From positions 186,001 through 250,000 of the forward strand of contig JAQVAV010000003.1 in NCBI GenBank assembly GCA_028690665.1: 64,000 nucleotides of DNA, written 5' to 3'. Positions 1 through 64,000 of this stretch are shown one piece after another. A model generated the notes under the pieces. The model made no database searches. It saw only the letters and a program-made list of their open reading frames with translations, and was not told the DNA's origin. Both the position numbers and the translations under genes were made by a program. Each line of letters begins with the position of its first letter. Position 1 is the first letter of the stretch. This DNA comes from Paludibacter sp. Its GTDB lineage: Bacteria > Bacteroidota > Bacteroidia > Bacteroidales > Paludibacteraceae.

Positions 1-408
1 ATCATCAAGTTTACATGAAGGATCGAAAGCAATTCCGGCCTCAGTTGTATTTGAAATTACAAAACGAATTTCGGGTTGTTCTGCTAGTTTCAGGTATTCG
101 TCAAATTGAGAATAAGGGTTCAGAGCTCGGCTGATAACATCTATAAGGTCGATACTGTTTACAGTCTCGCCTTTATCCAATCCCTGAAGATTTACATGAT
201 AAAGTCCGTTCTGTTCGTTCAGCACATCAATCATACCGGTTGGAAGTGGCTGCACAATAACAACGCTTGAATTAAAATCAGCTTTCTTGTTCATGTTATA
301 GACCATCCAATCAATGAATGCTCTTAAAAAATTACCCTCACCAAACTGAATAATACGTTCGGGATACTTAGTCGAAATGTTGGCTGAAGCTCTGTTTAAT
401 CTTTCCAT
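1..408 (-). CDS. uxaB: Tagaturonate reductase (altronate oxidoreductase), N-terminal part; runs off the left edge
   Basis: The 136 visible N-terminal residues match UxaB, which interconverts tagaturonate and altronate with NAD(H) in the cytoplasmic galacturonate pathway (EC 1.1.1.58). Diagnostic stretches are [14 protein letters not shown] near residues 18-31, the nucleotide-binding start of this mannitol-dehydrogenase-type family, then [27 protein letters not shown] and [10 protein letters not shown]. The start is the ATG at 406-408; no good Shine-Dalgarno is visible, as usual in this phylum. The C-terminal two thirds lie outside the window, so intactness cannot be judged. The upstream 525-base gap holds two inverted repeats that might be operators. 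The general mannitol-dehydrogenase family is the main alternative, but the N-terminus is specific for UxaB. Confidence 0.93.
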
Positions 409-530
409 AAATAAAAATAATTAAGTATATATTATAAAAATTTTAATTCGGACACAATAACATTAACAGCAAACGCAATAACGTTCACCCAAAATCAAAA
501 ATTCGAGTTATTTTTTGAAGCAACACGCAT

Positions 531-563
531 ATTTATGCAAAAAGTAGATATTCTTGCATAAAT
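531..563. promoter_or_regulatory. 10-bp inverted repeat, possible operator upstream of uxaB
   Basis: The arms ATTTATGCAA (531-540) and TTGCATAAAT (554-563) are exact reverse complements separated by 13 bases. The repeat lies 123 bases upstream of the uxaB start. No T-tract follows on either side, so a terminator is unlikely. Binding by a sugar-acid regulator is only an inference. Confidence 0.4.
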
Positions 564-651
564 ACAATATTTATAAAATATTAGATTTGGTTAGTTTCAA
601 TCGACTTGAGTTCGTATAAATCATTGAAAAATAGCGAACAAATACGAATGA

Positions 652-681
652 TGTATTTCTGTGTGCGCACACGGAAATACA
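652..681. repeat. 30-bp near-perfect palindrome
   Basis: The sequence is symmetric about 666/667, with core GTGTGCGCACAC (661-672) and arms TGTATTTC and GAAATACA. Only the pair 660/673 mismatches, and it would be a G-U pair in RNA. No T-run follows on either strand, so it does not look like an intrinsic terminator. It could bind a dimeric regulator or extrude as a cruciform. Confidence 0.6.
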
Positions 682-933
682 CGCGCAAAAATACAATAAT
701 ATTGTCGAATACAAAAATCCAATGAGGAATTCATAAAAAATTTTATTATAATAAAAAATAAAACAATAGTTAGAAATCGGAACACCTATAACCGCTAGAC
801 TGCCATAGGATATTTTAACACGCAACTTACGTCAAACAAAAGAAATAAATTTATATGGCTGGAAATAAGTAAATCCTGCGAACTTTATATTTCACATATT
901 TGTTTGTAGATAAAACTAAAAAATGAATGCAAT

Positions 934-1146
934 ATGAAAGCAAACATTGGTTCAACCGACAAATTAGTCCGTCTTGGATTAGCAATCGTTTTGATTGTTC
1001 TATTTTATAAAGAAGTTATAACCGGTACACTTGGCATTATCGGACTTGTAGTGGCTCTTTTATTAACCGTTACCAGTTTGATAAGTTTCTGTCCTCTTTA
1101 TCCGTTATTTAAAATTAACACAGCAAAGAAAAAAGAGAAGAAATAA
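934..1146 (+). CDS. Small inner-membrane protein, YgaP-type transmembrane domain (DUF2892-like)
   Basis: This 70-residue protein starts with the short basic segment MKANIGSTDKLVRLGLA, which resembles the opening of DUF2892/YgaP transmembrane-domain proteins. Two hydrophobic segments follow (about residues 14-24 and 31-52), then FCPLYPLF and a lysine-rich tail. The NxGxxDxxxR opening and the CPLY motif after the second helix are typical of the family. In YgaP this domain anchors a rhodanese, but here it stands alone. Its role is unknown and it has no operon partner in the window. The fold-back repeat at 1187-1354 lies just downstream and may end its transcript. Confidence 0.8.
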   Translation: MKANIGSTDKLVRLGLAIVLIVLFYKEVITGTLGIIGLVVALLLTVTSLISFCPLYPLFKINTAKKKEKK

Positions 1147-1186
1147 ATTTTCTAAAATGCAGTTGTTCAATTTGGTTGAAAAGAAA

Positions 1187-1354
1187 TAAGAGGGTGTCTC
1201 AAAAGAAAGAAGAACACAAATTTCGCAAATAAACGCAAATTTTTACAAATCATAATTATTTCTATTTCAATAATATATTAAATTTATTAATCTGTTTTAT
1301 TTGTGAAAATTTGCGAAATTTGCGTTCAAAATTCTCTTTTTGGACACCCTCTTA
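1187..1354. repeat. Fold-back intergenic repeat, copy A (MITE-like or bidirectional terminator)
   Basis: The ends form a perfect 12-bp inverted repeat, TAAGAGGGTGTC (1187-1198) and GACACCCTCTTA (1343-1354). Inside, each arm carries a related stretch rich in AACACAAATTTCGCAAAT-like sequence, so about 50 bases per side can pair around an AT-rich centre. It encodes nothing. It sits between convergent genes, 5 bases from the stop of the acyl-CoA synthetase gene. A diverged relative lies at 49818-49966. Confidence 0.7.
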
Positions 1355-1359
1355 TTATT

Positions 1360-3015
1360 TTATTTGACCCTTATCGGTTTTGTGTAAAGAAATCTTTTGA
1401 TTTTTTGAGACGCAGTTTTCTCAAAAGGGACTTCCATAATGTCCACTCGTTTCAATTGGGATACTTTATTTAACTTTAAATTCAATTCCTTTGTAAAATT
1501 AGATCTCCACTCATAATATTTTTCGGTTTTTTCTTCAACAATTGTCTTGATATGTTCAATATTTTTTTCAAGGGATTCTATATCGAGTATAACTTTAGCA
1601 ACTAAGAACCCATCTTCTTCAATAACAAGGGATTCAGACACATACTGATTATTATTAATTATCGATTCAATATCCTCAGGATAAATATTTTCACCACTTG
1701 CACCTAAAATCATATTTTTCAATCTGCCTTTGATATACAAACGGTTCTTTTTATCTAATTTACCGTAATCACCTGTTTTAAACCAACCATCCTGCGTTAA
1801 AACATCAAAAGTTGCATTCTGATTTTTATAATATTCCCTCATCACATTAGGGCCTTTAGCCCAAATCTCCCCTACTCCTTTTTTGTCTGGATTATCAATT
1901 TTCACGGTTACTCCCTCAAGCGGAAATCCCGTAGACTGTAATTTTGTTTGATGGGGAGCTGCACCGGCAATCAAAGGAGCCGTTTCTGTAAGTCCGTAGC
2001 CAATGGCATAGGGGAAACCAGCTTCTTTTAAAAAACGTTCTACCCGGGCATCTAATTTAGCTCCACCGATACCAAAAAATTTTAATCTTCCCCCAAAAGT
2101 TTCTTTCAATTTTTTGCCGGCAATGTGATGAATTAAAATACGGAAAAACGAAGTTTTATAAATCGCTCTGCTTAACGGTGATTTGCTAAATTTCGATTTA
2201 ACCTGGCTTTTATAAAGTTTTTCCATGATTAATGGCACCGAAAGCATCATCGTAGGCCTGATAGTTGCCATAGCAGGAATTAAACTACTTGCTGTAGGTG
2301 GTTTTTCCAAAAAGTTAATCGAAGCTCCGTACATGATCGGATACAACATACCTATCGAATTCTCATAAGTATGTGATAATGGCAAAAATGAAAGGAAGAC
2401 ATCACTATGGTCTATCGGAAAAATGCTAAACGATTTTGAGGCCACAAACGTAATATTCTTTTGGGTCAAAACCACTCCTTTAGGCCTGCCTGTAGTTCCC
2501 GAGGTATAAATAATAGCAGCAACATCCTCCTCTTTCACCAAATATGAATTTACTTCGGACAATGTTAGTTTCTGAGTTATTTCTCCTGAAATCAAACTAA
2601 AATCGTTTACCAAAATTTTAGCTTCTAGTGCAGGAAGTTCAAGTTCTTCAACTCTTGGTCTCAATTTATTACTTACAACAAGCACTTTACATTCTGAATG
2701 CAACAATACATTTTCAACTTCCTGCCGGGTAAAATCAGGTAATATCGGAACAATCACCAAACCTTTAGCCACAGCTGCAAAATAGGCAATGACCCAATTG
2801 GGCATATTTTGGCTAAACAAGGCTATTTTATCTCCGGGTTTTAACCCTATTGAATAATATAATAATGAAACCTCATCTACTTTTTTTCCCAACTCACCAT
2901 AAGTCAGGGAATTACCATTAACAAAAGAGACAGCAGGATATGAAGTAAATTTAGAAACGGAATTATCGATTAGTTCCCTCAGAGTCAAACTTCTGAGCTC
3001 AATTTTTCTATACAT
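1360..3015 (-). CDS. AMP-dependent synthetase, long-chain fatty-acid-CoA ligase family
   Basis: The 551-residue protein belongs to the ANL superfamily, which adenylates a carboxylic acid and transfers it to CoA. Visible motifs are the phosphate-binding loop IIYTSGTTGRPKGVV (about residues 166-180), the YGLTETAP motif, the GDYGKLDKKNRLYIKGR stretch containing the conserved Asp and Arg, and a C-terminal catalytic lysine in TASQKIKRFL. Length is near that of short bacterial FadD-type ligases. A CAAAGATA promoter element lies 41 bases upstream of the start. A paralogue of similar layout lies at 60244-61980. The exact acyl substrate cannot be read from sequence; acyl-ACP or aromatic-acid ligation are alternatives. 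Confidence 0.88.
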   Translation of the reverse strand: MYRKIELRSLTLRELIDNSVSKFTSYPAVSFVNGNSLTYGELGKKVDEVSLLYYSIGLKPGDKIALFSQNMPNWVIAYFAAVAKGLVIVPILPDFTRQEVENVLLHSECKVLVVSNKLRPRVEELELPALEAKILVNDFSLISGEITQKLTLSEVNSYLVKEEDVAAIIYTSGTTGRPKGVVLTQKNITFVASKSFSIFPIDHSDVFLSFLPLSHTYENSIGMLYPIMYGASINFLEKPPTASSLIPAMATIRPTMMLSVPLIMEKLYKSQVKSKFSKSPLSRAIYKTSFFRILIHHIAGKKLKETFGGRLKFFGIGGAKLDARVERFLKEAGFPYAIGYGLTETAPLIAGAAPHQTKLQSTGFPLEGVTVKIDNPDKKGVGEIWAKGPNVMREYYKNQNATFDVLTQDGWFKTGDYGKLDKKNRLYIKGRLKNMILGASGENIYPEDIESIINNNQYVSESLVIEEDGFLVAKVILDIESLEKNIEHIKTIVEEKTEKYYEWRSNFTKELNLKLNKVSQLKRVDIMEVPFEKTASQKIKRFLYTKPIRVK

Positions 3016-3055
3016 TCGTTGCGTTTTTCAAATATTTATTGTCAGTAAAAACGTG

Positions 3056-3063
3056 CAAAGATA
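3056..3063 (-). promoter_or_regulatory. Bacteroidota -7 promoter element (TATCTTTG) for the acyl-CoA synthetase
   Basis: CAAAGATA on the plus strand is TATCTTTG on the minus strand and matches the TAnnTTTG consensus. It is 41 bases upstream of the start at 3015, in the gap after the RsmI-like gene, so the synthetase need not depend on read-through. Confidence 0.6.
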
Positions 3064-3106
3064 GAAATAGTTTTTCAAACATGCACAAATAAAATAAAAA
3101 TGTGCA

Positions 3107-3808
3107 CTATTTATATAATATAAAAATGCATGGCCGTTTGTTCAAATCCGGCAAATTATTTTTCCAGTTTTTAAGTGTTTTTGTTTTGATATATTCTGTA
3201 CCAAGTGTAATATCTGCGGCAATACACAATTGGGTATTGGGCTGACAACAATTAAGAATATCATGGAGCATTTTCATATTACGATACGGAGTTTCAATAA
3301 AAATCTGGGACTGGCTCTCAGCGTATACCCGATTTTCAAGTTTTTTCAACATTTTTGAACGATCGTTAGGCTGAATAGGCAAATAACCGTTAAAGGCAAA
3401 ACTCTGTCCGTTAAATCCGGAAGCCATCAATGCTAATAAAATAGAAGATGGCCCCACCAGCGGAATCACCCTGAAATTATTATTCTGAGCAATGGCTACC
3501 ACATCAGCTCCCGGATCTGCAATAGCCGGACAGCCTGCTTCTGAAATAACTCCCATATCATTGCCGGCCTGCATAGGTTTCAAAAACGTACTTATTTCTT
3601 CCGGAGAAGTATGTTTATTCAAAACAAAAAAAGTCAGATCATCAATTACAATCTCAGAGTTAACTTTTTTCAGAAATCGCCGGGCTGTTCTGACATCTTC
3701 AACAATAAAATATTTTAATTCGGTAATTATCGTTGAGTTTTGTACCGGTAAAATATAATTTAAATCGGTCTCACCCAAGCTTGTCGGAATAAGATATAAT
3801 GCAGACAT
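3107..3808 (-). CDS. RsmI-like SAM-dependent methyltransferase (tetrapyrrole-methylase fold)
   Basis: The 233-residue protein has the RsmI/tetrapyrrole-methylase layout: LYLIPTSLGE at the N-terminus, VEDVRTARRFLK near residues 36-47 where RsmI has EDTR, then GVISEAGCPAIADPG near 86-100 and PLVGPSSILLALMASGF near 115-131, which build the SAM pocket. RsmI 2'-O-methylates C1402 of 16S rRNA. This protein is shorter than the usual RsmI of about 280 residues and has weaker motifs (GETD for GNLxD), so it may be a Bacteroidota paralogue with another target. It starts 2 bases after the ABC-F stop, so the two are probably co-transcribed. Confidence 0.78.
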   Translation of the reverse strand: MSALYLIPTSLGETDLNYILPVQNSTIITELKYFIVEDVRTARRFLKKVNSEIVIDDLTFFVLNKHTSPEEISTFLKPMQAGNDMGVISEAGCPAIADPGADVVAIAQNNNFRVIPLVGPSSILLALMASGFNGQSFAFNGYLPIQPNDRSKMLKKLENRVYAESQSQIFIETPYRNMKMLHDILNCCQPNTQLCIAADITLGTEYIKTKTLKNWKNNLPDLNKRPCIFILYK

Positions 3809-3810
3809 TT

Positions 3811-5757
3811 TTAATCGAATTCGTTTTTTAATGATTCAAGTTCTTCACAAAGTATTTCCCATTCATACATCCGATGTTCCAGTTCCCGTTGTTTCTTTTG
3901 ATATAATATGATAAATTCAGGGTCCGAAGCCTTTTGAGGGTTTTCCAATTCCTTATTCATCTCATCTATCCCGGCTTCCATAACAAAAATTTGTTTTTCC
4001 GCTTCCTCTACCTCTCTTTCTGCCTTACGAATTTTTTTACTATGTTCCTTTCTGGCTTCATAACTCAGTTTATTTTCTGAGACAACTTTTTCCTTTTCGG
4101 CTACATTCGCGGTTTTCTGTGGCTGATTTATCTCCAATTCACGCAAACTATCCATCTTTTTATGTTGCAAGAAATCGTAGATTCCCCCCAAATGTTCACG
4201 TACCTTTTTATTGGAAAATTCATATACCTTCGTTACCAAACCATCCAAAAACTCACGATCATGCGAAACTACAATTACAGTTCCGTCAAAAGATTTTATG
4301 GCTTCTTTCAACACATCCTTCGAACGCATATCCAAATGATTTGTAGGTTCGTCGAGAATCAGCAAATTGACTGGATCAAGTAACAAACGAATCATAGCAA
4401 GCCGACTCCGTTCTCCACCCGAGAGTACTTTTACTTTTTTATCAGAAGCCTCACCTCCAAACATAAATGCTCCCAAGATATCCCTTATCTTAGTACGAAT
4501 ATCGCCAACGGCGGCATAATCAACAGTTTCGAAAACAGTCAGATTTTCATCTAACAGAGAAGCTTGATTTTGAGCAAAATATCCAATTTTTACATTATGT
4601 CCAAGCTTCAATTTTCCCGAATACTCAATTTCATTCATAATACACTTTACAAGTGTAGATTTACCTTCTCCGTTTCGTCCGACAAAAGCCACTTTTTCGC
4701 CCCGATTTATAATCATAGCAATATCATCCAACACTAAGTGGTTGCCGTAAGTTTTGGAAAGATGTTCAATTTCAACCGGAATTATACCCGAATGAACCGT
4801 TGTTTGAAATTTAAGATTCAATCGGGAAGTATCTTCCAAATCCACTTCCAGCCGTTCTAACTTTTCAAGTTGTTTTATTCTCGATTGCACCTGAACCGAT
4901 TTAGTTGCTTTATAACGAAATCTCTCAATAAAATCTTCGGTTTCCTGAATCATCTTTTGTTGATTCTCGTAGGCACGCACCTGCTGTTCATGTCTTTCTT
5001 TACGCAACTGAACATATTTCGAATAATTCACATTATAATCGTAAATTTTCCCCAGAGAAATTTCAATTGTTCTGTTAGTTACAGCATCGATAAAAGCCCT
5101 ATCATGCGAAACCAGAATAACCGCACTACCGGAAGAAATAAGAAAACTCTCCAGCCATTGAATAGATTCAATATCTAAATGGTTTGTCGGTTCATCAAGC
5201 AATAAAACATCCGGACGTTGTAACAGAATCTTAGCAAGTTCAATACGCATACGCCAACCTCCGCTAAATTCCGAACACTGACGTTGAAAATCAGTTCTCT
5301 CGAATCCCAGACCGATTAACGTTTTTTCTATTTCAGCATAAAAATTACCATTACCTATAATTTGAAGATGTTCGTTTGCATGAGCAAGTTTGTCAATCAG
5401 TGCATGATAGCCGGGCGAATCATAATCAGTTCTTTCAGCTAGTTCCTGACTCATTTTTTCAATTTCGGCTTGCAACTCTGTTATATGTTCAAATGCTTTT
5501 TCAGCTTCTTCTGTAACGGTTGTACCTTCGTTATGAATCATGTGCTGAGGCAAATAACCAATAGTCAAATCTTTAGGCATGGAAATATGCCCTTTGGTTG
5601 GCTGTAACTTCCCCGCAAAAATTTTCAGCATAGTGGTTTTTCCCGCTCCATTTTTCCCCACAAGGGCAATTTTGTCCTTTGGATTTACAAGAAAACTTAT
5701 TTCATCGAATAATGGCGAACCTCCAAATTCAACCGTGAGTTGTTCGACTGAGATCAT
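3811..5757 (-). CDS. ABC-F family ATP-binding protein
   Basis: The 648-residue protein has two ABC ATPase domains in one chain and no membrane segments, the ABC-F architecture. Domain 1 shows Walker A GKNGAGKTT (about residues 34-42), signature FSGGWRMRIELA and Walker B VLLLDEPTNHLD. Domain 2 shows GRNGEGKST (about 357-365), LSGGERSRLAM and LLILDEPTNHLD. The charged linker between domains and the C-terminal coiled coil (about 560-648) fit the Uup/YdiF type. ABC-F proteins act on the ribosome in translation or antibiotic protection. Which subfamily this is cannot be told by eye. It leads a two-gene operon with the RsmI-like gene, consistent with a ribosome-related role. Confidence 0.9.
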   Translation of the reverse strand: MISVEQLTVEFGGSPLFDEISFLVNPKDKIALVGKNGAGKTTMLKIFAGKLQPTKGHISMPKDLTIGYLPQHMIHNEGTTVTEEAEKAFEHITELQAEIEKMSQELAERTDYDSPGYHALIDKLAHANEHLQIIGNGNFYAEIEKTLIGLGFERTDFQRQCSEFSGGWRMRIELAKILLQRPDVLLLDEPTNHLDIESIQWLESFLISSGSAVILVSHDRAFIDAVTNRTIEISLGKIYDYNVNYSKYVQLRKERHEQQVRAYENQQKMIQETEDFIERFRYKATKSVQVQSRIKQLEKLERLEVDLEDTSRLNLKFQTTVHSGIIPVEIEHLSKTYGNHLVLDDIAMIINRGEKVAFVGRNGEGKSTLVKCIMNEIEYSGKLKLGHNVKIGYFAQNQASLLDENLTVFETVDYAAVGDIRTKIRDILGAFMFGGEASDKKVKVLSGGERSRLAMIRLLLDPVNLLILDEPTNHLDMRSKDVLKEAIKSFDGTVIVVSHDREFLDGLVTKVYEFSNKKVREHLGGIYDFLQHKKMDSLRELEINQPQKTANVAEKEKVVSENKLSYEARKEHSKKIRKAEREVEEAEKQIFVMEAGIDEMNKELENPQKASDPEFIILYQKKQRELEHRMYEWEILCEELESLKNEFD

Positions 5758-5811
5758 TTAAAAAAAGGATTTTTATTAAATAGAAGCCATAAAAAACGGC
5801 TATAAAAAGAA

Positions 5812-6894
5812 TTATTGTTGCTGTTGATTATTTTTTCGGTCAACAACTCTCCACAAAATAAATGTAAGAATACAGGCCAAGATAAAATCAATTAAGACCA
5901 AATATCCTATGCCTAAATTTCGACAAAGTATGCCTATAAAGAGAAACACAATGCTGACTATCATTAAAACAAAAGTCACTTGTCTATGTTTTAAACCCGT
6001 TTTCAACAGCAGATGATGAATATGGTTTTTATCCGGATGAAACGGTGATACTCCGTTTTTTATTCTAGTAAGCATTACCCTCAAAGTATCAAACAGTGGC
6101 ACCATTAACAACGAAATTGCAACTGCCGGAGCTGAATTCACATGATAGTTAGCATAAATATCAACTGAATTTATTTCACAAAATTCAAAAACATATAAAG
6201 TAATCATATAACCCAGCAACAAAGATCCTGAATCCCCCATAAAAATCTTATTCCTTTTACCAAAGACATTGTATATGAAAAATACCGCCAAAGAACCGAC
6301 CATAGCATAAGCTGATGCCGAAAGATTTGGATAATCTGCTAATCCAAAATAGATCGCAAAAAAGATGGTGTATATAATTCCTAATCCTGAAGCGAGCCCA
6401 TCAACTCCATCAATCAAATTTAAAGCATTAATAATAACAATGAATACAAAAAATGAAAGTAAATAGCTCAAAAATTGCGGAATAAAATAAATTCCAAGGA
6501 ACCCATGTAAACTTGTCAAACGAATATCAGCCAAAACTATGAGAAAAAAAGCAGATACTAATTCACCTAATAGCTTCCATTTCACTTTAATATCAATCAG
6601 ATCATCCACAAACCCGACAATCAAAGTGATAATTATTCCCAAAATAATGTATTGTGATTTTGAAAACACATCAAAATTAAATATCAAGAGAGAAATAAAA
6701 AATGAAATAAAAATATTCAGCCCTCCGATATTAGGAACTAAACCAATATGGGATGTTCTTTTATTAGGCTTTACGACAAAATTTTTCTTTTTTGCAATAT
6801 TAATAACAACGGGCATGAAGCCCAGCCCGATTAAAAAAGAAACAATGGCAGTAAAATATGGAAACTGGCAAATTATATGAGTCAAACTATTCAT
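5812..6894 (-). CDS. Polyprenyl-phosphate sugar-1-phosphate transferase (WecA/MraY family)
   Basis: The 360-residue multi-spanning membrane protein belongs to glycosyltransferase family 4 in the MraY/WecA superfamily. It shows about ten hydrophobic segments, the paired aspartates in GFVDDLID (residues 97-98), NLIDGVDGLASG (about 159-170), the GDSGS loop and the cytoplasmic HPDKNHIHH motif near residue 285. Such enzymes move HexNAc-1-P from a UDP-sugar to undecaprenyl phosphate, the first step of O-antigen or exopolysaccharide units. It starts 15 bases after the CapD-like gene ends, so they form one operon. It is probably the initiating transferase for the polysaccharide made by this cluster. 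The C-terminal run of glutamines after the last helix is unremarkable. Confidence 0.9.
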   Translation of the reverse strand: MNSLTHIICQFPYFTAIVSFLIGLGFMPVVINIAKKKNFVVKPNKRTSHIGLVPNIGGLNIFISFFISLLIFNFDVFSKSQYIILGIIITLIVGFVDDLIDIKVKWKLLGELVSAFFLIVLADIRLTSLHGFLGIYFIPQFLSYLLSFFVFIVIINALNLIDGVDGLASGLGIIYTIFFAIYFGLADYPNLSASAYAMVGSLAVFFIYNVFGKRNKIFMGDSGSLLLGYMITLYVFEFCEINSVDIYANYHVNSAPAVAISLLMVPLFDTLRVMLTRIKNGVSPFHPDKNHIHHLLLKTGLKHRQVTFVLMIVSIVFLFIGILCRNLGIGYLVLIDFILACILTFILWRVVDRKNNQQQQ

Positions 6895-6909
6895 TACAAA
6901 ATCTAAATA

Positions 6910-8850
6910 TTACACATCTAATCTTTCAAATTGAGAGTTTTTACTTTTAAACTCAGGCACAATCCTCTTCATTTGCGATACAGTCAGAAAATTTTTACAC
7001 ATAGCGCTGTATTTTATCAACTCATCAATTTGTTCCGATACCACATCATATTCATATTCCTGAACTTTTGCAATCATAATTTTAGAATTATGGGTTTGTG
7101 TGGTTATTTCCTTTTGGTTCAACAATTCTTCATATAATTTTTCTCCTGGACGTAAGCCGGTATATTCAATTTTAATATCAACTTCAGGTGTAAAACCTGC
7201 CAAACGAATCATTTTCTTCGCCAAATTTACAATTTTCACCGGACTGCCCATATCAAATATATAAATTTCACCTCCATCTCCCATAACTCCGGCTTCCAGT
7301 ACAAGCATACAAGCTTCAGGAATAGTCATAAAATACCGGATAATTTCAGGATGAGTAACTGTTACCGGGCCACCTTTTTCTATCTGACTTTTAAATAATG
7401 GAATTACAGATCCATTGGAACCTAAAACATTTCCAAACCTTGTAGTGATAAATTTAGTTGTATTTTCTCTCTCTTTGTGAATTTTCCGGTTAAGTGACTG
7501 AACGTAAATTTCAGCAATACGTTTTGAAGCACCCATGACATTCGTTGGATTTACAGCCTTATCTGTCGAAACCATAACAAATCTTTGCACATCATACTTC
7601 ACAGCCAAATCTGCAAGTATCTTTGTCCCCTTTACATTAGCCTGAATACTTTCAACCGGATTATCTTCCATCAGCGGTACATGTTTATAAGCTGCAGCGT
7701 GATAGATGATATCCGGCCTGTACATATCCATCATGTAATCCATACGTTCTTTATTTCTTACATCTCCTATAAATACCGAAAAATTTTGATCTTCAAAACG
7801 TTCCTCAAGTTCCAACCTTAAATTGTGCATAGGTGATTCAGCCTGATCAAGTAAAACCACTAATTTAGGTTTGTATTTCAACACCTGTCTTATGATTTCA
7901 CTTCCTATGGAACCAGCAGCCCCTGTCACAAGAACTACTTTTGATTTTAAATGTTCTTCAATATTCTCTGTGGAGATACTAATTTTAGGCCTTTCCAATA
8001 AGTCTTCAATCTGAATTGATTTTATCTGCTTTACATCTGGAGTATTATTATTCCACACACTGACCGGAGGAAGGGTTAGCACAGACATATTATTGTTAAG
8101 AAAAATATCCAAATCTGTCTCAGGGTTAATTTCTTTCATTTTTAAAGGAGATACAATGACAGCTTTAGCTTTTTTTATCACTTTTTTTCTTAAAACATTC
8201 TCATCTAAATGATAAACCTTTACTCCCATAATCATTCGTTCGCTCGCCCCTTTATCATCATCAATAAACCCGACCAATTTGTATTGTACATCGTCTTTTC
8301 CAGATCTCAACACTTTTGCAATTCCCTCCGAAGCTGATTTCGTTCCATAAATCATAACAGGAGTAATATGTCTAATATTTTGAATCATAAAATCGAACAA
8401 CGATTTCACACCCAATCTTAAGAAAAACAAAAGGAGAAATGAAAATATAGCATAAAATACCAATGCCGAATAATTAAAAAGAACAATGTGATATATTTCC
8501 TCAGTCACAAAATTAACAATAGAAAGTAGTACAAAATTGGACACTACAGCCATCAATAATTTTGTGGCATCCACATATCCTGAGTATCTTAATACTCCTG
8601 AATAAGTATGAAAAAACCAAAAAAACAACAACTGGAAAACAAGTAATAAAATTATACGTTGTATAAATGAAAAAATACGAATATCCGGGGCCCCGGATAA
8701 GAGTCTAATCGAAAAATAGCTTGCCACATAATAAGCAAACACACAAAGAATTACATCTACAAGTAAAACAAACCAACGAGGTAAATAATTCAAAGAAGTG
8801 ATGTGTGAGAAAACATCTGTATTCTTTATAAAGCTGAAATTGTCTTTCAT
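6910..8850 (-). CDS. CapD/FlaA1-like nucleoside-diphosphate-sugar 4,6-dehydratase, membrane-anchored
   Basis: The 646-residue protein has four N-terminal transmembrane helices (about residues 24-160), a CoA-binding-like Rossmann domain, and a short-chain dehydrogenase domain starting at VVLVTGAAGSIGSEI near residue 306. The motif VSTDKAVNPTNVMGASKR carries Met where most SDRs have the catalytic Tyr, as known for WbpM/CapD enzymes with an S-M-K triad. WbpM-type enzymes convert UDP-GlcNAc to UDP-4-keto-6-deoxy sugar, a precursor of QuiNAc or FucNAc. It precedes the WecA-like transferase in one operon, which suggests that it makes the priming sugar. A CAAATATA promoter element lies 39 bases upstream. 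Confidence 0.9.
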   Translation of the reverse strand: MKDNFSFIKNTDVFSHITSLNYLPRWFVLLVDVILCVFAYYVASYFSIRLLSGAPDIRIFSFIQRIILLLVFQLLFFWFFHTYSGVLRYSGYVDATKLLMAVVSNFVLLSIVNFVTEEIYHIVLFNYSALVFYAIFSFLLLFFLRLGVKSLFDFMIQNIRHITPVMIYGTKSASEGIAKVLRSGKDDVQYKLVGFIDDDKGASERMIMGVKVYHLDENVLRKKVIKKAKAVIVSPLKMKEINPETDLDIFLNNNMSVLTLPPVSVWNNNTPDVKQIKSIQIEDLLERPKISISTENIEEHLKSKVVLVTGAAGSIGSEIIRQVLKYKPKLVVLLDQAESPMHNLRLELEERFEDQNFSVFIGDVRNKERMDYMMDMYRPDIIYHAAAYKHVPLMEDNPVESIQANVKGTKILADLAVKYDVQRFVMVSTDKAVNPTNVMGASKRIAEIYVQSLNRKIHKERENTTKFITTRFGNVLGSNGSVIPLFKSQIEKGGPVTVTHPEIIRYFMTIPEACMLVLEAGVMGDGGEIYIFDMGSPVKIVNLAKKMIRLAGFTPEVDIKIEYTGLRPGEKLYEELLNQKEITTQTHNSKIMIAKVQEYEYDVVSEQIDELIKYSAMCKNFLTVSQMKRIVPEFKSKNSQFERLDV

Positions 8851-8888
8851 TTTTCCAGATTTATTAGTATAGAGTATATTTTAAAGTG

Positions 8889-8896
8889 CAAATATA
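8889..8896 (-). promoter_or_regulatory. -7 promoter element (TATATTTG) for the CapD-like gene
   Basis: CAAATATA reads TATATTTG on the minus strand and fits TAnnTTTG. It lies 39 bases upstream of the start at 8850, in the divergent gap shared with panB. Confidence 0.55.
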
Positions 8897-9025
8897 GCCT
8901 TAAAAAACGAAATAGCATTCGTGTTTATAAATTAACTTTATACATATTACAAATAGAAGGCACAAATATATTTAACTGAAAGATAAGTTGACAAAAATTT
9001 CTCTAAAAAATGAAAATTTATTCCA

Positions 9026-9033
9026 TATCTTTG
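9026..9033 (+). promoter_or_regulatory. -7 promoter element (TATCTTTG) for panB
   Basis: TATCTTTG followed by GCA matches the Bacteroidota -7 consensus exactly. It is 30 bases upstream of the panB ATG. No well-spaced -33 TTTG box stands out. Confidence 0.65.
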
Positions 9034-9063
9034 CAGTCTTTATTACTAACCATAATATAAACT

Positions 9064-9882
9064 ATGTCGGTACATAATGAAAATATGAGAAGGGTAACAA
9101 CCCATCGCCTGCTTGAAATGAAGCAAAGAGGCGAAAAAATCAGTATGCTTACAGCTTATGATTACACCATGGGAACTATTGTAGATAATGCTGGTGTAGA
9201 TGTCATTTTAGTGGGAGACTCTGCTTCCAACGTAATGTGTGGAAATATGACAACCTTACCAATTACACTCGATCAAATGATTTTTCTTGCAAAATCTGTT
9301 GTTCGTGGGGTAAAAAGAGCATTAGTGGTTATTGATATGCCTTTCGGGTCTTATCAGGGAAACTCAAAAGAAGCTCTTGCATCGGCTATTCGCATAATGA
9401 AAGAAACTCATGGTGATTGTCTGAAACTTGAAGGAGGAGAGGAAGTTATTGAGTCTATAAAAAGAATCCTGACAGCAGGAATTCCTGTTATGGGGCATTT
9501 AGGACTAATGCCACAATCCATTAACAAATATGGATCATATACCGTTCGTGCTCAGGAAAATGAAGAAGCTGAAAAATTAGTTCGCGATGCTCATTTATTG
9601 GAAGAAGCCGGTTGCTTTGCTCTTGTTCTGGAAAAAATACCGGCAGCTCTTGCCAAACGTGTTGCAAATGAACTTACTATTCCTGTTATCGGGATTGGAG
9701 CCGGCAACGGAGTTGACGGACAAGTTTTAGTATTACACGATATGATTGGTCTTAATCAGGATTTTTCGCCAAGATTTCTCCGGCGATATGCTGATTTGCA
9801 AAGTATCATGAACGATGCCATTGCTAACTATGTGAGCGATGTAAAGTCAGGTGATTTTCCTAGTGAATCTGAACAATATTAA
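9064..9882 (+). CDS. panB: 3-methyl-2-oxobutanoate hydroxymethyltransferase (ketopantoate hydroxymethyltransferase)
   Basis: The 272-residue protein is PanB, which adds a hydroxymethyl group from methylene-tetrahydrofolate to 2-oxoisovalerate in pantothenate synthesis (EC 2.1.2.11). Recognisable stretches are [12 protein letters not shown], the metal-binding [42 protein letters not shown] and [17 protein letters not shown] with the catalytic-region Glu and loops. Length matches the family. It stands alone on the plus strand in the middle of the minus-strand polysaccharide genes, with its own promoter and a strong terminator, so it is unlikely to share their regulation. panC and panD are not in the window. 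Confidence 0.97.
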
Positions 9883-9890
9883 ACAACAGA

Positions 9891-9926
9891 AAGAGGCTAT
9901 TTCAAAATACAATGAAATAGCCTCTT
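9891..9926. terminator. Bidirectional intrinsic terminator between panB and fcl
   Basis: A perfect 14-bp stem, AAGAGGCTATTTCA (9891-9904) with TGAAATAGCCTCTT (9913-9926), closes an 8-base loop and is followed by T-rich sequence on the plus strand. It lies between convergent genes. Confidence 0.85.
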
Positions 9927-9950
9927 TTTCAAAATAAATTATATAAATTT

Positions 9951-11009
9951 TTATTTTGTATAATCGGCAACAACCTGAGTAATACCATCTTCCAAAATAA
10001 TGGAAGGTTTCCAGCCTAAACTATTCAGTTTTGAATTATCCATCAATTTTTTCGGGGTTCCATCCGGTTTTGTGGTATCCCAAAAAATTTCTCCTTCGTA
10101 GCCGACAATTTTCCGGACAACTTCCGATAATTCCCGAATTGATAAATCTTCACCACAACCGGCATTTACATGCGAAGGAGTAGTATACGGTGCATCATAG
10201 TTTTCTAAAAGAAAAACACTTGCATCTGCCATATCATCAACATGCAGAAACTCCCGCAAAGGAGAACCTGTTCCCCAAAGGGTAATGGTCACTTTGTCGC
10301 CGGACTTTGTAATACCATATTTTGCAAGCTTCTGCATAATTTCTCCTTCGACAGCATCTCCACTTACACCTTCAACAGGCAATTTATTGAAATCTTTTCT
10401 GACCAAACCAAAATCTCCGGACATAAGGTATTTTCCCAAAACCATTTTACGGATCAAGGCAGGCAAAACGTGGGACTTTTCGAGATCATAATTATCGTTT
10501 TGCCCGTAAAGATTTGTAGGCATAATAGAAATATAATTACAACCATACTGGGCATGATAAGCCTCGCACATTTTGATACCGGCAATTTTGGCTATGGCAT
10601 AAGGTTCATTTGTTTGTTCTAGCAAGCCAGTGAGCAAAGCATCTTCACGCATAGGCTGCTCTGCCATCCGGGGATAAATACAAGATGAACCGAGAAACAA
10701 TAACTTCTTCACTCCATGTAAATAGCTCTGGTGAATAATATGATTTTGTATCATCAGATTTTCGTAAATAAACTGCGCACGATAAATGCTGTTTGCGACA
10801 ATTCCACCAACTTTGGCTGCGGCAAGCACAACATATTCAGGCTTTTCCTGATCAAAAAATTTAGCTACCGCAATGCTATCCAACAAATCAAGCTCCTGTC
10901 GTGTACGCGTTACAATATTCTGAAATCCTTTGGCTTCCAAGTTTCTTTTTATTGCCGAGCCGACCATTCCCCGATGTCCGGCAACAAATATTTTTCCATT
11001 TTTTTCCAT
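9951..11009 (-). CDS. fcl: GDP-L-fucose synthase
   Basis: The 352-residue SDR enzyme (also called wcaG) performs the 3,5-epimerisation and 4-reduction that turn GDP-4-keto-6-deoxymannose into GDP-L-fucose (EC 1.1.1.271). It shows the NADP-binding GHRGMVGSA at the N-terminus, LAAAKVGGI, the catalytic Ser region LGSSCIYP and the YAIAK motif. The ATG at 11009 (MEKNGKIFVAGHRG) is preferred to the ATG five codons upstream (11024), because family proteins begin there and the longer form would overlap gmd by 8 bases. Directly upstream is gmd, the previous pathway step, so the two form an operon. Fucose may end up in the exopolysaccharide or on glycoproteins. Confidence 0.94.
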   Translation of the reverse strand: MEKNGKIFVAGHRGMVGSAIKRNLEAKGFQNIVTRTRQELDLLDSIAVAKFFDQEKPEYVVLAAAKVGGIVANSIYRAQFIYENLMIQNHIIHQSYLHGVKKLLFLGSSCIYPRMAEQPMREDALLTGLLEQTNEPYAIAKIAGIKMCEAYHAQYGCNYISIMPTNLYGQNDNYDLEKSHVLPALIRKMVLGKYLMSGDFGLVRKDFNKLPVEGVSGDAVEGEIMQKLAKYGITKSGDKVTITLWGTGSPLREFLHVDDMADASVFLLENYDAPYTTPSHVNAGCGEDLSIRELSEVVRKIVGYEGEIFWDTTKPDGTPKKLMDNSKLNSLGWKPSIILEDGITQVVADYTK

Positions 11010-11016
11010 TTTTTTG

Positions 11017-12165
11017 TTATTCAAAATAATTCATAATACGGAAACCACCATCTTTCAGATAGGTTTCTTTTTTCATTACTTTGATGTCTGAGCGCATCAT
11101 ATCCTCAACAAGCCGGGACAGATTATATTCCGGGATCCAGTTCAGCTTCGTTTTTGACTTAGTCGGATCTCCAATCAGCAACTCAACTTCTGTCGGGCGA
11201 AAATAAGCTGGATCAACTTCCACTACAGCATCTTTACGGTCTTTTAATTTCCCCAGGAACACCTTCCCTACTTTTTCTGTGAACTTAACTTCATCTATTG
11301 ATCCAATATAGCCTTTCTCGTCCACACCTTCGCCTTTAAAGGCGATCTGAACACCAACTTCGGCAAAAGCCAAACGGACAAATTCCCGAACTTCCGTTGT
11401 AATACCGGTAGCAATTACATAATCATCCGGCTCGTCCTGTTGAAGGATCAACCACATAGCCTGTACGTAATCCTTGGCATGTCCCCAATCACGTTGAGCA
11501 GAAAGGTTCCCTAAATAAAGTTTATCCTGCATACCCATAACAATTTTGGAAGCTGCACGGGTAATTTTACGCGTCACAAAAGTTTCTCCACGTAACGGAG
11601 ATTCATGATTAAACAAAATTCCATTATTTGCATGCATGCCATAAGCTTCGCGATAATTCACCGTAATCCAGTAACCATAAAGTTTAGCAACAGCATAAGG
11701 AGAACGCGGATAAAACGGAGTGGTTTCCTTTTGCGGAATTTCCTGAACCAAACCATAAAGTTCAGAAGTTGAGGCCTGATAAATGCGGGTCTTTTTAACT
11801 AAGCCCAATAGACGTACAGCTTCTAAAATACGCAAAGTTCCAATACCATCTGCATTGGCAGTATATTCAGGTGAATCAAAACTCACTTTAACGTGGCTCA
11901 TTGCAGCTAAATTATAAATTTCATCCGGCTGTGTTTCCTGTATAATACGTGTTAGGTTCATGGAATCGGTCATATCACCGTAGTGAAGTATTAAATTACG
12001 TTCTCTCACATGCGGATCCTGATAAAGATGGTCTATACGATCAGTGTTGAACAATGATGAACGGCGTTTCAAGCCATGGACAATATATCCTTTTTTTAAT
12101 AGTAGTTCAGCCAAATAGGCACCATCTTGTCCGGTAATTCCGGTAATTAAAGCAACTTTTTTCAT
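11017..12165 (-). CDS. gmd: GDP-mannose 4,6-dehydratase
   Basis: The 382-residue SDR enzyme dehydrates GDP-D-mannose to GDP-4-keto-6-deoxymannose (EC 4.2.1.47), the first step towards GDP-L-fucose. Motifs are [16 protein letters not shown] for NADP binding, [38 protein letters not shown] with the catalytic Thr/Ser and Glu, YAVAK, and [15 protein letters not shown]. The start MKKVALITG at 12165 is typical of the family; an in-frame ATG five codons upstream (12180) is possible. It lies between the tyrosine kinase gene and fcl on the same strand. The kinase gene ends 86 bases upstream, so read-through from the export genes is plausible. Confidence 0.96.
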
Positions 12166-12251
12166 TTTTACAGATTTCATTTACATAAGAAATAAAATAA
12201 TTAATTCTATTCCGGTTTTCTATGATATAAAATATTAATTATATGTCAATT

Positions 12252-14660
12252 TCACAAATCACTGTCATCCTGATAATACTGGAAGTACTTATCAGCCATT
12301 TCTTTCTTTTTCTTTCCAAATAAATTTCTACCACCACCGGTAGCATAACCATAACCATAAGCATAATTATACTTCTTCGAATAATATCTCGAATACTTAT
12401 TTTCTTCGATCGAAATATCATTGACTATAGTGTACAAATTCTCTATTTTATCATTTTTAAGCTGATTTATTATTTTTCTAAAAAATGATTTGTTTGTTTT
12501 ATTATTCCTTACAATAAACAAATTCACATCGGAAATTAAAGAAAGTGGATAAGCATCGGCTACAATGCCAATCGGACTTGTATCTATAACAATATAATCA
12601 TACTTCTTTTTCAGTTCGGCAAACATTCCCTGTAATTTTTCAGAACGAATTAACTCACCGGCATTAGGGGGTACTGTGCCGGATGGCAATATATCAAAAT
12701 CAACCCCGGGTAATTTGTAAATAACATCTTCTAAATCCCTTTCCCCAATCAGATAGTTCGTTACACCTGCAGCATTGCTCATATTAAATCTAACATTAAT
12801 ACTTGGTTTACGAATATCCATATCAACAAGTAATGTTTTGCGGCTTGCCATAGCATAAACACATGCCAGATTTACACAAAAATATGTTTTCCCATCTCCA
12901 GACTCTCCGGAAGTTACTGTGAGCATAATATTTTTTTTCCGTTGCACAACAAATTCAATCCGGGTTCGGATAACACGAAACATTTCAGTAAACGACGACC
13001 TTGGATATTTTGCGACAATCAGAGGTTCTTTAGAATGAGTATGTCTGACAATGCCAATTAGTTTAAACGGAATTCCTTTTTCGACATCATTTGTTGAACG
13101 AATTGCAGCATTTGTTAACTCTCTTATTATGACAATCAAAGCCGGGGCAAGTACACCTATTAATAAAAATATTATTGTAGTTTTAGATTTTTTATCACCA
13201 TTGGTAGTTCCTACTACACGCGCCTTGTCAAGAATTTCATTATCCGGCGTATTTGAAGATTTAAGAATCTCAGCTTCAGCTCTTTTTTGCAAAAAGAAAG
13301 TATAATAATTGTCATCCATTTTATAATTTCTTTCTATATTCGACATGGCAATTTCCTTTTCAGGCAGTTCCTCTATCTCTTTTTGAACTTTAGCATACCG
13401 GGTATCAAATTCCTTTTTCTCGATATTCAGTGCAGCTCGCATATTCTTGGTAACTTCGTTGATTGACTTTTTTACATTTTTAATCTCATCTGTATATTGT
13501 GAATAAAAAAAGTTTTTCGGACTCAGGCTGCTTCTTTTCAGATTCAAATCATTTATTTGCTGAATAAGAGACATCAACATTGGTTCATTAAGGCCTAAAC
13601 TCGCCGGTGCAATAACATCGCCATCACTCAAGTTCGTTTTTAAATAATCGGTAAGATAGTTCAGGTATATTTCACGAAGCCTCAGTTCTGACAATTCAGC
13701 ATCATAATTAGTTGCTTTGGTAATCAAGTCTGTAGTGTGCGTTTCAACATTGACTAATTGATTTTTCTGTCTAAAATTAGTCATTTCATCCTGAGATTTA
13801 TTCAACGAAACTGCAACTTTCTCTAGTTGAGTATCAATAAAACTGACCGTTTTATTGGCAGCATCATTCTTTCGTTCCAAATTTTCAGCCAGAAATGTAT
13901 CAAAAAGTTTATTTATAAAATCAATGTCACGCTGATAATTCTCACTTGTCAGAGAAACCTCCAAAACAGAAGATCCTTCACTCTTATAATTAAACATAAG
14001 TCGCGAAGTAAAATCAGCAACTAAAGATGATTTGTCCCTGAATCTAAAATACAATTCACTCTTAGTTCCATAATTCGGCGTGCTTGTAATTGTCAGAAAA
14101 AACAAATTATTGGAAACAGGTTCACCGATCCGCCCCCGAATGCTAAAATCTTCATATTTTTTATCATCATCAACCGTAATAAGATAAGTTCCATCCGGTT
14201 GTAAATTAATCTTAAATAATAAATTGTACGCCTCAGGAGCAATATAATCCGATTGAATAGAAATTGGAGATAAATTATAGATATTTCGGGTTTTAAAATT
14301 TCCTTTGGTTATATAATCAACTTCCAATTGAGGCAAACTATCAATAACTCTATTAATAAGGTCATTCGATCCGAGCATAATAACCTGGTTATCGGTATTG
14401 CTATATCCGGCCTGAACGCCAAATCCTTGCATCAGGGCCTGAGCATTACTCACCGCTTTGTATTCTTCAATAATAATTGTGCCCAGTGTCTTATAGGACG
14501 GTATCCATTTTCTGTTTTGAAGATATGCTAATCCAAGCGCAATAATTACTCCTATAACAAATAAGTACCAATAATGTAAAAAATTAAAAACCCATTCCAT
14601 AATATCGAAATTGGATTCTTCATCATCTAAAAATGGCTTTTCTATTTTATTCTGATTCAT
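12252..14660 (-). CDS. Wzc-like polysaccharide co-polymerase with tyrosine autokinase domain
   Basis: The 802-residue inner-membrane protein has a transmembrane helix near residues 31-49, a periplasmic Wzz domain with long coiled-coil stretches (about 270-460), a second helix near 499-517 and a cytoplasmic BY-kinase domain. The kinase has Walker A SGESGDGKT (about 587-595), Walker A' LLVDMDIRKP and Walker B YDYIVIDTSP. The C-terminal tail is tyrosine-rich (YSRYYSKKYNYAYGYGY), the usual autophosphorylation cluster. Such proteins control export and chain length with an outer-membrane Wza channel, and two Wza-like genes lie directly upstream. The gap to the nearer Wza-like gene is 25 bases, which indicates one operon. 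Confidence 0.93.
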   Translation of the reverse strand: MNQNKIEKPFLDDEESNFDIMEWVFNFLHYWYLFVIGVIIALGLAYLQNRKWIPSYKTLGTIIIEEYKAVSNAQALMQGFGVQAGYSNTDNQVIMLGSNDLINRVIDSLPQLEVDYITKGNFKTRNIYNLSPISIQSDYIAPEAYNLLFKINLQPDGTYLITVDDDKKYEDFSIRGRIGEPVSNNLFFLTITSTPNYGTKSELYFRFRDKSSLVADFTSRLMFNYKSEGSSVLEVSLTSENYQRDIDFINKLFDTFLAENLERKNDAANKTVSFIDTQLEKVAVSLNKSQDEMTNFRQKNQLVNVETHTTDLITKATNYDAELSELRLREIYLNYLTDYLKTNLSDGDVIAPASLGLNEPMLMSLIQQINDLNLKRSSLSPKNFFYSQYTDEIKNVKKSINEVTKNMRAALNIEKKEFDTRYAKVQKEIEELPEKEIAMSNIERNYKMDDNYYTFFLQKRAEAEILKSSNTPDNEILDKARVVGTTNGDKKSKTTIIFLLIGVLAPALIVIIRELTNAAIRSTNDVEKGIPFKLIGIVRHTHSKEPLIVAKYPRSSFTEMFRVIRTRIEFVVQRKKNIMLTVTSGESGDGKTYFCVNLACVYAMASRKTLLVDMDIRKPSINVRFNMSNAAGVTNYLIGERDLEDVIYKLPGVDFDILPSGTVPPNAGELIRSEKLQGMFAELKKKYDYIVIDTSPIGIVADAYPLSLISDVNLFIVRNNKTNKSFFRKIINQLKNDKIENLYTIVNDISIEENKYSRYYSKKYNYAYGYGYATGGGRNLFGKKKKEMADKYFQYYQDDSDL

Positions 14661-14685
14661 ATTTTTAAAACGAGGATCGTTATAA

Positions 14686-15441
14686 TTAATTTTGAATGTA
14701 TAAAACGGTAAAAAAGAATGACAGCGAAGAACTTATCACACTCATAAAACTACTCCATGAATTTTCTATTTTATAAAAGCTTGATTTTGCCCGTTGTACA
14801 TAAATAATATCATTAGGATAAATATAATAATACTGAGATTCAATAACACTTTTAGGCCTTATGTCGAATTCAAGAACCTTAGTCTTACCATCCAATACTT
14901 CACGAAGAATTCTCACATGCTTAAAATCACCAGAATGATTAATTTCACCAGACATGGATAACGCCTGATAAATAGTAAGCCTGTCCCGACTTATTTGATA
15001 AACACCCGTCCCGGCATCTCCAATTACCGTAAATGTTTTATTCATAAGCCCTAATTTCACAACAGCATCCGGGATTATTTCACGTATTTTTTTTTCTACT
15101 GATTCCTCTGCTTCTCTCACTGTAAGTCCTTCAACCGGAATACCCTTAACAAATGGAAGATCTATGGTTCCATCCGGATATACCCTGTAAGATAAAATGT
15201 TGTTCAAATTATTCGAATTGTTTGGAGGGGTTATAAGCTTTGAAATCGTTTCATCAACAGTGATTAAACGGAAAATTATTTCATCGTTAATTTTAATTGT
15301 ATAGTCCTCATAAGGTATTTTTTCATATTCAGGTAATGAAGCATTATTTTCCTGCATAAGCCCGATACTCCGGTAATTATAGCACGAAGAAATAACAAAT
15401 GGAATTATAAAAATAAAAATATATTTTATTGAATTTTTCAT
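14686..15441 (-). CDS. Polysaccharide export outer-membrane lipoprotein (Wza family), second copy
   Basis: The 251-residue protein has a lipoprotein signal with lipobox ISSC (Cys20), a Poly_export domain containing YRVYPDGTIDLPFVKGIPVEGLTVREAEESVEKKI (opening of the family core), and an SLBB-like segment FTVIGDAGTGVYQI. A hydrophobic C-terminal segment (about 230-250) could be the outer-membrane-spanning helix seen in Wza. It lies 19 bases downstream of a similar gene and 25 bases upstream of the Wzc-like kinase. The two export proteins share layout but little exact sequence. They may form a mixed channel or serve different assemblies; this is inference. Confidence 0.88.
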   Translation of the reverse strand: MKNSIKYIFIFIIPFVISSCYNYRSIGLMQENNASLPEYEKIPYEDYTIKINDEIIFRLITVDETISKLITPPNNSNNLNNILSYRVYPDGTIDLPFVKGIPVEGLTVREAEESVEKKIREIIPDAVVKLGLMNKTFTVIGDAGTGVYQISRDRLTIYQALSMSGEINHSGDFKHVRILREVLDGKTKVLEFDIRPKSVIESQYYYIYPNDIIYVQRAKSSFYKIENSWSSFMSVISSSLSFFFTVLYIQN

Positions 15442-15460
15442 ACATAACAGGAAATAATTG

Positions 15461-16273
15461 TTACTTCGTTCCGGTAGAATTTACAATTTTATCATACGAA
15501 TCATATATCAGCGCCCCAAAAGAAACTGTAGTTAACGCAGTTGATAAAAAACTGGTCAGATTAGTTATACTGAAAAACTGCTCATTAATGTTCTGAATAT
15601 AAATCACATCATTAGGCTCAATATAAAAAAACTCAGAATGGATAATATCTGCACTTCTCAAATCAAATTTTTTCACAAGAACACCCTTGTCTGTTTCTCG
15701 CAAAACCCGAATGCGGCTTCGGTCCCCATATATACCAACATCTCCGGCCATTGCCAAGGCCTTAAAAATATTGATTTTTTCCTGAGGCAAATTTATATAA
15801 GCTGATTTTCCGCTCCCTAAAACGCTGAAATACCTTCCAACCACACGAATTTCAACAGTACTGAATTTCAAAACAGGTTTTATTGCTTTTTCAAGAGCAT
15901 CATTAGCCTCTCTGAGAGTAAGACCTTCCACATGAACATCACCTACCATGGGAAAGTTCAAGTTTCCTGAATCATCGATCAGATAAGTATACAAATCAAT
16001 GGCACCGTTCGAACTTCCATTTAAAATAATAGAAACAGTATTATTGACTGTTCCATTGAAAACATCATTGGTTTTATCATCAGTAGAATATACACGCACA
16101 AACAACCGGTCTCCTACTCTGAGTTTGTAGTCTGTAAATGAAATACTGTCTTTATAAGCAGGTATATCAAATCCAGATGGTTGCATATAATTTATCTTTT
16201 TTGCTGTAATACAAGAAGATAAGATTATTGTAATAAAAGAGTATATGAATAAATTACAAAATTTTTTATACAT
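15461..16273 (-). CDS. Polysaccharide export outer-membrane lipoprotein (Wza family), first copy
   Basis: The 270-residue protein has a lipoprotein signal with lipobox LSSC (Cys21), then a Poly_export domain: LRVGDRLFVRVYS near residues 51-63, NFPMVGDVHVEGLTLREA near 110-127, and an SLBB-like stretch from FSVLGSGKSAYINLP. The C-terminus carries a hydrophobic, Ser/Thr-rich segment that could span the outer membrane. It is the first gene of the minus-strand export run, and a CAAAGATA promoter element lies 29 bases upstream. Wza-type proteins form the outer-membrane pore for group-1-like exopolysaccharide export. Its pairing with a second export gene is discussed under that gene. Confidence 0.88.
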   Translation of the reverse strand: MYKKFCNLFIYSFITIILSSCITAKKINYMQPSGFDIPAYKDSISFTDYKLRVGDRLFVRVYSTDDKTNDVFNGTVNNTVSIILNGSSNGAIDLYTYLIDDSGNLNFPMVGDVHVEGLTLREANDALEKAIKPVLKFSTVEIRVVGRYFSVLGSGKSAYINLPQEKINIFKALAMAGDVGIYGDRSRIRVLRETDKGVLVKKFDLRSADIIHSEFFYIEPNDVIYIQNINEQFFSITNLTSFLSTALTTVSFGALIYDSYDKIVNSTGTK

Positions 16274-16301
16274 TTTTATTTCTGCCAGAAATTTTAATAC
16301 G

Positions 16302-16309
16302 CAAAGATA
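16302..16309 (-). promoter_or_regulatory. -7 promoter element (TATCTTTG) for the polysaccharide export operon
   Basis: CAAAGATA on the plus strand gives TATCTTTG on the minus strand, an exact TAnnTTTG match 29 bases upstream of the first export gene. Confidence 0.62.
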
Positions 16310-16523
16310 TTAAATATGATTGAATTATTGAGTTTACAAAAAAGTTATACTCCCTCTTAAATATAGGATTCACCATCTGCGTTTTGGAATAATCTTTGCC
16401 AACAGAGTAAAATATCTAAACAAAACATGCAAATAAAAACAATTTTATCAATATGAATCTGTTTTATCATTGTATAATAATGACTGATTTTTCACAATAG
16501 CAGATAAAGATAAAAAAAACGAT

Positions 16524-16531
16524 TAAATTTG
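16524..16531 (+). promoter_or_regulatory. -7 promoter element (TAAATTTG) for the barrel-lipoprotein-thioredoxin run
   Basis: TAAATTTG fits TAnnTTTG and lies 62 bases upstream of the barrel gene start. It is the best candidate in the gap, though AT-rich sequence makes chance matches likely. Confidence 0.45.
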
Positions 16532-16593
16532 TATTGCAATATTTAGATTCAAGCTACGTTTAATTTATATATTCTAAATTCAAATAACCCGGT

Positions 16594-17331
16594 ATGCGTA
16601 AATTCATTTTTTCACTGAGTGTATTAGCTTTATCCCTGAGTGTATCAGCTCAATTTGTATCGATTCCGACTCAAAAAGTTGATTTAAATAAAATAAGTCT
16701 CGAAGATATTACTTTCGGGTTTAAAATAATTCCAAGCATATCATGGGTTGCCATTGATCACAATGATGCACAGGCTGATGGAGCAACACTTAAACTTGGG
16801 CTTGGCGCAACAGCCGAATATGAAGTAAACAAAATCATTTCGATAATTTCAGGAGTAAATTATAATACTACAGGAGGTTACATGTATGACAGTTTATCTT
16901 TAAATACAAGCACAAATAAGGATAATTATAAAGTATCATATTCATTAATTGAAGTTCCATTGGGAATCAAACTACGGACTCCTGAAGTCAACAGATTTTC
17001 ATATTATCTGAACGGAGGATTTAACGCCGGATTTATTCTGAGTGCTACAGAAAAGCATAAATCTACAGTAACCGGCGTAAACGATTCGAAATACGATATA
17101 CTCAAACTCTCATCTGCAAGCATGTTAGGATACTTTGCAAGTGTCGGGACTACTTACAAAATAATAAAAAAAATAAGGCTATTCGGCGAGATAACCTACA
17201 AAAATGCACTTACGAGCATTGCTAACGGAAATGAATATACCACAGTACTCACCCCTATTGACCATAAATACACCTCTCCTATATATATTTATCCTGGAAG
17301 TATGGAATTTGCAATAGGGATTCAATTTTGA
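16594..17331 (+). CDS. Outer-membrane beta-barrel protein (PorT-like), unassigned
   Basis: The 245-residue protein starts with a clear Sec signal peptide ending at SVSAQ (about residue 20). The rest alternates short amphipathic strands and turns, for example VNYNTTGG, YSLIEVPLGIKLRTP and YYLNGGFNAGF, and ends in an aromatic residue (FAIGIQF), all typical of 8- to 10-stranded barrels of the outer-membrane beta-barrel/PorT group. The specific function is not recognisable. It is followed 39 bases later by a lipoprotein and then a periplasmic thioredoxin on the same strand, which suggests co-transcription. Confidence 0.8.
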   Translation: MRKFIFSLSVLALSLSVSAQFVSIPTQKVDLNKISLEDITFGFKIIPSISWVAIDHNDAQADGATLKLGLGATAEYEVNKIISIISGVNYNTTGGYMYDSLSLNTSTNKDNYKVSYSLIEVPLGIKLRTPEVNRFSYYLNGGFNAGFILSATEKHKSTVTGVNDSKYDILKLSSASMLGYFASVGTTYKIIKKIRLFGEITYKNALTSIANGNEYTTVLTPIDHKYTSPIYIYPGSMEFAIGIQF

Positions 17332-17370
17332 TTAACAAATAAATATTATTTCAGGCATCTATCAAACAAA

Positions 17371-18201
17371 ATGAGTAAAATAAAAATATTTTTATTATTC
17401 TTTGTATCTATCGCTGTTTTAAGCTCTTGTGACAGCCGTGCACGTCAGGAAAAACGAGCAGACTCATTAATCAACGATATCCGGGAATTTATTAAATCTG
17501 AAAATTACAGTCAGGCACAAATTTATATTGATTCGATACACAAAACATATCCTTTATTAGTTGATAAGCGTAAAAGTGCAGCTGCATTAAAAGATACTAT
17601 CACAAGGCGTGAAAGTGCAAAAACACTTGATTATTGCAGTAATATTTACCCTCAAAAAAAACAAGAACTGGATTCCTTACAAAAAAATTTCAGATTCGAA
17701 AAAAATGAGAAATATCAGGAATTCGGAAATTATGTTTATAAAACACAAATTACCGAACAAAACACTGACAGAAACTATTTAAAATGTTACGTTGACGAAA
17801 ATGGAGATTTTTATCTTATCAGCAATGTTACCGGAACTAAAATTGAACAATATTGTATTAAAGTAATCTCTGGTGACGAATTTGCGCTATCAGATTCTAT
17901 CGGCATTGACAAAGGAATTTTTCATAATTTTTCCGACGGAGGTACCTACTGGGAAAGTCTGACCTACAAAAACGATGGAGGAATGCCTGTCGCAAAATTC
18001 ATTGCAGATCATTCTGCTGACAGAATAAAAGTAGAACTTATCGGGAAAAGAAAATACTTTTATATAATGAACGAACAAGATAAAAAAGCCATTACAGAAA
18101 CTATAAAATTCTGGGTTGTAAAAAAAGATGTTCTCGAATTAGAAAAGAAAATTAAAATAGCTACAATAAAAATCGGAAATATAAAATTAAGGTATCAATA
18201 G
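17371..18201 (+). CDS. Predicted lipoprotein of unknown function
   Basis: The 276-residue protein has a lipoprotein signal with lipobox LSSC (Cys20). The mature N-terminal part, about residues 25-120, is highly charged and predicted helical (RQEKRADSLINDIREFIKSENYSQAQIYID), resembling a short TPR- or coiled-coil-like stalk. The remainder has mixed strands and ends with a lysine-rich helix. No catalytic motif or named family is recognised. It lies 39 bases after a barrel protein gene and 14 bases before a thioredoxin gene, so an envelope role shared with them is likely but unproven. Confidence 0.75.
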   Translation: MSKIKIFLLFFVSIAVLSSCDSRARQEKRADSLINDIREFIKSENYSQAQIYIDSIHKTYPLLVDKRKSAAALKDTITRRESAKTLDYCSNIYPQKKQELDSLQKNFRFEKNEKYQEFGNYVYKTQITEQNTDRNYLKCYVDENGDFYLISNVTGTKIEQYCIKVISGDEFALSDSIGIDKGIFHNFSDGGTYWESLTYKNDGGMPVAKFIADHSADRIKVELIGKRKYFYIMNEQDKKAITETIKFWVVKKDVLELEKKIKIATIKIGNIKLRYQ

Positions 18202-18215
18202 TAAAAACAAATTGT

Positions 18216-18650
18216 ATGAAACGTAAAATAATTTATTTAATGCTTGGTCTCATTATCAGTGCAGGAGTTTTTGCACAGAATTCAGAAGCCAAACATATTG
18301 AAATTTTAGATGCAGCTGCCTTTAAACAAAAAGTCTGGAATTTTGATAAAAACAAAACATTTACAAGAGAGGGTAAAACACCTATTTTATTAGACTTTTA
18401 TGCAACTTGGTGTCCTCCGTGTAAAAAACTTTATCCACACCTTCAGCAATTGCAGGAAAAATACAAAGGTAAACTTGTTATTTACGAAGTTGATGTTGAT
18501 AAAAATCCGGAAATAGCACGTCTATTCAACGTTCAGGCTATGCCTACTTTGGTGTTCGTAAATTCTAAAACGAGCTACAAAACCGAACTTGGCTACAGAG
18601 ACTATAATGAATTGGAAAAAAATGCTGTAAACTATTTCTTTACAAAATAA
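18216..18650 (+). CDS. Periplasmic thioredoxin-fold protein (WCPPC active site)
   Basis: The 144-residue protein has a Sec signal peptide cleaved near VFAQ (residue 21) and one thioredoxin domain. The active site is ATWCPPCKK with Cys66 and Cys69, and the cis-proline loop is QAMPTLVFV. CPPC is commoner in TlpA/ResA/CcmG-type periplasmic reductants than the CGPC of cytoplasmic thioredoxin. It therefore probably reduces or exchanges disulfides in the periplasm. No DsbD-like electron donor is in the window. It ends the run started by the barrel protein, and a strong hairpin follows 20 bases after the stop. Confidence 0.9.
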   Translation: MKRKIIYLMLGLIISAGVFAQNSEAKHIEILDAAAFKQKVWNFDKNKTFTREGKTPILLDFYATWCPPCKKLYPHLQQLQEKYKGKLVIYEVDVDKNPEIARLFNVQAMPTLVFVNSKTSYKTELGYRDYNELEKNAVNYFFTK

Positions 18651-18670
18651 TTCTTACACTAAAACACGGA

Positions 18671-18711
18671 TAAGAAATCCCGCTTCTGTGGTTCGGAAGC
18701 GGGATTTCTTA
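18671..18711. terminator. Bidirectional intrinsic terminator, 16-bp perfect stem
   Basis: TAAGAAATCCCGCTTC (18671-18686) pairs perfectly with 18696-18711 around a 9-base loop. It lies between the thioredoxin gene and the purL-tail remnant. It may originally have terminated purL on the minus strand before the insertion at that site. Confidence 0.85.
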
Positions 18712-18755
18712 TTTACTCTTTGTGGACTTTTAATTCTCAACTATAGTTTCTCCAT

Positions 18756-18809
18756 CTATTTCCGTTCATTTACAAACGCTTCCATCCATGGAGTGATTTG
18801 GCTATTGTC
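18756..18809 (-). pseudogene. Displaced remnant of the purL 3' end
   Basis: Read on the minus strand, these 54 bases encode DNSQITPWMEAFVNERK and a TAG stop, starting immediately after and in frame with the stop codon of the protease gene. The C-terminus of intact purL reads NSDQITPWMEAFVNARVWVERNK. A run of 26 identical bases links the two (18769-18794 and 20736-20761). The remnant lacks about five residues that the purL copy has, so it looks like the drifting, non-functional copy. It marks the far end of an insertion or duplication at the 3' end of purL. Confidence 0.8.
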
Positions 18810-20543
18810 CTAATACGCATAACTTAATCCAACATTTAATCCTTTAATTTTAGCATCAGGCTCGTAAATATAATCATATTCATTATCATTCAAATCACCC
18901 CAACTATCATTTACTTTACGAGGATTAAAACTCAAACTCAACATAATATATTTTTTGTTTTTAAATTTATAAGCCAAATTAACACCATATTTAAAACCAC
19001 CTGTCATACTACTAACAATCCCGGTATTCATCCCTCCATAAGCCTGAATAAAAGGTATTATATAATAGCGTTTAATTTGAAAAGGATAACGATATCCCAA
19101 CAATAATCTTATGTTATAATAATTAATATATCCATCTTTGGTTATTTCATAACTACTTGTATCATAATTATATTCAGTTGAATAAGCATGGTGATTATAT
19201 TTACTTACACCTAAACCGGTATAATAATTTTCTCCATATAATAACTCAAAACCATACCCCACAGATTCAATATCTGAACTTGGGAAGAATGCTTCTAAAT
19301 TTAATGTATATCCAAAATCAAAATGCTTAACAAAACCAATTCGTTCATCTGCATCTATAAATTTCAAATTACTTAAGTTGAGCAGCTTCCAACTTTTTTG
19401 TTCTATTTGCCAGGTTGTTGTTATTGGTTTGTTATTATACATATAAAAGACTGTAGCAGGAGCATCAGAAGATGCAAGTCCGGCAATTGAAGAAAAACTT
19501 AGAGTATTTTTTTGTTTTTCAAAACTTCTTACAATTGCATCTGCTATTGCAATTCGTACTGCTTCTACGGGATTTTGTCCACTTTGAAAGACATTATAAA
19601 TATCTTCTTTTGCATCATCTGATGCTAAATTTAGATATTGTATAAAATTTTCTGCGCTCAACTTTGATACGTAATCATAAGCTACATATTTCAAAACCTT
19701 TTTATAGCCATGCATCAAATCTCCAACAAATTGACGACTGATTTTTTCTAATGTCTCATTCCCGGGTTTGTCTTCTTGGCTTAGTGCTTCAGATATAAAT
19801 TTTGTTATTGTTGTATTTGGAATTGACAGATTAACACTTTCTCTATCAAAAACTTTCCATGTATTTAAACCCACTACAGAATAGCCAGATGTTTGTGTTG
19901 TATCAGCTATTAATAATGGACTTCCCGAACTTCCTCTATCAATTTGGGCTGTATGTTGAATCGCAAAAGTTTTTACATCTTCATCTAAATTAGACATTTC
20001 AAAAGTTGAATTGGATACAATGCCTTTACCTAACTGCCATGACGGTTTACCATTTAAACCGGGAAAACCAGCAGAAAACACCTCCTGACCATCTTCAACA
20101 GGATCTATTCTTAAATTTAAGGATCTATCTATATTGACATCTTTAGGAAATGCCAACAAGGCTAAATCAAAATCAGGGTCAATAGCCACAATTTCACAGT
20201 CGTTATATGAAACCTTACTACCATCCGAATTGAAAAACTCAATGTTGGCTTTCTCTGCCTGTAAAATTACATGTCGATTGGTAAGCACATAAACCAAACC
20301 ATCTGATCCTTTTACAAGAAAACCTGAGCCAAAGCCTTTACCTTCAGCAAAAGCATCTAAATAATCTGCTGCTTTTGGATATCCATTATCTGAAGCATAT
20401 TTACTAAGATTTTTCAAAAAATCAACTGTTGATTCACGATAAACTGGTCTTACAACTACTACAAAGTCTCTTAAATTCTTTTGGGAAAACAAATCAAGCT
20501 GAACCAACAGGACAAAAACTAAAATAATTATTTTTTTAAACAT
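18810..20543 (-). CDS. Trypsin-like serine protease with C-terminal beta-barrel-like domain
   Basis: The 577-residue protein has a signal peptide (about residues 1-21) and a trypsin-2/DegP-like protease domain with all three catalytic residues visible: His91 in TNRHVI, Asp126 in DFDLALL and Ser206 in GSSGSP. A helical linker (about 240-370) follows. The last 190 residues alternate aromatic-rich strands and turns, such as YYNIRLLLGYRYPF and GLNVGLSYAY, ending in an aromatic residue, as outer-membrane barrels do. No PDZ domain is seen. It may be an outer-membrane-anchored protease facing the periplasm; this is inference. It lies between purL and a displaced purL tail, so it is probably acquired cargo. 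No clear promoter was found. Confidence 0.82.
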   Translation of the reverse strand: MFKKIIILVFVLLVQLDLFSQKNLRDFVVVVRPVYRESTVDFLKNLSKYASDNGYPKAADYLDAFAEGKGFGSGFLVKGSDGLVYVLTNRHVILQAEKANIEFFNSDGSKVSYNDCEIVAIDPDFDLALLAFPKDVNIDRSLNLRIDPVEDGQEVFSAGFPGLNGKPSWQLGKGIVSNSTFEMSNLDEDVKTFAIQHTAQIDRGSSGSPLLIADTTQTSGYSVVGLNTWKVFDRESVNLSIPNTTITKFISEALSQEDKPGNETLEKISRQFVGDLMHGYKKVLKYVAYDYVSKLSAENFIQYLNLASDDAKEDIYNVFQSGQNPVEAVRIAIADAIVRSFEKQKNTLSFSSIAGLASSDAPATVFYMYNNKPITTTWQIEQKSWKLLNLSNLKFIDADERIGFVKHFDFGYTLNLEAFFPSSDIESVGYGFELLYGENYYTGLGVSKYNHHAYSTEYNYDTSSYEITKDGYINYYNIRLLLGYRYPFQIKRYYIIPFIQAYGGMNTGIVSSMTGGFKYGVNLAYKFKNKKYIMLSLSFNPRKVNDSWGDLNDNEYDYIYEPDAKIKGLNVGLSYAY

Positions 20544-20629
20544 AATAAATTAAATTTTATTCCAAATTAAAGACGCTAATAAAACAAGTAATTTCAAAAT
20601 AGTCTAAAATAAAAACACTATAGGCATTA

Positions 20630-20667
20630 AAAACCCAGTCATTATTTTAGCACAACAACTGGGTTAT
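20630..20667 (-). terminator. Terminator-like hairpin downstream of purL
   Basis: AAACCCAGT (20631-20639) pairs with ACTGGGTT near 20658-20665 around a long AT-rich loop, and on the minus strand the second arm runs into TTTTT. It lies 38 bases after the purL stop. It probably came with the sequence inserted at the purL 3' end. Confidence 0.6.
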
Positions 20668-20704
20668 ATCTTTGGGCCTCTTATTTTAAACTTAGGATAT
20701 ACAA

Positions 20705-23700
20705 TTATTTATTTCTTTCGACCCAAACTCTTGCGTTTACAAACGCTTCCATCCATGGAGTAATCTGATCGCTGTTCACCCGGTCAGCCGGATAATAAGC
20801 ACATTGCCAAGGGAAAATAGCACGTTCAGGATGAGGCATCATCGCTAAATGACGACCATCAGCAGAACTGATACCTGCGACATTATATGCAGAACCGTTC
20901 GGATTAGCAGGATAGCCTTCATAACTGTATTTGGCAATGACATTATATTCATTTTCAGCTTTCGGTAAATAGAATTTTCCTTCACCGTGAGCAACCCATA
21001 CGCCTAATTTAGTTCCGCTCAGCGAGCCGAGCATCACCGAATTATTTTCAGGAATAGTCAAGCCTATAAATCCGGATTCAAATTTGTGTGAATCGTTGTG
21101 TAACATTCGTGGCTGTACATCGTGCTCCGGAGTTACCACACCAAGTTCCACCATCAACTGACAACCGTTACAAATACCTAAACTCAAAGTATCATTGCGT
21201 TTGTAAAAATTATCAAGAGCTAATTTAGCCTTTTCGTTATAAAGAAAACCTCCGGCCCAACCTTTAGCAGAACCCAGAACGTCTGAATTGGAAAAACCGC
21301 CACAGAAAACAATCATATTTACATCTTCAAGCGTTTCGCGTCCGGTAGCCAAATCGGTCATGTGAACATCTTTTACATCGAAACCGGCCAAATATAATGA
21401 GTAAGCCATTTCTCGTTCACCATTCGTTCCTTTTTCACGGATAATAGCCGCTTTAACTCCACTTGGTTTTCGTTCAGGCGAAATTCCGAGCTGAGAAAAC
21501 TTACCTTTAAATGCTGTATTAAAAGCATATTCCAAAGGTTGATTCTTATAGTTATTGTAACGTGCCTGTGCACAAACTTCCCCACTTTGTTTACGATCCA
21601 ACAAATAAGATGCTTTATACCACAAATCGCGCATATCATTGATAGAGAACGAATATGATTCTTTTTTACGGGTAATTTCAATGCGACGGTCAGCAATTGG
21701 AGTGGCTATGCGGGCAAAACCGACACCATTCGCAGCCAGAATTTTTTCAACAGCTTTTTTATCTTTCACCTGAATGAGAACGCCCGGATTTTCGGCAAAC
21801 AACATAGTTACTAACGATTTTTCAGCAATGTAATCCAGATTCACATTCAATCCACCATGTGTATTACCAAAGGTCATTTCGAAAAGCGCAGTAATAATGC
21901 CACCTTCCGAAATATCGTGTCCGGCGAGAATCAAGCTTTTAGCAATCATTTCCTGAATGCTTTCGAACGCTGCTTTAAAATATTCAGGTTCCGTCACTGT
22001 CGGAACATCATCTCCGATTTTATTCAGAGTTTGTGCCAATACTGAACCTCCTAATTTATGGCTGTCAAATGAAAAATCGATATAATAAACTGACGTTTTT
22101 TCATCGTTTACCAAAACGGGAGAAATTGTTTTTTTGACATCAGAAACTTCTCCTGCAGCCGATATAATTACAGTTCCCGGAGAGAAAACTTTTTCGTCAC
22201 CATATTTCTGAGTCATCGAAAGAGAATCTTTTCCAGTAGGAATATTAATTCCCAGCGAACAAGCAAAATCTGAACAAGCCTCAACAGCCCGGTACAGGCG
22301 GGCATCTTCACCCGGATTTTTGCAAGGCCACATCCAGTTGGCACTCAATGAAATTGAATCCATTCCATCCTTCAACGGAGCCCAAACCAAGTTAGTCAGA
22401 GCCTCAGCAATTGCCAAAACAGAACCAGCCTCAGAATCAGCCAAAGCAGCTAATGGCGCATGACCGATAGAAGTAGCAATACCGGTAGTTCCACGATAAT
22501 CAAGAGCTACCACACCAAGGTCGTTCAGTGGCAACTGAATTTCGCCGGCGCATTGCTGACGGGCAATTTTTCCGGTCACCGAACGGTCTACTTTATTCGT
22601 CAACCAATCTTTACAAGCTACCGATTCTACCTGCAATACGTTTTCAATATAAGTTTGAAGTTTTTCTTCCGAAATTTCAGGAGCAACAAAATGTTCATCC
22701 ACACTATTGTCGGTAATCACCGTACGGGGCGGCTTACCAAACATATATTCCAACTTCAGATCGATAGGTTTTTCACCATCCTTTTGTTCAAACACAAAAT
22801 CCATATCGCCTGTAGTTTCTCCAACAACATAAAAAGGAGCGCGCTCGCGTTCGGAAATTTTACGAACGCGTTCAATATCCTGTTCTTTCAACAACAATCC
22901 CATGCGCTCCTGACTTTCATTCCCCACAATTTCTTTAGCACTTAAAGTCGGATCTCCGACCGGCAATGCATCAACATCAATTTTGCCTCCGGTAGTTTCA
23001 ACAAGTTCGGATAAGCAGTTGAGGTGACCTCCCGCTCCATGATCATGGATTGAAACAATAGGATTATCACTTGATTCGGCTAAAGTACGAATTACGTTCG
23101 AAACACGTTTTTGCATTTCAGGATTGGCACGTTGTACAGCATTCAGTTCAATAGCATTGTCGTACTGACCTGTTTCAACAGAAGAAACCGCTCCTCCACC
23201 CATACCAATACGATAGTTATCACCACCCATGACAACCACTTTTTCGCCTGGTACAGGATTGCCTTTTAGGGCATCTTCCATTTTTCCAAACCCAACGCCT
23301 CCGGCAAGCATGATTACTTTATCGTAGCCGTATTTTTTATTGTGTTCTTCATGTTCGAAAGTAAGCAACGAACCGCAAATCAGTGGTTGTCCGAATTTAT
23401 TACCAAAATCCGAAGCTCCATTCGAAGCTTTAATCAAAATCTGTTCTGGAGTTTGGTACAACCATTTGCGCGGAGCAATATTATTTTCCCACTGACGACT
23501 TGTATCGTTACGGGCATAAGAAGTCATATACACAGCTGTACCAGCAATCGGCAAACTGGCTTTACCTCCACCGAGACGATCACGAATTTCACCTCCGGTT
23601 CCGGTTGCCGCACCATTAAACGGCTCTACTGTTGTCGGGAAGTTATGAGTTTCAGCTTTCAGAGAAATAACCGATTCAATTTCTTTTGTTTCAAAAAAGT

Positions 23701-24406
23701 CCGGTTTATCACCACTTGCCGGAGCAAACTGTTCGATTTTCGGACCTGCATTAAAAGCCACATTATCTTTATATGCAGAAACAAGCTTATTCGGATTTTC
23801 TTCAGAGGTTTTGCGAATCAGTTTAAAAAGTGAAAGTTCTTTCTCTTCACCATCTACAATATATTGCCCGTTAAAAATTTTATGACGGCAATGTTCCGAA
23901 TTTACCTGAGAAAAACCAAACACTTCGCTATCGGTCAGTTTACGTCCGACCTTTTGGCTAACACTGTTGAGATAGTCAATTTCATCGGCACTCAAAGCAA
24001 GCCCTTCCTGCTCGTTATAAGCCGCAATATCGTCAATATAAACGATAGGATCGGGTTGTTTATTAATGGTAAAAACATCCTGATTCAAGCCGGAATAGAT
24101 TCTTTCTAGCATAGGATCGTATTCCAATCCGCCCTGTACCGAAGGAGTCGGAGGCAGCAAACGGAATTCCTCTATACGAAGAATGCCGCTGATACCCATA
24201 TTTTGAGTTATTTCAACGGCATTCGTACTCCATGGAGTAATCATTTCTCTACGCGGGCCGACAAAGTTCCCTTCGACAGAAATTTCGGTCAAAAGTTTGG
24301 CTTCGCTAAATAGCCACTCTAATTTTTTTACATCATCATTTGACAAGTTTTCCGCGGATTGTACCGCATACACATGCCGGGCGGGTGTTCGGAAGAATTG
24401 AATCAT
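20705..24406 (-). CDS. purL: Phosphoribosylformylglycinamidine synthase, single-chain form
   Basis: The 1233-residue enzyme makes FGAM from FGAR, glutamine and ATP in purine synthesis (EC 6.3.5.3). It has the full large-type layout: the N-terminal domain, two AIR-synthase-like halves (SEHCRHKIF, AETHNFPTTVEPFNGAATG, HDHGAGGH, SANWMWPCK) and a C-terminal class I glutamine amidotransferase with the nucleophile in GICNGCQL (near residue 1080) and PHPERA (near 1190). MIQFFRTPARH at 24406 matches family N-termini; an in-frame ATG 13 codons upstream (24445) is less likely. A CAAAGATA promoter lies 94 bases upstream. The last residues ARVWVERNK lie in or next to a stretch that is duplicated 2 kb away, beyond the protease gene. 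Confidence 0.98.
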   Translation of the reverse strand: MIQFFRTPARHVYAVQSAENLSNDDVKKLEWLFSEAKLLTEISVEGNFVGPRREMITPWSTNAVEITQNMGISGILRIEEFRLLPPTPSVQGGLEYDPMLERIYSGLNQDVFTINKQPDPIVYIDDIAAYNEQEGLALSADEIDYLNSVSQKVGRKLTDSEVFGFSQVNSEHCRHKIFNGQYIVDGEEKELSLFKLIRKTSEENPNKLVSAYKDNVAFNAGPKIEQFAPASGDKPDFFETKEIESVISLKAETHNFPTTVEPFNGAATGTGGEIRDRLGGGKASLPIAGTAVYMTSYARNDTSRQWENNIAPRKWLYQTPEQILIKASNGASDFGNKFGQPLICGSLLTFEHEEHNKKYGYDKVIMLAGGVGFGKMEDALKGNPVPGEKVVVMGGDNYRIGMGGGAVSSVETGQYDNAIELNAVQRANPEMQKRVSNVIRTLAESSDNPIVSIHDHGAGGHLNCLSELVETTGGKIDVDALPVGDPTLSAKEIVGNESQERMGLLLKEQDIERVRKISERERAPFYVVGETTGDMDFVFEQKDGEKPIDLKLEYMFGKPPRTVITDNSVDEHFVAPEISEEKLQTYIENVLQVESVACKDWLTNKVDRSVTGKIARQQCAGEIQLPLNDLGVVALDYRGTTGIATSIGHAPLAALADSEAGSVLAIAEALTNLVWAPLKDGMDSISLSANWMWPCKNPGEDARLYRAVEACSDFACSLGINIPTGKDSLSMTQKYGDEKVFSPGTVIISAAGEVSDVKKTISPVLVNDEKTSVYYIDFSFDSHKLGGSVLAQTLNKIGDDVPTVTEPEYFKAAFESIQEMIAKSLILAGHDISEGGIITALFEMTFGNTHGGLNVNLDYIAEKSLVTMLFAENPGVLIQVKDKKAVEKILAANGVGFARIATPIADRRIEITRKKESYSFSINDMRDLWYKASYLLDRKQSGEVCAQARYNNYKNQPLEYAFNTAFKGKFSQLGISPERKPSGVKAAIIREKGTNGEREMAYSLYLAGFDVKDVHMTDLATGRETLEDVNMIVFCGGFSNSDVLGSAKGWAGGFLYNEKAKLALDNFYKRNDTLSLGICNGCQLMVELGVVTPEHDVQPRMLHNDSHKFESGFIGLTIPENNSVMLGSLSGTKLGVWVAHGEGKFYLPKAENEYNVIAKYSYEGYPANPNGSAYNVAGISSADGRHLAMMPHPERAIFPWQCAYYPADRVNSDQITPWMEAFVNARVWVERNK

Positions 24407-24499
24407 TGTGTTATATGAGGTTTTGTAAATTACAAAGCAGAGCAATTATCCTAAATATCAATAAGTTATACAGATAATTATCTTATTTTAATTCGCTGA

Positions 24500-24507
24500 C
24501 AAAGATA
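24500..24507 (-). promoter_or_regulatory. -7 promoter element (TATCTTTG) for purL
   Basis: CAAAGATA on the plus strand is an exact TAnnTTTG match on the minus strand, 94 bases upstream of the purL start. Confidence 0.6.
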
Positions 24508-24635
24508 AGGAAATTTTGTGGCGCCGGAAAGGACGTTTTCATCTATTATGAAAATCAAATATATCCCAAAATCTGATTTCTTTTTTATCATCCATATAAG
24601 ATCTGATTTTCAATAAATTATTTTTGACATTATCA

Positions 24636-24666
24636 TTTTGATATTCAACGAATATTCGCATTTTTG
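24636..24666 (+). promoter_or_regulatory. Weak promoter candidate for trhO
   Basis: TTTTG at 24636-24640 is followed after 18 bases by CATTTTTG (24659-24666), close to the -33/-7 arrangement but with C for T in the first -7 position. It lies 151 bases upstream of the preferred trhO start. Confidence 0.35.
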
Positions 24667-24816
24667 TATAAATCCCTGTAATTATTTAGACATTGCAACT
24701 ACGACCGGCAAACAGAAACAATTATTCTTTCAAAAATTCCCAGTTAAACAATCAGGAGCAATTCTATGTTTATTGTAATTATTACAAATAAATGCAACAA
24801 ACAGGAGAATATCATT

Positions 24817-25857
24817 ATGTTATTGGTAAATAAAACTGACAGAAAAATACTCAAACAACAACTTCAAAAAGAAACTTTTAAGCGACGTACAATTTCATTT
24901 TACAAATATTTCGAAATTGAAAATCCACAGGAATTCAGAGATAATCTATTTATAAAATGGGCCGAACTTAATTGCTTTGGTCGAATTTATATTGCCCGAG
25001 AAGGTATTAACGCTCAAATGAGTGTACCGGAACATAATCTCGATATTTTTTCACAACATTTATATTCCATATCTGATCTGAATCAAGTTCCCATAAAATA
25101 TGCTATTGAAGACGACGGAAAATCATTTTACAAACTAACCATAAAAGTCCGGCCCAAAATTGTGGCCGATGGTCTGGAACACGGAACTTACGATTTATCA
25201 AAAGTTGGCAATCATCTTACGGCTCTTGAGTTTCATAACGCCTTGGATGATCCGGATACGGTTGTAGTTGATATGCGTAATCACTACGAAAGTGAAATCG
25301 GACATTTCCGGAATGCATTTTGCCCTGACGTAGATACTTTTAGAGAAGAGATTAAATTGGTTGTTGATAAATTTCAGGATGAAAAAGACAAAAAATTTCT
25401 GCTTTATTGTACCGGAGGTATTCGTTGCGAAAAAGCCAGTGCATTTCTTATAAACGAAGGGTTTCAGCATGTATCGCAACTTTACGGAGGCATCATTGAA
25501 TATGCACAGCAAATAAAGCAACTAGGCGTTGCCTCGAAATTTTACGGAAAAAATTTCGTTTTTGACGAACGATTAGGAGAATCAGTTGATGGCCAAATTA
25601 TTTCCCGCTGCCATCAGTGTGGAAAACCTGCTGACACGCATACCAATTGTGCCAACGATGATTGCCATTTGTTATTTATTCAATGCGACGAATGCCGTGA
25701 AAAATACGATGGTTGTTGTAGTGACGAATGTAAAACAATTTTTCATCTTCCGAAAGAAGAAAGAATACAATTTCGCGCTAAAAATGCTCAAAAATATGCC
25801 GAAAGTAAAATATTTAAAAACAGATTAAGACCCCGATTAAAACAAAAAAACGTGTAA
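24817..25857 (+). CDS. trhO: tRNA uridine(34) hydroxylase, rhodanese family (TrhO/YceA)
   Basis: The 346-residue protein matches TrhO (UPF0176), which hydroxylates U34 of certain tRNAs to ho5U using oxygen. It has the N-terminal acylphosphatase-like domain (GRIYIAREGINAQMSVP near residues 50-66), a rhodanese domain with the active-site cysteine in LLYCTGGIRCEKAS (near residue 199), and a Cys-rich C-terminal segment (CHQCGK, CDECREKYDGCC) that probably binds zinc. The ATG at 24817 has AGGAG nine bases upstream and gives the usual family N-terminus; another ATG at 24766, also preceded by AGGAG, is possible. A strong shared terminator separates it from ppa. Confidence 0.92.
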   Translation: MLLVNKTDRKILKQQLQKETFKRRTISFYKYFEIENPQEFRDNLFIKWAELNCFGRIYIAREGINAQMSVPEHNLDIFSQHLYSISDLNQVPIKYAIEDDGKSFYKLTIKVRPKIVADGLEHGTYDLSKVGNHLTALEFHNALDDPDTVVVDMRNHYESEIGHFRNAFCPDVDTFREEIKLVVDKFQDEKDKKFLLYCTGGIRCEKASAFLINEGFQHVSQLYGGIIEYAQQIKQLGVASKFYGKNFVFDERLGESVDGQIISRCHQCGKPADTHTNCANDDCHLLFIQCDECREKYDGCCSDECKTIFHLPKEERIQFRAKNAQKYAESKIFKNRLRPRLKQKNV

Positions 25858-25860
25858 AAA

Positions 25861-25900
25861 ATAAAGGTCTGCTTTCTCATTTTAAAAAGCAGACCTTTAT
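25861..25900. terminator. Bidirectional intrinsic terminator between trhO and ppa
   Basis: ATAAAGGTCTGCTTT (25861-25875) pairs perfectly with AAAGCAGACCTTTAT (25886-25900), followed by a T-run on the plus strand and A-rich sequence before it that gives a T-run on the minus strand. Confidence 0.88.
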
Positions 25901-25919
25901 TTTTTGAACTAAAATTCTA

Positions 25920-26483
25920 TTATCCAAAAAACCATTTATGTAACTCACCATAATGTTTCTGATACATTTTAAAACTATCATGCATAATTTCTAATGCAGT
26001 AGCCTTATCGAAAAATTTTTCAACCACAACGGTTTTGTTTTCGAGTTTGGTGTAATCCTCAAAAAAACTCATGATTTCGGTAATCATGTGAGGCGGAAGT
26101 TCCGAAATATCGTTGTAATGATTCACACTCGGATCTCCTGCTGCAACTGCAATAATTTTATCATCAGCTTCATCGTTATCAAGCATCCTCATCACTCCGA
26201 TCACTTTCGCTTCTACTATACATAAAGGAACCACCTCTATTTGCGACAAAATCAGAATATCAAGCGGATCGTGATCATCACAAAAGCTTTGGGGAATAAA
26301 TCCATAGTTATGAGGGTAATACATAGAAGAATAAAGTACTCTGTCCAAACGAAGCAAACCGCTGTCTTTATCCAATTCATATTTAGCCCGATTTCCTTTC
26401 GGAATTTCAATAATACCTTTCACCACGTCAGGTGCATTGGTTTGTGGCACCACCTGATGCCACGGATTAAAGTTATTTCGCAT
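25920..26483 (-). CDS. ppa: Inorganic pyrophosphatase, family I
   Basis: The 187-residue cytoplasmic enzyme hydrolyses pyrophosphate to phosphate (EC 3.6.1.1). It carries the family I signature [11 protein letters not shown] with the metal-binding aspartates (near residues 69-79), plus [28 protein letters not shown] and [21 protein letters not shown]. Length is typical of bacterial soluble pyrophosphatases. An exact CAAAGATA promoter lies 47 bases upstream and a strong hairpin downstream, so it is probably a single-gene unit. Confidence 0.96.
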
Positions 26484-26529
26484 AATTTTCTTTACGATAT
26501 TTAATCATCATTAAATCATTTTCAATATG

Positions 26530-26537
26530 CAAAGATA
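26530..26537 (-). promoter_or_regulatory. -7 promoter element (TATCTTTG) for ppa
   Basis: CAAAGATA gives TATCTTTG on the minus strand, 47 bases upstream of the ppa start. It fits the phylum consensus exactly. Confidence 0.62.
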
Positions 26538-26622
26538 GTATGTATATTTTTTCATTTCTATACAAAATCTCATTTTTATCAAAAAATAAAATGAAAAAAC
26601 AAATTTCACATTAAATTTATCG

Positions 26623-27075
26623 TTAAAGAATCTGCTGAGCGTGCGTTTTGGTTTTAATTTCTTTTGGTCCTATAATTCGCGTTATAATGCCATTTTCATC
26701 AATCAGAAAAGTGGTCCGGAACATCCCCATATAACTGCGGCCATACATTGATTTTTCGCCCCATGTTCCGAATTGTTCCGACAAAGTTTTGTCTACATCG
26801 GCTATCAGGTTAAATGGTAAGCTTTGTTTTTCTATAAATTTTTTGTGAGAAGCCGCACTGTCGGCACTGACACCGATTACTTCATAACCGGCATTTTTCA
26901 ACTCGGTATAATTATCTCTCAGACTGCAAGCCTCCGCTGTACATCCGGGAGTACTATCCTTGGGATAAAAATAAAGTACAATTTTTTTCCCTGCATAATC
27001 CGACAGGCGGATTTCCTGTCCATCCTGATTCAATCCTAAAACTTCAGGAACTTTTTCGCCTACATTTAAAGCCAT
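26623..27075 (-). CDS. bcp: Thioredoxin-dependent peroxiredoxin (Bcp/PrxQ)
   Basis: The 150-residue protein is a Bcp-type peroxiredoxin that reduces hydroperoxides at the expense of thioredoxin (EC 1.11.1.24). The peroxidatic Cys45 lies in DSTPGCTAEAC and a resolving Cys50 follows five residues later, as in the helix-2 resolving PrxQ subtype. Other family features are LYFYPKDSTPGC, VIGVSADSAASHKKF, LIADVDKTLSEQFG and RTTFLIDENG. It has no signal peptide and should be cytoplasmic. Both neighbours are separated by more than 100 bases, so it is probably monocistronic. Confidence 0.95.
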   Translation of the reverse strand: MALNVGEKVPEVLGLNQDGQEIRLSDYAGKKIVLYFYPKDSTPGCTAEACSLRDNYTELKNAGYEVIGVSADSAASHKKFIEKQSLPFNLIADVDKTLSEQFGTWGEKSMYGRSYMGMFRTTFLIDENGIITRIIGPKEIKTKTHAQQIL

Positions 27076-27310
27076 AATTTTTATTTTATTTATAAATGAA
27101 TATACTTTTATTTGAAATTTCGATTTTTGTTGTTTATTATCTTTTTCTATAAACTATTGACTACTTACAATAAATTCCCCTTCTTGCCTTTCTTATCTCT
27201 ATTAATTTAATAAAACACGATATTTTCATTTTTGTTTTTCACCAACGCTTAAAAGTCACCAAAACAAGATAAACCGATCAATTTTCAAAATATATTACTG
27301 CATTATTTTG

Positions 27311-27318
27311 TATCTTTG
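27311..27318 (+). promoter_or_regulatory. -7 promoter element (TATCTTTG) for the nitroreductase
   Basis: TATCTTTG followed by GCACC lies 28 bases before the ATG at 27347. An in-frame TTG at 27308 overlaps this element, which argues against the longer reading. Confidence 0.68.
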
Positions 27319-27346
27319 CACCCTGAAATTTCAAAAACTACCTGTT

Positions 27347-28090
27347 ATGTTAGACATTCTCAACCAGCGCAGATCGATCAGAAAATATACCTCGGAAAAA
27401 ATCAGTAACAAACTTATGACAGAACTTTTGCAGGCTGCCGCTCAGGCTTCCAATACAGGAAACATGCAGGCATACAGTGTTGTTGTAACAACTGATGACG
27501 AAATTAAAAAACAATTGGCGCCGGCCCATTTTAATCAGCCAATGATTACTAGCGCTCCGGCTGTTCTGACTTTTTGCGCCGATTTCAATCGTTTCAGCAA
27601 ATGGTGCGAACAACGCAATGCTGAACCGGGTTACGATAATTTTCAATCTTTTATGGCAACAGCCATTGACGCTTTGCTTTTTGCGCAGACATTTGCTATT
27701 GCAGCTGAAAGTAAAGGGCTGGGGATTTGCTATCTGGGAACAACAACTTACAACGCAGGTGAAATTATTGAAACACTGAATCTTCCAAAATTAGTTGTGC
27801 CCGTTACAACTATTACTGTGGGTTACCCAGCAGAGAATCCTCCCCTCACCGATCGTCTGCCTTTAGAATCCGTCGTACACTACGAAAAGTATGAAAATTA
27901 TAACGCTGAAAAAATCGATATTCTATATGCAACTAAAGAAAACAGCGAATTTTATCAGAATTTCGTCAGAGAAAACAATAAAGAAACATTAGCTCAGGTA
28001 TTTACAGACATCCGGTACAGTAAAAAAAACAATGAATTTTTCAGCGACAAATTTATTAACATACTAAAACGACAAGGATTTTTAAAATAA
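27347..28090 (+). CDS. Nitroreductase family protein (NfsA/FMN reductase-like)
   Basis: The 247-residue protein begins with LDILNQRRSIRKY, the standard FMN-phosphate-binding opening of nitroreductases, followed by a helical core and GLGICYLGTTTYNAGEI near residues 125-140 and VPVTTITVGYPAENPP near 155-170. These give an FMN-binding homodimer that reduces nitro compounds, quinones or flavin with NAD(P)H. Length fits the NfsA-like group. The start was placed at 27347 because a longer in-frame reading would begin within the promoter. The physiological substrate is unknown. The lrgAB pair lies 86 bases downstream on the same strand and may or may not be co-transcribed. Confidence 0.9.
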   Translation: MLDILNQRRSIRKYTSEKISNKLMTELLQAAAQASNTGNMQAYSVVVTTDDEIKKQLAPAHFNQPMITSAPAVLTFCADFNRFSKWCEQRNAEPGYDNFQSFMATAIDALLFAQTFAIAAESKGLGICYLGTTTYNAGEIIETLNLPKLVVPVTTITVGYPAENPPLTDRLPLESVVHYEKYENYNAEKIDILYATKENSEFYQNFVRENNKETLAQVFTDIRYSKKNNEFFSDKFINILKRQGFLK

Positions 28091-28176
28091 AATTCTGTCC
28101 ACGACCTTTAATCTGATCAGAACAAATCATCATTTTTTTGAATTATATAAAAAACAATTAATCTACAAATAGTTTC

Positions 28177-28536
28177 ATGATTAAAGGTTCGTTTTTCATT
28201 CTACTTTTTTATTTCCTCGGCGAAATAGTAAGTAAACTTATTCACGGATTTATTCCCGGAAGTGTTATTGGCATGATACTACTTTTTTTAGCTCTGTTTT
28301 TTAAGGTGCTAAATCCGGAAAACGTAAAAGATGTTTCCATCACTATCACCAAAAATATGGCTGTATTTTTTGTGCCTGCCGGTGTCGGTCTGATGGTTTA
28401 TGCCGATTTATTTTCGAAATCATTAGTTACCATTTTTGCAGCAATAGGCATAAGTACTATACTAACAATCAGTGTAGTAGCTCTAACTCAGGAACGATTT
28501 GAAAAACGAAGAACAAAAGGAGGAAAACAGGCATGA
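28177..28536 (+). CDS. lrgA: LrgA/CidA family holin-like membrane protein
   Basis: The 119-residue protein has four hydrophobic segments and the LrgA/CidA layout: GEIVSKLIHGFIPGSVIGMILLF near the N-terminus (the conserved PGSVIGM turn), then KNMAVFFVPAGVGLMVY near residues 57-73. LrgA/CidA proteins are proposed to act as holin-like modulators of cell lysis or as small-metabolite (pyruvate) transporters with LrgB. The stop overlaps the start of lrgB by 4 bases (ATGA), the usual coupled arrangement. The naming follows family membership only; there is no evidence here for the lysis role. Confidence 0.9.
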   Translation: MIKGSFFILLFYFLGEIVSKLIHGFIPGSVIGMILLFLALFFKVLNPENVKDVSITITKNMAVFFVPAGVGLMVYADLFSKSLVTIFAAIGISTILTISVVALTQERFEKRRTKGGKQA

Positions 28537-29243
28537 ACTCATTGATTGAATTTGTAAAACCATATATCAGCACAGAAGTTTTCCTGTTGGCATTAGTTAT
28601 GGGAAGCTTTCTCTTCGGCGTTTTCATTTACAAACGGACAAAAATAACTTTACTGCAACCACTGCTCATTTCAATGCTGATTATTATTCCGTTTCTGAAA
28701 ATTGCAGGTATTGATTACCAGACATTTTATACACAGACACGCATTCTGAATTTCATGCTCGGGCCAAGTGTTGTCGCACTTGGATACGTACTTTACGAGC
28801 AAATGGAACAAATTAAAGGCAATGTAATTTCTATACTGACTTCGGTTTTTGTTGGAGGAATTGTAGGTATTTCCAGCGTAGTACTAATCGCAAAAGCTTT
28901 TGGCGCAGATAAAATTCTTATGGCATCACTTGCTCCAAAGTCAGTCACAACTCCAATTGCTATCAGTCTCGCAGAAAAAAGCGGTGGTATTCCGGCTCTG
29001 ACAGCTGCATTCGTAGTTATTTGCGGAATTTTTGGAGGTTTGGTAGGGCCGATTGTTTTACGAAAAATAGGTATAAAAAGTAAAGTCGCCCAAGGACTTG
29101 CCATGGGTTCTGCTTCGCACGCGCTGGGAACTGCGCGAGCCATGGAAATGGGTGCTGTGGAAGGTGCTGTCAGCGGTCTGGCTATCGGCATCATGGGAAT
29201 TATGACTGCCCTGTTGATTCCTTTTGCAGAAATGCTCTTCTAA
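28533..29243 (+). CDS. lrgB: LrgB/CidB family membrane protein
   Basis: The 236-residue protein has multiple hydrophobic helices and signature stretches LGPSVVALGYVLYEQ (near residues 77-91), LAPKSVTTPIAISLAEKSGG (near 136-155), and GSASHALGTARAMEMG (near 192-207), which together identify LrgB/CidB. It is translationally coupled to lrgA. Its stop codon overlaps, on the other strand, the stop of the MarR regulator at 29240, so the two transcripts converge with no spacer. LrgAB-type pairs are linked to pyruvate transport and to murein hydrolase control in Firmicutes; the role in Bacteroidota is not established. Confidence 0.92.
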   Translation: MNSLIEFVKPYISTEVFLLALVMGSFLFGVFIYKRTKITLLQPLLISMLIIIPFLKIAGIDYQTFYTQTRILNFMLGPSVVALGYVLYEQMEQIKGNVISILTSVFVGGIVGISSVVLIAKAFGADKILMASLAPKSVTTPIAISLAEKSGGIPALTAAFVVICGIFGGLVGPIVLRKIGIKSKVAQGLAMGSASHALGTARAMEMGAVEGAVSGLAIGIMGIMTALLIPFAEMLF

Positions 29244-29896
29244 ATCAACTCTTCAAGATTATTATCTTTTTTATTCAGGTAAATATCGTTGTGAAAATGT
29301 TCTAATTTACGAAGCATATATGCAAGCATATTCTTTTCATTTACAGTAAGATTTCCGGCAACTATTTGTGAAACCGTGCGCATTTGCGGCAGAATTTTAA
29401 ATAATTCAACACGCCCCGACGGTGATATTTTCACACGAATACTGCGCTTATCGACTTCATCCTGATATTGTTCAAGTAATCCGAGTTTAAGCAGGCGATT
29501 GATAATTTCCGTTCCGGACGTTTTTTCCATCACCTGTTTTTGAATCAATTCGGTTTTGCTCAGACTATCGAAAGTCAACAAAGTTATCAGAAACGAAAAT
29601 TCATCGGCAGTTTTTATCATGCTGTCTTTCAAAGCTTTTTTTATGTATCCTTTCGCATACCGGAACAGCAAAACAATCAAAATAGAAATATCCGTATTTT
29701 GCCCGTTACCTTCTTCGGGTTCATAATTTTTAAAATCGCCACCCAGCTCCCGTGAAGTAACACTTTCGTGCACATATCTGCTATTCAGGTAACCGAGGAA
29801 ATCAGTCATATTTACAGTTGTTCCTGTCTGTTGAGCCTCCAGCTCGTAATCGTTGAGCCGTTCTATTAATTCTATTAAAATATTTTTCGTTTTCAT
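29240..29896 (-). CDS. MarR-family winged-helix transcriptional regulator
   Basis: The 218-residue protein has the MarR core: helix DEFSFLITLLTFDSLSKTELIQ, recognition region TSGTEIINRLLKLGLLEQYQDEVDKRSIRVKI (start of the wing) and a C-terminal dimerisation helix. The wing segment DEVDKRSIRVKISPSGR is typical, with the conserved Asp-x-Arg. The N-terminal 85 residues are longer than in most MarR proteins. MKTKNILIEL at 29896 is chosen as start; an upstream in-frame ATG (29980) would add 28 hydrophobic residues and is unlikely. It is divergent from a heterodimeric ABC exporter, a frequent arrangement for MarR-controlled efflux, so it probably regulates that pair. Confidence 0.87.
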   Translation of the reverse strand: MKTKNILIELIERLNDYELEAQQTGTTVNMTDFLGYLNSRYVHESVTSRELGGDFKNYEPEEGNGQNTDISILIVLLFRYAKGYIKKALKDSMIKTADEFSFLITLLTFDSLSKTELIQKQVMEKTSGTEIINRLLKLGLLEQYQDEVDKRSIRVKISPSGRVELFKILPQMRTVSQIVAGNLTVNEKNMLAYMLRKLEHFHNDIYLNKKDNNLEELI

Positions 29897-29922
29897 CCTT
29901 TTTTCTAAAAACCAAAACAAAA

Positions 29923-29977
29923 TTATACTTTTTTGTACTATATATAAATAATAAAATTCAGATTTATACTTTTTGTT
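29923..29977. promoter_or_regulatory. Direct repeats in the marR-ABC exporter gap, possible operator
   Basis: TTATACTTTTTTGT (29923-29936) and TTATACTTTTTGTT (29964-29977) share an 11-base core 41 bases apart, about four helical turns. They lie just upstream of the regulator start. AT-rich background makes chance similarity possible. Confidence 0.35.
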
Positions 29978-30048
29978 CAATTGTTTGTCCTATAAAATCC
30001 CATAACTTAAATTATCTTTAAAGAAATGTTTTTAAACCGGGCTTTCAT

Positions 30049-30056
30049 TAATTTTG
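30049..30056 (+). promoter_or_regulatory. -7 promoter element (TAATTTTG) for the ABC exporter operon
   Basis: TAATTTTG followed by GCAGA matches TAnnTTTG and lies 132 bases upstream of the first ABC gene, implying a leader of about 125 bases. No regulatory hairpin was recognised in the leader. Confidence 0.5.
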
Positions 30057-30188
30057 CAGAGCTTAAATCTAAACTTTTTTAGAAGCATTCGGTTTGCCTG
30101 ACTTTTAAATAAAATCACCACTTTCTGAACTAAAAAACTCCGTTCACTGTTTAAAATTCCGGCAGTGAAATCAATCTATTGTAAGTAA

Positions 30189-31943
30189 ATGACACATAAA
30201 AAAACGTCCAACAAACAAAACAAAGGTTCGAAACGTCCCAATATATTTGAGGTTTTGAAACCTTATAAAACACTTATTTTCATACTCATTCTCTTTGCCT
30301 TACTAAGTAACGGAGTGAATCTCGTTATTCCGAAAATTATCTCACACGGCATCGACGACTTCTCAGCCGGGATATTTTCTTATAAAAAAATAGTCATTCA
30401 ATTTCTGTCGGCAGCTTTTGTTATTTTCCTGTTCAATCTGCTACAAACTTCTTTACAAACTTATGTTTCGGAGAAAGCAGCCCGCGAACTCCGGACAAAA
30501 ATATCCGCCAAAATCTCACGCCAGAATTTCAGCTACATTCAACAATCAAATCCGTCCAAACTACTGACAAATCTGACTTCCGATGTGGATTCTGTAAAAA
30601 TGTTTATTTCTATGGGGATTGTCTCGCTGGCATCTTCCGTATTTATAGTTATCGGTGCAAGTGTCCTGCTTATTTCTATTGACTGGAAATTAGCACTATC
30701 TATTTTGACCATTATCCCGATCATCAGCGGAGCATTTTTCGTTGTTTTCAAAAAATTAAACCCGCTATTTCGTCGCAGTCGCGAAGTAATCGACAGACTC
30801 AACAAAGTAATCAACGAAAGTATTCTGGGAGCGGCATTAATACGGGTTCTGAATGCCCAAACTCAGGAATACAACAAATTTTTAGACGTAAATACCGAAG
30901 CTAAAAATATCGGCATTTCCATTCTCCGGTTTTTTGCCACATTAATTCCAATTGTAGTATTTGTAGGAAATCTCGCCTCTCTTTCCATTCTGGCCATGGG
31001 AGGCCATTTTGTCATTCAGGGCAATATGTCGCTTGGTGATTTTGCGGCTTTCAGCTCTTACCTAACCTTACTCATTTTCCCCATCATGGTCATAGGTTTT
31101 ATCAGTAATTTTATGGCACAGGCTTCGGTTGCTTACGGACGTATTTCGGAAGTGCTGAATGCTCCGGAAACCGAAGATACCGGAACGGTTACAACTCCGT
31201 TGACAGGTCAAATAGAAATGAAAAATATTTATGTAAAATTAGGCAATAAACCTATTCTGAAAAATATCAACCTGAAAATTGAAGCCGGATCAAAAACCGC
31301 CATTATCGGGCCTACGGCAGCAGGAAAAACACAACTGCTTTATTTGCTTACCGAACTTTTACAGCCAACCAGTGGTGATATTTTGTTTGATGACATCAAT
31401 ATTAAAAATTACAAGAAAGAAAGTTTTCAACATCAAATAGGTTTCGTGTTTCAGGATAGCGTAATATTCAATCTCAGCCTGCGCGAAAACATTGCGTTTA
31501 ACGAGTCGGTTACCGAAGAATTGATGAACAAAGCCATTGAGACTGCCGAATTAAAAGATTTTATCAACACACTGCCCCTAGGCTTGGACACGGTTGTAAG
31601 CGAAAGAGGTAACAGCCTATCGGGCGGGCAAAAACAACGCATTATGCTGGCGCGGGCATTGGCACTGAATCCGAAAATTTTGTTACTCGACGACTTTACA
31701 GCCCGCGTTGACAACCAAACGGAGAAAAAGATTCTGGAAAATGTTCAAAAAAATTATCCTGAACTGACCTTGCTGAGTGTAACCCAAAAGATTGCTTCGG
31801 TTCAGAACTATGCCCAGATTGTAGTGCTTGAAGAAGGCGAAATTGTGGCAAATGGGACACACGATTATCTCATGGAGAACAGCACGGAATATGTCCAGAT
31901 TTTTAACTCGCAACGCAGTACAAACGAAATCGAAAAAGGCTAA
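30189..31943 (+). CDS. ABC exporter half-transporter, subunit with degenerate ATP site
   Basis: The 584-residue protein has a six-helix exporter membrane domain (about residues 25-320) and a C-terminal ATPase domain. Motifs are Walker A GPTAAGKT (near 375), the canonical signature LSGGQKQR (near 477), and Walker B LLLDDFTARVD. The residue after Walker B is Asp instead of the catalytic Glu, and the switch-loop His is replaced by Gln (VTQKIAS). This is the pattern of the degenerate site in heterodimeric exporters such as TM287/288. The partner gene starts 6 bases downstream. A divergent MarR gene suggests regulated export, perhaps of drugs or lipids; the substrate is not readable. Confidence 0.92.
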   Translation: MTHKKTSNKQNKGSKRPNIFEVLKPYKTLIFILILFALLSNGVNLVIPKIISHGIDDFSAGIFSYKKIVIQFLSAAFVIFLFNLLQTSLQTYVSEKAARELRTKISAKISRQNFSYIQQSNPSKLLTNLTSDVDSVKMFISMGIVSLASSVFIVIGASVLLISIDWKLALSILTIIPIISGAFFVVFKKLNPLFRRSREVIDRLNKVINESILGAALIRVLNAQTQEYNKFLDVNTEAKNIGISILRFFATLIPIVVFVGNLASLSILAMGGHFVIQGNMSLGDFAAFSSYLTLLIFPIMVIGFISNFMAQASVAYGRISEVLNAPETEDTGTVTTPLTGQIEMKNIYVKLGNKPILKNINLKIEAGSKTAIIGPTAAGKTQLLYLLTELLQPTSGDILFDDINIKNYKKESFQHQIGFVFQDSVIFNLSLRENIAFNESVTEELMNKAIETAELKDFINTLPLGLDTVVSERGNSLSGGQKQRIMLARALALNPKILLLDDFTARVDNQTEKKILENVQKNYPELTLLSVTQKIASVQNYAQIVVLEEGEIVANGTHDYLMENSTEYVQIFNSQRSTNEIEKG

Positions 31944-31949
31944 AAAGAA

Positions 31950-33719
31950 ATGACTAATTATAATCTCAATCTGAAAAAAGGTCCGGCAACTGCCGAAAAA
32001 ACAAGTGTTTTACAAACTATAAAACGCCTGCTGACTCTTATGGGTGAAGAGAAAAAAAATCTCTTTATCGCCATGATTTTTATTTTGGTGAATTCAGGGC
32101 TGACGTTGATTGCACCTTACCTCATGGGGCAGGCTGTCGACAAATATATTATGACTCATCAGTACAATGGTGTAATTACCTATTCTGCAATTTTGCTGGG
32201 GATTTACATTGCCACTCTTTTCAGCGGTTACACCCAATCGCAGCTCATGGGACGTGTCGGCCAGCGCATGTTATTCAACTTACGAAACACCATTTTCAAT
32301 AAATTACAGGATTTACCCATAGATTTTTTCAACCAGAACAAAGCCGGAGATTTGATTTCCCGCATCAATAACGATACGGACAAAATCAATCAGTTTTTTT
32401 CGCAATCGCTGGTACAGTTCATGAGTAGCATTTTCGCCATGACAGGAGCTGGAGTATTTCTTATTTCCATCAACGCGAAATTAGGATTAGCCGCTTTAAT
32501 TCCGGCTGTTTTTATATGGATTTTCACTAAAATCATTTCTCCCAGAGTAAAGAAGCTGAATGCCCAAAACATGAAAAGCACAGGAGGATTAAGTGCTGAA
32601 ATACAGGAAAGTCTGAACAATTTCAAAGTAATTGTAGCTTTTAACCGCCGCGATTATTTTCGACGCAAATTTAACGAAGCCAATGTAGAGAATTATAAAA
32701 CCGCCATCAAAGCAGGCATTGCCAATGGCTTGTTTATGCCTGTATATACTTTAATGTCGAATATCGGGCAATTGGTTGTACTGGGTTTTGGTATTTACCT
32801 GATTGCAACCGGAGAATTCTCGGTAGGTTTACTGATCAGCTTTCTGGCATACATCGCCCAATTTTACAACCCATTGAGACAAATAGCTTCGTTGTGGGCT
32901 AACTTTCAGGTGGCACTGGCAGGCTGGGATCGTATTTCACAGATACTTGTGCTCGAAAACGACCTAAAAAAAACAGACAAAACAGACTCTGTAAAATCTG
33001 AAAAACTCATGGTTTTCGAAGATGTTACTTTTGCTTATGTGGAAGGTAAAAACATACTGAACAAAGTCAGTTTTGAACTTGAACGGGGAAAAACTTACGC
33101 ATTTGTCGGACCAACCGGCGGAGGCAAAACCACAACAGCTTCATTAATGGCAAGACTGTATGACCCGACCGCCGGAAAAGTTCTGCTGAACGGAACGGAC
33201 ATCCGTTCTATCGACGACAGTACCCGCACAGCCAAAATCGGATTTATTCTTCAGGAACCGGTACTTTTCACCGGAAATCTGCGCGAGAATATTCTTTATG
33301 GGAACGAATGCTTTGCCAATTTGAGCGACGAAGATCTTATGAAAGAACTTCGTGAAGTAAACCTCGACGGACTTATTCAACGTTTTGAAAACGGATTCGA
33401 TACGGAAATCAATTCATCGGGAGACAATATCAGTCTGGGACAAAAACAAATCATTGCTTTTATCCGAGCTGTCATCCGCCGTCCTGATCTGCTGATTCTG
33501 GATGAAGCAACCGCGAATATTGATACTGTAACAGAACAACTACTCGATAATATTTTACACAAACTACCCCAAAGCACAACCCGTATTATCATTGCTCATC
33601 GCCTGAATACTATTGAAAATGCAGACGAAATTTTCTTTGTAAATACCGGGTCGGTAAAACATGCAGGGTCATTGAACGATGCCGTACATCTGCTTCTGAA
33701 CGGCAAACGGGCAAGCTAA
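31950..33719 (+). CDS. ABC exporter half-transporter, subunit with catalytic ATP site
   Basis: The 589-residue protein has a type IV exporter membrane domain (about residues 30-330) with the family stretch LPIDFFNQNKAGDLISRINND (opening of the second intracellular loop) and an ATPase domain. Walker A is GPTGGGKTT (near 386), Walker B LLILDEATANID with the catalytic Glu intact, and the switch His is present in AHRLNTI. The signature is ISLGQKQ instead of LSGGQ. It therefore complements the preceding subunit: the intact catalytic residues here pair with the canonical signature there, giving one active and one degenerate site. The two genes form an operon. Confidence 0.93.
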   Translation: MTNYNLNLKKGPATAEKTSVLQTIKRLLTLMGEEKKNLFIAMIFILVNSGLTLIAPYLMGQAVDKYIMTHQYNGVITYSAILLGIYIATLFSGYTQSQLMGRVGQRMLFNLRNTIFNKLQDLPIDFFNQNKAGDLISRINNDTDKINQFFSQSLVQFMSSIFAMTGAGVFLISINAKLGLAALIPAVFIWIFTKIISPRVKKLNAQNMKSTGGLSAEIQESLNNFKVIVAFNRRDYFRRKFNEANVENYKTAIKAGIANGLFMPVYTLMSNIGQLVVLGFGIYLIATGEFSVGLLISFLAYIAQFYNPLRQIASLWANFQVALAGWDRISQILVLENDLKKTDKTDSVKSEKLMVFEDVTFAYVEGKNILNKVSFELERGKTYAFVGPTGGGKTTTASLMARLYDPTAGKVLLNGTDIRSIDDSTRTAKIGFILQEPVLFTGNLRENILYGNECFANLSDEDLMKELREVNLDGLIQRFENGFDTEINSSGDNISLGQKQIIAFIRAVIRRPDLLILDEATANIDTVTEQLLDNILHKLPQSTTRIIIAHRLNTIENADEIFFVNTGSVKHAGSLNDAVHLLLNGKRAS

Positions 33720-33812
33720 TGGCAGAATATATGAATAAAACAGATTGGTCAGATTAGTAAAATTAATCAAGAGTTTTTTATGCAGGCATTAGCTCCGTTT
33801 GGTAAAAAATCG

Positions 33813-33820
33813 TATTTTTG
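33813..33820 (+). promoter_or_regulatory. -7 promoter element (TATTTTTG) for the potassium uptake genes
   Basis: TATTTTTG followed by ACTC matches TAnnTTTG and lies 28 bases before the TrkH-like start. Confidence 0.62.
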
Positions 33821-33848
33821 ACTCAGGTAATTTTTTAAATCTCAAATT

Positions 33849-35666
33849 ATGGAGTTCAATTTCAAATCGTGGTATTTGAAATCAAAATTGTTTTTTAATC
33901 CGCTTTTCAGATTTGCCATCAACGTCATGAAAACAGCGGATACTATTTTGTGCCTTCTTTCTCTGTCAGTATTTATTTACCAGTTTGGGTTCAACATTCC
34001 GGAAAGCCAGTTTTATTATGCGCAAACTCTCTATAAACTGACCTTTGTTTTTTATTTTCTCAGACTTACGCTTTCCATTTCACGTAACATTTTTCAGCGC
34101 CCCATAAAGTCATCCATTTTTACTCTAATCTATTACCTGCCTGTATTATTCACTTTCGTTTCAGGGTGGGTATTGCCACAACATTTACAATCGGCTCATC
34201 CGGTTATTGAATTTTTCCGGAAAGATTTCGTAATTTATTTCTTCACGGCCATTCACGTGGTTTTTGGTCTTTCGCGCACACTGACACGTTCGCTGAGTAA
34301 GCATATCAACCCTAACTGGCTTTTTGTAGGCAGTTTTCTTTTCCTCATTTTCGCAGGGGCGGGATTGCTAATGTTGCCCAATGCCACAACAATTCCCGTT
34401 ACTTTCCACGAAGCATTGTTTACTTCGGTAAGCGCCGTTTGTGTGACCGGACTTGTGGTTGTCGACACGGCCACCCGGTTTACTTTAATGGGAAAAATCA
34501 TCATTTTAGCTTTGATTCAGGCAGGAGGAATAGGCATCATGACTTTCACCAGCTTTTTCGGACTATTTTCCGAATCACGCCATTCATTACAAAATCAGTT
34601 CGTAATTAAAAACATGATGAACGATGAAGAGGGCATCAACCATATTTTTTCGGGATTAAGAAATATCATTTTTGTAACCTTCTTTGTAGAACTTGTGGGA
34701 ATGGGCTATCTTTATTATGCTTCCCACGGCCAGGGATGGACGGATTTGTGGTTTGCCGGATTCCATTCAGTATCAGCTTTTTGTAATGCCGGTTTTTCCA
34801 TTCTTCCTAACGGATTGTGCAATTCAGCTACTTATACCAATTACAGCTATCTGAGCGGAATTTCAGTTTTAATCATTATTGGAGGATTAGGATTTCCAAT
34901 CATATTCAATATTTTAACCTGGGCAAGAAAAAAATTGGCTAACTTTCTGAGAACCATTATAGGACGTGGATACAAAAATACGCACGTTCCCCGTATTTTA
35001 AATACATCAACAGTAATTGTGCTTGTAACAACATTAATTCTGTTAGTTTCTGGAACCATTGTATTTTATATTTCGGAATACAATAATACGCTCGCTAACT
35101 ATGATAGCATAGGAAAAGTAGTGACAGCCTTCTTTATGTCGGTAACGCCCAGAACAGCCGGGTTCAACTCATTTAGCATGACAGGCCTGCTACCGGTTTC
35201 GGTGCTTTGGATGATTTTTTATATGTGGATTGGGGCATCTCCTATGTCGACCGGAGGCGGTATCAAAACGACAACGTTCAGCATTGCAATTTTGAACGTC
35301 TGGAACACACTTCGCGGACGCGACCGGATCGAAATCCGTTACCGGGAAATTGCTCCATCCTCTGTAAACAGAGCATTTGTAATTATATTTATTTCCATTA
35401 TATTGATCGGGGCCAGTGCTATGATTATTTCGGTACTTGAGCCACACATTCCGATACAATCCGTTGTATTCGAATGTGTTTCAGCAATATCAACTGTAGG
35501 ATTATCGCTTGATGTGACTCCGACATTGAGCCAGACAAGCCAAACGATTATTATTCTGTTGATGTTTGTAGGGAGAATAGGATTTTTTACTTTACTAAGT
35601 TGTTTCATTCCACAGAAAACGAGGCTGAATTACCGCTTACCATACGAACATATTGGAATAAATTAA
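33849..35666 (+). CDS. TrkH/KtrB family potassium uptake membrane subunit
   Basis: The 605-residue protein carries extra N-terminal helices (to about residue 150) and then the four-repeat TrkH/KtrB core. Selectivity-filter loops are visible in order: SVSAVCVTGLVVVD (near 197), HSVSAFCNAGFSI (near 308), SVTPRTAGFNSF (near 432) and CVSAISTVGLSLD (near 541), each with the conserved glycine. It forms a potassium (or sodium) channel-like transporter in the inner membrane, gated by a cytosolic RCK subunit. Such a subunit is encoded 111 bases downstream. The N-terminal extension is longer than in KtrB. Confidence 0.93.
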   Translation: MEFNFKSWYLKSKLFFNPLFRFAINVMKTADTILCLLSLSVFIYQFGFNIPESQFYYAQTLYKLTFVFYFLRLTLSISRNIFQRPIKSSIFTLIYYLPVLFTFVSGWVLPQHLQSAHPVIEFFRKDFVIYFFTAIHVVFGLSRTLTRSLSKHINPNWLFVGSFLFLIFAGAGLLMLPNATTIPVTFHEALFTSVSAVCVTGLVVVDTATRFTLMGKIIILALIQAGGIGIMTFTSFFGLFSESRHSLQNQFVIKNMMNDEEGINHIFSGLRNIIFVTFFVELVGMGYLYYASHGQGWTDLWFAGFHSVSAFCNAGFSILPNGLCNSATYTNYSYLSGISVLIIIGGLGFPIIFNILTWARKKLANFLRTIIGRGYKNTHVPRILNTSTVIVLVTTLILLVSGTIVFYISEYNNTLANYDSIGKVVTAFFMSVTPRTAGFNSFSMTGLLPVSVLWMIFYMWIGASPMSTGGGIKTTTFSIAILNVWNTLRGRDRIEIRYREIAPSSVNRAFVIIFISIILIGASAMIISVLEPHIPIQSVVFECVSAISTVGLSLDVTPTLSQTSQTIIILLMFVGRIGFFTLLSCFIPQKTRLNYRLPYEHIGIN

Positions 35667-35777
35667 AAACAGGGACACTTTTATTTTATTAGTTAAAAAA
35701 GTGCAAAATCAATAATATGAACTGACAAACTCTGTATACAAAAAAATATATATAAAATAAACTAACTATAAAATAAC

Positions 35778-36461
35778 ATGACCTACATTATACTTGGATT
35801 GGGAAATTTCGGATCGGCATTGGCAGAACGGCTTACAGCCATGGGACACGAAGTTGTGGCTACCGATAAAAACATGCAACGTGTGGAAGAATTTAAAAAC
35901 ACGGTAACAGTGACTATGTGCCTCGATGTAACCGACGCGAGGGCTTTCGGGATGCTGCCCCTGAAACAGGCGGAAATTGTATATGTCACCATGGGCGAAG
36001 ATTTCGGAGCTTCGATTCATGCCGTGGCCATACTGAAACAACTCGGAGTAAAAAAAATCATTGCCCGCGCAACCACCAAATTGCACAAAGCCGTACTGGA
36101 ATCGCTGGGTGTCTACGAGATTGTTATTCCGGAGGATTACGCAGCTGATCTGCTGGCAAATGCCGCCGACTACGAACCTGTCAGAGCCTCACATGCTTTA
36201 AATGAATCATATCGCTTTGTCGAATCAGATGCGCCTTCAATCCTTTTTAAACAAAAAATCAAAGACATTAATTTTGAAAAAACATTTGATATAAAATTAG
36301 TCGGTATCAAACGCCCGAAGGCAGACAAAAACCTGATTGGCAAAAGCTCTATTCGATATGAAGTATTTGTTCCAGAGCCAACAGGTATGATCGAAAAAGA
36401 CGACATTTTATTACTTTTCGGAACAATCACCGCTCTGAAAAGATTCTGGAAAGAAGCATAA
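35778..36461 (+). CDS. Potassium uptake regulatory subunit (TrkA/KtrA, RCK domains)
   Basis: The 227-residue cytosolic protein begins with the Rossmann motif YIILGLGNFGSALAERL (GxGxxG at residues 7-12), the nucleotide-binding RCK_N domain. TYRIIGxG-like features continue with VDVTD-type (LDVTDARAFGML) and ATTKLHKAVLESLGVYEIVIPEDYAA. A C-terminal RCK_C domain (about 145-227) follows. Length fits single-RCK KtrA, not the tandem TrkA of enterics. It follows the TrkH/KtrB-like gene and should form the regulatory ring of that transporter. A bidirectional terminator follows immediately. Confidence 0.93.
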   Translation: MTYIILGLGNFGSALAERLTAMGHEVVATDKNMQRVEEFKNTVTVTMCLDVTDARAFGMLPLKQAEIVYVTMGEDFGASIHAVAILKQLGVKKIIARATTKLHKAVLESLGVYEIVIPEDYAADLLANAADYEPVRASHALNESYRFVESDAPSILFKQKIKDINFEKTFDIKLVGIKRPKADKNLIGKSSIRYEVFVPEPTGMIEKDDILLLFGTITALKRFWKEA

Positions 36462-36463
36462 AA

Positions 36464-36504
36464 AAACAGCATGTATCAAAAGTAGTTTTTGGAACATGCT
36501 GTTT
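36464..36504. terminator. Bidirectional terminator between the KtrA-like gene and fabV
   Basis: AAACAGCATGT (36464-36474) pairs with ACATGCTGTTT (36494-36504) and the inner TCAAAA/TTTTGGA can extend the stem. An A-run precedes it, which gives a T-run on the minus strand for fabV. Confidence 0.8.
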
Positions 36505-36526
36505 GCACTTTGTTTGAAAATTATTT

Positions 36527-37717
36527 TTAAACTAAATTTTCAATCCCGGTCATTTCATTTACATCCCTATTATAATCAATATTTTTGAATCCGAATCCAA
36601 AAAGTTTTCTGAATTCTGAGGCATATCCACTCAGGTCTCCAAGATGATGGATTGATTCGGTATTGGCTTTTTCCCAAACCTCTGCAACCTCTGTCTGAAC
36701 ATCATCCCGCATCTCCCAGTCATCAATACGTATCCGCCCCTTCTCGTCTACGGGAACTTCTCCTGTATTGAACAATTTATCAGCATAAAGTCGCTGAATT
36801 TGTTCAATACAGCCTTCGTGAATACCTTTGGACTTCATCACTTTAAACAAAATGGTAATATAAAGCGGGATAATCGGAATAGCAGAACTGGCCTGAGTCA
36901 CAAGTGCTTTGTTTACCGAAACATAAGCTTTCCCACTTATATCAGTAAGTCTGGCGGTGAGGTCATCAGCCGTTTTTTCCAAATGATCTTTGGCTTGCCC
37001 GATAGTTCCTTTGCGATAAATTGGTTCCGTTACAGCTGGACCGATATACGAATAAGCCACGGTTACAACGCCTTCAGCCAATACTCCGGCAGCTTTCATG
37101 GCATCAATCCATAGCTCCCAATCTTCACCGCCCATTACAGCCACAGTATTTTCAATTTCTTCCTGCAATGCAGGTTCAATAGTCACCTCAGAAATATTGC
37201 CATTGTGAAAATCAACTGTTTTGTTGCTGTAAGCCTGTCCGATTGGTTTCAGTACCGAACGATAAGTAATACCTGTCCGTGGATTAGTACGAACCGGAGA
37301 AGCAAGACTGTAAATCACCATATCCACCTGCCCCAGATCGGTCTTAATTAAATCAATAGTTTTTTGTTTAATTTCGTCCGAGAAAGCATCTCCATTAATA
37401 TTTTTTACATAAAGACCTTCGTTCAGAGCAATTTTAGTAAATGCCGCCGTATTATACCATCCCGGAGAAGCTGTTTTTTCCGGTTGAGGTTCTTTTTCAA
37501 AAAAAACGCCAATGGTTGCAGCATCGTTGGCCAAAGCGCTTGTTATACGCGATGCCAGCCCGAAACCGGTTGACGCTCCAATAACCAAAACTCTTTCCGG
37601 CCCCTTAAATTTACCTTTAGACTTTACATATTCAATTTGTTTCAGGACGTTGTGTTCGCATCCTGCCGGATGTGCGGTAAGGCTGATAAAGCCACGCATT
37701 CTGGGTTTTACAATCAT
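36527..37717 (-). CDS. fabV: Enoyl-ACP reductase, FabV type (trans-2-enoyl-CoA/ACP reductase)
   Basis: The 396-residue enzyme reduces trans-2-enoyl-ACP (or CoA) with NADH in fatty acid elongation (EC 1.3.1.9/1.3.1.44). FabV is longer than FabI and has its own N-terminal signature, here PRMRGFISLTAHPAGCE. NADH binding shows VLVIGASTGFGLASRI (near residues 43-58). The catalytic Y-x8-K pattern lies in AYSYIGPAVTEPIYRKGTIGQAK (opening 20 residues near 220-240), with the family-specific YRKGTIG loop. FabV enzymes are known to be triclosan-tolerant. A CAAAAGTA promoter element lies 72 bases upstream. No other fatty acid genes are next to it. Confidence 0.96.
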   Translation of the reverse strand: MIVKPRMRGFISLTAHPAGCEHNVLKQIEYVKSKGKFKGPERVLVIGASTGFGLASRITSALANDAATIGVFFEKEPQPEKTASPGWYNTAAFTKIALNEGLYVKNINGDAFSDEIKQKTIDLIKTDLGQVDMVIYSLASPVRTNPRTGITYRSVLKPIGQAYSNKTVDFHNGNISEVTIEPALQEEIENTVAVMGGEDWELWIDAMKAAGVLAEGVVTVAYSYIGPAVTEPIYRKGTIGQAKDHLEKTADDLTARLTDISGKAYVSVNKALVTQASSAIPIIPLYITILFKVMKSKGIHEGCIEQIQRLYADKLFNTGEVPVDEKGRIRIDDWEMRDDVQTEVAEVWEKANTESIHHLGDLSGYASEFRKLFGFGFKNIDYNRDVNEMTGIENLV

Positions 37718-37788
37718 TACTAAACGAATAGATGAATAAATATTTTCTCTTTTTTATACTTTTATTGCCTTAACGTTTTTAAGGCCTG

Positions 37789-37796
37789 CAAAAGTA
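37789..37796 (-). promoter_or_regulatory. -7 promoter element (TACTTTTG) for fabV
   Basis: CAAAAGTA reads TACTTTTG on the minus strand, an exact TAnnTTTG match 72 bases upstream of the fabV start. Confidence 0.55.
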
Positions 37797-38036
37797 CAAC
37801 AGTTCATTGGAACAAACAAAACAGACAAAAAGTTTGTCATTTTTTAAATGAACTGAACTTTGCCCACACCTCCAGAATATTTTAAATAACTATATATCAG
37901 AATCTTAAATCAAAAACTACATTATTTAATGAGATCACTGAAATTTTGTAAAAAATAAAATACAAATTCATGAAATGAGCTAAATACAATCGTGAGATGT
38001 TCTTCTCCATAGCTTTCTGATTTACCTATTTTTTTG

Positions 38037-38044
38037 TATTTTTG
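38037..38044 (+). promoter_or_regulatory. -7 promoter element (TATTTTTG) for the DUF4199-glycosyltransferase operon
   Basis: TATTTTTG followed by TTGCTC matches TAnnTTTG and is 22 bases upstream of the DUF4199 gene, implying a short leader. Confidence 0.6.
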
Positions 38045-38066
38045 TTGCTCATAAAAAATAAAATTT

Positions 38067-38582
38067 ATGCTTGAAAAATTAAAGAATTCAACTACCATCA
38101 ATGGTATTCTTTATGTTGGTGGCTTACTCTCTCTTAAATTTTTGTTTTCTGTCATAAACAATCCGCTGCTAACCATACTCTCATTATTGATTTCCGTAGC
38201 TGTAATCTTTGTTTTATACAAAGTAGCTACAAACTACAGAATTCATCAGCTAAACGATGAGATGAGTTACGGAGGAGCATTCAGATACTGTTTTCAATTA
38301 TATTTTTTCGGTTCGATTATTTATACCCTGGTATTTTTTATTTATACAACTTTTATCAATAAAAATTATTTTCAGGTAATGATGGATGCCATCCTGCAAA
38401 TGTACGACAAGATGAATATCAAAGTAGAGGATAATATTTATGATCTGCTAAATACAATGTATCAACCGATACCAATGGCTTTTCTGAGTCTGCTGGGAGC
38501 TGCTGTTAGTGCTGCGTTCTGGGCATTTATTATTGCATTTTTTGTAAAAAAAGAAAAAAGCATTTTTGATAAAAACGTTTAG
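38067..38582 (+). CDS. DUF4199-like inner-membrane protein
   Basis: The 171-residue protein has four hydrophobic segments (about residues 12-30, 33-52, 72-95 and 131-155) and the GGAFRYCFQLYFFGSIIYTLVF stretch (opening near 67) seen in the Bacteroidota DUF4199 family. The function is unknown. In this phylum the family is often found directly before a DPM1-like glycosyltransferase, as here, with 27 bases between. A role in envelope glycolipid metabolism is suggested by that synteny only. Confidence 0.78.
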   Translation: MLEKLKNSTTINGILYVGGLLSLKFLFSVINNPLLTILSLLISVAVIFVLYKVATNYRIHQLNDEMSYGGAFRYCFQLYFFGSIIYTLVFFIYTTFINKNYFQVMMDAILQMYDKMNIKVEDNIYDLLNTMYQPIPMAFLSLLGAAVSAAFWAFIIAFFVKKEKSIFDKNV

Positions 38583-38609
38583 AGAAAATTTATATAAACA
38601 CATTGTGCA

Positions 38610-39560
38610 ATGGATATATCGGTTGTTGTTCCTTTGTTTAACGAAGAAGAGTCTCTCGAAAAACTTTATGAATGGATTGAGCGCGTTATGAAAGCTCATA
38701 AGTTCAGCTACGAAATTATTTTTGTAAATGATGGCAGTACCGATAATTCATGGGATATTATTGAAAATCTGCAAAAGCGTGATTTTAATATTAGGGGCAT
38801 CAAGTTCCGGCACAATTATGGAAAATCTCCGGCACTTTACTGTGGTTTTCAGGCAGCTAAAGGAGATGTAGTTATTACAATGGATGCTGATTTACAGGAT
38901 AGTCCGGACGAAATTCCAGAGCTTTACCGCATGATTACCGAAGAAAATTTTGATTTGGTATCGGGCTGGAAAAAGAAACGTTACGATTCAAAACTTACCA
39001 AAAATTTGCCTTCAAAAATATACAATGCAACAGCCCGTAAAGTAACCGGGCTCAAATTGCATGATATGAACTGCGGATTAAAAGCTTACAAACTGGAAGT
39101 GGTAAAAAACATTGAAGTATATGGCGAAATGCATCGTTACATTCCATATTTAGCCAAAATTGCAGGATTCAGACGTATTGGGGAAAAAGTAGTTGAACAC
39201 AGAAAACGTGAATTCGGAGTTACAAAATTCGGGCTTAATCGTTTTGTCAACGGCTATTTAGATCTTATCAGCCTGTGGTTTTTATCCCGTTTCGGAAAAA
39301 AGCCTATGCACTTCTTTGGTAGTATTGGCAGTATGGTATTTTTATTGGGATTTCTATCCGTCATTGCTGTGGGTGTAAACAAACTGTACGCCATATCACA
39401 CAGTCTGCCGGCTCCCCTGATCACCGATACTCCCTATTTTTACTTAGCTTTAGTTGCCATGATTATTGGTACTCAACTTTTCCTGACAGGGTTTCTCGGC
39501 GAAATTATAGCAAGAAGTTCTTCGGACAGAAACAGCTATTTAATAGAAAAAGAAATATAA
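38610..39560 (+). CDS. Family 2 glycosyltransferase, DPM1/GtrB-like with two C-terminal helices
   Basis: The 316-residue protein starts with SVVVPLFNEEESLEKLYEWI, the GT-A fold opening of polyprenyl-phosphate sugar synthases, followed by FVNDGSTDNSWD and the nucleotide/metal motif MDADLQDSP (near residue 90). KIYNATARKVTGLKLHDMNCG and the RHGxxKFG-like FGVTKFGLNRF stretch are family features. Two transmembrane helices lie at about 235-258 and 270-300. GtrB/ArnC/DPM1-type enzymes transfer a sugar to undecaprenyl or dolichyl phosphate. The sugar cannot be told. It is co-transcribed with the DUF4199 protein and crcB (17 bases downstream). Confidence 0.92.
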   Translation: MDISVVVPLFNEEESLEKLYEWIERVMKAHKFSYEIIFVNDGSTDNSWDIIENLQKRDFNIRGIKFRHNYGKSPALYCGFQAAKGDVVITMDADLQDSPDEIPELYRMITEENFDLVSGWKKKRYDSKLTKNLPSKIYNATARKVTGLKLHDMNCGLKAYKLEVVKNIEVYGEMHRYIPYLAKIAGFRRIGEKVVEHRKREFGVTKFGLNRFVNGYLDLISLWFLSRFGKKPMHFFGSIGSMVFLLGFLSVIAVGVNKLYAISHSLPAPLITDTPYFYLALVAMIIGTQLFLTGFLGEIIARSSSDRNSYLIEKEI

Positions 39561-39577
39561 TAAAAAAATAAAACGGT

Positions 39578-39955
39578 ATGAAACAATTACTGTTGGTTGG
39601 CGTTGGAGGTTTTATCGGAAGCATCCTCAGATATTTGATTTCAAAACTAAATCTGAGCTGGCATTTTCTGTCACTTCCAATGGGGACACTTACAGTGAAC
39701 ATTGCCGGAAGTTTTATTATCGGACTTTTGGTCGGCATCTCGGCCCGCTCTGAAGTTATTTCACCTGATCTTCGTTTACTTCTGGTAGTTGGATTTTGTG
39801 GAGGATTTACCACATTTTCGTCATTCTCAAACGAGAATCTGGCTTTACTTCAAAACGGACAAATAGCTACAGTATTAATTTATACTGTAATGAGTATTAC
39901 ACTCGGATTTTTAGCAGTTTATTTAGGTTACGAATCGGGCAATCATCTACTTTAA
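39578..39955 (+). CDS. crcB: Fluoride ion channel CrcB (Fluc)
   Basis: The 125-residue protein has four transmembrane helices and all CrcB/Fluc signatures: GGFIGSILRYLIS near the N-terminus, GTLTVNIAGSFIIGLL (near residues 45-60, with the conserved Asn) and GFCGGFTTFSSFSNE (near 72-86, the phenylalanine-lined pore motif). Fluc channels export fluoride as dual-topology homodimers; the single gene fits that. A DUF190 gene follows 12 bases downstream, a known partner. No fluoride riboswitch was recognised upstream, and the gene is inside an operon with a glycosyltransferase. Confidence 0.95.
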   Translation: MKQLLLVGVGGFIGSILRYLISKLNLSWHFLSLPMGTLTVNIAGSFIIGLLVGISARSEVISPDLRLLLVVGFCGGFTTFSSFSNENLALLQNGQIATVLIYTVMSITLGFLAVYLGYESGNHLL

Positions 39956-39967
39956 AAACTAATTCGT

Positions 39968-40312
39968 ATGGACAACAGCGTTTTAAAAATATACATTAGC
40001 AGTACCGACAAAACGGAAAACGAACTTCTTTACGAGTACATTGTACAGGAAGCCCGGAAAACCGGAATTACAGGCGCTACAGCATATCGTGGAATCATGG
40101 GATACGGCCCCAGCAGTAAACATATCCATACTTCGAAATTCTGGGAACTAACCGAAAAATTACCCATTGTTATAGAGCTGGTGGATGAGACGGAAAAATT
40201 AAAATCGTTTTACAAAAACCTGGAAAATCTTTTCAATAAGCTGCCAAAAGGCTGTCTTGTTACATTGCAACCAACAGAAGTTTTGCTTCACAAACAAGGA
40301 CAAAACAAATGA
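39968..40312 (+). CDS. DUF190 family protein
   Basis: The 114-residue soluble protein matches the DUF190 pattern: a ferredoxin-like alpha/beta fold with KIYISSTDKTENELLYEYIVQEARKTG (opening of helix 1), GITGATAYRGIMGYGPSSKHIHTSKFWELTEKLP (signature region starting near residue 36) and VTLQPTEVLLH at the C-terminus. DUF190 genes commonly sit next to crcB and relate to PII-like signalling folds. A regulatory or accessory role in fluoride tolerance is suggested by neighbourhood. The stop overlaps the next gene by 4 bases. Confidence 0.88.
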   Translation: MDNSVLKIYISSTDKTENELLYEYIVQEARKTGITGATAYRGIMGYGPSSKHIHTSKFWELTEKLPIVIELVDETEKLKSFYKNLENLFNKLPKGCLVTLQPTEVLLHKQGQNK

Positions 40313-40821
40313 TTGAGATACTGAAAATAATTTTGCCGGCCATTCTCGTACTAATCACAGCTTATTTTATGATTGACAAACTGTTGAAAAATGCGGAAAA
40401 ACAACGTTCATTTGAACTTCGTCGCAGTAATTTATCAACAGTTACGCCTATACGCCTGCGGGCTTACGAAAGACTGACACTTGTTCTCGAACGTACACGT
40501 CCGAATCAGCTATTGCTGAATAATATGCAGGCAGGCATGAGTGTTCTCGATTTACAAACGACCTTACTCTCTGCTATCCGGCATGAGTTTAATCATAATG
40601 CTTCGCAACAGATATACGTGAGTAATGAAGTGTGGCAGGCCCTGAAAACCACCCGGGAAAGTCTGGTACAACTTGTAAATGTATGTGCAACAAAACTTAA
40701 TCCCGAGAATGAAGCCGCTGCATTAGCAGAGCTGTTGATTCAGGTTTTCGACTCCACAGAAAGTAGCCCCTCAGATTATGCTTTAGAAATTTTAAAAAAA
40801 GAAGTTCAAACATTGATGTAA
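40309..40821 (+). CDS. Conserved Bacteroidota protein with one N-terminal membrane helix
   Basis: The 170-residue protein has an N-terminal transmembrane helix (about residues 6-22), then a soluble, mostly helical domain with LRRSNLSTVTPIRLRAYERL (near 37-56), LERTRPNQLL and HEFNHNASQQIYVSNEVWQAL (near 88-108). This pattern recurs in Bacteroidota proteins of unknown function (DUF7935-like). No catalytic motif is evident; the HEFNH stretch superficially recalls HExxH, but spacing is wrong for a metalloprotease. It overlaps the DUF190 gene by 4 bases and the next lipoprotein starts 14 bases later. Confidence 0.75.
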   Translation: MIEILKIILPAILVLITAYFMIDKLLKNAEKQRSFELRRSNLSTVTPIRLRAYERLTLVLERTRPNQLLLNNMQAGMSVLDLQTTLLSAIRHEFNHNASQQIYVSNEVWQALKTTRESLVQLVNVCATKLNPENEAAALAELLIQVFDSTESSPSDYALEILKKEVQTLM

Positions 40822-40835
40822 ACAATGAAAATAAA

Positions 40836-41318
40836 ATGAAGAAATTCAGGTATCTGATTTACATACTGATTATAGGTCTGGCAGCCTGTACTTCTACGGA
40901 AGAGTGCGGAGAAGATACGGAAGTTACCGCACAAATAAATTTTTATCAGAAAACCCCAAGCCTGATTGATGGTTCGGATTCTCTTATTACACTGACGGTA
41001 GACAGCATATCCGTACGCGGATTATCTGTGGATTCTGTTCTGTATAACAACAGCAAATCAAAAACTTATATATATCTACCGTTGAACAAATTAGCCGAGC
41101 AATCGGATTATATAATGACATTCAACAGCACAACCGATACTATCTCGATACTCTATCATAACGACAGCAGCTATTATTTATCCATTGAATGCGGCTGCAT
41201 TGTACTGCCAACAATAGACGAAATCGTTTCGACAAATCATTATATTGATTCTGTTTCAATAATAACTAACACAGTAATTCCGACGAATGCAGAAAATATT
41301 CAAATATATCATTTTTAG
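40836..41318 (+). CDS. DUF6452-like lipoprotein
   Basis: The 160-residue protein has a lipoprotein signal with lipobox LAAC (Cys18), then an all-beta domain with a conserved cysteine pair early (STEECGED) and the late motif LSIECGCIVLPTIDEI (near residues 122-137). The layout matches the Bacteroidota DUF6452 family, usually followed by a DUF6048 protein, as here. The function is unknown. Its 3' end overlaps the next gene's 5' end by 32 bases, which suggests translational coupling. Confidence 0.8.
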   Translation: MKKFRYLIYILIIGLAACTSTEECGEDTEVTAQINFYQKTPSLIDGSDSLITLTVDSISVRGLSVDSVLYNNSKSKTYIYLPLNKLAEQSDYIMTFNSTTDTISILYHNDSSYYLSIECGCIVLPTIDEIVSTNHYIDSVSIITNTVIPTNAENIQIYHF

Positions 41319-42012
41319 TTTTATGCTGGTGGTGTCCGGGATTGCTAATGCACAACAAGCTCCGGGAGGAGAACCTAAACCCAAATTTCAGGACAAGAAA
41401 CAAAAACAGGATACTGTTAAAACATTTTTTTTTAATTCTATAAGGGTCGAGTTAGATGTTGCTCCATTAGTAACTTCGTTTCTCAGCTCTACCGGCAATT
41501 ATACTTACGAAGGGGCTATTCAGGCTTCCCTGAAAAACAAATACTACCCCATTTTCGAAGCCGGCTTTGCCGGTTCTGATCACACTTCTACGACAAGCGA
41601 CATCCGTTACACGACAAGCGGACCGTTTGGACGTATCGGGATCGATTTCAATTTGATAAAACCGGCCAAAAATGCAAAACCTACTAACAATCTTTTTTTA
41701 GCCGGAGTTAGATTAGGATACTCGAATTTTAATTACAATTTGTATAATGTTGTCATTACCGACGACTATTGGGGTGTAACTCAAACGTATAATTATGATA
41801 ATTTAAACTCACATAAATTTTGGTTCGAAGTTGCAGCCGGTATTCGGGTGGAGATTATAAAAAATATCTTCATGGGGTGGACTGCCAGACATAAAAGTAT
41901 GATAAGTAAAGTAGACTCCGGAGATTTCGATCCGTATTATGTACCCGGGTTTGGTGTTAACAGCGGAACGGGAAACTGGTCATTCAACTATTGTATCGGA
42001 TATAAATTCTAA
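41287..42012 (+). CDS. DUF6048-like outer-membrane beta-barrel protein
   Basis: The 241-residue protein has a signal peptide cleaved near ANAQ (residue 23), a short Pro/Lys-rich linker (GGEPKPKFQDKKQKQD) and a barrel-like domain whose strands include VELDVAPLVTSFL, FEAGFAGSDHTS, LFLAGVRLGYSNFNY and a final aromatic strand NYCIGYKF. The combination fits Bacteroidota DUF6048. The start codon lies 32 bases inside the upstream DUF6452-like gene in another frame. A joint envelope role for the pair is likely from synteny, but unknown in detail. There is no clear terminator before transketolase, 126 bases later. Confidence 0.8.
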   Translation: MQKIFKYIIFSFMLVVSGIANAQQAPGGEPKPKFQDKKQKQDTVKTFFFNSIRVELDVAPLVTSFLSSTGNYTYEGAIQASLKNKYYPIFEAGFAGSDHTSTTSDIRYTTSGPFGRIGIDFNLIKPAKNAKPTNNLFLAGVRLGYSNFNYNLYNVVITDDYWGVTQTYNYDNLNSHKFWFEVAAGIRVEIIKNIFMGWTARHKSMISKVDSGDFDPYYVPGFGVNSGTGNWSFNYCIGYKF

Positions 42013-42138
42013 ACGCAGATAAATATTTATACGGATATTCCGTAAAAAGGATGGATAATGAACAATGAACCATTATGAATTTTTTTCGTAAACAATAACA
42101 AGTAAAATTATACAACAACCAAATAACAAAAACTATTT

Positions 42139-44160
42139 ATGAATTCAACTCAAATCTTAAATCGTGCAGCAGATAATATCCGTATACTTGCTGCATCAGC
42201 CGTAGAAAAGGCAAAATCGGGGCATCCCGGCGGAGCCATGGGGGGAGCTGATTTTGTCAACGTATTGTACTCTGAATTTTTGGAATATGATCCGAAGAAT
42301 CCTAAATGGGAAGGTCGCGACCGTTTTTTTCTTGATCCAGGGCACATGTCACCTATGCTATATTCGGTATTAGCTTGTACAGGGAAATTCAGCATGGAAG
42401 AACTGGGCCAGTTCCGTCAATGGGGAAGCCCTACTCCGGGACATCCAGAAGTAGATGTAATGCGGGGCATAGAAAACACTTCCGGCCCTCTTGGGCAGGG
42501 ACATACTTACGCAGTAGGCGCTGCAATTGCAGCCAAATTTCTCAAAGCCCGTTTTGGCGAAATAATGGGACAAACTATTTATGCATATATTTCCGATGGT
42601 GGTGTGCAGGAAGAAATTTCACAGGGAGCAGGTCGTTTAGCAGGTCACCTTGGATTGGACAACCTTATTATGTTCTACGATTCGAACGACATCCAGCTAT
42701 CTACGGAAACAAAAGCTGTTACAAGCGAAAATGTTGCACAAAAATATTTAGCTTGGGGTTGGAAAGTCCTCGAAATAAATGGCAACGATCCAGAACAAAT
42801 TCGTACAGCGCTTCAGGGAGCCAAAGCCGAAAAAGAAAAACCAACTCTGATTATTGGAAAGACCATTATGGGAAAAGGCGCCCGGAGAGCAGATGGTGCA
42901 AGTTTTGAAAATCAGTGTGCAACACATGGTATGCCTTTAGGTGAAAGCGGAGCTTCTTATGAAGAATCTATCAAAACCCTGGGCGGAGACCCTACAAACC
43001 CATTCGTTATTTTCCCGGAAACAAAAGAGCTTTATGCTAAACGTGCTGCCGAACTCGAAAAAATAGTTGCTGAAAAATATGCAGCAAAAGAAGCATGGGC
43101 AAAAGCCAATCCCGAGCTGGCAGCAAAATTAGATTTCTTCTTTTCCGGAAAAACTAACGTAAACTGGGACGGTATTGTACAAAAATCCGGCGCAGCAACA
43201 CGTGCTGCATCAGCTACAGTTTTGGGAGAGTTAGCTCAACAGGTAGAAAATATGGTCGTTGCAAGTGCCGACCTCTCGAACTCAGATAAGACAGATGGTT
43301 TTCTTAAAAAAACCAAAGCATTTACAAAAGGTGATTTCACCGGTGCATTTCTTCAGGCTGGTGTGGCCGAATTGACTATGGCCTGTGTATCAATAGGTAT
43401 GAGTTTGCATGGCGGTGTAATTCCTGCATGTGCAACTTTCTTCGTGTTTTCCGATTATATGAAACCGGCTATCCGCATGGCTGCACTGATGGAACAACCT
43501 GTAAAATTCATTTGGACACATGATGCATTCCGTGTAGGAGAAGATGGTCCTACTCACGAACCGGTTGAACAGGAAGCTCAAATCCGTCTGATGGAGAAAC
43601 TTAAAAACCATAAAGGGCACAATTCCATGCTTGTTCTTCGTCCTGCTGATGCTGAAGAAACAACTGTTGCATGGCGTATGGCAATAGAAAACACGCACAC
43701 TCCTACTGCATTGATTTTATCACGTCAGAATATTGTAAGCTTGCCGGCTGTAACCAATCGTAAAGACGAAGCCTATCAGGCAGAAAAAGGAGGATATATT
43801 GTATCGTGCGATGGAAATCCGGATATAATTCTTGTTGCTTCCGGTTCAGAAGTTTCTACATTGAATGAAGGAGCCGCTCTGCTTCGTGCCGATGGCGTAA
43901 AAGTTCGTTTGGTTTCAGTTCCTTCCGAAGGATTATTCCGCAGTCAGTCTGCCGAATATCAGGAAAGCGTATTGCCCAAAGGAGCCAAAATTTTCGGTTT
44001 AACAGCCGGATTGCCAGTAAACCTTGAAGGACTTGCAGGAGCAAACGGTAAAGTGTTTGGATTGGAATCTTTCGGATTCTCTGCTCCATACAAAGTTCTG
44101 GACGAAAAACTTGGTTTCAATGGCAAAAACGTTTACGAGCAGGTGAAAGCAATGCTGTAA
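42139..44160 (+). CDS. tkt: Transketolase
   Basis: The 673-residue enzyme transfers two-carbon units between sugar phosphates with thiamine diphosphate (EC 2.2.1.1). It has the TPP-domain opening KAKSGHPGGAMGGADF (near residues 22-37), ENTSGPLGQGHTYAVGAA, and the Pyr domain with GVAELTMACVSIGMSLHGG and the conserved Asp/His region HDAFRVGEDGPTHEPVEQ. The usual GDG of the diphosphate-binding motif is SDGG here (YISDGGVQEEIS), which I recall as common in Bacteroidales transketolases. Length is standard for the bacterial enzyme. A terminator hairpin follows. Confidence 0.97.
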   Translation: MNSTQILNRAADNIRILAASAVEKAKSGHPGGAMGGADFVNVLYSEFLEYDPKNPKWEGRDRFFLDPGHMSPMLYSVLACTGKFSMEELGQFRQWGSPTPGHPEVDVMRGIENTSGPLGQGHTYAVGAAIAAKFLKARFGEIMGQTIYAYISDGGVQEEISQGAGRLAGHLGLDNLIMFYDSNDIQLSTETKAVTSENVAQKYLAWGWKVLEINGNDPEQIRTALQGAKAEKEKPTLIIGKTIMGKGARRADGASFENQCATHGMPLGESGASYEESIKTLGGDPTNPFVIFPETKELYAKRAAELEKIVAEKYAAKEAWAKANPELAAKLDFFFSGKTNVNWDGIVQKSGAATRAASATVLGELAQQVENMVVASADLSNSDKTDGFLKKTKAFTKGDFTGAFLQAGVAELTMACVSIGMSLHGGVIPACATFFVFSDYMKPAIRMAALMEQPVKFIWTHDAFRVGEDGPTHEPVEQEAQIRLMEKLKNHKGHNSMLVLRPADAEETTVAWRMAIENTHTPTALILSRQNIVSLPAVTNRKDEAYQAEKGGYIVSCDGNPDIILVASGSEVSTLNEGAALLRADGVKVRLVSVPSEGLFRSQSAEYQESVLPKGAKIFGLTAGLPVNLEGLAGANGKVFGLESFGFSAPYKVLDEKLGFNGKNVYEQVKAML

Positions 44161-44187
44161 ATAACAATACTGGATGTGATGTAAATA

Positions 44188-44221
44188 GTCAGAGTGTCTG
44201 TGATAGACGGACACTTTGACT
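44188..44221 (+). terminator. Intrinsic terminator after tkt
   Basis: AGTCAGAGTGTC (44188-44199) pairs with GACACTTTGACT near 44210-44221, allowing one G-U pair, and is followed by TATTTTTTG. It begins 28 bases after the tkt stop and separates it from mntP. Confidence 0.78.
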
Positions 44222-44295
44222 TATTTTTTGATTCATGGTACTTATACTTGAATTATTTTTTACTTTCTCTATTCTTTAATTTCACATTTTTAGAA

Positions 44296-44865
44296 ATGGA
44301 TATTCTATCAATAATCATTATAGGAATCGGACTGGCAATGGACTGCTTTGCAGTATCCATAAGTAAAGGAATATGTTCAAACAAGTTCAACTGGGCAAAT
44401 GCTTTACGTATGGCTTTTCTATTTGGATTTTTTCAGGCATTAATGCCTCTTATCGGCTACTTTGCAGGATTTAGTTTCGCAAAATACATGGAGGCTTTCG
44501 ATCACTGGATTGCTTTTGGTTTACTGGTAATTATTGGTGGAAAAATGTTTATTGAAGGACTAAAACCTATTGATCCGCAATGCGAACTTACCCCGGCCCC
44601 ATTCCGCTGGAAAACCTTGATTACGCTTGCTATTGCAACCAGCATAGATGCTTTGGCTACCGGAATTATATTTATTTCCTTTCCTGAACGAATTTACACA
44701 GCAGTTGCAATTATCGGATTAATCAGTTTCTTATTTTCACTTATAGGCACTTATCTCGGAGTACATTTTGGTAAAAAACTCAGATTCAATGTCGAAATTA
44801 TCGGAGGAATTATTCTCATCGGCATTGGAACAAAAATTTTAATAGAACATATATTCTTTTCATAA
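44296..44865 (+). CDS. mntP: Manganese efflux pump MntP
   Basis: The 189-residue inner-membrane protein has six hydrophobic helices and the MntP (DUF204) pattern: GIGLAMDCFAVSISKGI with the conserved Asp in helix 1 (near residues 8-24), FFQALMPLIGYFAG, GGKMFIEGLKP, and the second-half repeat ITLAIATSIDALATGIIF with the matching Asp (near 114-131). It exports Mn(II). The start at 44296 is preferred: the longer in-frame reading to 44194 would begin inside the tkt terminator. No yybP-ykoY riboswitch was recognised in the short leader. Confidence 0.94.
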   Translation: MDILSIIIIGIGLAMDCFAVSISKGICSNKFNWANALRMAFLFGFFQALMPLIGYFAGFSFAKYMEAFDHWIAFGLLVIIGGKMFIEGLKPIDPQCELTPAPFRWKTLITLAIATSIDALATGIIFISFPERIYTAVAIIGLISFLFSLIGTYLGVHFGKKLRFNVEIIGGIILIGIGTKILIEHIFFS

Positions 44866-44880
44866 TCAAAATTTGTTTCC

Positions 44881-44903
44881 AAGCTCAATACACAATTGAG
44901 CTT
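44881..44903 (+). terminator. Intrinsic terminator after mntP
   Basis: AAGCTCAAT (44881-44889) pairs with ATTGAGCTT (44895-44903) around ACACA and runs into TTTTATT. It starts 15 bases after the mntP stop. Confidence 0.8.
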
Positions 44904-44926
44904 TTTTATTGTATAATTTTTTAGTC

Positions 44927-46153
44927 ATGAACTTAAAAAAACAATTATTATTCGTTCTTTCATTTTTCTTATTCTCAAATCTTTTTGCAGAAAAGACTTC
45001 AGTAAACTATCAATTATACGGTTTTGTCCGTAATGTTCTGTATTTCAATTCCCGACAAAACGTCGAATCTATTGATGGACTTTACAACTTGTTCCCAGAA
45101 CCCGTTGAAATTAATACGAACGGAGAAGATGAAAATGCTGTCCCCAATGCAGAAATGCTAAGTGTTCACAGTCGTTTGGGACTCAACTTTTCCGAAGAAT
45201 CTCCTGTTTTTGGAGCAAAAGCATCTGCTAAAATCGAATGTGATTTTGCAGGTTTCTCCTCGAACTTCTATCTCATTCGTCTACGTCAGGCATACATCAA
45301 ATTAGACTGGGATAAAACCGAATTGCTTGTAGGACAAACCTGGCATCCTCTTTTCGGCAATGTTTCGCCAACTATTCCCGATTTAAATGCAGGTGCCCCG
45401 TTCCAACCATTCAACCGCAGTCCGCAAATCAGACTAAAAGAATCACTGACAAATGAATTATCGCTGACTGTTGCCGCAACCTATCAAATGCAGTATATGT
45501 CGCAAGGGCCTGACGGAAAAAGTGCCTCGTACATGCGGAATGCACTTATCCCTGATGCTTTTGCAGGATTGGAGTATAGAACTTCAAACTGGATTTCAGG
45601 TCTTGGCTTTGACACTAAAACATTAAAAATCAATCACCAATATCATAGTTCGGCAAGTTTATCCGTTTACAGTCAATATCATAAAAATAAATTTCTGCTG
45701 AAAGGAAAAGCTCTTTGGGGACAAAACATGAGTGATCATATCATGCTGGGCGGTTATGGTATCTCCGGAACCGATGCTGTTTACAACGAAGATACTTATA
45801 CAAACTTTGATGCACTCACAGGCTGGTTAAATGCTGTTTATGGAAAAGAACTGCAAATTGGACTTTTTGCCGGTTTATCACAGAATTTGGGCACAAATAA
45901 AAATCTGAAAGCTGATTCAAATGGAGCATTTACTGCTTATGGATACGGATTTTATCAAAACACACAGGAAATTGCAGATCAATTTTTCAGAGTTTCTCCC
46001 AGTATAACGTATAATATAAAAAACCTGAGCATTTCAGCCGATTACGAACTCACTTCTGCTGTATACGGAACTATCAAAGCAGACGGGAGAGTTGCAGACA
46101 CTTATCGTGTGAACAATCATCGTGCTGTAGCAACAATTACTTATAACTTCTGA
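44927..46153 (+). CDS. Outer-membrane porin, DcaP-like
   Basis: The 408-residue protein has a signal peptide cleaved near LFAE (residue 22). The mature part consists of alternating strands and turns. SRLGLNFSEESPVFGAKASAKIECDF (opening of the conserved region near residue 80), LIRLRQAYIKLDWDKTELLVGQTWHPLFG and the final aromatic strand AVATITYNF resemble DcaP-like porins. DcaP porins carry aromatic or anionic solutes in other phyla; the cargo here is unknown. The start at 44927 follows a terminator T-tract, so an upstream in-frame TTG (44909) is unlikely. The 3' end overlaps the converging U32 gene by 13 bases. Confidence 0.8.
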   Translation: MNLKKQLLFVLSFFLFSNLFAEKTSVNYQLYGFVRNVLYFNSRQNVESIDGLYNLFPEPVEINTNGEDENAVPNAEMLSVHSRLGLNFSEESPVFGAKASAKIECDFAGFSSNFYLIRLRQAYIKLDWDKTELLVGQTWHPLFGNVSPTIPDLNAGAPFQPFNRSPQIRLKESLTNELSLTVAATYQMQYMSQGPDGKSASYMRNALIPDAFAGLEYRTSNWISGLGFDTKTLKINHQYHSSASLSVYSQYHKNKFLLKGKALWGQNMSDHIMLGGYGISGTDAVYNEDTYTNFDALTGWLNAVYGKELQIGLFAGLSQNLGTNKNLKADSNGAFTAYGYGFYQNTQEIADQFFRVSPSITYNIKNLSISADYELTSAVYGTIKADGRVADTYRVNNHRAVATITYNF

Positions 46154-47964
46154 GCAGGCAAAATCTGCATTTCGCACTTTTTGCAGTCAAATATCAATTC
46201 GAACCGACTGCCTTTGTGGGTGAGATACAATGGTTCACGAAAATTGGGTTTGTGTCCTTCACGTGGACACCAACCCATTTCGTTTTTTACGCAATGGCGT
46301 GTAAACATCAACGGAACATCTGCTAAAGCCTTTGCCTCAAAACCGGGCTGTATATGTTCAACACCGTGTTCATGATAAAAACCAGAGGCAAGTTTATTCG
46401 TAACATTCCCCAGATAAGTGAGATTTTTCTGAGGAAAGGAAGCCTGAATTGGGAGTCTTCTACTTTTTCGCGAATATGATTTTGCCCTTTCAGCATCTAA
46501 TAAATCCGTTATTTCCCGACGCCATTCGGCAAGCCGGGAAGCCGGAAAAAACCATGGTTGACGAATTTGAATATCGATGTTTTGAGCTTCGTAAATAGTA
46601 TTGCCAAGTTTCGAAAACTGGTTCCGGATATTGTTCTCCACAACTTCCACTTTCTGTGCAGTCTGTTTTTCTGATAAAAAATCAAGACTAACTTCACTCC
46701 CGTCTTCCGAAATCATTTTCACCTGAAATCCGGTCATTGATTCTGAAAAAACAATGTTCACTCCTACCCTGCGCTCGGCTGTTTTTCCGCGCAATATTCG
46801 TTCAAAAGCCTGATCCTGATTCCGGTAAAGAAAAGTATTTTTTTCTGGTAAAAACCTGTCAGCAGGGTAAATTTTCCCCGACTCAACTTTATTCACTCTG
46901 AACCCGACCAATTCACCTGATTTATTCAAGAAACAAAGTCCGTCACCATTGCTCAGTTCCACGCCTTGTTCCAGCCGAAAAAAATCGGAACCTACAGTTG
47001 TAACTTTTCCCACAGACTCACCGAGAGACTTGGGTGTTTCCGGTTGAATAATACCTTTATGGCGTCCATGCAAAAAATAATCGGTAGCACTACGACGAAA
47101 ACTTTTCTCCGGATTTGGTTCAAAAAAGAATATCGTTTTACCGGAAGAGGCCCTCTGATATTCTGATTTTCCTTCCAGAATGGCATCAATTTTCCGACGA
47201 TAGAAGGCTGTAATGTTTTTTACGTACCCAATGTCCTTCAAACGTCCTTCTATTTTGAATGACGTTATACCGGCACCCAGCATTTCAGAAACAGACTCAG
47301 ATAAATCCAAATCTTTCAACGAAAGCAAATGCTTATTCTTAACCAGTATCCTGCCATCTACATCCAACAAATTGTATGGTAAACGGCAATATTGAGCGCA
47401 CTGTCCGCGGTTGGCACTCCGCCCGCTCATAGCCTCACTCATATAACACTGTCCGCTGTAACTCACACACAAAGCACCATGCACAAAGGCTTCCAATTCG
47501 ACATCCGTGTTTAATGAAATTTCTTTTATTTGTTGCAAACTAAGTTCACGGGCAAGCACCACTCTCGAAAAACCTACATCCTGCAAGAACTTTACTTTTT
47601 CGATGGTGCGATTGTCTGTTTGCGTACTGGCATGCAGTTCTATAGGAGGCAAATCAAGTTTCAGAATACCCATATCCTGCACAATCAGGGCATCGGCACC
47701 GGCTTCGTAAATCTGACGAATTAATCGTTCGGCCTGAGGTAACTGCGCATCTGTAAGTATAGTATTTATAGCCACAAAAATTTCCGAACGATACTGATGA
47801 GCATATTTTACAAGCGAAGCAATATCCTGAATAGAATTTCCGGCAGCAGCCCGCGCACTAAACTGCGGAGCACCGATATAAACGGCATCAGCCCCGTGAT
47901 TGATGGCAGCCATACCTATTTCGATATTTTTTGCAGGAGAAAGAAGCTCTATAAGTTTGCCCAT
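46141..47964 (-). CDS. U32 family protein, RlhA-like (23S rRNA C2501 hydroxylation)
   Basis: The 607-residue protein matches U32 collagenase-like proteins: LLSPAKNIEIGMAAINHGADAVYIG at the N-terminus, HASTQTDN, and the Cys-rich signature EAFVHGALCVSYSGQCYMS (near residues 160-178), followed by CAQYCR. A second, DUF3656/collagenase-like half reaches the C-terminus with late Cys residues (CVKNEMGWC, CKKC). The long two-domain form matches RlhA (YdcP), which E. coli uses to hydroxylate C2501 of 23S rRNA; protease activity is doubtful for this group. The cysteines probably bind iron-sulfur. It lies downstream of the MscS gene in a run that starts with metA. Confidence 0.88.
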   Translation of the reverse strand: MGKLIELLSPAKNIEIGMAAINHGADAVYIGAPQFSARAAAGNSIQDIASLVKYAHQYRSEIFVAINTILTDAQLPQAERLIRQIYEAGADALIVQDMGILKLDLPPIELHASTQTDNRTIEKVKFLQDVGFSRVVLARELSLQQIKEISLNTDVELEAFVHGALCVSYSGQCYMSEAMSGRSANRGQCAQYCRLPYNLLDVDGRILVKNKHLLSLKDLDLSESVSEMLGAGITSFKIEGRLKDIGYVKNITAFYRRKIDAILEGKSEYQRASSGKTIFFFEPNPEKSFRRSATDYFLHGRHKGIIQPETPKSLGESVGKVTTVGSDFFRLEQGVELSNGDGLCFLNKSGELVGFRVNKVESGKIYPADRFLPEKNTFLYRNQDQAFERILRGKTAERRVGVNIVFSESMTGFQVKMISEDGSEVSLDFLSEKQTAQKVEVVENNIRNQFSKLGNTIYEAQNIDIQIRQPWFFPASRLAEWRREITDLLDAERAKSYSRKSRRLPIQASFPQKNLTYLGNVTNKLASGFYHEHGVEHIQPGFEAKALADVPLMFTRHCVKNEMGWCPREGHKPNFREPLYLTHKGSRFELIFDCKKCEMQILPAQKL

Positions 47965-48005
47965 AATTATTTTTAAATTCCGAATTTTCTAAACATATCT
48001 TATTG

Positions 48006-48836
48006 CTAAGACTTAATATGGACATCAACCTGAGGAAATGGAATAACAACCTTATTCTCAACAAATTTCCGATTGATAATTACCCTTATTTCACTTTTTA
48101 CGCGATCAATTCTAAAAATATTTTCACTGTAAAACAATAATTGAAAGTTCAACGATGAATTTCCGAAATCCGTAAACCGAACTTCAATATTATCTTTATT
48201 AGAAACATCGTTATGCTCCAGCGCGCTATCTTTCATCAGTTTCATGACCAAATCGACATTACTGCCATAAGCTACTCCCACATTTATTTTAAACCTTGCC
48301 TTTCTGGATTGGTGACTCCAGTTTACCACTTTGTTCGTGGTAATCTTGGAATTCGGAATAATAATCGAAATGTCATCCCGGTCAAGCCCAACAGAAGTTC
48401 TCATACCAATTTCCTGAATCCGTACAACATCGTCATCAATTTCAAGAATGTCATTTACTTTGATTGAACGTTCGGAAAGTAAAATAATACCGGAGATAAT
48501 ATCGTTGAAAGTTTGTTGCAGACCAAGTCCCACACCTACCAGCAATGCCGCCGAACCAGCCAGAAAAACCGTCAGATTAATGCCGATTGTCTGCATAATC
48601 AACGCAATGGCAATAATCCAGATAATATATTTTATAATCTGATATACAGCATAAAAACTACCTTCATCAAAACTTTTCGTGTTGAGTCTTTTTCTGGTTA
48701 AAGCTTTCTTTATCAGCCACATCAAGAGCTTGGAAATCACAATTATCAAAAGAATAATAATCAAAGTATAAATCTTGATATTATACTTATCAATATGAAA
48801 TAAAACTATATTAATATAATGATCAATATCTTTCAT
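48006..48836 (-). CDS. Small-conductance mechanosensitive channel (MscS family)
   Basis: The 276-residue protein has three N-terminal transmembrane helices (about residues 20-40, 64-85 and 88-108). The third is the glycine/alanine-rich pore helix LTVFLAGSAALLVGVGLGLQQTFND, and the beta domain (LLSERSIKVNDILEIDD, with the RxxxxGDxIE-type pattern) and alpha/beta C-terminus follow. MscS channels open under membrane tension and release solutes during hypo-osmotic shock. Length matches E. coli MscS. It lies between metA and the U32 gene with gaps of about 40 bases, so it may be co-transcribed, but no functional link is obvious. Confidence 0.93.
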   Translation of the reverse strand: MKDIDHYINIVLFHIDKYNIKIYTLIIILLIIVISKLLMWLIKKALTRKRLNTKSFDEGSFYAVYQIIKYIIWIIAIALIMQTIGINLTVFLAGSAALLVGVGLGLQQTFNDIISGIILLSERSIKVNDILEIDDDVVRIQEIGMRTSVGLDRDDISIIIPNSKITTNKVVNWSHQSRKARFKINVGVAYGSNVDLVMKLMKDSALEHNDVSNKDNIEVRFTDFGNSSLNFQLLFYSENIFRIDRVKSEIRVIINRKFVENKVVIPFPQVDVHIKS

Positions 48837-48881
48837 AAAAAATTATTTTTCTCTGATTATAATCTATTACATCACAGGCAA

Positions 48882-49799
48882 TTACTCTATTTTGGAAAGA
48901 TCGTAAGGAGTTTCCTGATATACAAAATAATTCAACCAATTGGTAAACAATAAATTAGCATGGCTTCGCCAACGTACAAGCGGTTCATTTTCAGGATTAT
49001 CATCCCGATAATAATTTCGAGGCATTTTAATAGGTATACCTTTAGCCAGATCGCGTTTATATTCCGTGTCCAAAGTCAGGGGAGAATACTCGGAATGACC
49101 TGTTACGAAAAATTCACGTCCATTACGCGCCATAACCATATAAACTCCGGATTCCGAAGATTCAGACAACAAAGTCAGCTCCGGATTTTTCAGAATGTCT
49201 TCACGACGAATTTCGGTATGGCGGCTGTGAGGAACATAAAACACATCATCAAATCCCCGGAAAATAGGATTTTGCGGGTTGTATATTCTGTGTTCAAAAA
49301 CACCAAACATTTTTTCGTCCAAAGAATATTTAGGAATACCGTAATAATGATACAAACCGGCCTGAGCTGCCCAACAAATAAAATAGGTTGAAGTTACATG
49401 CTTACGTGCCCAATCAAAAATTTGTGTAAGTTCCGGCCAGTAATTCACCTCTTCGAAAGGCATCTGTTCAACCGGAGCTCCGGTGATAATCATACCATCG
49501 TAATTACTTGCTTTTATTTCGTCAAACGTTTTATAAAACGACAAAAGATGCTCAATCGGTGTATTTTTGGAAGTGTGACTTTCCATGTGCAGAAAATCAA
49601 TTTCAAGCTGCAACGGAGAGTTTGAAAGCAGTCTTATTAAATCTGTTTCGGTAGTTATTTTCATTGGCATTAAATTCAGAATCACAATCTTAAGCGGACG
49701 TATTTCCTGACTTGAAGCGCGATCCGAATCCATTACGAAGATATTCTCTCCACGGAGAATATCCACTGCCGGTAATGTTACAGGGATATTTAAAGGCAT
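48882..49799 (-). CDS. metA: Homoserine O-acetyltransferase, MetA type (predicted acetyl-CoA specific)
   Basis: The 305-residue enzyme activates homoserine in methionine synthesis. The nucleophile Cys142 is in [17 protein letters not shown], and His235 and Glu237 are in TGHSEYSP, with the same numbering as characterised MetA enzymes. Residue 111, the acyl-CoA specificity switch (Gly for succinyl-CoA in E. coli, Glu for acetyl-CoA in Bacillus cereus), is Glu here (GAPVEQ). Acetyl-CoA use (EC 2.3.1.31) is therefore predicted despite the common succinyltransferase naming. [11 protein letters not shown] at 49799 is the usual N-terminus; upstream in-frame codons run into the fold-back repeat at 49818-49966. 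Confidence 0.95.
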
Positions 49800-49817
49800 A
49801 AATTCAACTTTTATTTT

Positions 49818-49966
49818 TAATGAGGATGTCCAATAAGTGCTCATTCTGAACACAAATTCCGCAAATCGCACAAATTTACGCAAATTTAATTTACATTATT
49901 GCCATATTATCAACAACTTATAATTTGTGTTAATTTGCATTTTTTTCTTTTTAGACCCCCTCATTA
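49818..49966. repeat. Fold-back intergenic repeat, copy B
   Basis: The ends TAATGAGG (49818-49825) and CCTCATTA (49959-49966) are inverted. Internally the left arm has GAACACAAATTCCGCAAAT, close to GAACACAAATTTCGCAAAT in copy A (1187-1354), and the right arm shares TTCTTTTT and GACxCCCTC with copy A. It fills most of the gap upstream of metA, so it must lie in or next to its leader. It encodes nothing. Confidence 0.6.
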
Positions 49967-49974
49967 ATACATTC

Positions 49975-50793
49975 TCAATAATATTTATTAAAAAGTTCCC
50001 AATAAGCAGAACTTCCCGTAAAATCAGTTAAAAAATTATTCAGTTTTTCGGCTAAGTCTTTCGACTTCGCATTAACAACCCAGCCGTACTCCTGCTTGAA
50101 TCCCAAAGGTAATGAAATATCCAGATTCGGATACTTCCGAAGTGCACGTGAAGCAAATATCTCGGGACAGATTGTGTTTTTTATTCTGCCCTGAGCTACC
50201 ATGCTGACCATGGCTTCAGTGCTTACATTTTTCACCTCAATCACTTTTATCGTATCCGCAATTTCATTAGCAAGATGTTCTATGCGTATCTTATACAGTG
50301 AATTGAACGGCAAATAAATCGTATCTTTTGCCAAATCATATTGTTTACGAACCAGATGTCGCGACGAATCCTTGTCCTCCAAACGCTGAACAAACATTTG
50401 GCGTGTCGTAAAAAAAGGTTTAATAAAAGTCAGACCCTTTTTAAACTCCGAAAATGCAGGTGTGAAATTAGCTACAATATCATATTCTCCATCTTTCAGT
50501 CCCTGCAGAGTTTCTTTCATATCGTTTTGTTCTGAAATCTGCAACTCAACCCCTAAACTGTCGGCAAACGCCTTTATTATTTCGTACTGAAATCCGTAAA
50601 CAGAATCTTTTATATTGGCAAAACCTAAACTACTACTATCAGTAACCACTACAAGACGACCCGATTTTAATATCTGAGGCAAGTCTCTTACTTCATGCCG
50701 GGGTCGAAGAAACAAAAAAAACAAAATAACAGTAACTAAAACCACCAATGCAATTTTAGCTACCACAATAATATGTTTTTTAGATATTTCCAT
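49975..50793 (-). CDS. Membrane-anchored family 3 solute-binding protein
   Basis: The 272-residue protein has one N-terminal transmembrane helix (about residues 10-28) and then a periplasmic SBP_bac_3 domain: LKSGRLVVVTDSSSLGF (first lobe), YGFQYEIIKAFADSLGVELQIS, LKDGEYDIVANFTPAF, and a long second lobe ending YGWVVNAKSKDLAEKLNNFL. It resembles the N-terminal domain of MltF or amino-acid-binding proteins but lacks a lytic transglycosylase domain. No ABC permease is nearby. It follows a Porin_10 gene by 38 bases, so the two may work together at the envelope; ligand unknown. Confidence 0.85.
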   Translation of the reverse strand: MEISKKHIIVVAKIALVVLVTVILFFLFLRPRHEVRDLPQILKSGRLVVVTDSSSLGFANIKDSVYGFQYEIIKAFADSLGVELQISEQNDMKETLQGLKDGEYDIVANFTPAFSEFKKGLTFIKPFFTTRQMFVQRLEDKDSSRHLVRKQYDLAKDTIYLPFNSLYKIRIEHLANEIADTIKVIEVKNVSTEAMVSMVAQGRIKNTICPEIFASRALRKYPNLDISLPLGFKQEYGWVVNAKSKDLAEKLNNFLTDFTGSSAYWELFNKYY

Positions 50794-50831
50794 AAAAATT
50801 CAAGGTTAATGTTCGGTAAAAATCTCACCGT

Positions 50832-52721
50832 TTAATCATAGAAATTCCATGTCAGCCCCATCTTAACGACTGCCGGATTTATCGGATAGTCAGGCATTGA
50901 ATAATAAATGTCCTTCATAAACTTTTGGTTCAGATGGTAGTATTCAATATAAAACCGGGTACGCTTCAAATGCAAATTTGCATAAACATTCACAACCGGA
51001 AAATTTCCAACCTTCATTGTATGCTGGTTATAAAACTGACCTGTAGCCGGCATATAACCCGGAGCATAATAAGCCGTATTGTAGCGCACATTAACTCCAA
51101 GCTGAACACTTAACACCTTCGCAAACCATTTGTCATCATAATAAAAATTATGGTACAAAGCTAATGCCGGTAGTGGGATAATCTCATCGTTTGAGGTCAA
51201 TTGAGCAACTATATTATTATCAAGGCCAAATTTGCCAAAATGAAAATTCTTTTTTAAATCTGCTGAAAGAATCTGAACATTTCCAGAATATTGAGCCGGC
51301 ATTGCCCACGAATCGTAATAAACAGAGCGAGTCACATTCTCCACTCCTACTTTCAACCACAGTTCCTGAGTCGGAATTGCAAATTCGCCACCCAAATGAG
51401 TTCGGTAAATTTTCGAAAAATTATTTTCCCAAACAAAATGATTGGAATGATAATATTGTTCAAAGTACGAAGGTTCATCACTTCGGATAAAACCGTTTGC
51501 CAAAAGTTGAATCGTATTATTCCATAATTTAAAATTGCCTTCGATTCTCGTTTCCAACAAAAAATCACCTGCTTTGTATCCTAAGAAATCAAGTTCTCCA
51601 AGAAATCTGTACTTGAAAGTCTGGCCCAATTCCTTGGCTAAAATTCCTCCAAGCTTTGTATTCGATTTAACATCATGCAGATAAACTGTGTCGGTCGTAT
51701 AAAGAAAATTCTGAACTTCATTCTGTATGTAGGCAGTGAGTCCAAACTGCATCCATTTATTAAACTCTTCGGCAAGACTTATTGAAAATCTGTTGGTCAT
51801 CGATTGAAGTGCGGCAGTATCATTTGTCTCCTCAATTGGTAAATATGTATGAGCATAAAAACTAGTATCTACGGAACTTTCGAAATACCGCTTACGCATT
51901 TGTTCTAGCTTAATAGTATGTGCAAACTTAGTTACGGGCACAAACTCCATAGCTGTCGAATCTTCCGAATCTTTAATATGACGTTCAAAACCAAGACTAT
52001 ACTGCTGATTATAATACAACTGAAAAAACTTATACGAAGACTGAACCCCCGTTCCTAAATTTGTTGCAATATTCTTTGTCTCCAAGCCCGATGGCGGATT
52101 TGTAATGCTACTGGAAGAGGCAATTCCTCCGTTCTCAAGATTTGTTATTGAATTCGTTGTTATTAATCCGGCAGCTTTATACTTTTTGCCATCGTAAGTT
52201 CCGAAAAAAGATGCGGCAAAACGTTTTGAACTCTGATTTTTATATTCACCCGGAGCGTAAATATAATCCAAATCAATTCCAAAATTCGCCTTCTTATTGG
52301 CATTGGCCGTAAACAAAAACGCAACCTGATCTTCTTTTCTGTATTGTGTTCCACCCGTCAGATACTTTAAACTGCTAAATGGGGTTTTTGTATTGTAAAA
52401 CGTATTTGTACTAAAACGATTTATATAAGGATAGTAAGAATCAGCGAAGATAAAATCAGATTTTTCAGGGCAATCAAAATATATTTTGGACTGAATCGGA
52501 GAACCTAAATTTCCATTATAACTATTGGCAATGCTATATCTGTCGATCAAATTTATATCCTGAAAATTCAAATGGGCAGTATCAACCGGAATTGAATCAG
52601 CAACACCCGTAAATTCAAGAATTCTCCACGTCTTTACATAGCGGTAATCATCCGGCACTTCCGCAAAAACAGAATTGCATAACAGTACCCATAAAAATAA
52701 AATAATGGAAAATTTCTTCAC
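50832..52721 (-). CDS. Putative porin, Porin_10-like outer-membrane barrel
   Basis: The 629-residue protein has a signal peptide (cleavage near VFAE, residue 21) and a long series of amphipathic strands. Features such as DTAHLNFQDINLIDRYSIA (near residues 46-64), PIQSKIYFD, YINRFSTNTFYNTKTPFSSLKYLTGG (opening near 91) and a C-terminus ending in aromatic residues (MGLTWNFYD) match the Bacteroidota putative porin family (Porin_10). Function is unknown. A CAAAGATA promoter element lies 46 bases upstream and the solute-binding gene follows in the same operon. Confidence 0.87.
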   Translation of the reverse strand: MKKFSIILFLWVLLCNSVFAEVPDDYRYVKTWRILEFTGVADSIPVDTAHLNFQDINLIDRYSIANSYNGNLGSPIQSKIYFDCPEKSDFIFADSYYPYINRFSTNTFYNTKTPFSSLKYLTGGTQYRKEDQVAFLFTANANKKANFGIDLDYIYAPGEYKNQSSKRFAASFFGTYDGKKYKAAGLITTNSITNLENGGIASSSSITNPPSGLETKNIATNLGTGVQSSYKFFQLYYNQQYSLGFERHIKDSEDSTAMEFVPVTKFAHTIKLEQMRKRYFESSVDTSFYAHTYLPIEETNDTAALQSMTNRFSISLAEEFNKWMQFGLTAYIQNEVQNFLYTTDTVYLHDVKSNTKLGGILAKELGQTFKYRFLGELDFLGYKAGDFLLETRIEGNFKLWNNTIQLLANGFIRSDEPSYFEQYYHSNHFVWENNFSKIYRTHLGGEFAIPTQELWLKVGVENVTRSVYYDSWAMPAQYSGNVQILSADLKKNFHFGKFGLDNNIVAQLTSNDEIIPLPALALYHNFYYDDKWFAKVLSVQLGVNVRYNTAYYAPGYMPATGQFYNQHTMKVGNFPVVNVYANLHLKRTRFYIEYYHLNQKFMKDIYYSMPDYPINPAVVKMGLTWNFYD

Positions 52722-52767
52722 TACCTTGATTAAAATAAAAAACGAACCTGATATATTTTAAGGGTTA

Positions 52768-52775
52768 CAAAGATA
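52768..52775 (-). promoter_or_regulatory. -7 promoter element (TATCTTTG) for the porin-binding protein operon
   Basis: CAAAGATA on the plus strand gives TATCTTTG on the minus strand, 46 bases upstream of the porin start, an exact consensus match. Confidence 0.62.
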
Positions 52776-52861
52776 CTAAAAATATCAGGCTCGTAAGATT
52801 AGCGAATATGTAAATAAAATTAAAGCGTAAAAATATATATTTATTTCAACAAAGCTGGTTT

Positions 52862-53866
52862 CTATAATTTATCCACAACCTCATTTACAAGAGGTTTTTC
52901 ATTTATAAAATCATCTACATTCTGTAAAGTTGTCAGGGCAATATTTTCAAGTGCTTCTTTAGTGAAAAATGCCTGATGGGAAGTCACAATTACATTATTG
53001 AATGAGAGTAAGCGGGCAAGCACATCATCATCTATTACTTTATTTGACAAATCTTCATAGAAATACTCACTTTCTTCTTCATACACATCTAACCCGGCTG
53101 CTCCTATTTTTTTCGACTTAAGTCCATCGATAAGAGCTTTGGAATCAATCAACTTGCCACGTCCTGTATTGATAATAGTTACACCTGCTTTCATTTTCAA
53201 AATCGAATCTGCATTGATAATATACTCAGTCTCTTTTGTCAAAGGACAATGCAGAGAAATAACGTCCGAATTGGCATATAAACTGTTCAAATCGGTATAT
53301 TCAATCTGATTTTCTAGTGCAAAATTCTTATCGGGATAAAGATCGTAAGCCAGCACATTCACACCCATGCTCCTTAGAGTTTTAATCAAAATCTTTGCAA
53401 TTTTACCGGTACCAATAATTCCGGCAGTTTTTCCATGCATATCAAAACCCATTAAACCGTTCAAAGCAAAATTTCCTTCCCGGGTTCTGTTATAAGCTTT
53501 ATGCACTTTTCTGTTTAATGTCAGCATCAAGGCCAACGTATATTCAGCCACCGCATAAGGAGAATAGGCAGGTACCCTGACGACTTTAATTTTACCTTTT
53601 GCCGCATCCAGATCAACATTGTTGTAACCAGCACAACGCAAAGCTATTAATTTAACTTTATTTCGATATAATGCATCTATAACGACTTTATCGACAACAG
53701 CATTCACAAAAATGCAAACAACTGAAGCACCTTGAGTCAGAGCAACATTGTCGATATTTAAGTAACCTTTATAATACTTTATATCAAATCCGTACTTTTT
53801 ATTTACCTCTCGGAATGAAGATTCATCATAGGGTTTTGTATCAAAAAATGCTATTTTTAATGACAT
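52862..53866 (-). CDS. ldhA: D-lactate dehydrogenase (fermentative, 2-hydroxyacid dehydrogenase family)
   Basis: The 334-residue cytoplasmic enzyme reduces pyruvate to D-lactate with NADH (EC 1.1.1.28). It has RCAGYNNVDLDAA (near residues 78-90), the NAD-binding GIIGTGKIAKILIKTLRSMG (near 149-168), NTGRGKLIDSKAL with the catalytic Arg, GLDVYEEES with the Glu, and VTSHQAFFTKEAL with the catalytic His. The segment around YFYEDLSNKVIDDDVLARL resembles E. coli LdhA and separates it from phosphoglycerate or glyoxylate reductases. MSLKIAFFDTKPYD at 53866 is the family start; an in-frame ATG at 53905 would add 13 residues. It is divergent from the zinc-ribbon gene. Confidence 0.92.
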   Translation of the reverse strand: MSLKIAFFDTKPYDESSFREVNKKYGFDIKYYKGYLNIDNVALTQGASVVCIFVNAVVDKVVIDALYRNKVKLIALRCAGYNNVDLDAAKGKIKVVRVPAYSPYAVAEYTLALMLTLNRKVHKAYNRTREGNFALNGLMGFDMHGKTAGIIGTGKIAKILIKTLRSMGVNVLAYDLYPDKNFALENQIEYTDLNSLYANSDVISLHCPLTKETEYIINADSILKMKAGVTIINTGRGKLIDSKALIDGLKSKKIGAAGLDVYEEESEYFYEDLSNKVIDDDVLARLLSFNNVIVTSHQAFFTKEALENIALTTLQNVDDFINEKPLVNEVVDKL

Positions 53867-54002
53867 ATTTAAGCTTTTTAGTTTATTGGATAACAAACAA
53901 AACAAATAAAGGTTTAGTTTCTATTCCGAGCTCAAAGATTCTTTTAAAATCAACTTAAAGAAATTTCTCAGTTATATTAGTATAATATCACTAATTAATT
54001 GT

Positions 54003-54010
54003 TATCTTTG
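54003..54010 (+). promoter_or_regulatory. -7 promoter element (TATCTTTG) for the zinc-ribbon gene
   Basis: TATCTTTG followed by GCATG matches the consensus exactly and ends 9 bases before the ATG at 54020, implying a nearly leaderless transcript. An in-frame TTG at 53999 precedes it and so cannot be the start from this promoter. Confidence 0.62.
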
Positions 54011-54019
54011 CATGTATCA

Positions 54020-54487
54020 ATGCCAATCAAAAACAAATTAGCTAATAAAAACATGCTCTTTAAAGAAGATATATCACCTGCTTACGCCAAGGAACTTTTC
54101 GAAGACAGCGAAAAAGTGCTGAAATTTGTGGCTGATATAAAATGGGAAAACGGGTTTGTTTGTAGGAACTGCGGTCATACGAACTATTGCGAAGGAAAAA
54201 CCCCATACTCTCGTCGATGTACACGTTGTAAAAAAGAAGAATCAGCAGCAGCTCATACTATATTCCACAATGTAAAATTCCCATTAAATAAAGCTTTTTA
54301 CATTGCGTATAATGTCTGTGTTTTAGGTAATGAATTTTCTTCTTATAACTTTTCCGATCAGTTAGGCCTGAACCAAATGACATGCTGGAAATTCAGAAAA
54401 AGAATTCAAAATTGCATGCTGAATATTGACAACAAAAACAAGAATAAAACTAAAATACAGACCATTTTAATGGCTGATTACAAATAG
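54020..54487 (+). CDS. Solo IS1595-type zinc-ribbon protein (transposase N-terminal domain without DDE core)
   Basis: The 155-residue protein contains a transposase zinc ribbon: Cys48-x2-Cys51 (FVCRNCGH) and Cys67-x2-Cys70 (RRCTRCKKE). The typical IS1595/ISXO2 continuation HTIFHNVKFPLNKAFYIAYN follows, then SSYNFSDQLGLNQMTCWKFRKRIQ, a helix-turn-helix-like part. It stops there, before the DDE nuclease domain. No terminal inverted repeats, target duplication or downstream transposase remnant is seen. It has a consensus promoter and a strong terminator. It therefore looks like a retained DNA-binding gene and not a recent insertion fragment, although a decayed transposase cannot be excluded. Confidence 0.82.
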   Translation: MPIKNKLANKNMLFKEDISPAYAKELFEDSEKVLKFVADIKWENGFVCRNCGHTNYCEGKTPYSRRCTRCKKEESAAAHTIFHNVKFPLNKAFYIAYNVCVLGNEFSSYNFSDQLGLNQMTCWKFRKRIQNCMLNIDNKNKNKTKIQTILMADYK

Positions 54488-54502
54488 AGCAAAATGTAAA
54501 AA

Positions 54503-54538
54503 TAAAAGTCGTCAGATTATAAAACCTGACGACTTTTA
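54503..54538. terminator. Bidirectional intrinsic terminator between the zinc-ribbon gene and lptC
   Basis: TAAAAGTCGTCAG (54503-54515) pairs perfectly with CTGACGACTTTTA (54526-54538) and abuts the lptC stop. It can end the hisG-to-lptC operon as well as the zinc-ribbon transcript. Confidence 0.88.
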
Positions 54539-55108
54539 CTATTCTTCAACAGGAAAAATTCCCTGAGTATTTTTAAATCGATATTTTGTTAGCTGTTGGT
54601 TCGACTCAAAACCGAGTGCAATAATAATTTGAGTTGTCTGGGTTATTTTTACCAACGAATCCGTGTAAATTCTTTCCTGCCGTTCATCCCAAAACAATTG
54701 CTCTGTTTCAAAAAGCTCCCCTTTTATATTTGTCATTCTTACTTTCCCCTTCAGCTCCCACACTTGTCGGTTTTCTTCATAACGAGCATAATTACTATGA
54801 ATGTCAGATTCAACTTTCAAATGTTCATCAAACTTTTCAACATGAATTCCCATGGGAAATTCCCAATAAGGCTGAGAAGCTTTATCATAAACATCCCAAA
54901 CCGGAGCTGAAATGCGATACCGCGTCACTCCTGAATCAGAAATAACCGTAGAAATCTCTGTAGCATGAAGTTTTGGCATATCTGCTCTGTCCGTGATTGC
55001 TCCGATCTTCTCCTGTTCTGCATTTGAACAAGAAATAATAAACAAAACAACAACCATCCACAGGATGGTTGTTATTTTGAAATTCTTATAATAATTTTTC
55101 GTGTTCAA
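54539..55108 (-). CDS. lptC: LPS export ABC transporter periplasmic protein LptC
   Basis: The 189-residue protein has a hydrophobic N-terminus with a possible lipobox (IISC, Cys27) and an LptC/OstA-like beta-jellyroll: LHATEISTVISDSGVTRYRISAPVW (opening near residue 47), FPMGIHVEKFDEHLKVESDIHSNYARYEENRQVWELKGKV and LFETEQLFWDERQERIYTDSLVKI. LptC carries lipopolysaccharide from the inner-membrane LptBFG complex towards LptA. Bacteroidota LptC proteins are often predicted lipoproteins. It is the last gene of a tightly spaced operon, 21 bases after the TPR gene. Confidence 0.92.
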   Translation of the reverse strand: MNTKNYYKNFKITTILWMVVVLFIISCSNAEQEKIGAITDRADMPKLHATEISTVISDSGVTRYRISAPVWDVYDKASQPYWEFPMGIHVEKFDEHLKVESDIHSNYARYEENRQVWELKGKVRMTNIKGELFETEQLFWDERQERIYTDSLVKITQTTQIIIALGFESNQQLTKYRFKNTQGIFPVEE

Positions 55109-55129
55109 ACTTTCAAAATTTGTCTGAAA

Positions 55130-56524
55130 TTATCTACATGTTGTACTTTCACCAATCCAACCTCCGACAAAATAAGATTTGCCTTTTTGAAATTCCGGTT
55201 TAAAGAACATATCATCATTGGATGGAAAATATTTAGTATAGGTACTGATCAATTCATTTGCATCATCAGCACAACTTGGGTCTACCTGTCTGGCTTTAAT
55301 AAATTTATCAACAGCCACCCAATAAACAGCTTTGGATAAAATATCATCGCTAAACATATTTTTTGATTTAGCATACATAGTGCCAATCAACAAATAGGGT
55401 TTACCGTTATTGGGTTTAAACTCTAAAGAGTTTCTGGCATATTCTCTTGCTTTTGAATAATTGTTCAACTCTTTATAATAAATCTGGGCAATTGTAAATT
55501 GATATTCAGCTTTAGACTCATTATCCTTTGCAAGTTTTGTCGCCTCATTATAAAAGTCAATCGCTTTTTCATTATCGCCCTTTTTGTACGACATGGCAGC
55601 ACACCCACTGGCCGATTCAGCTGAAGGTTGTAATTTATAAAGTCCGACTGCAGCTGTAAAATAAACATCTGAAGATGTACAGTCAATCCTTTTGTAAAAT
55701 GTTACAATATTAGTCAGGAAATCTGCATTATTGATATTATTCTTAACTTTTTCTTTAAATAGATTATCCAAAGTTCCGCAATCTGCAGCTCCACTTGATA
55801 CAAGCAAAGCATCAATACTTGGTTTCAGCTGTGCTGCATACTGACTGTAACGTGAAGTTGAATCAGCAATCATTGCTTCCAGAATATTGTTTACTTTCAT
55901 ATAATCAGCCACAAATTTTTCTGCATGATCCGGATTTGCTTTAAACATTTCATTGGATAACACTATAAAAACACGAAGCACTTCAAGTTCCGAATTTTCT
56001 TTCAAAGCGTCAATTGATTGTTCCAACCATTCATAAGCAGGTTTTTTCAAATCATCTCCTTTTACATAAACGGCATAATCCAAACCTTTTAACCCCAAAA
56101 TCCATGGAGTAGGATATTTAGGATCATCTCCGAAATATTTAATTCTATTATCATACATTCCCATTAGTTTATCAAATTCTTTTTTATAAACTGCAGGGTC
56201 TTTAATAGTAGAAAGTTCCCATTGTAAAATTTCACGTCCCCGGCTATAGATTGCTTTATTTGCCCCTGGGCATTCAGCATAAGCCTTATTCCACGGACCT
56301 AATGCATCTGCATACTGTTTATTTTTTGCCGACTCATTGAAAAGACTGATGTTCACTAAACAGTCTTCTGTTACTACTGGTGTTTCCGGAGCCGAAACCG
56401 CCTCGGTCTCTGCGTTTTTACCTTCCTTGTTTTTTTTGTTTTCCTTTTGAGCAAAACAGTTGGTAAACATTACAAAACTCAAAAGCAAAACCACTACATG
56501 TCTCGTTTTCATATTTCTATACAT
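55130..56524 (-). CDS. Tetratricopeptide-repeat protein, exported
   Basis: The 464-residue protein has a signal peptide (cleavage near CFAQ, about residue 26) and a long helical body. TPR-like pairs are clear in the C-terminal half, for example YKKGDNEKAIDFYNEATKLA and ELNNYSKAREYARNSLEFKPNNGKPYLLIG (start of a repeat). The end CADDANELISTYTKYFPSNDD is conserved in Bacteroidota homologues next to lptC. The likely location is the periplasm. Function is unknown; its fixed place between an outer-membrane protein and lptC suggests envelope assembly. An alternative ATG four codons downstream (56512) gives a cleaner signal peptide. Confidence 0.85.
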   Translation of the reverse strand: MYRNMKTRHVVVLLLSFVMFTNCFAQKENKKNKEGKNAETEAVSAPETPVVTEDCLVNISLFNESAKNKQYADALGPWNKAYAECPGANKAIYSRGREILQWELSTIKDPAVYKKEFDKLMGMYDNRIKYFGDDPKYPTPWILGLKGLDYAVYVKGDDLKKPAYEWLEQSIDALKENSELEVLRVFIVLSNEMFKANPDHAEKFVADYMKVNNILEAMIADSTSRYSQYAAQLKPSIDALLVSSGAADCGTLDNLFKEKVKNNINNADFLTNIVTFYKRIDCTSSDVYFTAAVGLYKLQPSAESASGCAAMSYKKGDNEKAIDFYNEATKLAKDNESKAEYQFTIAQIYYKELNNYSKAREYARNSLEFKPNNGKPYLLIGTMYAKSKNMFSDDILSKAVYWVAVDKFIKARQVDPSCADDANELISTYTKYFPSNDDMFFKPEFQKGKSYFVGGWIGESTTCR

Positions 56525-56538
56525 TTTTTGTTATTTGC

Positions 56539-57786
56539 CTATAATTTACGCTTGAAGAACCAGTTTTCATTAAATACTGCATTCAATGTGAATTTGAAGT
56601 ACGTCTCGCTTAAAAGACTGTTAGCACCAACCTTGCCAAATTCAAATGTTGTATTTACAAGCGTGTTGCTATTCTTCAATGGTAAACCCATACCAAAAGA
56701 TATACCATAATTTTTAGGTTGGGTTGCTCCATCTAATTTATAATAAGCATCACTCATACTCAAACCAGCTCTATAATGTACCCGATCAAAGTATCTGCGG
56801 CCTCTTTCCGAAGGAATATATTCTGCACCAAGAACGAATTTAGACCGGTTATTAAGAGTATCTGTCTTTCCAAAAAATTTAGCATCAGCCCACTTTTGCA
56901 AAGAATAATCAAATCCTAAAGTCAATTTATTATTATATCTATAATTTAATCCTGCACCATATATTTCAGGAGTTTCAAAATCAGAGAAGGCTTCCTGAGA
57001 TGGAACTTCCACATCATCAACACTACCTGTAATTTGAGAATAAGTAGCGCTCATTTTCTTTTTCGGTTCATATATAACACCTATCGAAACATCATGTTTT
57101 TTATTAAAGGTATTCCAGAATTGTAAACCGTAACGAAACCTGAAGTTATGTACCGTAATAGAATCTTTCTGAACAGATGAATAAAAATCGCTTTGGCTAA
57201 AGCTCAAATATCTTGTATTTACCGAACTTCCAAACATATAATAGGCATTAACACCCAACGAAATATGATTAAAAAGCTTTAAGGCCAATCCTGAATATAC
57301 CTGAGCAATACCTCCGTTACCGTAAAACGTTCTGGTAGTGGTAACAGTGTCAGGATATAGCTCAAAGGGCATGTATTCTGTAGAATAAAAAGAATACCCT
57401 GAAAAGGAATATGGCAATACTCCCATACTAAACCCTAAATTTTTCGATAAAGGAAATTGCATTGTAAGATATTCGATATTTGCATTTAATTTCGAATTAT
57501 ACCCATTAGTTGAGTTAAAACTCGAAACTAAAACCGATGTTCCTAAATCAAACATAAAAGTCATACTGTCGACCGAGCTGTACGAAGCCGGATTCAACGT
57601 ATTTATATCAGTTTTCGAACGGGCCCCAATTGCCAAGCCACCCATAGCCCGTTGCTCACCCGAATATCCATCACGAACATCACCATATCCAAACATAGTA
57701 TATGGTGAATTTGTATTGTTTTGAGCAAAAGACAACTGACTTAAAAATAACGTAAATAATACGTAAATAATTTTATTTCTATACAT
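56539..57786 (-). CDS. FadL-like outer-membrane protein of the coaX-lptC operon
   Basis: The 415-residue protein has a signal peptide cleaved near SFAQN (residue 22), then NSPYTMFGYGDVRDGYSGEQRAMGGLAIGARSKTDINTLNPASYSSVD (opening near 26), which recalls the N-terminal hatch of FadL/PorV-type barrels. Many amphipathic strands follow, with a short C-terminus after ENWFFKRKL. No substrate is known. The start lies 8 bases inside the coaX 3' end in another frame, and the TPR gene follows after 14 bases, so the genes are translationally coupled or co-transcribed. Confidence 0.83.
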   Translation of the reverse strand: MYRNKIIYVLFTLFLSQLSFAQNNTNSPYTMFGYGDVRDGYSGEQRAMGGLAIGARSKTDINTLNPASYSSVDSMTFMFDLGTSVLVSSFNSTNGYNSKLNANIEYLTMQFPLSKNLGFSMGVLPYSFSGYSFYSTEYMPFELYPDTVTTTRTFYGNGGIAQVYSGLALKLFNHISLGVNAYYMFGSSVNTRYLSFSQSDFYSSVQKDSITVHNFRFRYGLQFWNTFNKKHDVSIGVIYEPKKKMSATYSQITGSVDDVEVPSQEAFSDFETPEIYGAGLNYRYNNKLTLGFDYSLQKWADAKFFGKTDTLNNRSKFVLGAEYIPSERGRRYFDRVHYRAGLSMSDAYYKLDGATQPKNYGISFGMGLPLKNSNTLVNTTFEFGKVGANSLLSETYFKFTLNAVFNENWFFKRKL

Positions 57787-58504
57787 TGAATCTAAGAATA
57801 CGATTGAGTCCTGTTAACACTAAATTTTTGTCTACAAAGATGGGGCTTTTTAGTTTTGTATAAAAATAAAATATGCTACCACCAGTTAAAAATACTAAAA
57901 GGTCAGCATGATAAGTTTTTAATTCATCAATATAGCCATTTATTTCATAAACAATTCCATTAATTACCCCATTTAAAATTGCACTTTTAGTATCAGTACC
58001 CAAAAGAGTTGTTTCTGATTCCGGTTCAACTAAAGGCAGCTTTTTAGTAAATACATTTAACGATTTCAATCTCATATCCACTCCGGGTGCAATATTTCCT
58101 CCACGATAAATACCATTCGCATCAATAAAGTCATAAGTAATGGCCGTTCCGGCATCAATTACCAATAAATTCGCATTAGGTTTAAGAAAACAGGCACCGG
58201 CAATAACTGCAAGTCTGTCTTTTCCCAAAGTCTCCGGAGTTTTATAAGAATTGATAAACGGAAGTTTCGTATTCTGATCGAGTGCGATAAATTTGGGAAA
58301 CACAGCTGCTGAGTAGCTGTACAATTCATGATCCAACCCAACCACATTAGATAAAATGCAGCTTTCAGGATTAAAATCATCTTTCAGTTTTTTCAATTCA
58401 ACAATTCCGAATTTCGCAAACCCATGCGTATATATTAATTCAGCATTATTGAATATACCTACTTTTGTACTTGAATTTCCCTGGTCAACACACAGGTTTA
58501 TCAT
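57779..58504 (-). CDS. coaX: Type III pantothenate kinase
   Basis: The 241-residue enzyme phosphorylates pantothenate, the first step of CoA synthesis (EC 2.7.1.33). It has the ASKHA-fold phosphate-1 motif VDQGNSSTKVGIF (residues 6-18), TLGKDRLAVIAGA (near 94-106) and the second catalytic motif LVIDAGTAITYDFID (near 119-133), followed by GGNIAPGVDMRLKSL. Type III enzymes are not feedback-inhibited by CoA. It follows hisG by 32 bases and overlaps the downstream outer-membrane protein gene by 8 bases. The family commonly heads the OMP-TPR-lptC run in this phylum. Confidence 0.96.
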   Translation of the reverse strand: MINLCVDQGNSSTKVGIFNNAELIYTHGFAKFGIVELKKLKDDFNPESCILSNVVGLDHELYSYSAAVFPKFIALDQNTKLPFINSYKTPETLGKDRLAVIAGACFLKPNANLLVIDAGTAITYDFIDANGIYRGGNIAPGVDMRLKSLNVFTKKLPLVEPESETTLLGTDTKSAILNGVINGIVYEINGYIDELKTYHADLLVFLTGGSIFYFYTKLKSPIFVDKNLVLTGLNRILRFNV

Positions 58505-58536
58505 AATGACTTTTGCAAATAACGAATAAAAAAGTA

Positions 58537-59388
58537 CTACAAAATCATTTTTTCAATTGGAACTACGAGAATTCCCTCAGCACCAAGAGCTTTTAGCTTT
58601 CCTATTATGTCCCAAAAACGCTTTTCATCAATCACCGCATGTAATGAGTTCCAACCCTCTTTGGCCAATGGCATAATGGTAGGACTCTTTATTCCCGGTA
58701 AAACTTCTATAATTTCTTCAATATTTTCTGTAGGAACATTCATTAAGACATATTTTTTATCCTCTGCAATTTGTACTGATTCAATACGAAAAAGCAACTC
58801 ATCCAAAATTGTTTGTTTTTCAGCAGATAATGCCGGATGCTGGATCAGTAAAGCCTCTGATTTCATCAACACTTCCACTTCTTTCAGGTGATTTGTTACC
58901 AAGGTACTTCCTGAACTCACAATATCAAAAATAGCATCTGCCAATCCAATTCCAGGAGCGATTTCAACAGAACCGGTTATCACATGTATGTCTGCGTTTA
59001 CGCCCTTTTCGACTAAAAAATTTTTTAAAATTTCCGGATAGGATGTTGCTATAACTTTCCCGTTAAACCAACTTAAATCATCATACTCAACTTCTTTGGG
59101 AATAGCCAGAGACATCCGGCATTTACTAAAACCTAAACGTTTGGTAATGAGGACATTTTTATTTTTTTCCGTATATTCATTTTCACCTACAATTCCAATA
59201 TCTGCCACACCATCTGCCACTGACTGTGGAATATCATCATCCCTGAGGAATAAAACTTCTAATGGAAAATTTCGTGCCGGCAATAATAAAAGTCTTTTAC
59301 CTGACTCAAGTTTAATCCCTGTCTCGGTCAGCAACGACATAGTATCTTCGTAAAGTCTGCCTTTGGCTTGTACTGCTATTCGTAACAT
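58537..59388 (-). CDS. hisG: ATP phosphoribosyltransferase, long form
   Basis: The 283-residue enzyme joins ATP and PRPP in the first, rate-limiting step of histidine synthesis (EC 2.4.2.17). It shows RIAVQAKGRLYEDT at the N-terminus, VADIGIVGENEY, RLGFSKCRMSLAIP and the PRPP loop in DAIFDIVSSGSTLVTNHL (near residues 160-177). The C-terminal 75 residues form the ACT-like regulatory domain of the long, histidine-inhibited HisG type (MPLAKEGWNSLHAVI). hisD and other his genes do not follow; instead coaX starts 32 bases downstream. A promoter element CAAAAATA lies 25 bases upstream, so hisG probably leads the coaX-lptC operon. Confidence 0.96.
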   Translation of the reverse strand: MLRIAVQAKGRLYEDTMSLLTETGIKLESGKRLLLLPARNFPLEVLFLRDDDIPQSVADGVADIGIVGENEYTEKNKNVLITKRLGFSKCRMSLAIPKEVEYDDLSWFNGKVIATSYPEILKNFLVEKGVNADIHVITGSVEIAPGIGLADAIFDIVSSGSTLVTNHLKEVEVLMKSEALLIQHPALSAEKQTILDELLFRIESVQIAEDKKYVLMNVPTENIEEIIEVLPGIKSPTIMPLAKEGWNSLHAVIDEKRFWDIIGKLKALGAEGILVVPIEKMIL

Positions 59389-59412
59389 TATCTATTTGTT
59401 TATAAAGGACTA

Positions 59413-59420
59413 CAAAAATA
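59413..59420 (-). promoter_or_regulatory. -7 promoter element (TATTTTTG) for hisG and the downstream operon
   Basis: CAAAAATA is TATTTTTG on the minus strand, a TAnnTTTG match 25 bases upstream of hisG. The sequence directly upstream is A-rich, so a chance match is possible. Confidence 0.52.
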
Positions 59421-59459
59421 CAAAAAAAGCACAAAAGGCTGACACTTTGTAACATAAAA

Positions 59460-59488
59460 AAAGTCCGTTAAAACAATTAACGGACTTT
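59460..59488 (-). terminator. Intrinsic terminator after the first small lipoprotein gene
   Basis: AAAGTCCGTTAA (59460-59471) pairs perfectly with TTAACGGACTTT (59477-59488). On the minus strand it runs into seven T residues. It isolates the lipoprotein gene from hisG. Confidence 0.88.
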
Positions 59489-59521
59489 AATGCCTTTAGC
59501 ATTTTTTGTAGTAGCATCTGA

Positions 59522-59680
59522 TTATTCTGCAACAGTTGTATCAACTGCAACAGTATCAACAGTTGCAACAGTATCAACAACTACAACTGAATCTTCAGGT
59601 GTAGTAGATTCTTCAGCAGCTTTAGGTGCACATGCAGCAAAAGCCATAGCTACGGCAAAAAATAAAAATACTTTTTTCAT
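59522..59680 (-). CDS. Tiny lipoprotein with VDTVA repeats, copy 1
   Basis: This 52-residue protein reads MKKVFLFFAVAMAFAAC, a complete lipoprotein signal with Cys17 as lipidation site, then APKAAEESTTPEDS and a low-complexity tail of Val/Asp/Thr/Ala units (VVDTVATVDTVAVDTTVAE). The mature lipoprotein would be only about 36 residues. It has a consensus -7 element 57 bases upstream and a perfect terminator 34 bases downstream, so it is a complete, independent gene. A paralogue with the same signal lies 263 bases upstream (59943-60116). Function unknown; the acidic, flexible tail could act as a surface or periplasmic spacer. Confidence 0.82.
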   Translation of the reverse strand: MKKVFLFFAVAMAFAACAPKAAEESTTPEDSVVVVDTVATVDTVAVDTTVAE

Positions 59681-59736
59681 CTTTCTTACTCTTTTTAATA
59701 ATTAAACATGTTTCGTTTTGCAATTCAAAATCGATG

Positions 59737-59744
59737 CAAAATTA
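59737..59744 (-). promoter_or_regulatory. -7 promoter element (TAATTTTG) for lipoprotein copy 1
   Basis: CAAAATTA reads TAATTTTG on the minus strand, 57 bases upstream of the start. The same element, with flanking GCAAAATTACA, occurs at the same distance before copy 2, so the promoter was duplicated with the gene. Confidence 0.62.
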
Positions 59745-59877
59745 CAACAATATTTGAGACCTCATTAATAATTATCGTTTTTTTTTAATTTTTTTTTGCT
59801 ATAGTAGTTAAATTAGCGTCTAATAATGCTAATTTAAGTTAACGCACAAACAAAATGCAATTTTCAGAGATAAAAAA

Positions 59878-59905
59878 TGCCGAAATGAGAAAAATCATTT
59901 CGGCA
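59878..59905 (-). terminator. Intrinsic terminator after lipoprotein copy 2
   Basis: TGCCGAAATGA (59878-59888) pairs perfectly with TCATTTCGGCA (59895-59905) and on the minus strand is followed by TTTTTTATCTC. Confidence 0.86.
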
Positions 59906-59942
59906 GAAATTGCGCAACAAAATTATTATTGCGTGTTTTTTA

Positions 59943-60116
59943 TTACTGAGCAACTACTGTATCAGCAGCTACTGTATCAGCAGCAACTGTATCAGCAGCT
60001 ACTGTATCAACAGCAACTACAGCAGTAGAATCAGCAGCAGGAGTTTCTTCAGCAGCTTTAGGAGCACATGAAGCAAATACCATAGCTACAGCGAAAAAGA
60101 AAAATACTTTTTTCAT
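59943..60116 (-). CDS. Tiny lipoprotein with ADTVA repeats, copy 2
   Basis: This 57-residue protein has the signal MKKVFFFFAVAMVFASC (lipidated Cys17) and the same APKAAEE segment as copy 1, then TPAADSTAVVAVDTV and perfect tandem pentapeptides AADTV before the end VVAQ. The pentapeptides come from four 15-base direct DNA repeats (59954-60013), so repeat-number changes would keep the frame. Promoter and terminator are its own. It is a tandem duplicate of copy 1 that has diverged mainly in the tail. The function is unknown. Confidence 0.82.
   Translation of the reverse strand: MKKVFFFFAVAMVFASCAPKAAEETPAADSTAVVAVDTVAADTVAADTVAADTVVAQ
59954..60013. repeat. Four tandem 15-bp repeats inside lipoprotein copy 2
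   Basis: Units at 59954-59968, 59969-59983, 59984-59998 and 59999-60013 follow CTACTGTATCAGCAG; the first two are identical and the others differ at one or two positions. Each encodes one AADTV unit. Slippage could change the tail length in frame. Confidence 0.88.
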
Positions 60117-60172
60117 TTTTTTAAACCTTTAAAAATAATTTGACATGTTTATTTTGCAATTCAAAATCGCTG

Positions 60173-60180
60173 CAAAATTA
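60173..60180 (-). promoter_or_regulatory. -7 promoter element (TAATTTTG) for lipoprotein copy 2
   Basis: CAAAATTA lies 57 bases upstream of the copy 2 start, in the same position and context as for copy 1. Confidence 0.62.
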
Positions 60181-60243
60181 CATCAAATTTTGATACGACA
60201 TCACGCTTGAACCTTTTTTTTTCTATTTTTTTTATTCAAACTT

Positions 60244-61980
60244 TCATCTTTTTGTAGCATATTGATTTTCAGTCATATTTAAAGATTGAAAACCAGCCTG
60301 ATAAAGATAACGTTTTATACTTTTCTTTGGAGTTTTTTCAAACTCGTGGGGATAAAGTTGAATTTTAGATATAGTTTCATAAGAAGCAACCATAGAGTTC
60401 AACGTTTTTCGGTTCTCTTCCATTAAAATCTCCAATTTTGCATGATCCAGCTGCTCTGCATCTACAGCATCATAGTCGGGATAAATCAGAGCTACTAACT
60501 TTCCATTATTTTCAATAACCAGACTTTCCAATACGTATGGCAGGTTATTCAATCTGGATTCTATTTCTTCAGGAAAGACATTTTGACCGCTTGCTCCAAG
60601 AATCATCGTTTTATTCCGTCCTCGAATAAAAATATTACCATCAGCATCGACCGTTCCTAAATCTCCCGTATGTAACCAGCCATCTTCATCGATCATCGAA
60701 TCGGTTGCTTTCGGATTTTTAAAATAACCGGACATCAGGTTTTCACCTTTCACACAAATCTCTCCTACTCCGGTATCCGGCTCTGGATCCAATATTTTTA
60801 CCTTCATAATATCAAGCACTTTTCCTGATGATTTAGGAATAAACTCTTTATTATTAGAATAACTAATCAACGGAGCACATTCCGTCATCCCATAGCCAAT
60901 TGTAAAAGGAAATTTTATCTTGGCAAAAAACTCTTCAACCTCGGCATTTAAAGGAGCCCCACCTATAACGATTTCAGAAAACTCTCCTCCAAAGGCATCA
61001 ATCAACTTCTTCCTGATCTGAGCCAGTACCGGTTGATCTAGTAGGGGAATACTCAACACCCAGCGCATTGATTTTTTAGCTAACAAAGGCTGAATCTGCT
61101 TTTTGTAAATTTTCTCGATAATCAACGGAACAAGAAAGACCACATTAGGCTTAATTGCAGCAAAAGCTCCCAACAATATCTTAGGTGAAGGCACTTTCCC
61201 TATAAAGTGAATATGACATCCGGCACAAGTGGTAGTCAAAAAATCAAAAGCACACCCATAAGCATGGGCTAACGGTAAAAATGAAATAATTCTGTACTGA
61301 GGAGCAACTAATCCGGTGCGAAGTCCAAAAGTTATATTTCCGGCCAAAGCATTTCCACTAGTCATTACACCTTTACTGAAACCTGTAGTTCCTGATGTAT
61401 AATTAATGGAAACAAGCTCTGTATTCGGTTTATCAATATATCTTACATGATCCCGAAAAAAACCCTGGGGGTATTTTGACATGTACAGGGTATTAATGAC
61501 ATCCTGTTTCAGCTGACTTTTATCAAGACTTATGGAAACCCCTTCATCATTAACCTGACTTGGGACTGAAATACAATTAAAATCAGTAAGTGAAAAAACA
61601 GCCTTTAAACCGGGCATTTTTTCTTCTTCAAGGTTTTCCCAAATATTATCCCCGGTAAATAATAAAACAGACTCGGAATGATTTACGATATGATGAACAT
61701 CATTTGAATTAAAATCCTGTAAAATAGGAACTATGACAGCTCCATAGGTCACTGCTGCCAGGTACGTTATTGCCCAATGTGCATTATTACGGCCAATCAG
61801 GGCTATTTTATCATTGGGTTTTATCTGACATTGAGCGAAAAGGATATGCAAACGAGCGATTTTTTTAGCTACATCAGCATAAGTCATGGTTACATCTTCG
61901 CCATAATTACTATATGCTGGCAAATCCCAATTCGTTCTAAACGAATCTTCAAAAAGGCGAATGAAATTTTCCTGTATCAT
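60244..61980 (-). CDS. AMP-dependent synthetase, long-chain fatty-acid-CoA ligase family (second copy)
   Basis: The 578-residue ANL enzyme has the P-loop SINYTSGTTGFSKGVM (near residues 194-209), the IGYGMTECAP motif (near 367), the HTGDLGTVDADGNIFIRGR stretch (near 440) and the catalytic lysine near the C-terminus (TPKKSIKRYLYQAG). It is a paralogue of the 551-residue protein at 1360-3015, with the same ending pattern KxxxSxKIKRxLY. It probably activates a long-chain fatty acid for CoA transfer; the acyl preference cannot be read. A CAAATATA promoter element lies 37 bases upstream, divergent from pheT. Confidence 0.88.
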   Translation of the reverse strand: MIQENFIRLFEDSFRTNWDLPAYSNYGEDVTMTYADVAKKIARLHILFAQCQIKPNDKIALIGRNNAHWAITYLAAVTYGAVIVPILQDFNSNDVHHIVNHSESVLLFTGDNIWENLEEEKMPGLKAVFSLTDFNCISVPSQVNDEGVSISLDKSQLKQDVINTLYMSKYPQGFFRDHVRYIDKPNTELVSINYTSGTTGFSKGVMTSGNALAGNITFGLRTGLVAPQYRIISFLPLAHAYGCAFDFLTTTCAGCHIHFIGKVPSPKILLGAFAAIKPNVVFLVPLIIEKIYKKQIQPLLAKKSMRWVLSIPLLDQPVLAQIRKKLIDAFGGEFSEIVIGGAPLNAEVEEFFAKIKFPFTIGYGMTECAPLISYSNNKEFIPKSSGKVLDIMKVKILDPEPDTGVGEICVKGENLMSGYFKNPKATDSMIDEDGWLHTGDLGTVDADGNIFIRGRNKTMILGASGQNVFPEEIESRLNNLPYVLESLVIENNGKLVALIYPDYDAVDAEQLDHAKLEILMEENRKTLNSMVASYETISKIQLYPHEFEKTPKKSIKRYLYQAGFQSLNMTENQYATKR

Positions 61981-62016
61981 CTAAATAGTGTGTGTTCCTC
62001 TGTAAAAAAATGAACG

Positions 62017-62024
62017 CAAATATA
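62017..62024 (-). promoter_or_regulatory. -7 promoter element (TATATTTG) for the second acyl-CoA synthetase
   Basis: CAAATATA gives TATATTTG on the minus strand, 37 bases upstream of the start at 61980. Confidence 0.55.
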
Positions 62025-62158
62025 ATGAATAATTACTCAATCAGAAACGAAATGTGCATTAATTTTTATTCTCCAAGAATTACACCTTTATTCATATATA
62101 TTATCCGAAAAGAAGACAATCAGTTGTCAGTCCTCCATCCATTTAGCTGAAAAAATTG

Positions 62159-62166
62159 TATCTTTG
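62159..62166 (+). promoter_or_regulatory. -7 promoter element (TATCTTTG) for pheT
   Basis: TATCTTTG followed by TGGC matches the consensus exactly and lies 68 bases upstream of the pheT start. No T-box or leader-peptide structure was recognised in the leader. Confidence 0.65.
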
Positions 62167-62234
62167 TGGCTTAAAATTTTTTAGAAAATACTAAATAAAC
62201 ACGGATTTTTAATTCCGGCAAAATATTATTGTAT

Positions 62235-64000
62235 ATGAATATTTCGTATAACTGGCTTAAACAATACATTAACATTGATATTACGCCTGATGAATTATCG
62301 AAAGCATTAACATCCATTGGTCTTGAAGTAGGAGGTGTTGAAGAAGTTCAAACAGTGAAAGGTGGCCTTGAAGGTCTTATAATTGGAGAAGTATTAACCT
62401 GCGTTGACCATGAAAACTCAGATCACCTGCATGTAACCACGGTAAATGTAGGTGCAGAAGCTCCTTTACAAATTGTATGCGGAGCACCTAATGTTGCGGC
62501 AGGACAAAAAGTAGTTGTTGCAACAGTTGGTACCAAACTTTATTCCGGAGATGAAATTTTTACAATTAAACGCTCAAAAATCAGAGGTATAGAATCATTA
62601 GGAATGATATGTGCCGAAGATGAAATTGGCATCGGAACAAGTCATGATGGAATTATTGTTCTTCCTGCTGAAACAAAAATCGGAACTTTAGCCAAAGATT
62701 ATTACGGAATAAAAAGTGATTACCTGATAGAGGTAGATATAACACCTAACCGGGTCGATGCAGCATCACATTATGGCGTTGCACGTGACCTTGCTGCTTA
62801 TTTTGCACTTAAAAATCCGGCTATAAAACTGACCAAACCTAATGTCGATAATTTTAGTATTCAAAATACTGATTTATCGATTCCGGTCATTGTCGAAAAT
62901 CAGGAGGCATGTCCACGCTATTCTGCGGTAACAATATCAGACGTAACTGTAAAAGAATCGCCCGACTGGCTGAAAAATGCCTTATTAATCATCGGCCTGC
63001 GCCCTATTAATAATATTGTAGACGTAACAAATTATGTTTTGCATGAATTAGGACAACCATTACATGCTTTTGATGCCGATAAAATTGCCGGCAAAGAAGT
63101 ACATGTAAAATGTATGCCGGAAGGAACTCCTTTTGTAACACTTGATGGCGTTGAACGGAAATTAAATGCTGCCGATTTAATGATTTGTGATGTTGAGAAA
63201 CCTATGTGTATCGGTGGGGTATTTGGAGGACATGATTCGGGAGTGACCGAAAAAACCAAACATGTTTTTCTCGAAAGTGCCTATTTCAATCCCGTATCAA
63301 TTCGCAAAACAGCCCGTCGGCACGGACTAAACACCGATGCTTCGTTCCGATACGAACGCGGATGCGATCCGACCAATACTATTTATGTTCTGAAACGCTG
63401 TGCTCTGCTTATACAGGAAGTCGCCGGCGGCACAATTTCGAGTGATATTGTTGATATTTACCCCAAAGAAATCAAACCTTTTGAAGTAAGTATTACACTT
63501 CAGAAGATCAACTCCTTAGTTGGAAAAGAAATTGGCAAAGAAAATATTGAGACAATTCTGAACGCATTGGAAATGAAAATTGCCGAACGTGCTGAGGACG
63601 GATATTTACTGCACGTACCGCCATATCGCGTTGATGTACAAAGGGATGTAGACGTAATTGAGGACATTCTTCGTATTTATGGATATAATAATGTAGAAAT
63701 TGGCGAGAAACTGATTTCAAACCTGAGTTATAGCTCGAAACCGGACAGCCATAAACTACAAAACCTAATAGCCGAGCAACTTACTGCACAAGGTTTCAAT
63801 GAAATCCTGAACAATTCTTTGACTAAAGGCGGATATTATACCAACCTGACTTCATTTCCGGAAGCCAATTGCGTAAGAATTATTAATGCCCTGAGTTCAG
63901 ATTTGAATGTAATGAGACAGACATTACTTTTCGGGGGACTTGAAAACATTGCCTACAATATTAACAGACGCAATGCCGATCTGAAATTTTATGAATTCGG
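62235..64000 (+). CDS. pheT: Phenylalanine-tRNA ligase beta subunit, N-terminal part; runs off the right edge
   Basis: The visible 588 residues of PheT charge tRNA-Phe together with PheS (EC 6.1.1.20). The order is MNISYNWLKQYI, a tRNA-binding OB domain (EVLTCVDHENSDHLHVTTVNVG, opening near 57; IVCGAPNVAAGQKVVVA), the B3/B4 editing domain (GLRPINNIVDVTNYVLHELGQPLHAFD, opening near 254; VFLESAYFNPVSIRKTARRHGLNTDASFRYERG), B5 and the start of the synthetase-like domain. A full-length protein is about 820 residues, so roughly the last 230 lie beyond the window. The ATG at 62235 follows a consensus promoter. pheS is not adjacent upstream, which is usual in this phylum. Confidence 0.97.
   Translation, partial: MNISYNWLKQYINIDITPDELSKALTSIGLEVGGVEEVQTVKGGLEGLIIGEVLTCVDHENSDHLHVTTVNVGAEAPLQIVCGAPNVAAGQKVVVATVGTKLYSGDEIFTIKRSKIRGIESLGMICAEDEIGIGTSHDGIIVLPAETKIGTLAKDYYGIKSDYLIEVDITPNRVDAASHYGVARDLAAYFALKNPAIKLTKPNVDNFSIQNTDLSIPVIVENQEACPRYSAVTISDVTVKESPDWLKNALLIIGLRPINNIVDVTNYVLHELGQPLHAFDADKIAGKEVHVKCMPEGTPFVTLDGVERKLNAADLMICDVEKPMCIGGVFGGHDSGVTEKTKHVFLESAYFNPVSIRKTARRHGLNTDASFRYERGCDPTNTIYVLKRCALLIQEVAGGTISSDIVDIYPKEIKPFEVSITLQKINSLVGKEIGKENIETILNALEMKIAERAEDGYLLHVPPYRVDVQRDVDVIEDILRIYGYNNVEIGEKLISNLSYSSKPDSHKLQNLIAEQLTAQGFNEILNNSLTKGGYYTNLTSFPEANCVRIINALSSDLNVMRQTLLFGGLENIAYNINRRNADLKFYEF

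Follow-up and report, generated by a model that had tools for sequence, protein, structure and literature searches.

A protease gene between two diverged purL 3′ ends in a Paludibacter genome, a possible scar of recombination

Integrative elements enter the 3′ ends of genes and restore them. Homology-facilitated illegitimate recombination is a different process, argued for T6SS effector and Rhs loci that have displaced gene 3′ ends; these loci are a precedent for 3′ ends shifted back behind new DNA (PMC5361080). We examined a locus of a Paludibacter sp. genome (G000; 4,054,725 bases, 4.05 Mb) where a protease gene lies between two purL 3′ ends. Coordinates below are those of the window, the 64,000-nucleotide stretch of this genome that was analyzed (GCA_028690665.1, contig JAQVAV010000003.1, positions 186,001 to 250,000). 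With a probability of about 0.45, we read the locus as the scar left when two diverged purL 3′ ends of the genus recombined, with the protease gene as cargo between them and no dedicated recombinase. It looks like an event of an ordinary, known kind that is unusually readable here.

The order on the minus strand is purL, a hairpin, the protease gene, the second purL end, a strong hairpin and a convergent thioredoxin-like gene. Intact purL (20705..24409, minus strand, 1234 residues counted from the ATG, stop codon at 20705-20707) was delimited from its reading frame, family matches and alignment with relatives, and its C-terminal tail, taken from the same frame and the relatives' alignment, reads ITPWMEAFVNARVWVERNK. 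A terminator-like hairpin followed by a T run (20632..20665, minus strand, fold z -3.7) stands 3′ of it, then comes the 577-residue trypsin-like protease gene (18810..20543, minus strand, stop codon at 18810-18812; PF13365, E 5.5e-19). Directly 3′ of the protease stop, in the strand and frame of the protease, is the second purL end or remnant (about 18806-18741, minus strand), which reads NSQITPWMEAFVNERK and then an in-frame TAG (18756-18758). A strong hairpin is predicted at 18669..18713, between the remnant and the thioredoxin-like gene (trx, 18216..18650, plus strand); the latter, recognized by a family match and belonging to a block kept in the genus, forms the right flank of the putative scar.

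The two ends share the 26-base direct repeat that the first-pass annotation had reported within two copies of the purL C-terminal coding sequence (20736..20761 in purL and 18769..18794 in the remnant, both on the minus strand). The repeat is real: 26/26 nt are identical, with 30/32 on extension, and a degenerate pattern of it allowing up to two mismatches has no further match in the whole G000 genome, where the reversed pattern used as a control was not found. The exactness is partly due to conservation of this stretch of purL, since among 703 pairs of intact ends from the genus 8 are likewise identical over it; judged from these sequences, the perfect match would require no special cause.

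We compared the remnant with purL ends from 48 genomes of the genus, the relatives being represented by one genome per species, with no other strain of the window's species among them. Its purL homology stretches to both sides of the identical block and runs toward the hairpin 3′ of it. The alignment with the G332 purL end continues beyond the TAG (91% over 54 nt), and that with G032 crosses the stop of the G032 gene (83% over 78 nt). Since whole purL ends from other species align with the remnant past its TAG, it is a complete but decayed purL end, larger than the 13-residue stub first described. That description had it right after the protease stop and in the same frame, as we also find, and ended it at ERK, beyond which the alignment with relatives in fact continues. 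The remnant is a decayed purL tail and not part of a conserved gene, an alternative that the same annotation had raised.

Remnant and own-genome purL tail are identical at 38 of 51 nt. Over the same 51 nt, the purL ends of 21 of 37 other genomes match the remnant better than its own tail does and 5 do so equally, the best reaching 45/51. Mismatches between remnant and own tail are unevenly spread, 1/28 in the conserved part vs 12/23 beyond it (Fisher p 1.6e-4), an unevenness seen in only 2 of 666 pairs among intact purL ends; against the best relative, G332, there is one mismatch in the first 28 positions and five in the last 23. Two purL ends of different affinity stand at this locus.

No second purL end was found by motif in the stretches downstream of purL in relatives (n=36, many of them short): all 35 with the motif had exactly one, and the 36th (L067) lacked the motif altogether. 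The 37 genomes whose purL is followed by 500 nt or more, without G020, were also scanned by local alignment. G000 scored 54, its 10 shuffles reaching 26 at most, G030 came next with 33 against 29, G336 and G335 were two above their shuffles, and none of the 36 genomes other than G000 had a clear second end. The relatives examined, different species with one genome each, showed neither an empty site nor a second carrier, and no site occupied in one genome and free in another. Other cargo between purL and a tail remnant, which the first-pass annotation had proposed to look for, was likewise not found at the purL 3′ end in these relatives.

Which of the two ends is the resident one was judged from trees and from the ends themselves. 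In a mutS+uvrA+rpoB tree of 22 genomes G000 groups with G334 (100/99) and then with G013 (100/99); in a purL tree (1,212 columns, 26 genomes) it groups with G017 (100/98) and then with G334 (91/86). Followed window by window, purL of G000 stays with the same group, and no switch of affinity occurs in its body. At a codon where the remnant has Lys, G000, G334, G013 and G017 have Val (12 Val, 16 Lys and 10 others over 38 purL ends). The rhodanese-like gene upstream of purL is closest to that of G334 (85%; 26 of 48 genomes had a match). On these comparisons the present purL, body and tail, looks native to the lineage of G000, and the remnant looks the odd one. G020, a member of the home group, matches the remnant at 44/51, equal to G032, and clade means of tail identity show no separation (p 0.09 to 0.65, six tests). 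The rpoB tree alone, lacking G334, does not resolve the groups and places G000 with G013 (93/96), while a trx-orf276 tree puts G000 near G001 and G013, weakly (80/83). We lean somewhat toward the present purL as resident and the remnant as an end from another lineage.

The hairpins point the other way. The hairpin stretch 3′ of the remnant is most like the DNA downstream of purL in G017 (score 50 vs a best of 49 in 200 shuffles, which do not keep the palindrome), followed by that of G332 (41) and of G334 and G027 (40). This hairpin, predicted to be able to terminate transcripts from both sides, is perhaps the remnant's own purL terminator, to judge from that likeness, and since it most resembles the G017 terminator the remnant may be the resident end. 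The DNA 3′ of intact purL, which holds the hairpin at 20632..20665, matches no relative's purL downstream DNA above shuffles.

The C-terminal part of the protease probably forms an outer-membrane barrel. Homologs of 29-35% identity align through to its C-terminus, so that the stop is natural and purL homology starts just behind it, within about 6 nt; the joint of non-purL and purL DNA is thus right behind the protease stop. Of 295 genomes scanned from the order, 6 have the protease, G000 among them, and of 395 from the class 1 has it, which is G000 itself; both sets were drawn evenly and so hold few members of the genus. It was not found in the loci downstream of relatives' purL, and from these evenly drawn genomes and the DNA 3′ of relatives' purL it is likely absent from the rest of the genus. 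Among the matches listed (80 of at least 366 confirmed) long ones reach 33-40% identity at best, and one relative is in a record named Paludibacter sp. (35%). The purL-tail motif was absent near protease homologs in 63 loci, namely 5 from the order scan and the first 58 of the 80 listed, the last 22 being left out, and we know of no donor with the protease ahead of a purL end. Searches of mobile DNA gave only partial matches: 7 plasmid records, all below 35% identity and none covering half of the protein, 1 phage and 4 viral contigs. Low G+C of the protease gene was rejected as a mark of foreign DNA because the neighboring trx block, kept in the genus, is equally low. The protease family, a trypsin-like domain with a longer C-terminal part, is scattered in Bacteroidales and has many Treponema records, at 26-40% identity (among the matches listed; L083-L140).

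On the other flank, orf276 adjoins trx in 18 of 20 loci, the remaining two ending too early, and omp245 precedes orf276 in 8 of 20, the flank covered being short. In 5 of the 6 relatives with frames listed (G027, G017, G332, G024 and G001; not G013), trx faces a mutY-like gene, which we take to be mutY. The mutY-like gene of G000 sits on another contig (G000:C4:206039-207067); trx has lost this neighbor, and therefore the trx side of the junction has changed too. We rejected this displacement as a dated rearrangement because the trx neighbor differs in G013 as well, so that it dates nothing. Polysaccharide synthesis and export genes at 6910-16273 adjoin the omp-orf276-trx block, which has an export gene close by in G016, G019, G030 and G031 as well.

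Under the reading we prefer, homology would have paired one side of an incoming linear DNA with the chromosome, and the other side would have been joined without homology, at the odd joint a few bases past the protease stop. One purL would have stayed whole, and the other would have kept its last ~65 nt and probably its terminator and then decayed, in an order of events that we infer. At this locus, what is left of the target gene's 3′ end does lie behind new DNA. As to a homologous anchor, purL changes affinity nowhere along its length, and no such change would be expected if the anchor were of the same type as the resident; a mosaic purL as proof of the anchor was discarded as a candidate, none being seen in G000. 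In the first-pass annotation, DNA that entered at purL brought the protease, a terminator and a purL 3′ end, restored the gene end and displaced the resident tail with its terminator by 2 kb. Its core, an event at the purL 3′ end that left a tail remnant behind the protease, is kept here. Its direction we think less likely than the preferred one: it gives a simple account of why a purL end stands there, and the hairpin 3′ of the remnant resembles the purL terminators of G017, G332, G334 and G027 where nothing 3′ of the intact tail does, but the intact tail and body both look native, and the remnant is of Lys type vs Val type in the nearest relatives. A foreign remnant with its own hairpin beside an intact native purL would also follow if purL, protease, a second foreign purL and hairpin once stood in tandem and a later deletion, starting just behind the protease stop, removed all of the second purL except its last ~65 nt. 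We think this quite improbable, as the stretches examined in relatives hold no two purL genes in tandem and a purL search of G000 gives one match.

The remaining explanations fare worse. A direct repeat at a gene 3′ end, with the end restored, is what a site-specific integrative element using purL as its attachment site, or a deletion derivative of one, would leave; against it, a scan of 25 proteins of the window, from longer frames lying between 1.4 and 35.7 kb, found no integrase or transposase, in agreement with the first-pass annotation, the site has no other cargo in the relatives examined, themselves different species, purL homology in the remnant extends to both sides of the identical block, and a literature search on purL as an integration site listed nothing on this locus. 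We consider it very unlikely, and of the two origins first offered, a deletion derivative or an illegitimate event, the first is disfavored by the lack of integrase and other cargo and the second is the one we prefer. Plain duplication of the tail, such as might arise when an inserting element duplicates a long target site, would fit the shared orientation and the exact 26-nt core. Both copies should then stem from one sequence, and here they agree at 38/51, unevenly, with 12 of 23 positions differing just beyond the core. Since ends from other species match the remnant more closely than the tail of its own genome does, no simple duplication is at hand, and the uneven mismatches, together with the identity of intact purL pairs over the core, argue for a repeat made by two alleles meeting; duplication is extremely improbable.

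Exchange of purL may have occurred elsewhere in the genus. G017 is placed with G332 and G027 (85/93), inside a 99/100 group of ten, by the three-gene tree and with G000 by the purL tree; G018 is placed with G022 (100/100) by the three-gene tree, and its purL falls in the other group. The G018 tail is of Lys type, and the last ~180 residues of its PurL are about equally near both groups (mean 0.87 and 0.88, best 0.93 and 0.89), making a switch of affinity near the end of this gene possible. With both purL genes apart from their three-gene placement, purL alleles seem to move within the genus, or the discordance could be mis-binning, since both genomes are draft assemblies (430 and 440 contigs). 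It would be an unlikely, broader reading that purL is a recurrent site of between-species exchange in this genus, with the G017 and G018 alleles as examples, and that one exchange here trapped the protease and left the end of the other allele as a scar.

Seven relatives, G001 (L220), G013 (L221), G034 (L232), G016 (L229), G022 (L230), G021 (L231) and G332 (L225), have an in-frame purL insert of roughly 110-170 residues. It falls near residue 536-547 in the numbering of the window's PurL and contains a DUF559 domain (PF04480; the G001 insert gives E 3.5e-30). The purL genes of the window, of G334 and of G024 have no such insert. DUF559 is presumably a Vsr-like endonuclease family. The insert is thus an endonuclease-like domain inside a housekeeping enzyme, with no obvious intein parts, and a literature search on DUF559 inserts found none.

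If the preferred reading is true, the locus is a compact case of how a cargo gene can come to lie 3′ of a housekeeping gene with no mobile element involved; it would also warn against taking every 'displaced tail' for the original resident one, and hint that purL alleles pass between lineages of the genus. Allelic replacement of purL, as suggested for G017 and G018, concerns the same gene and genus and differs from G000 in leaving a single purL end, with no cargo between two. Gene-end-restoring integrative elements share with this locus the direct repeat at a gene 3′ end and the gene kept whole; unlike them, it has no integrase found, no other carrier, and copies that differ outside the conserved core. 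The T6SS effector and Rhs loci are alike in having a new gene beside a constant upstream part, the old 3′ end downstream and no recombinase (PMC5361080). The present case differs from them in that the gene is a housekeeping one, the cargo is an unrelated protease, a single genome has the arrangement and the remnant is perhaps foreign rather than the old end. By this analogy the scar would work like homology-facilitated illegitimate recombination rather than be a proved member, a filing chosen because anchor and direction are inferred.
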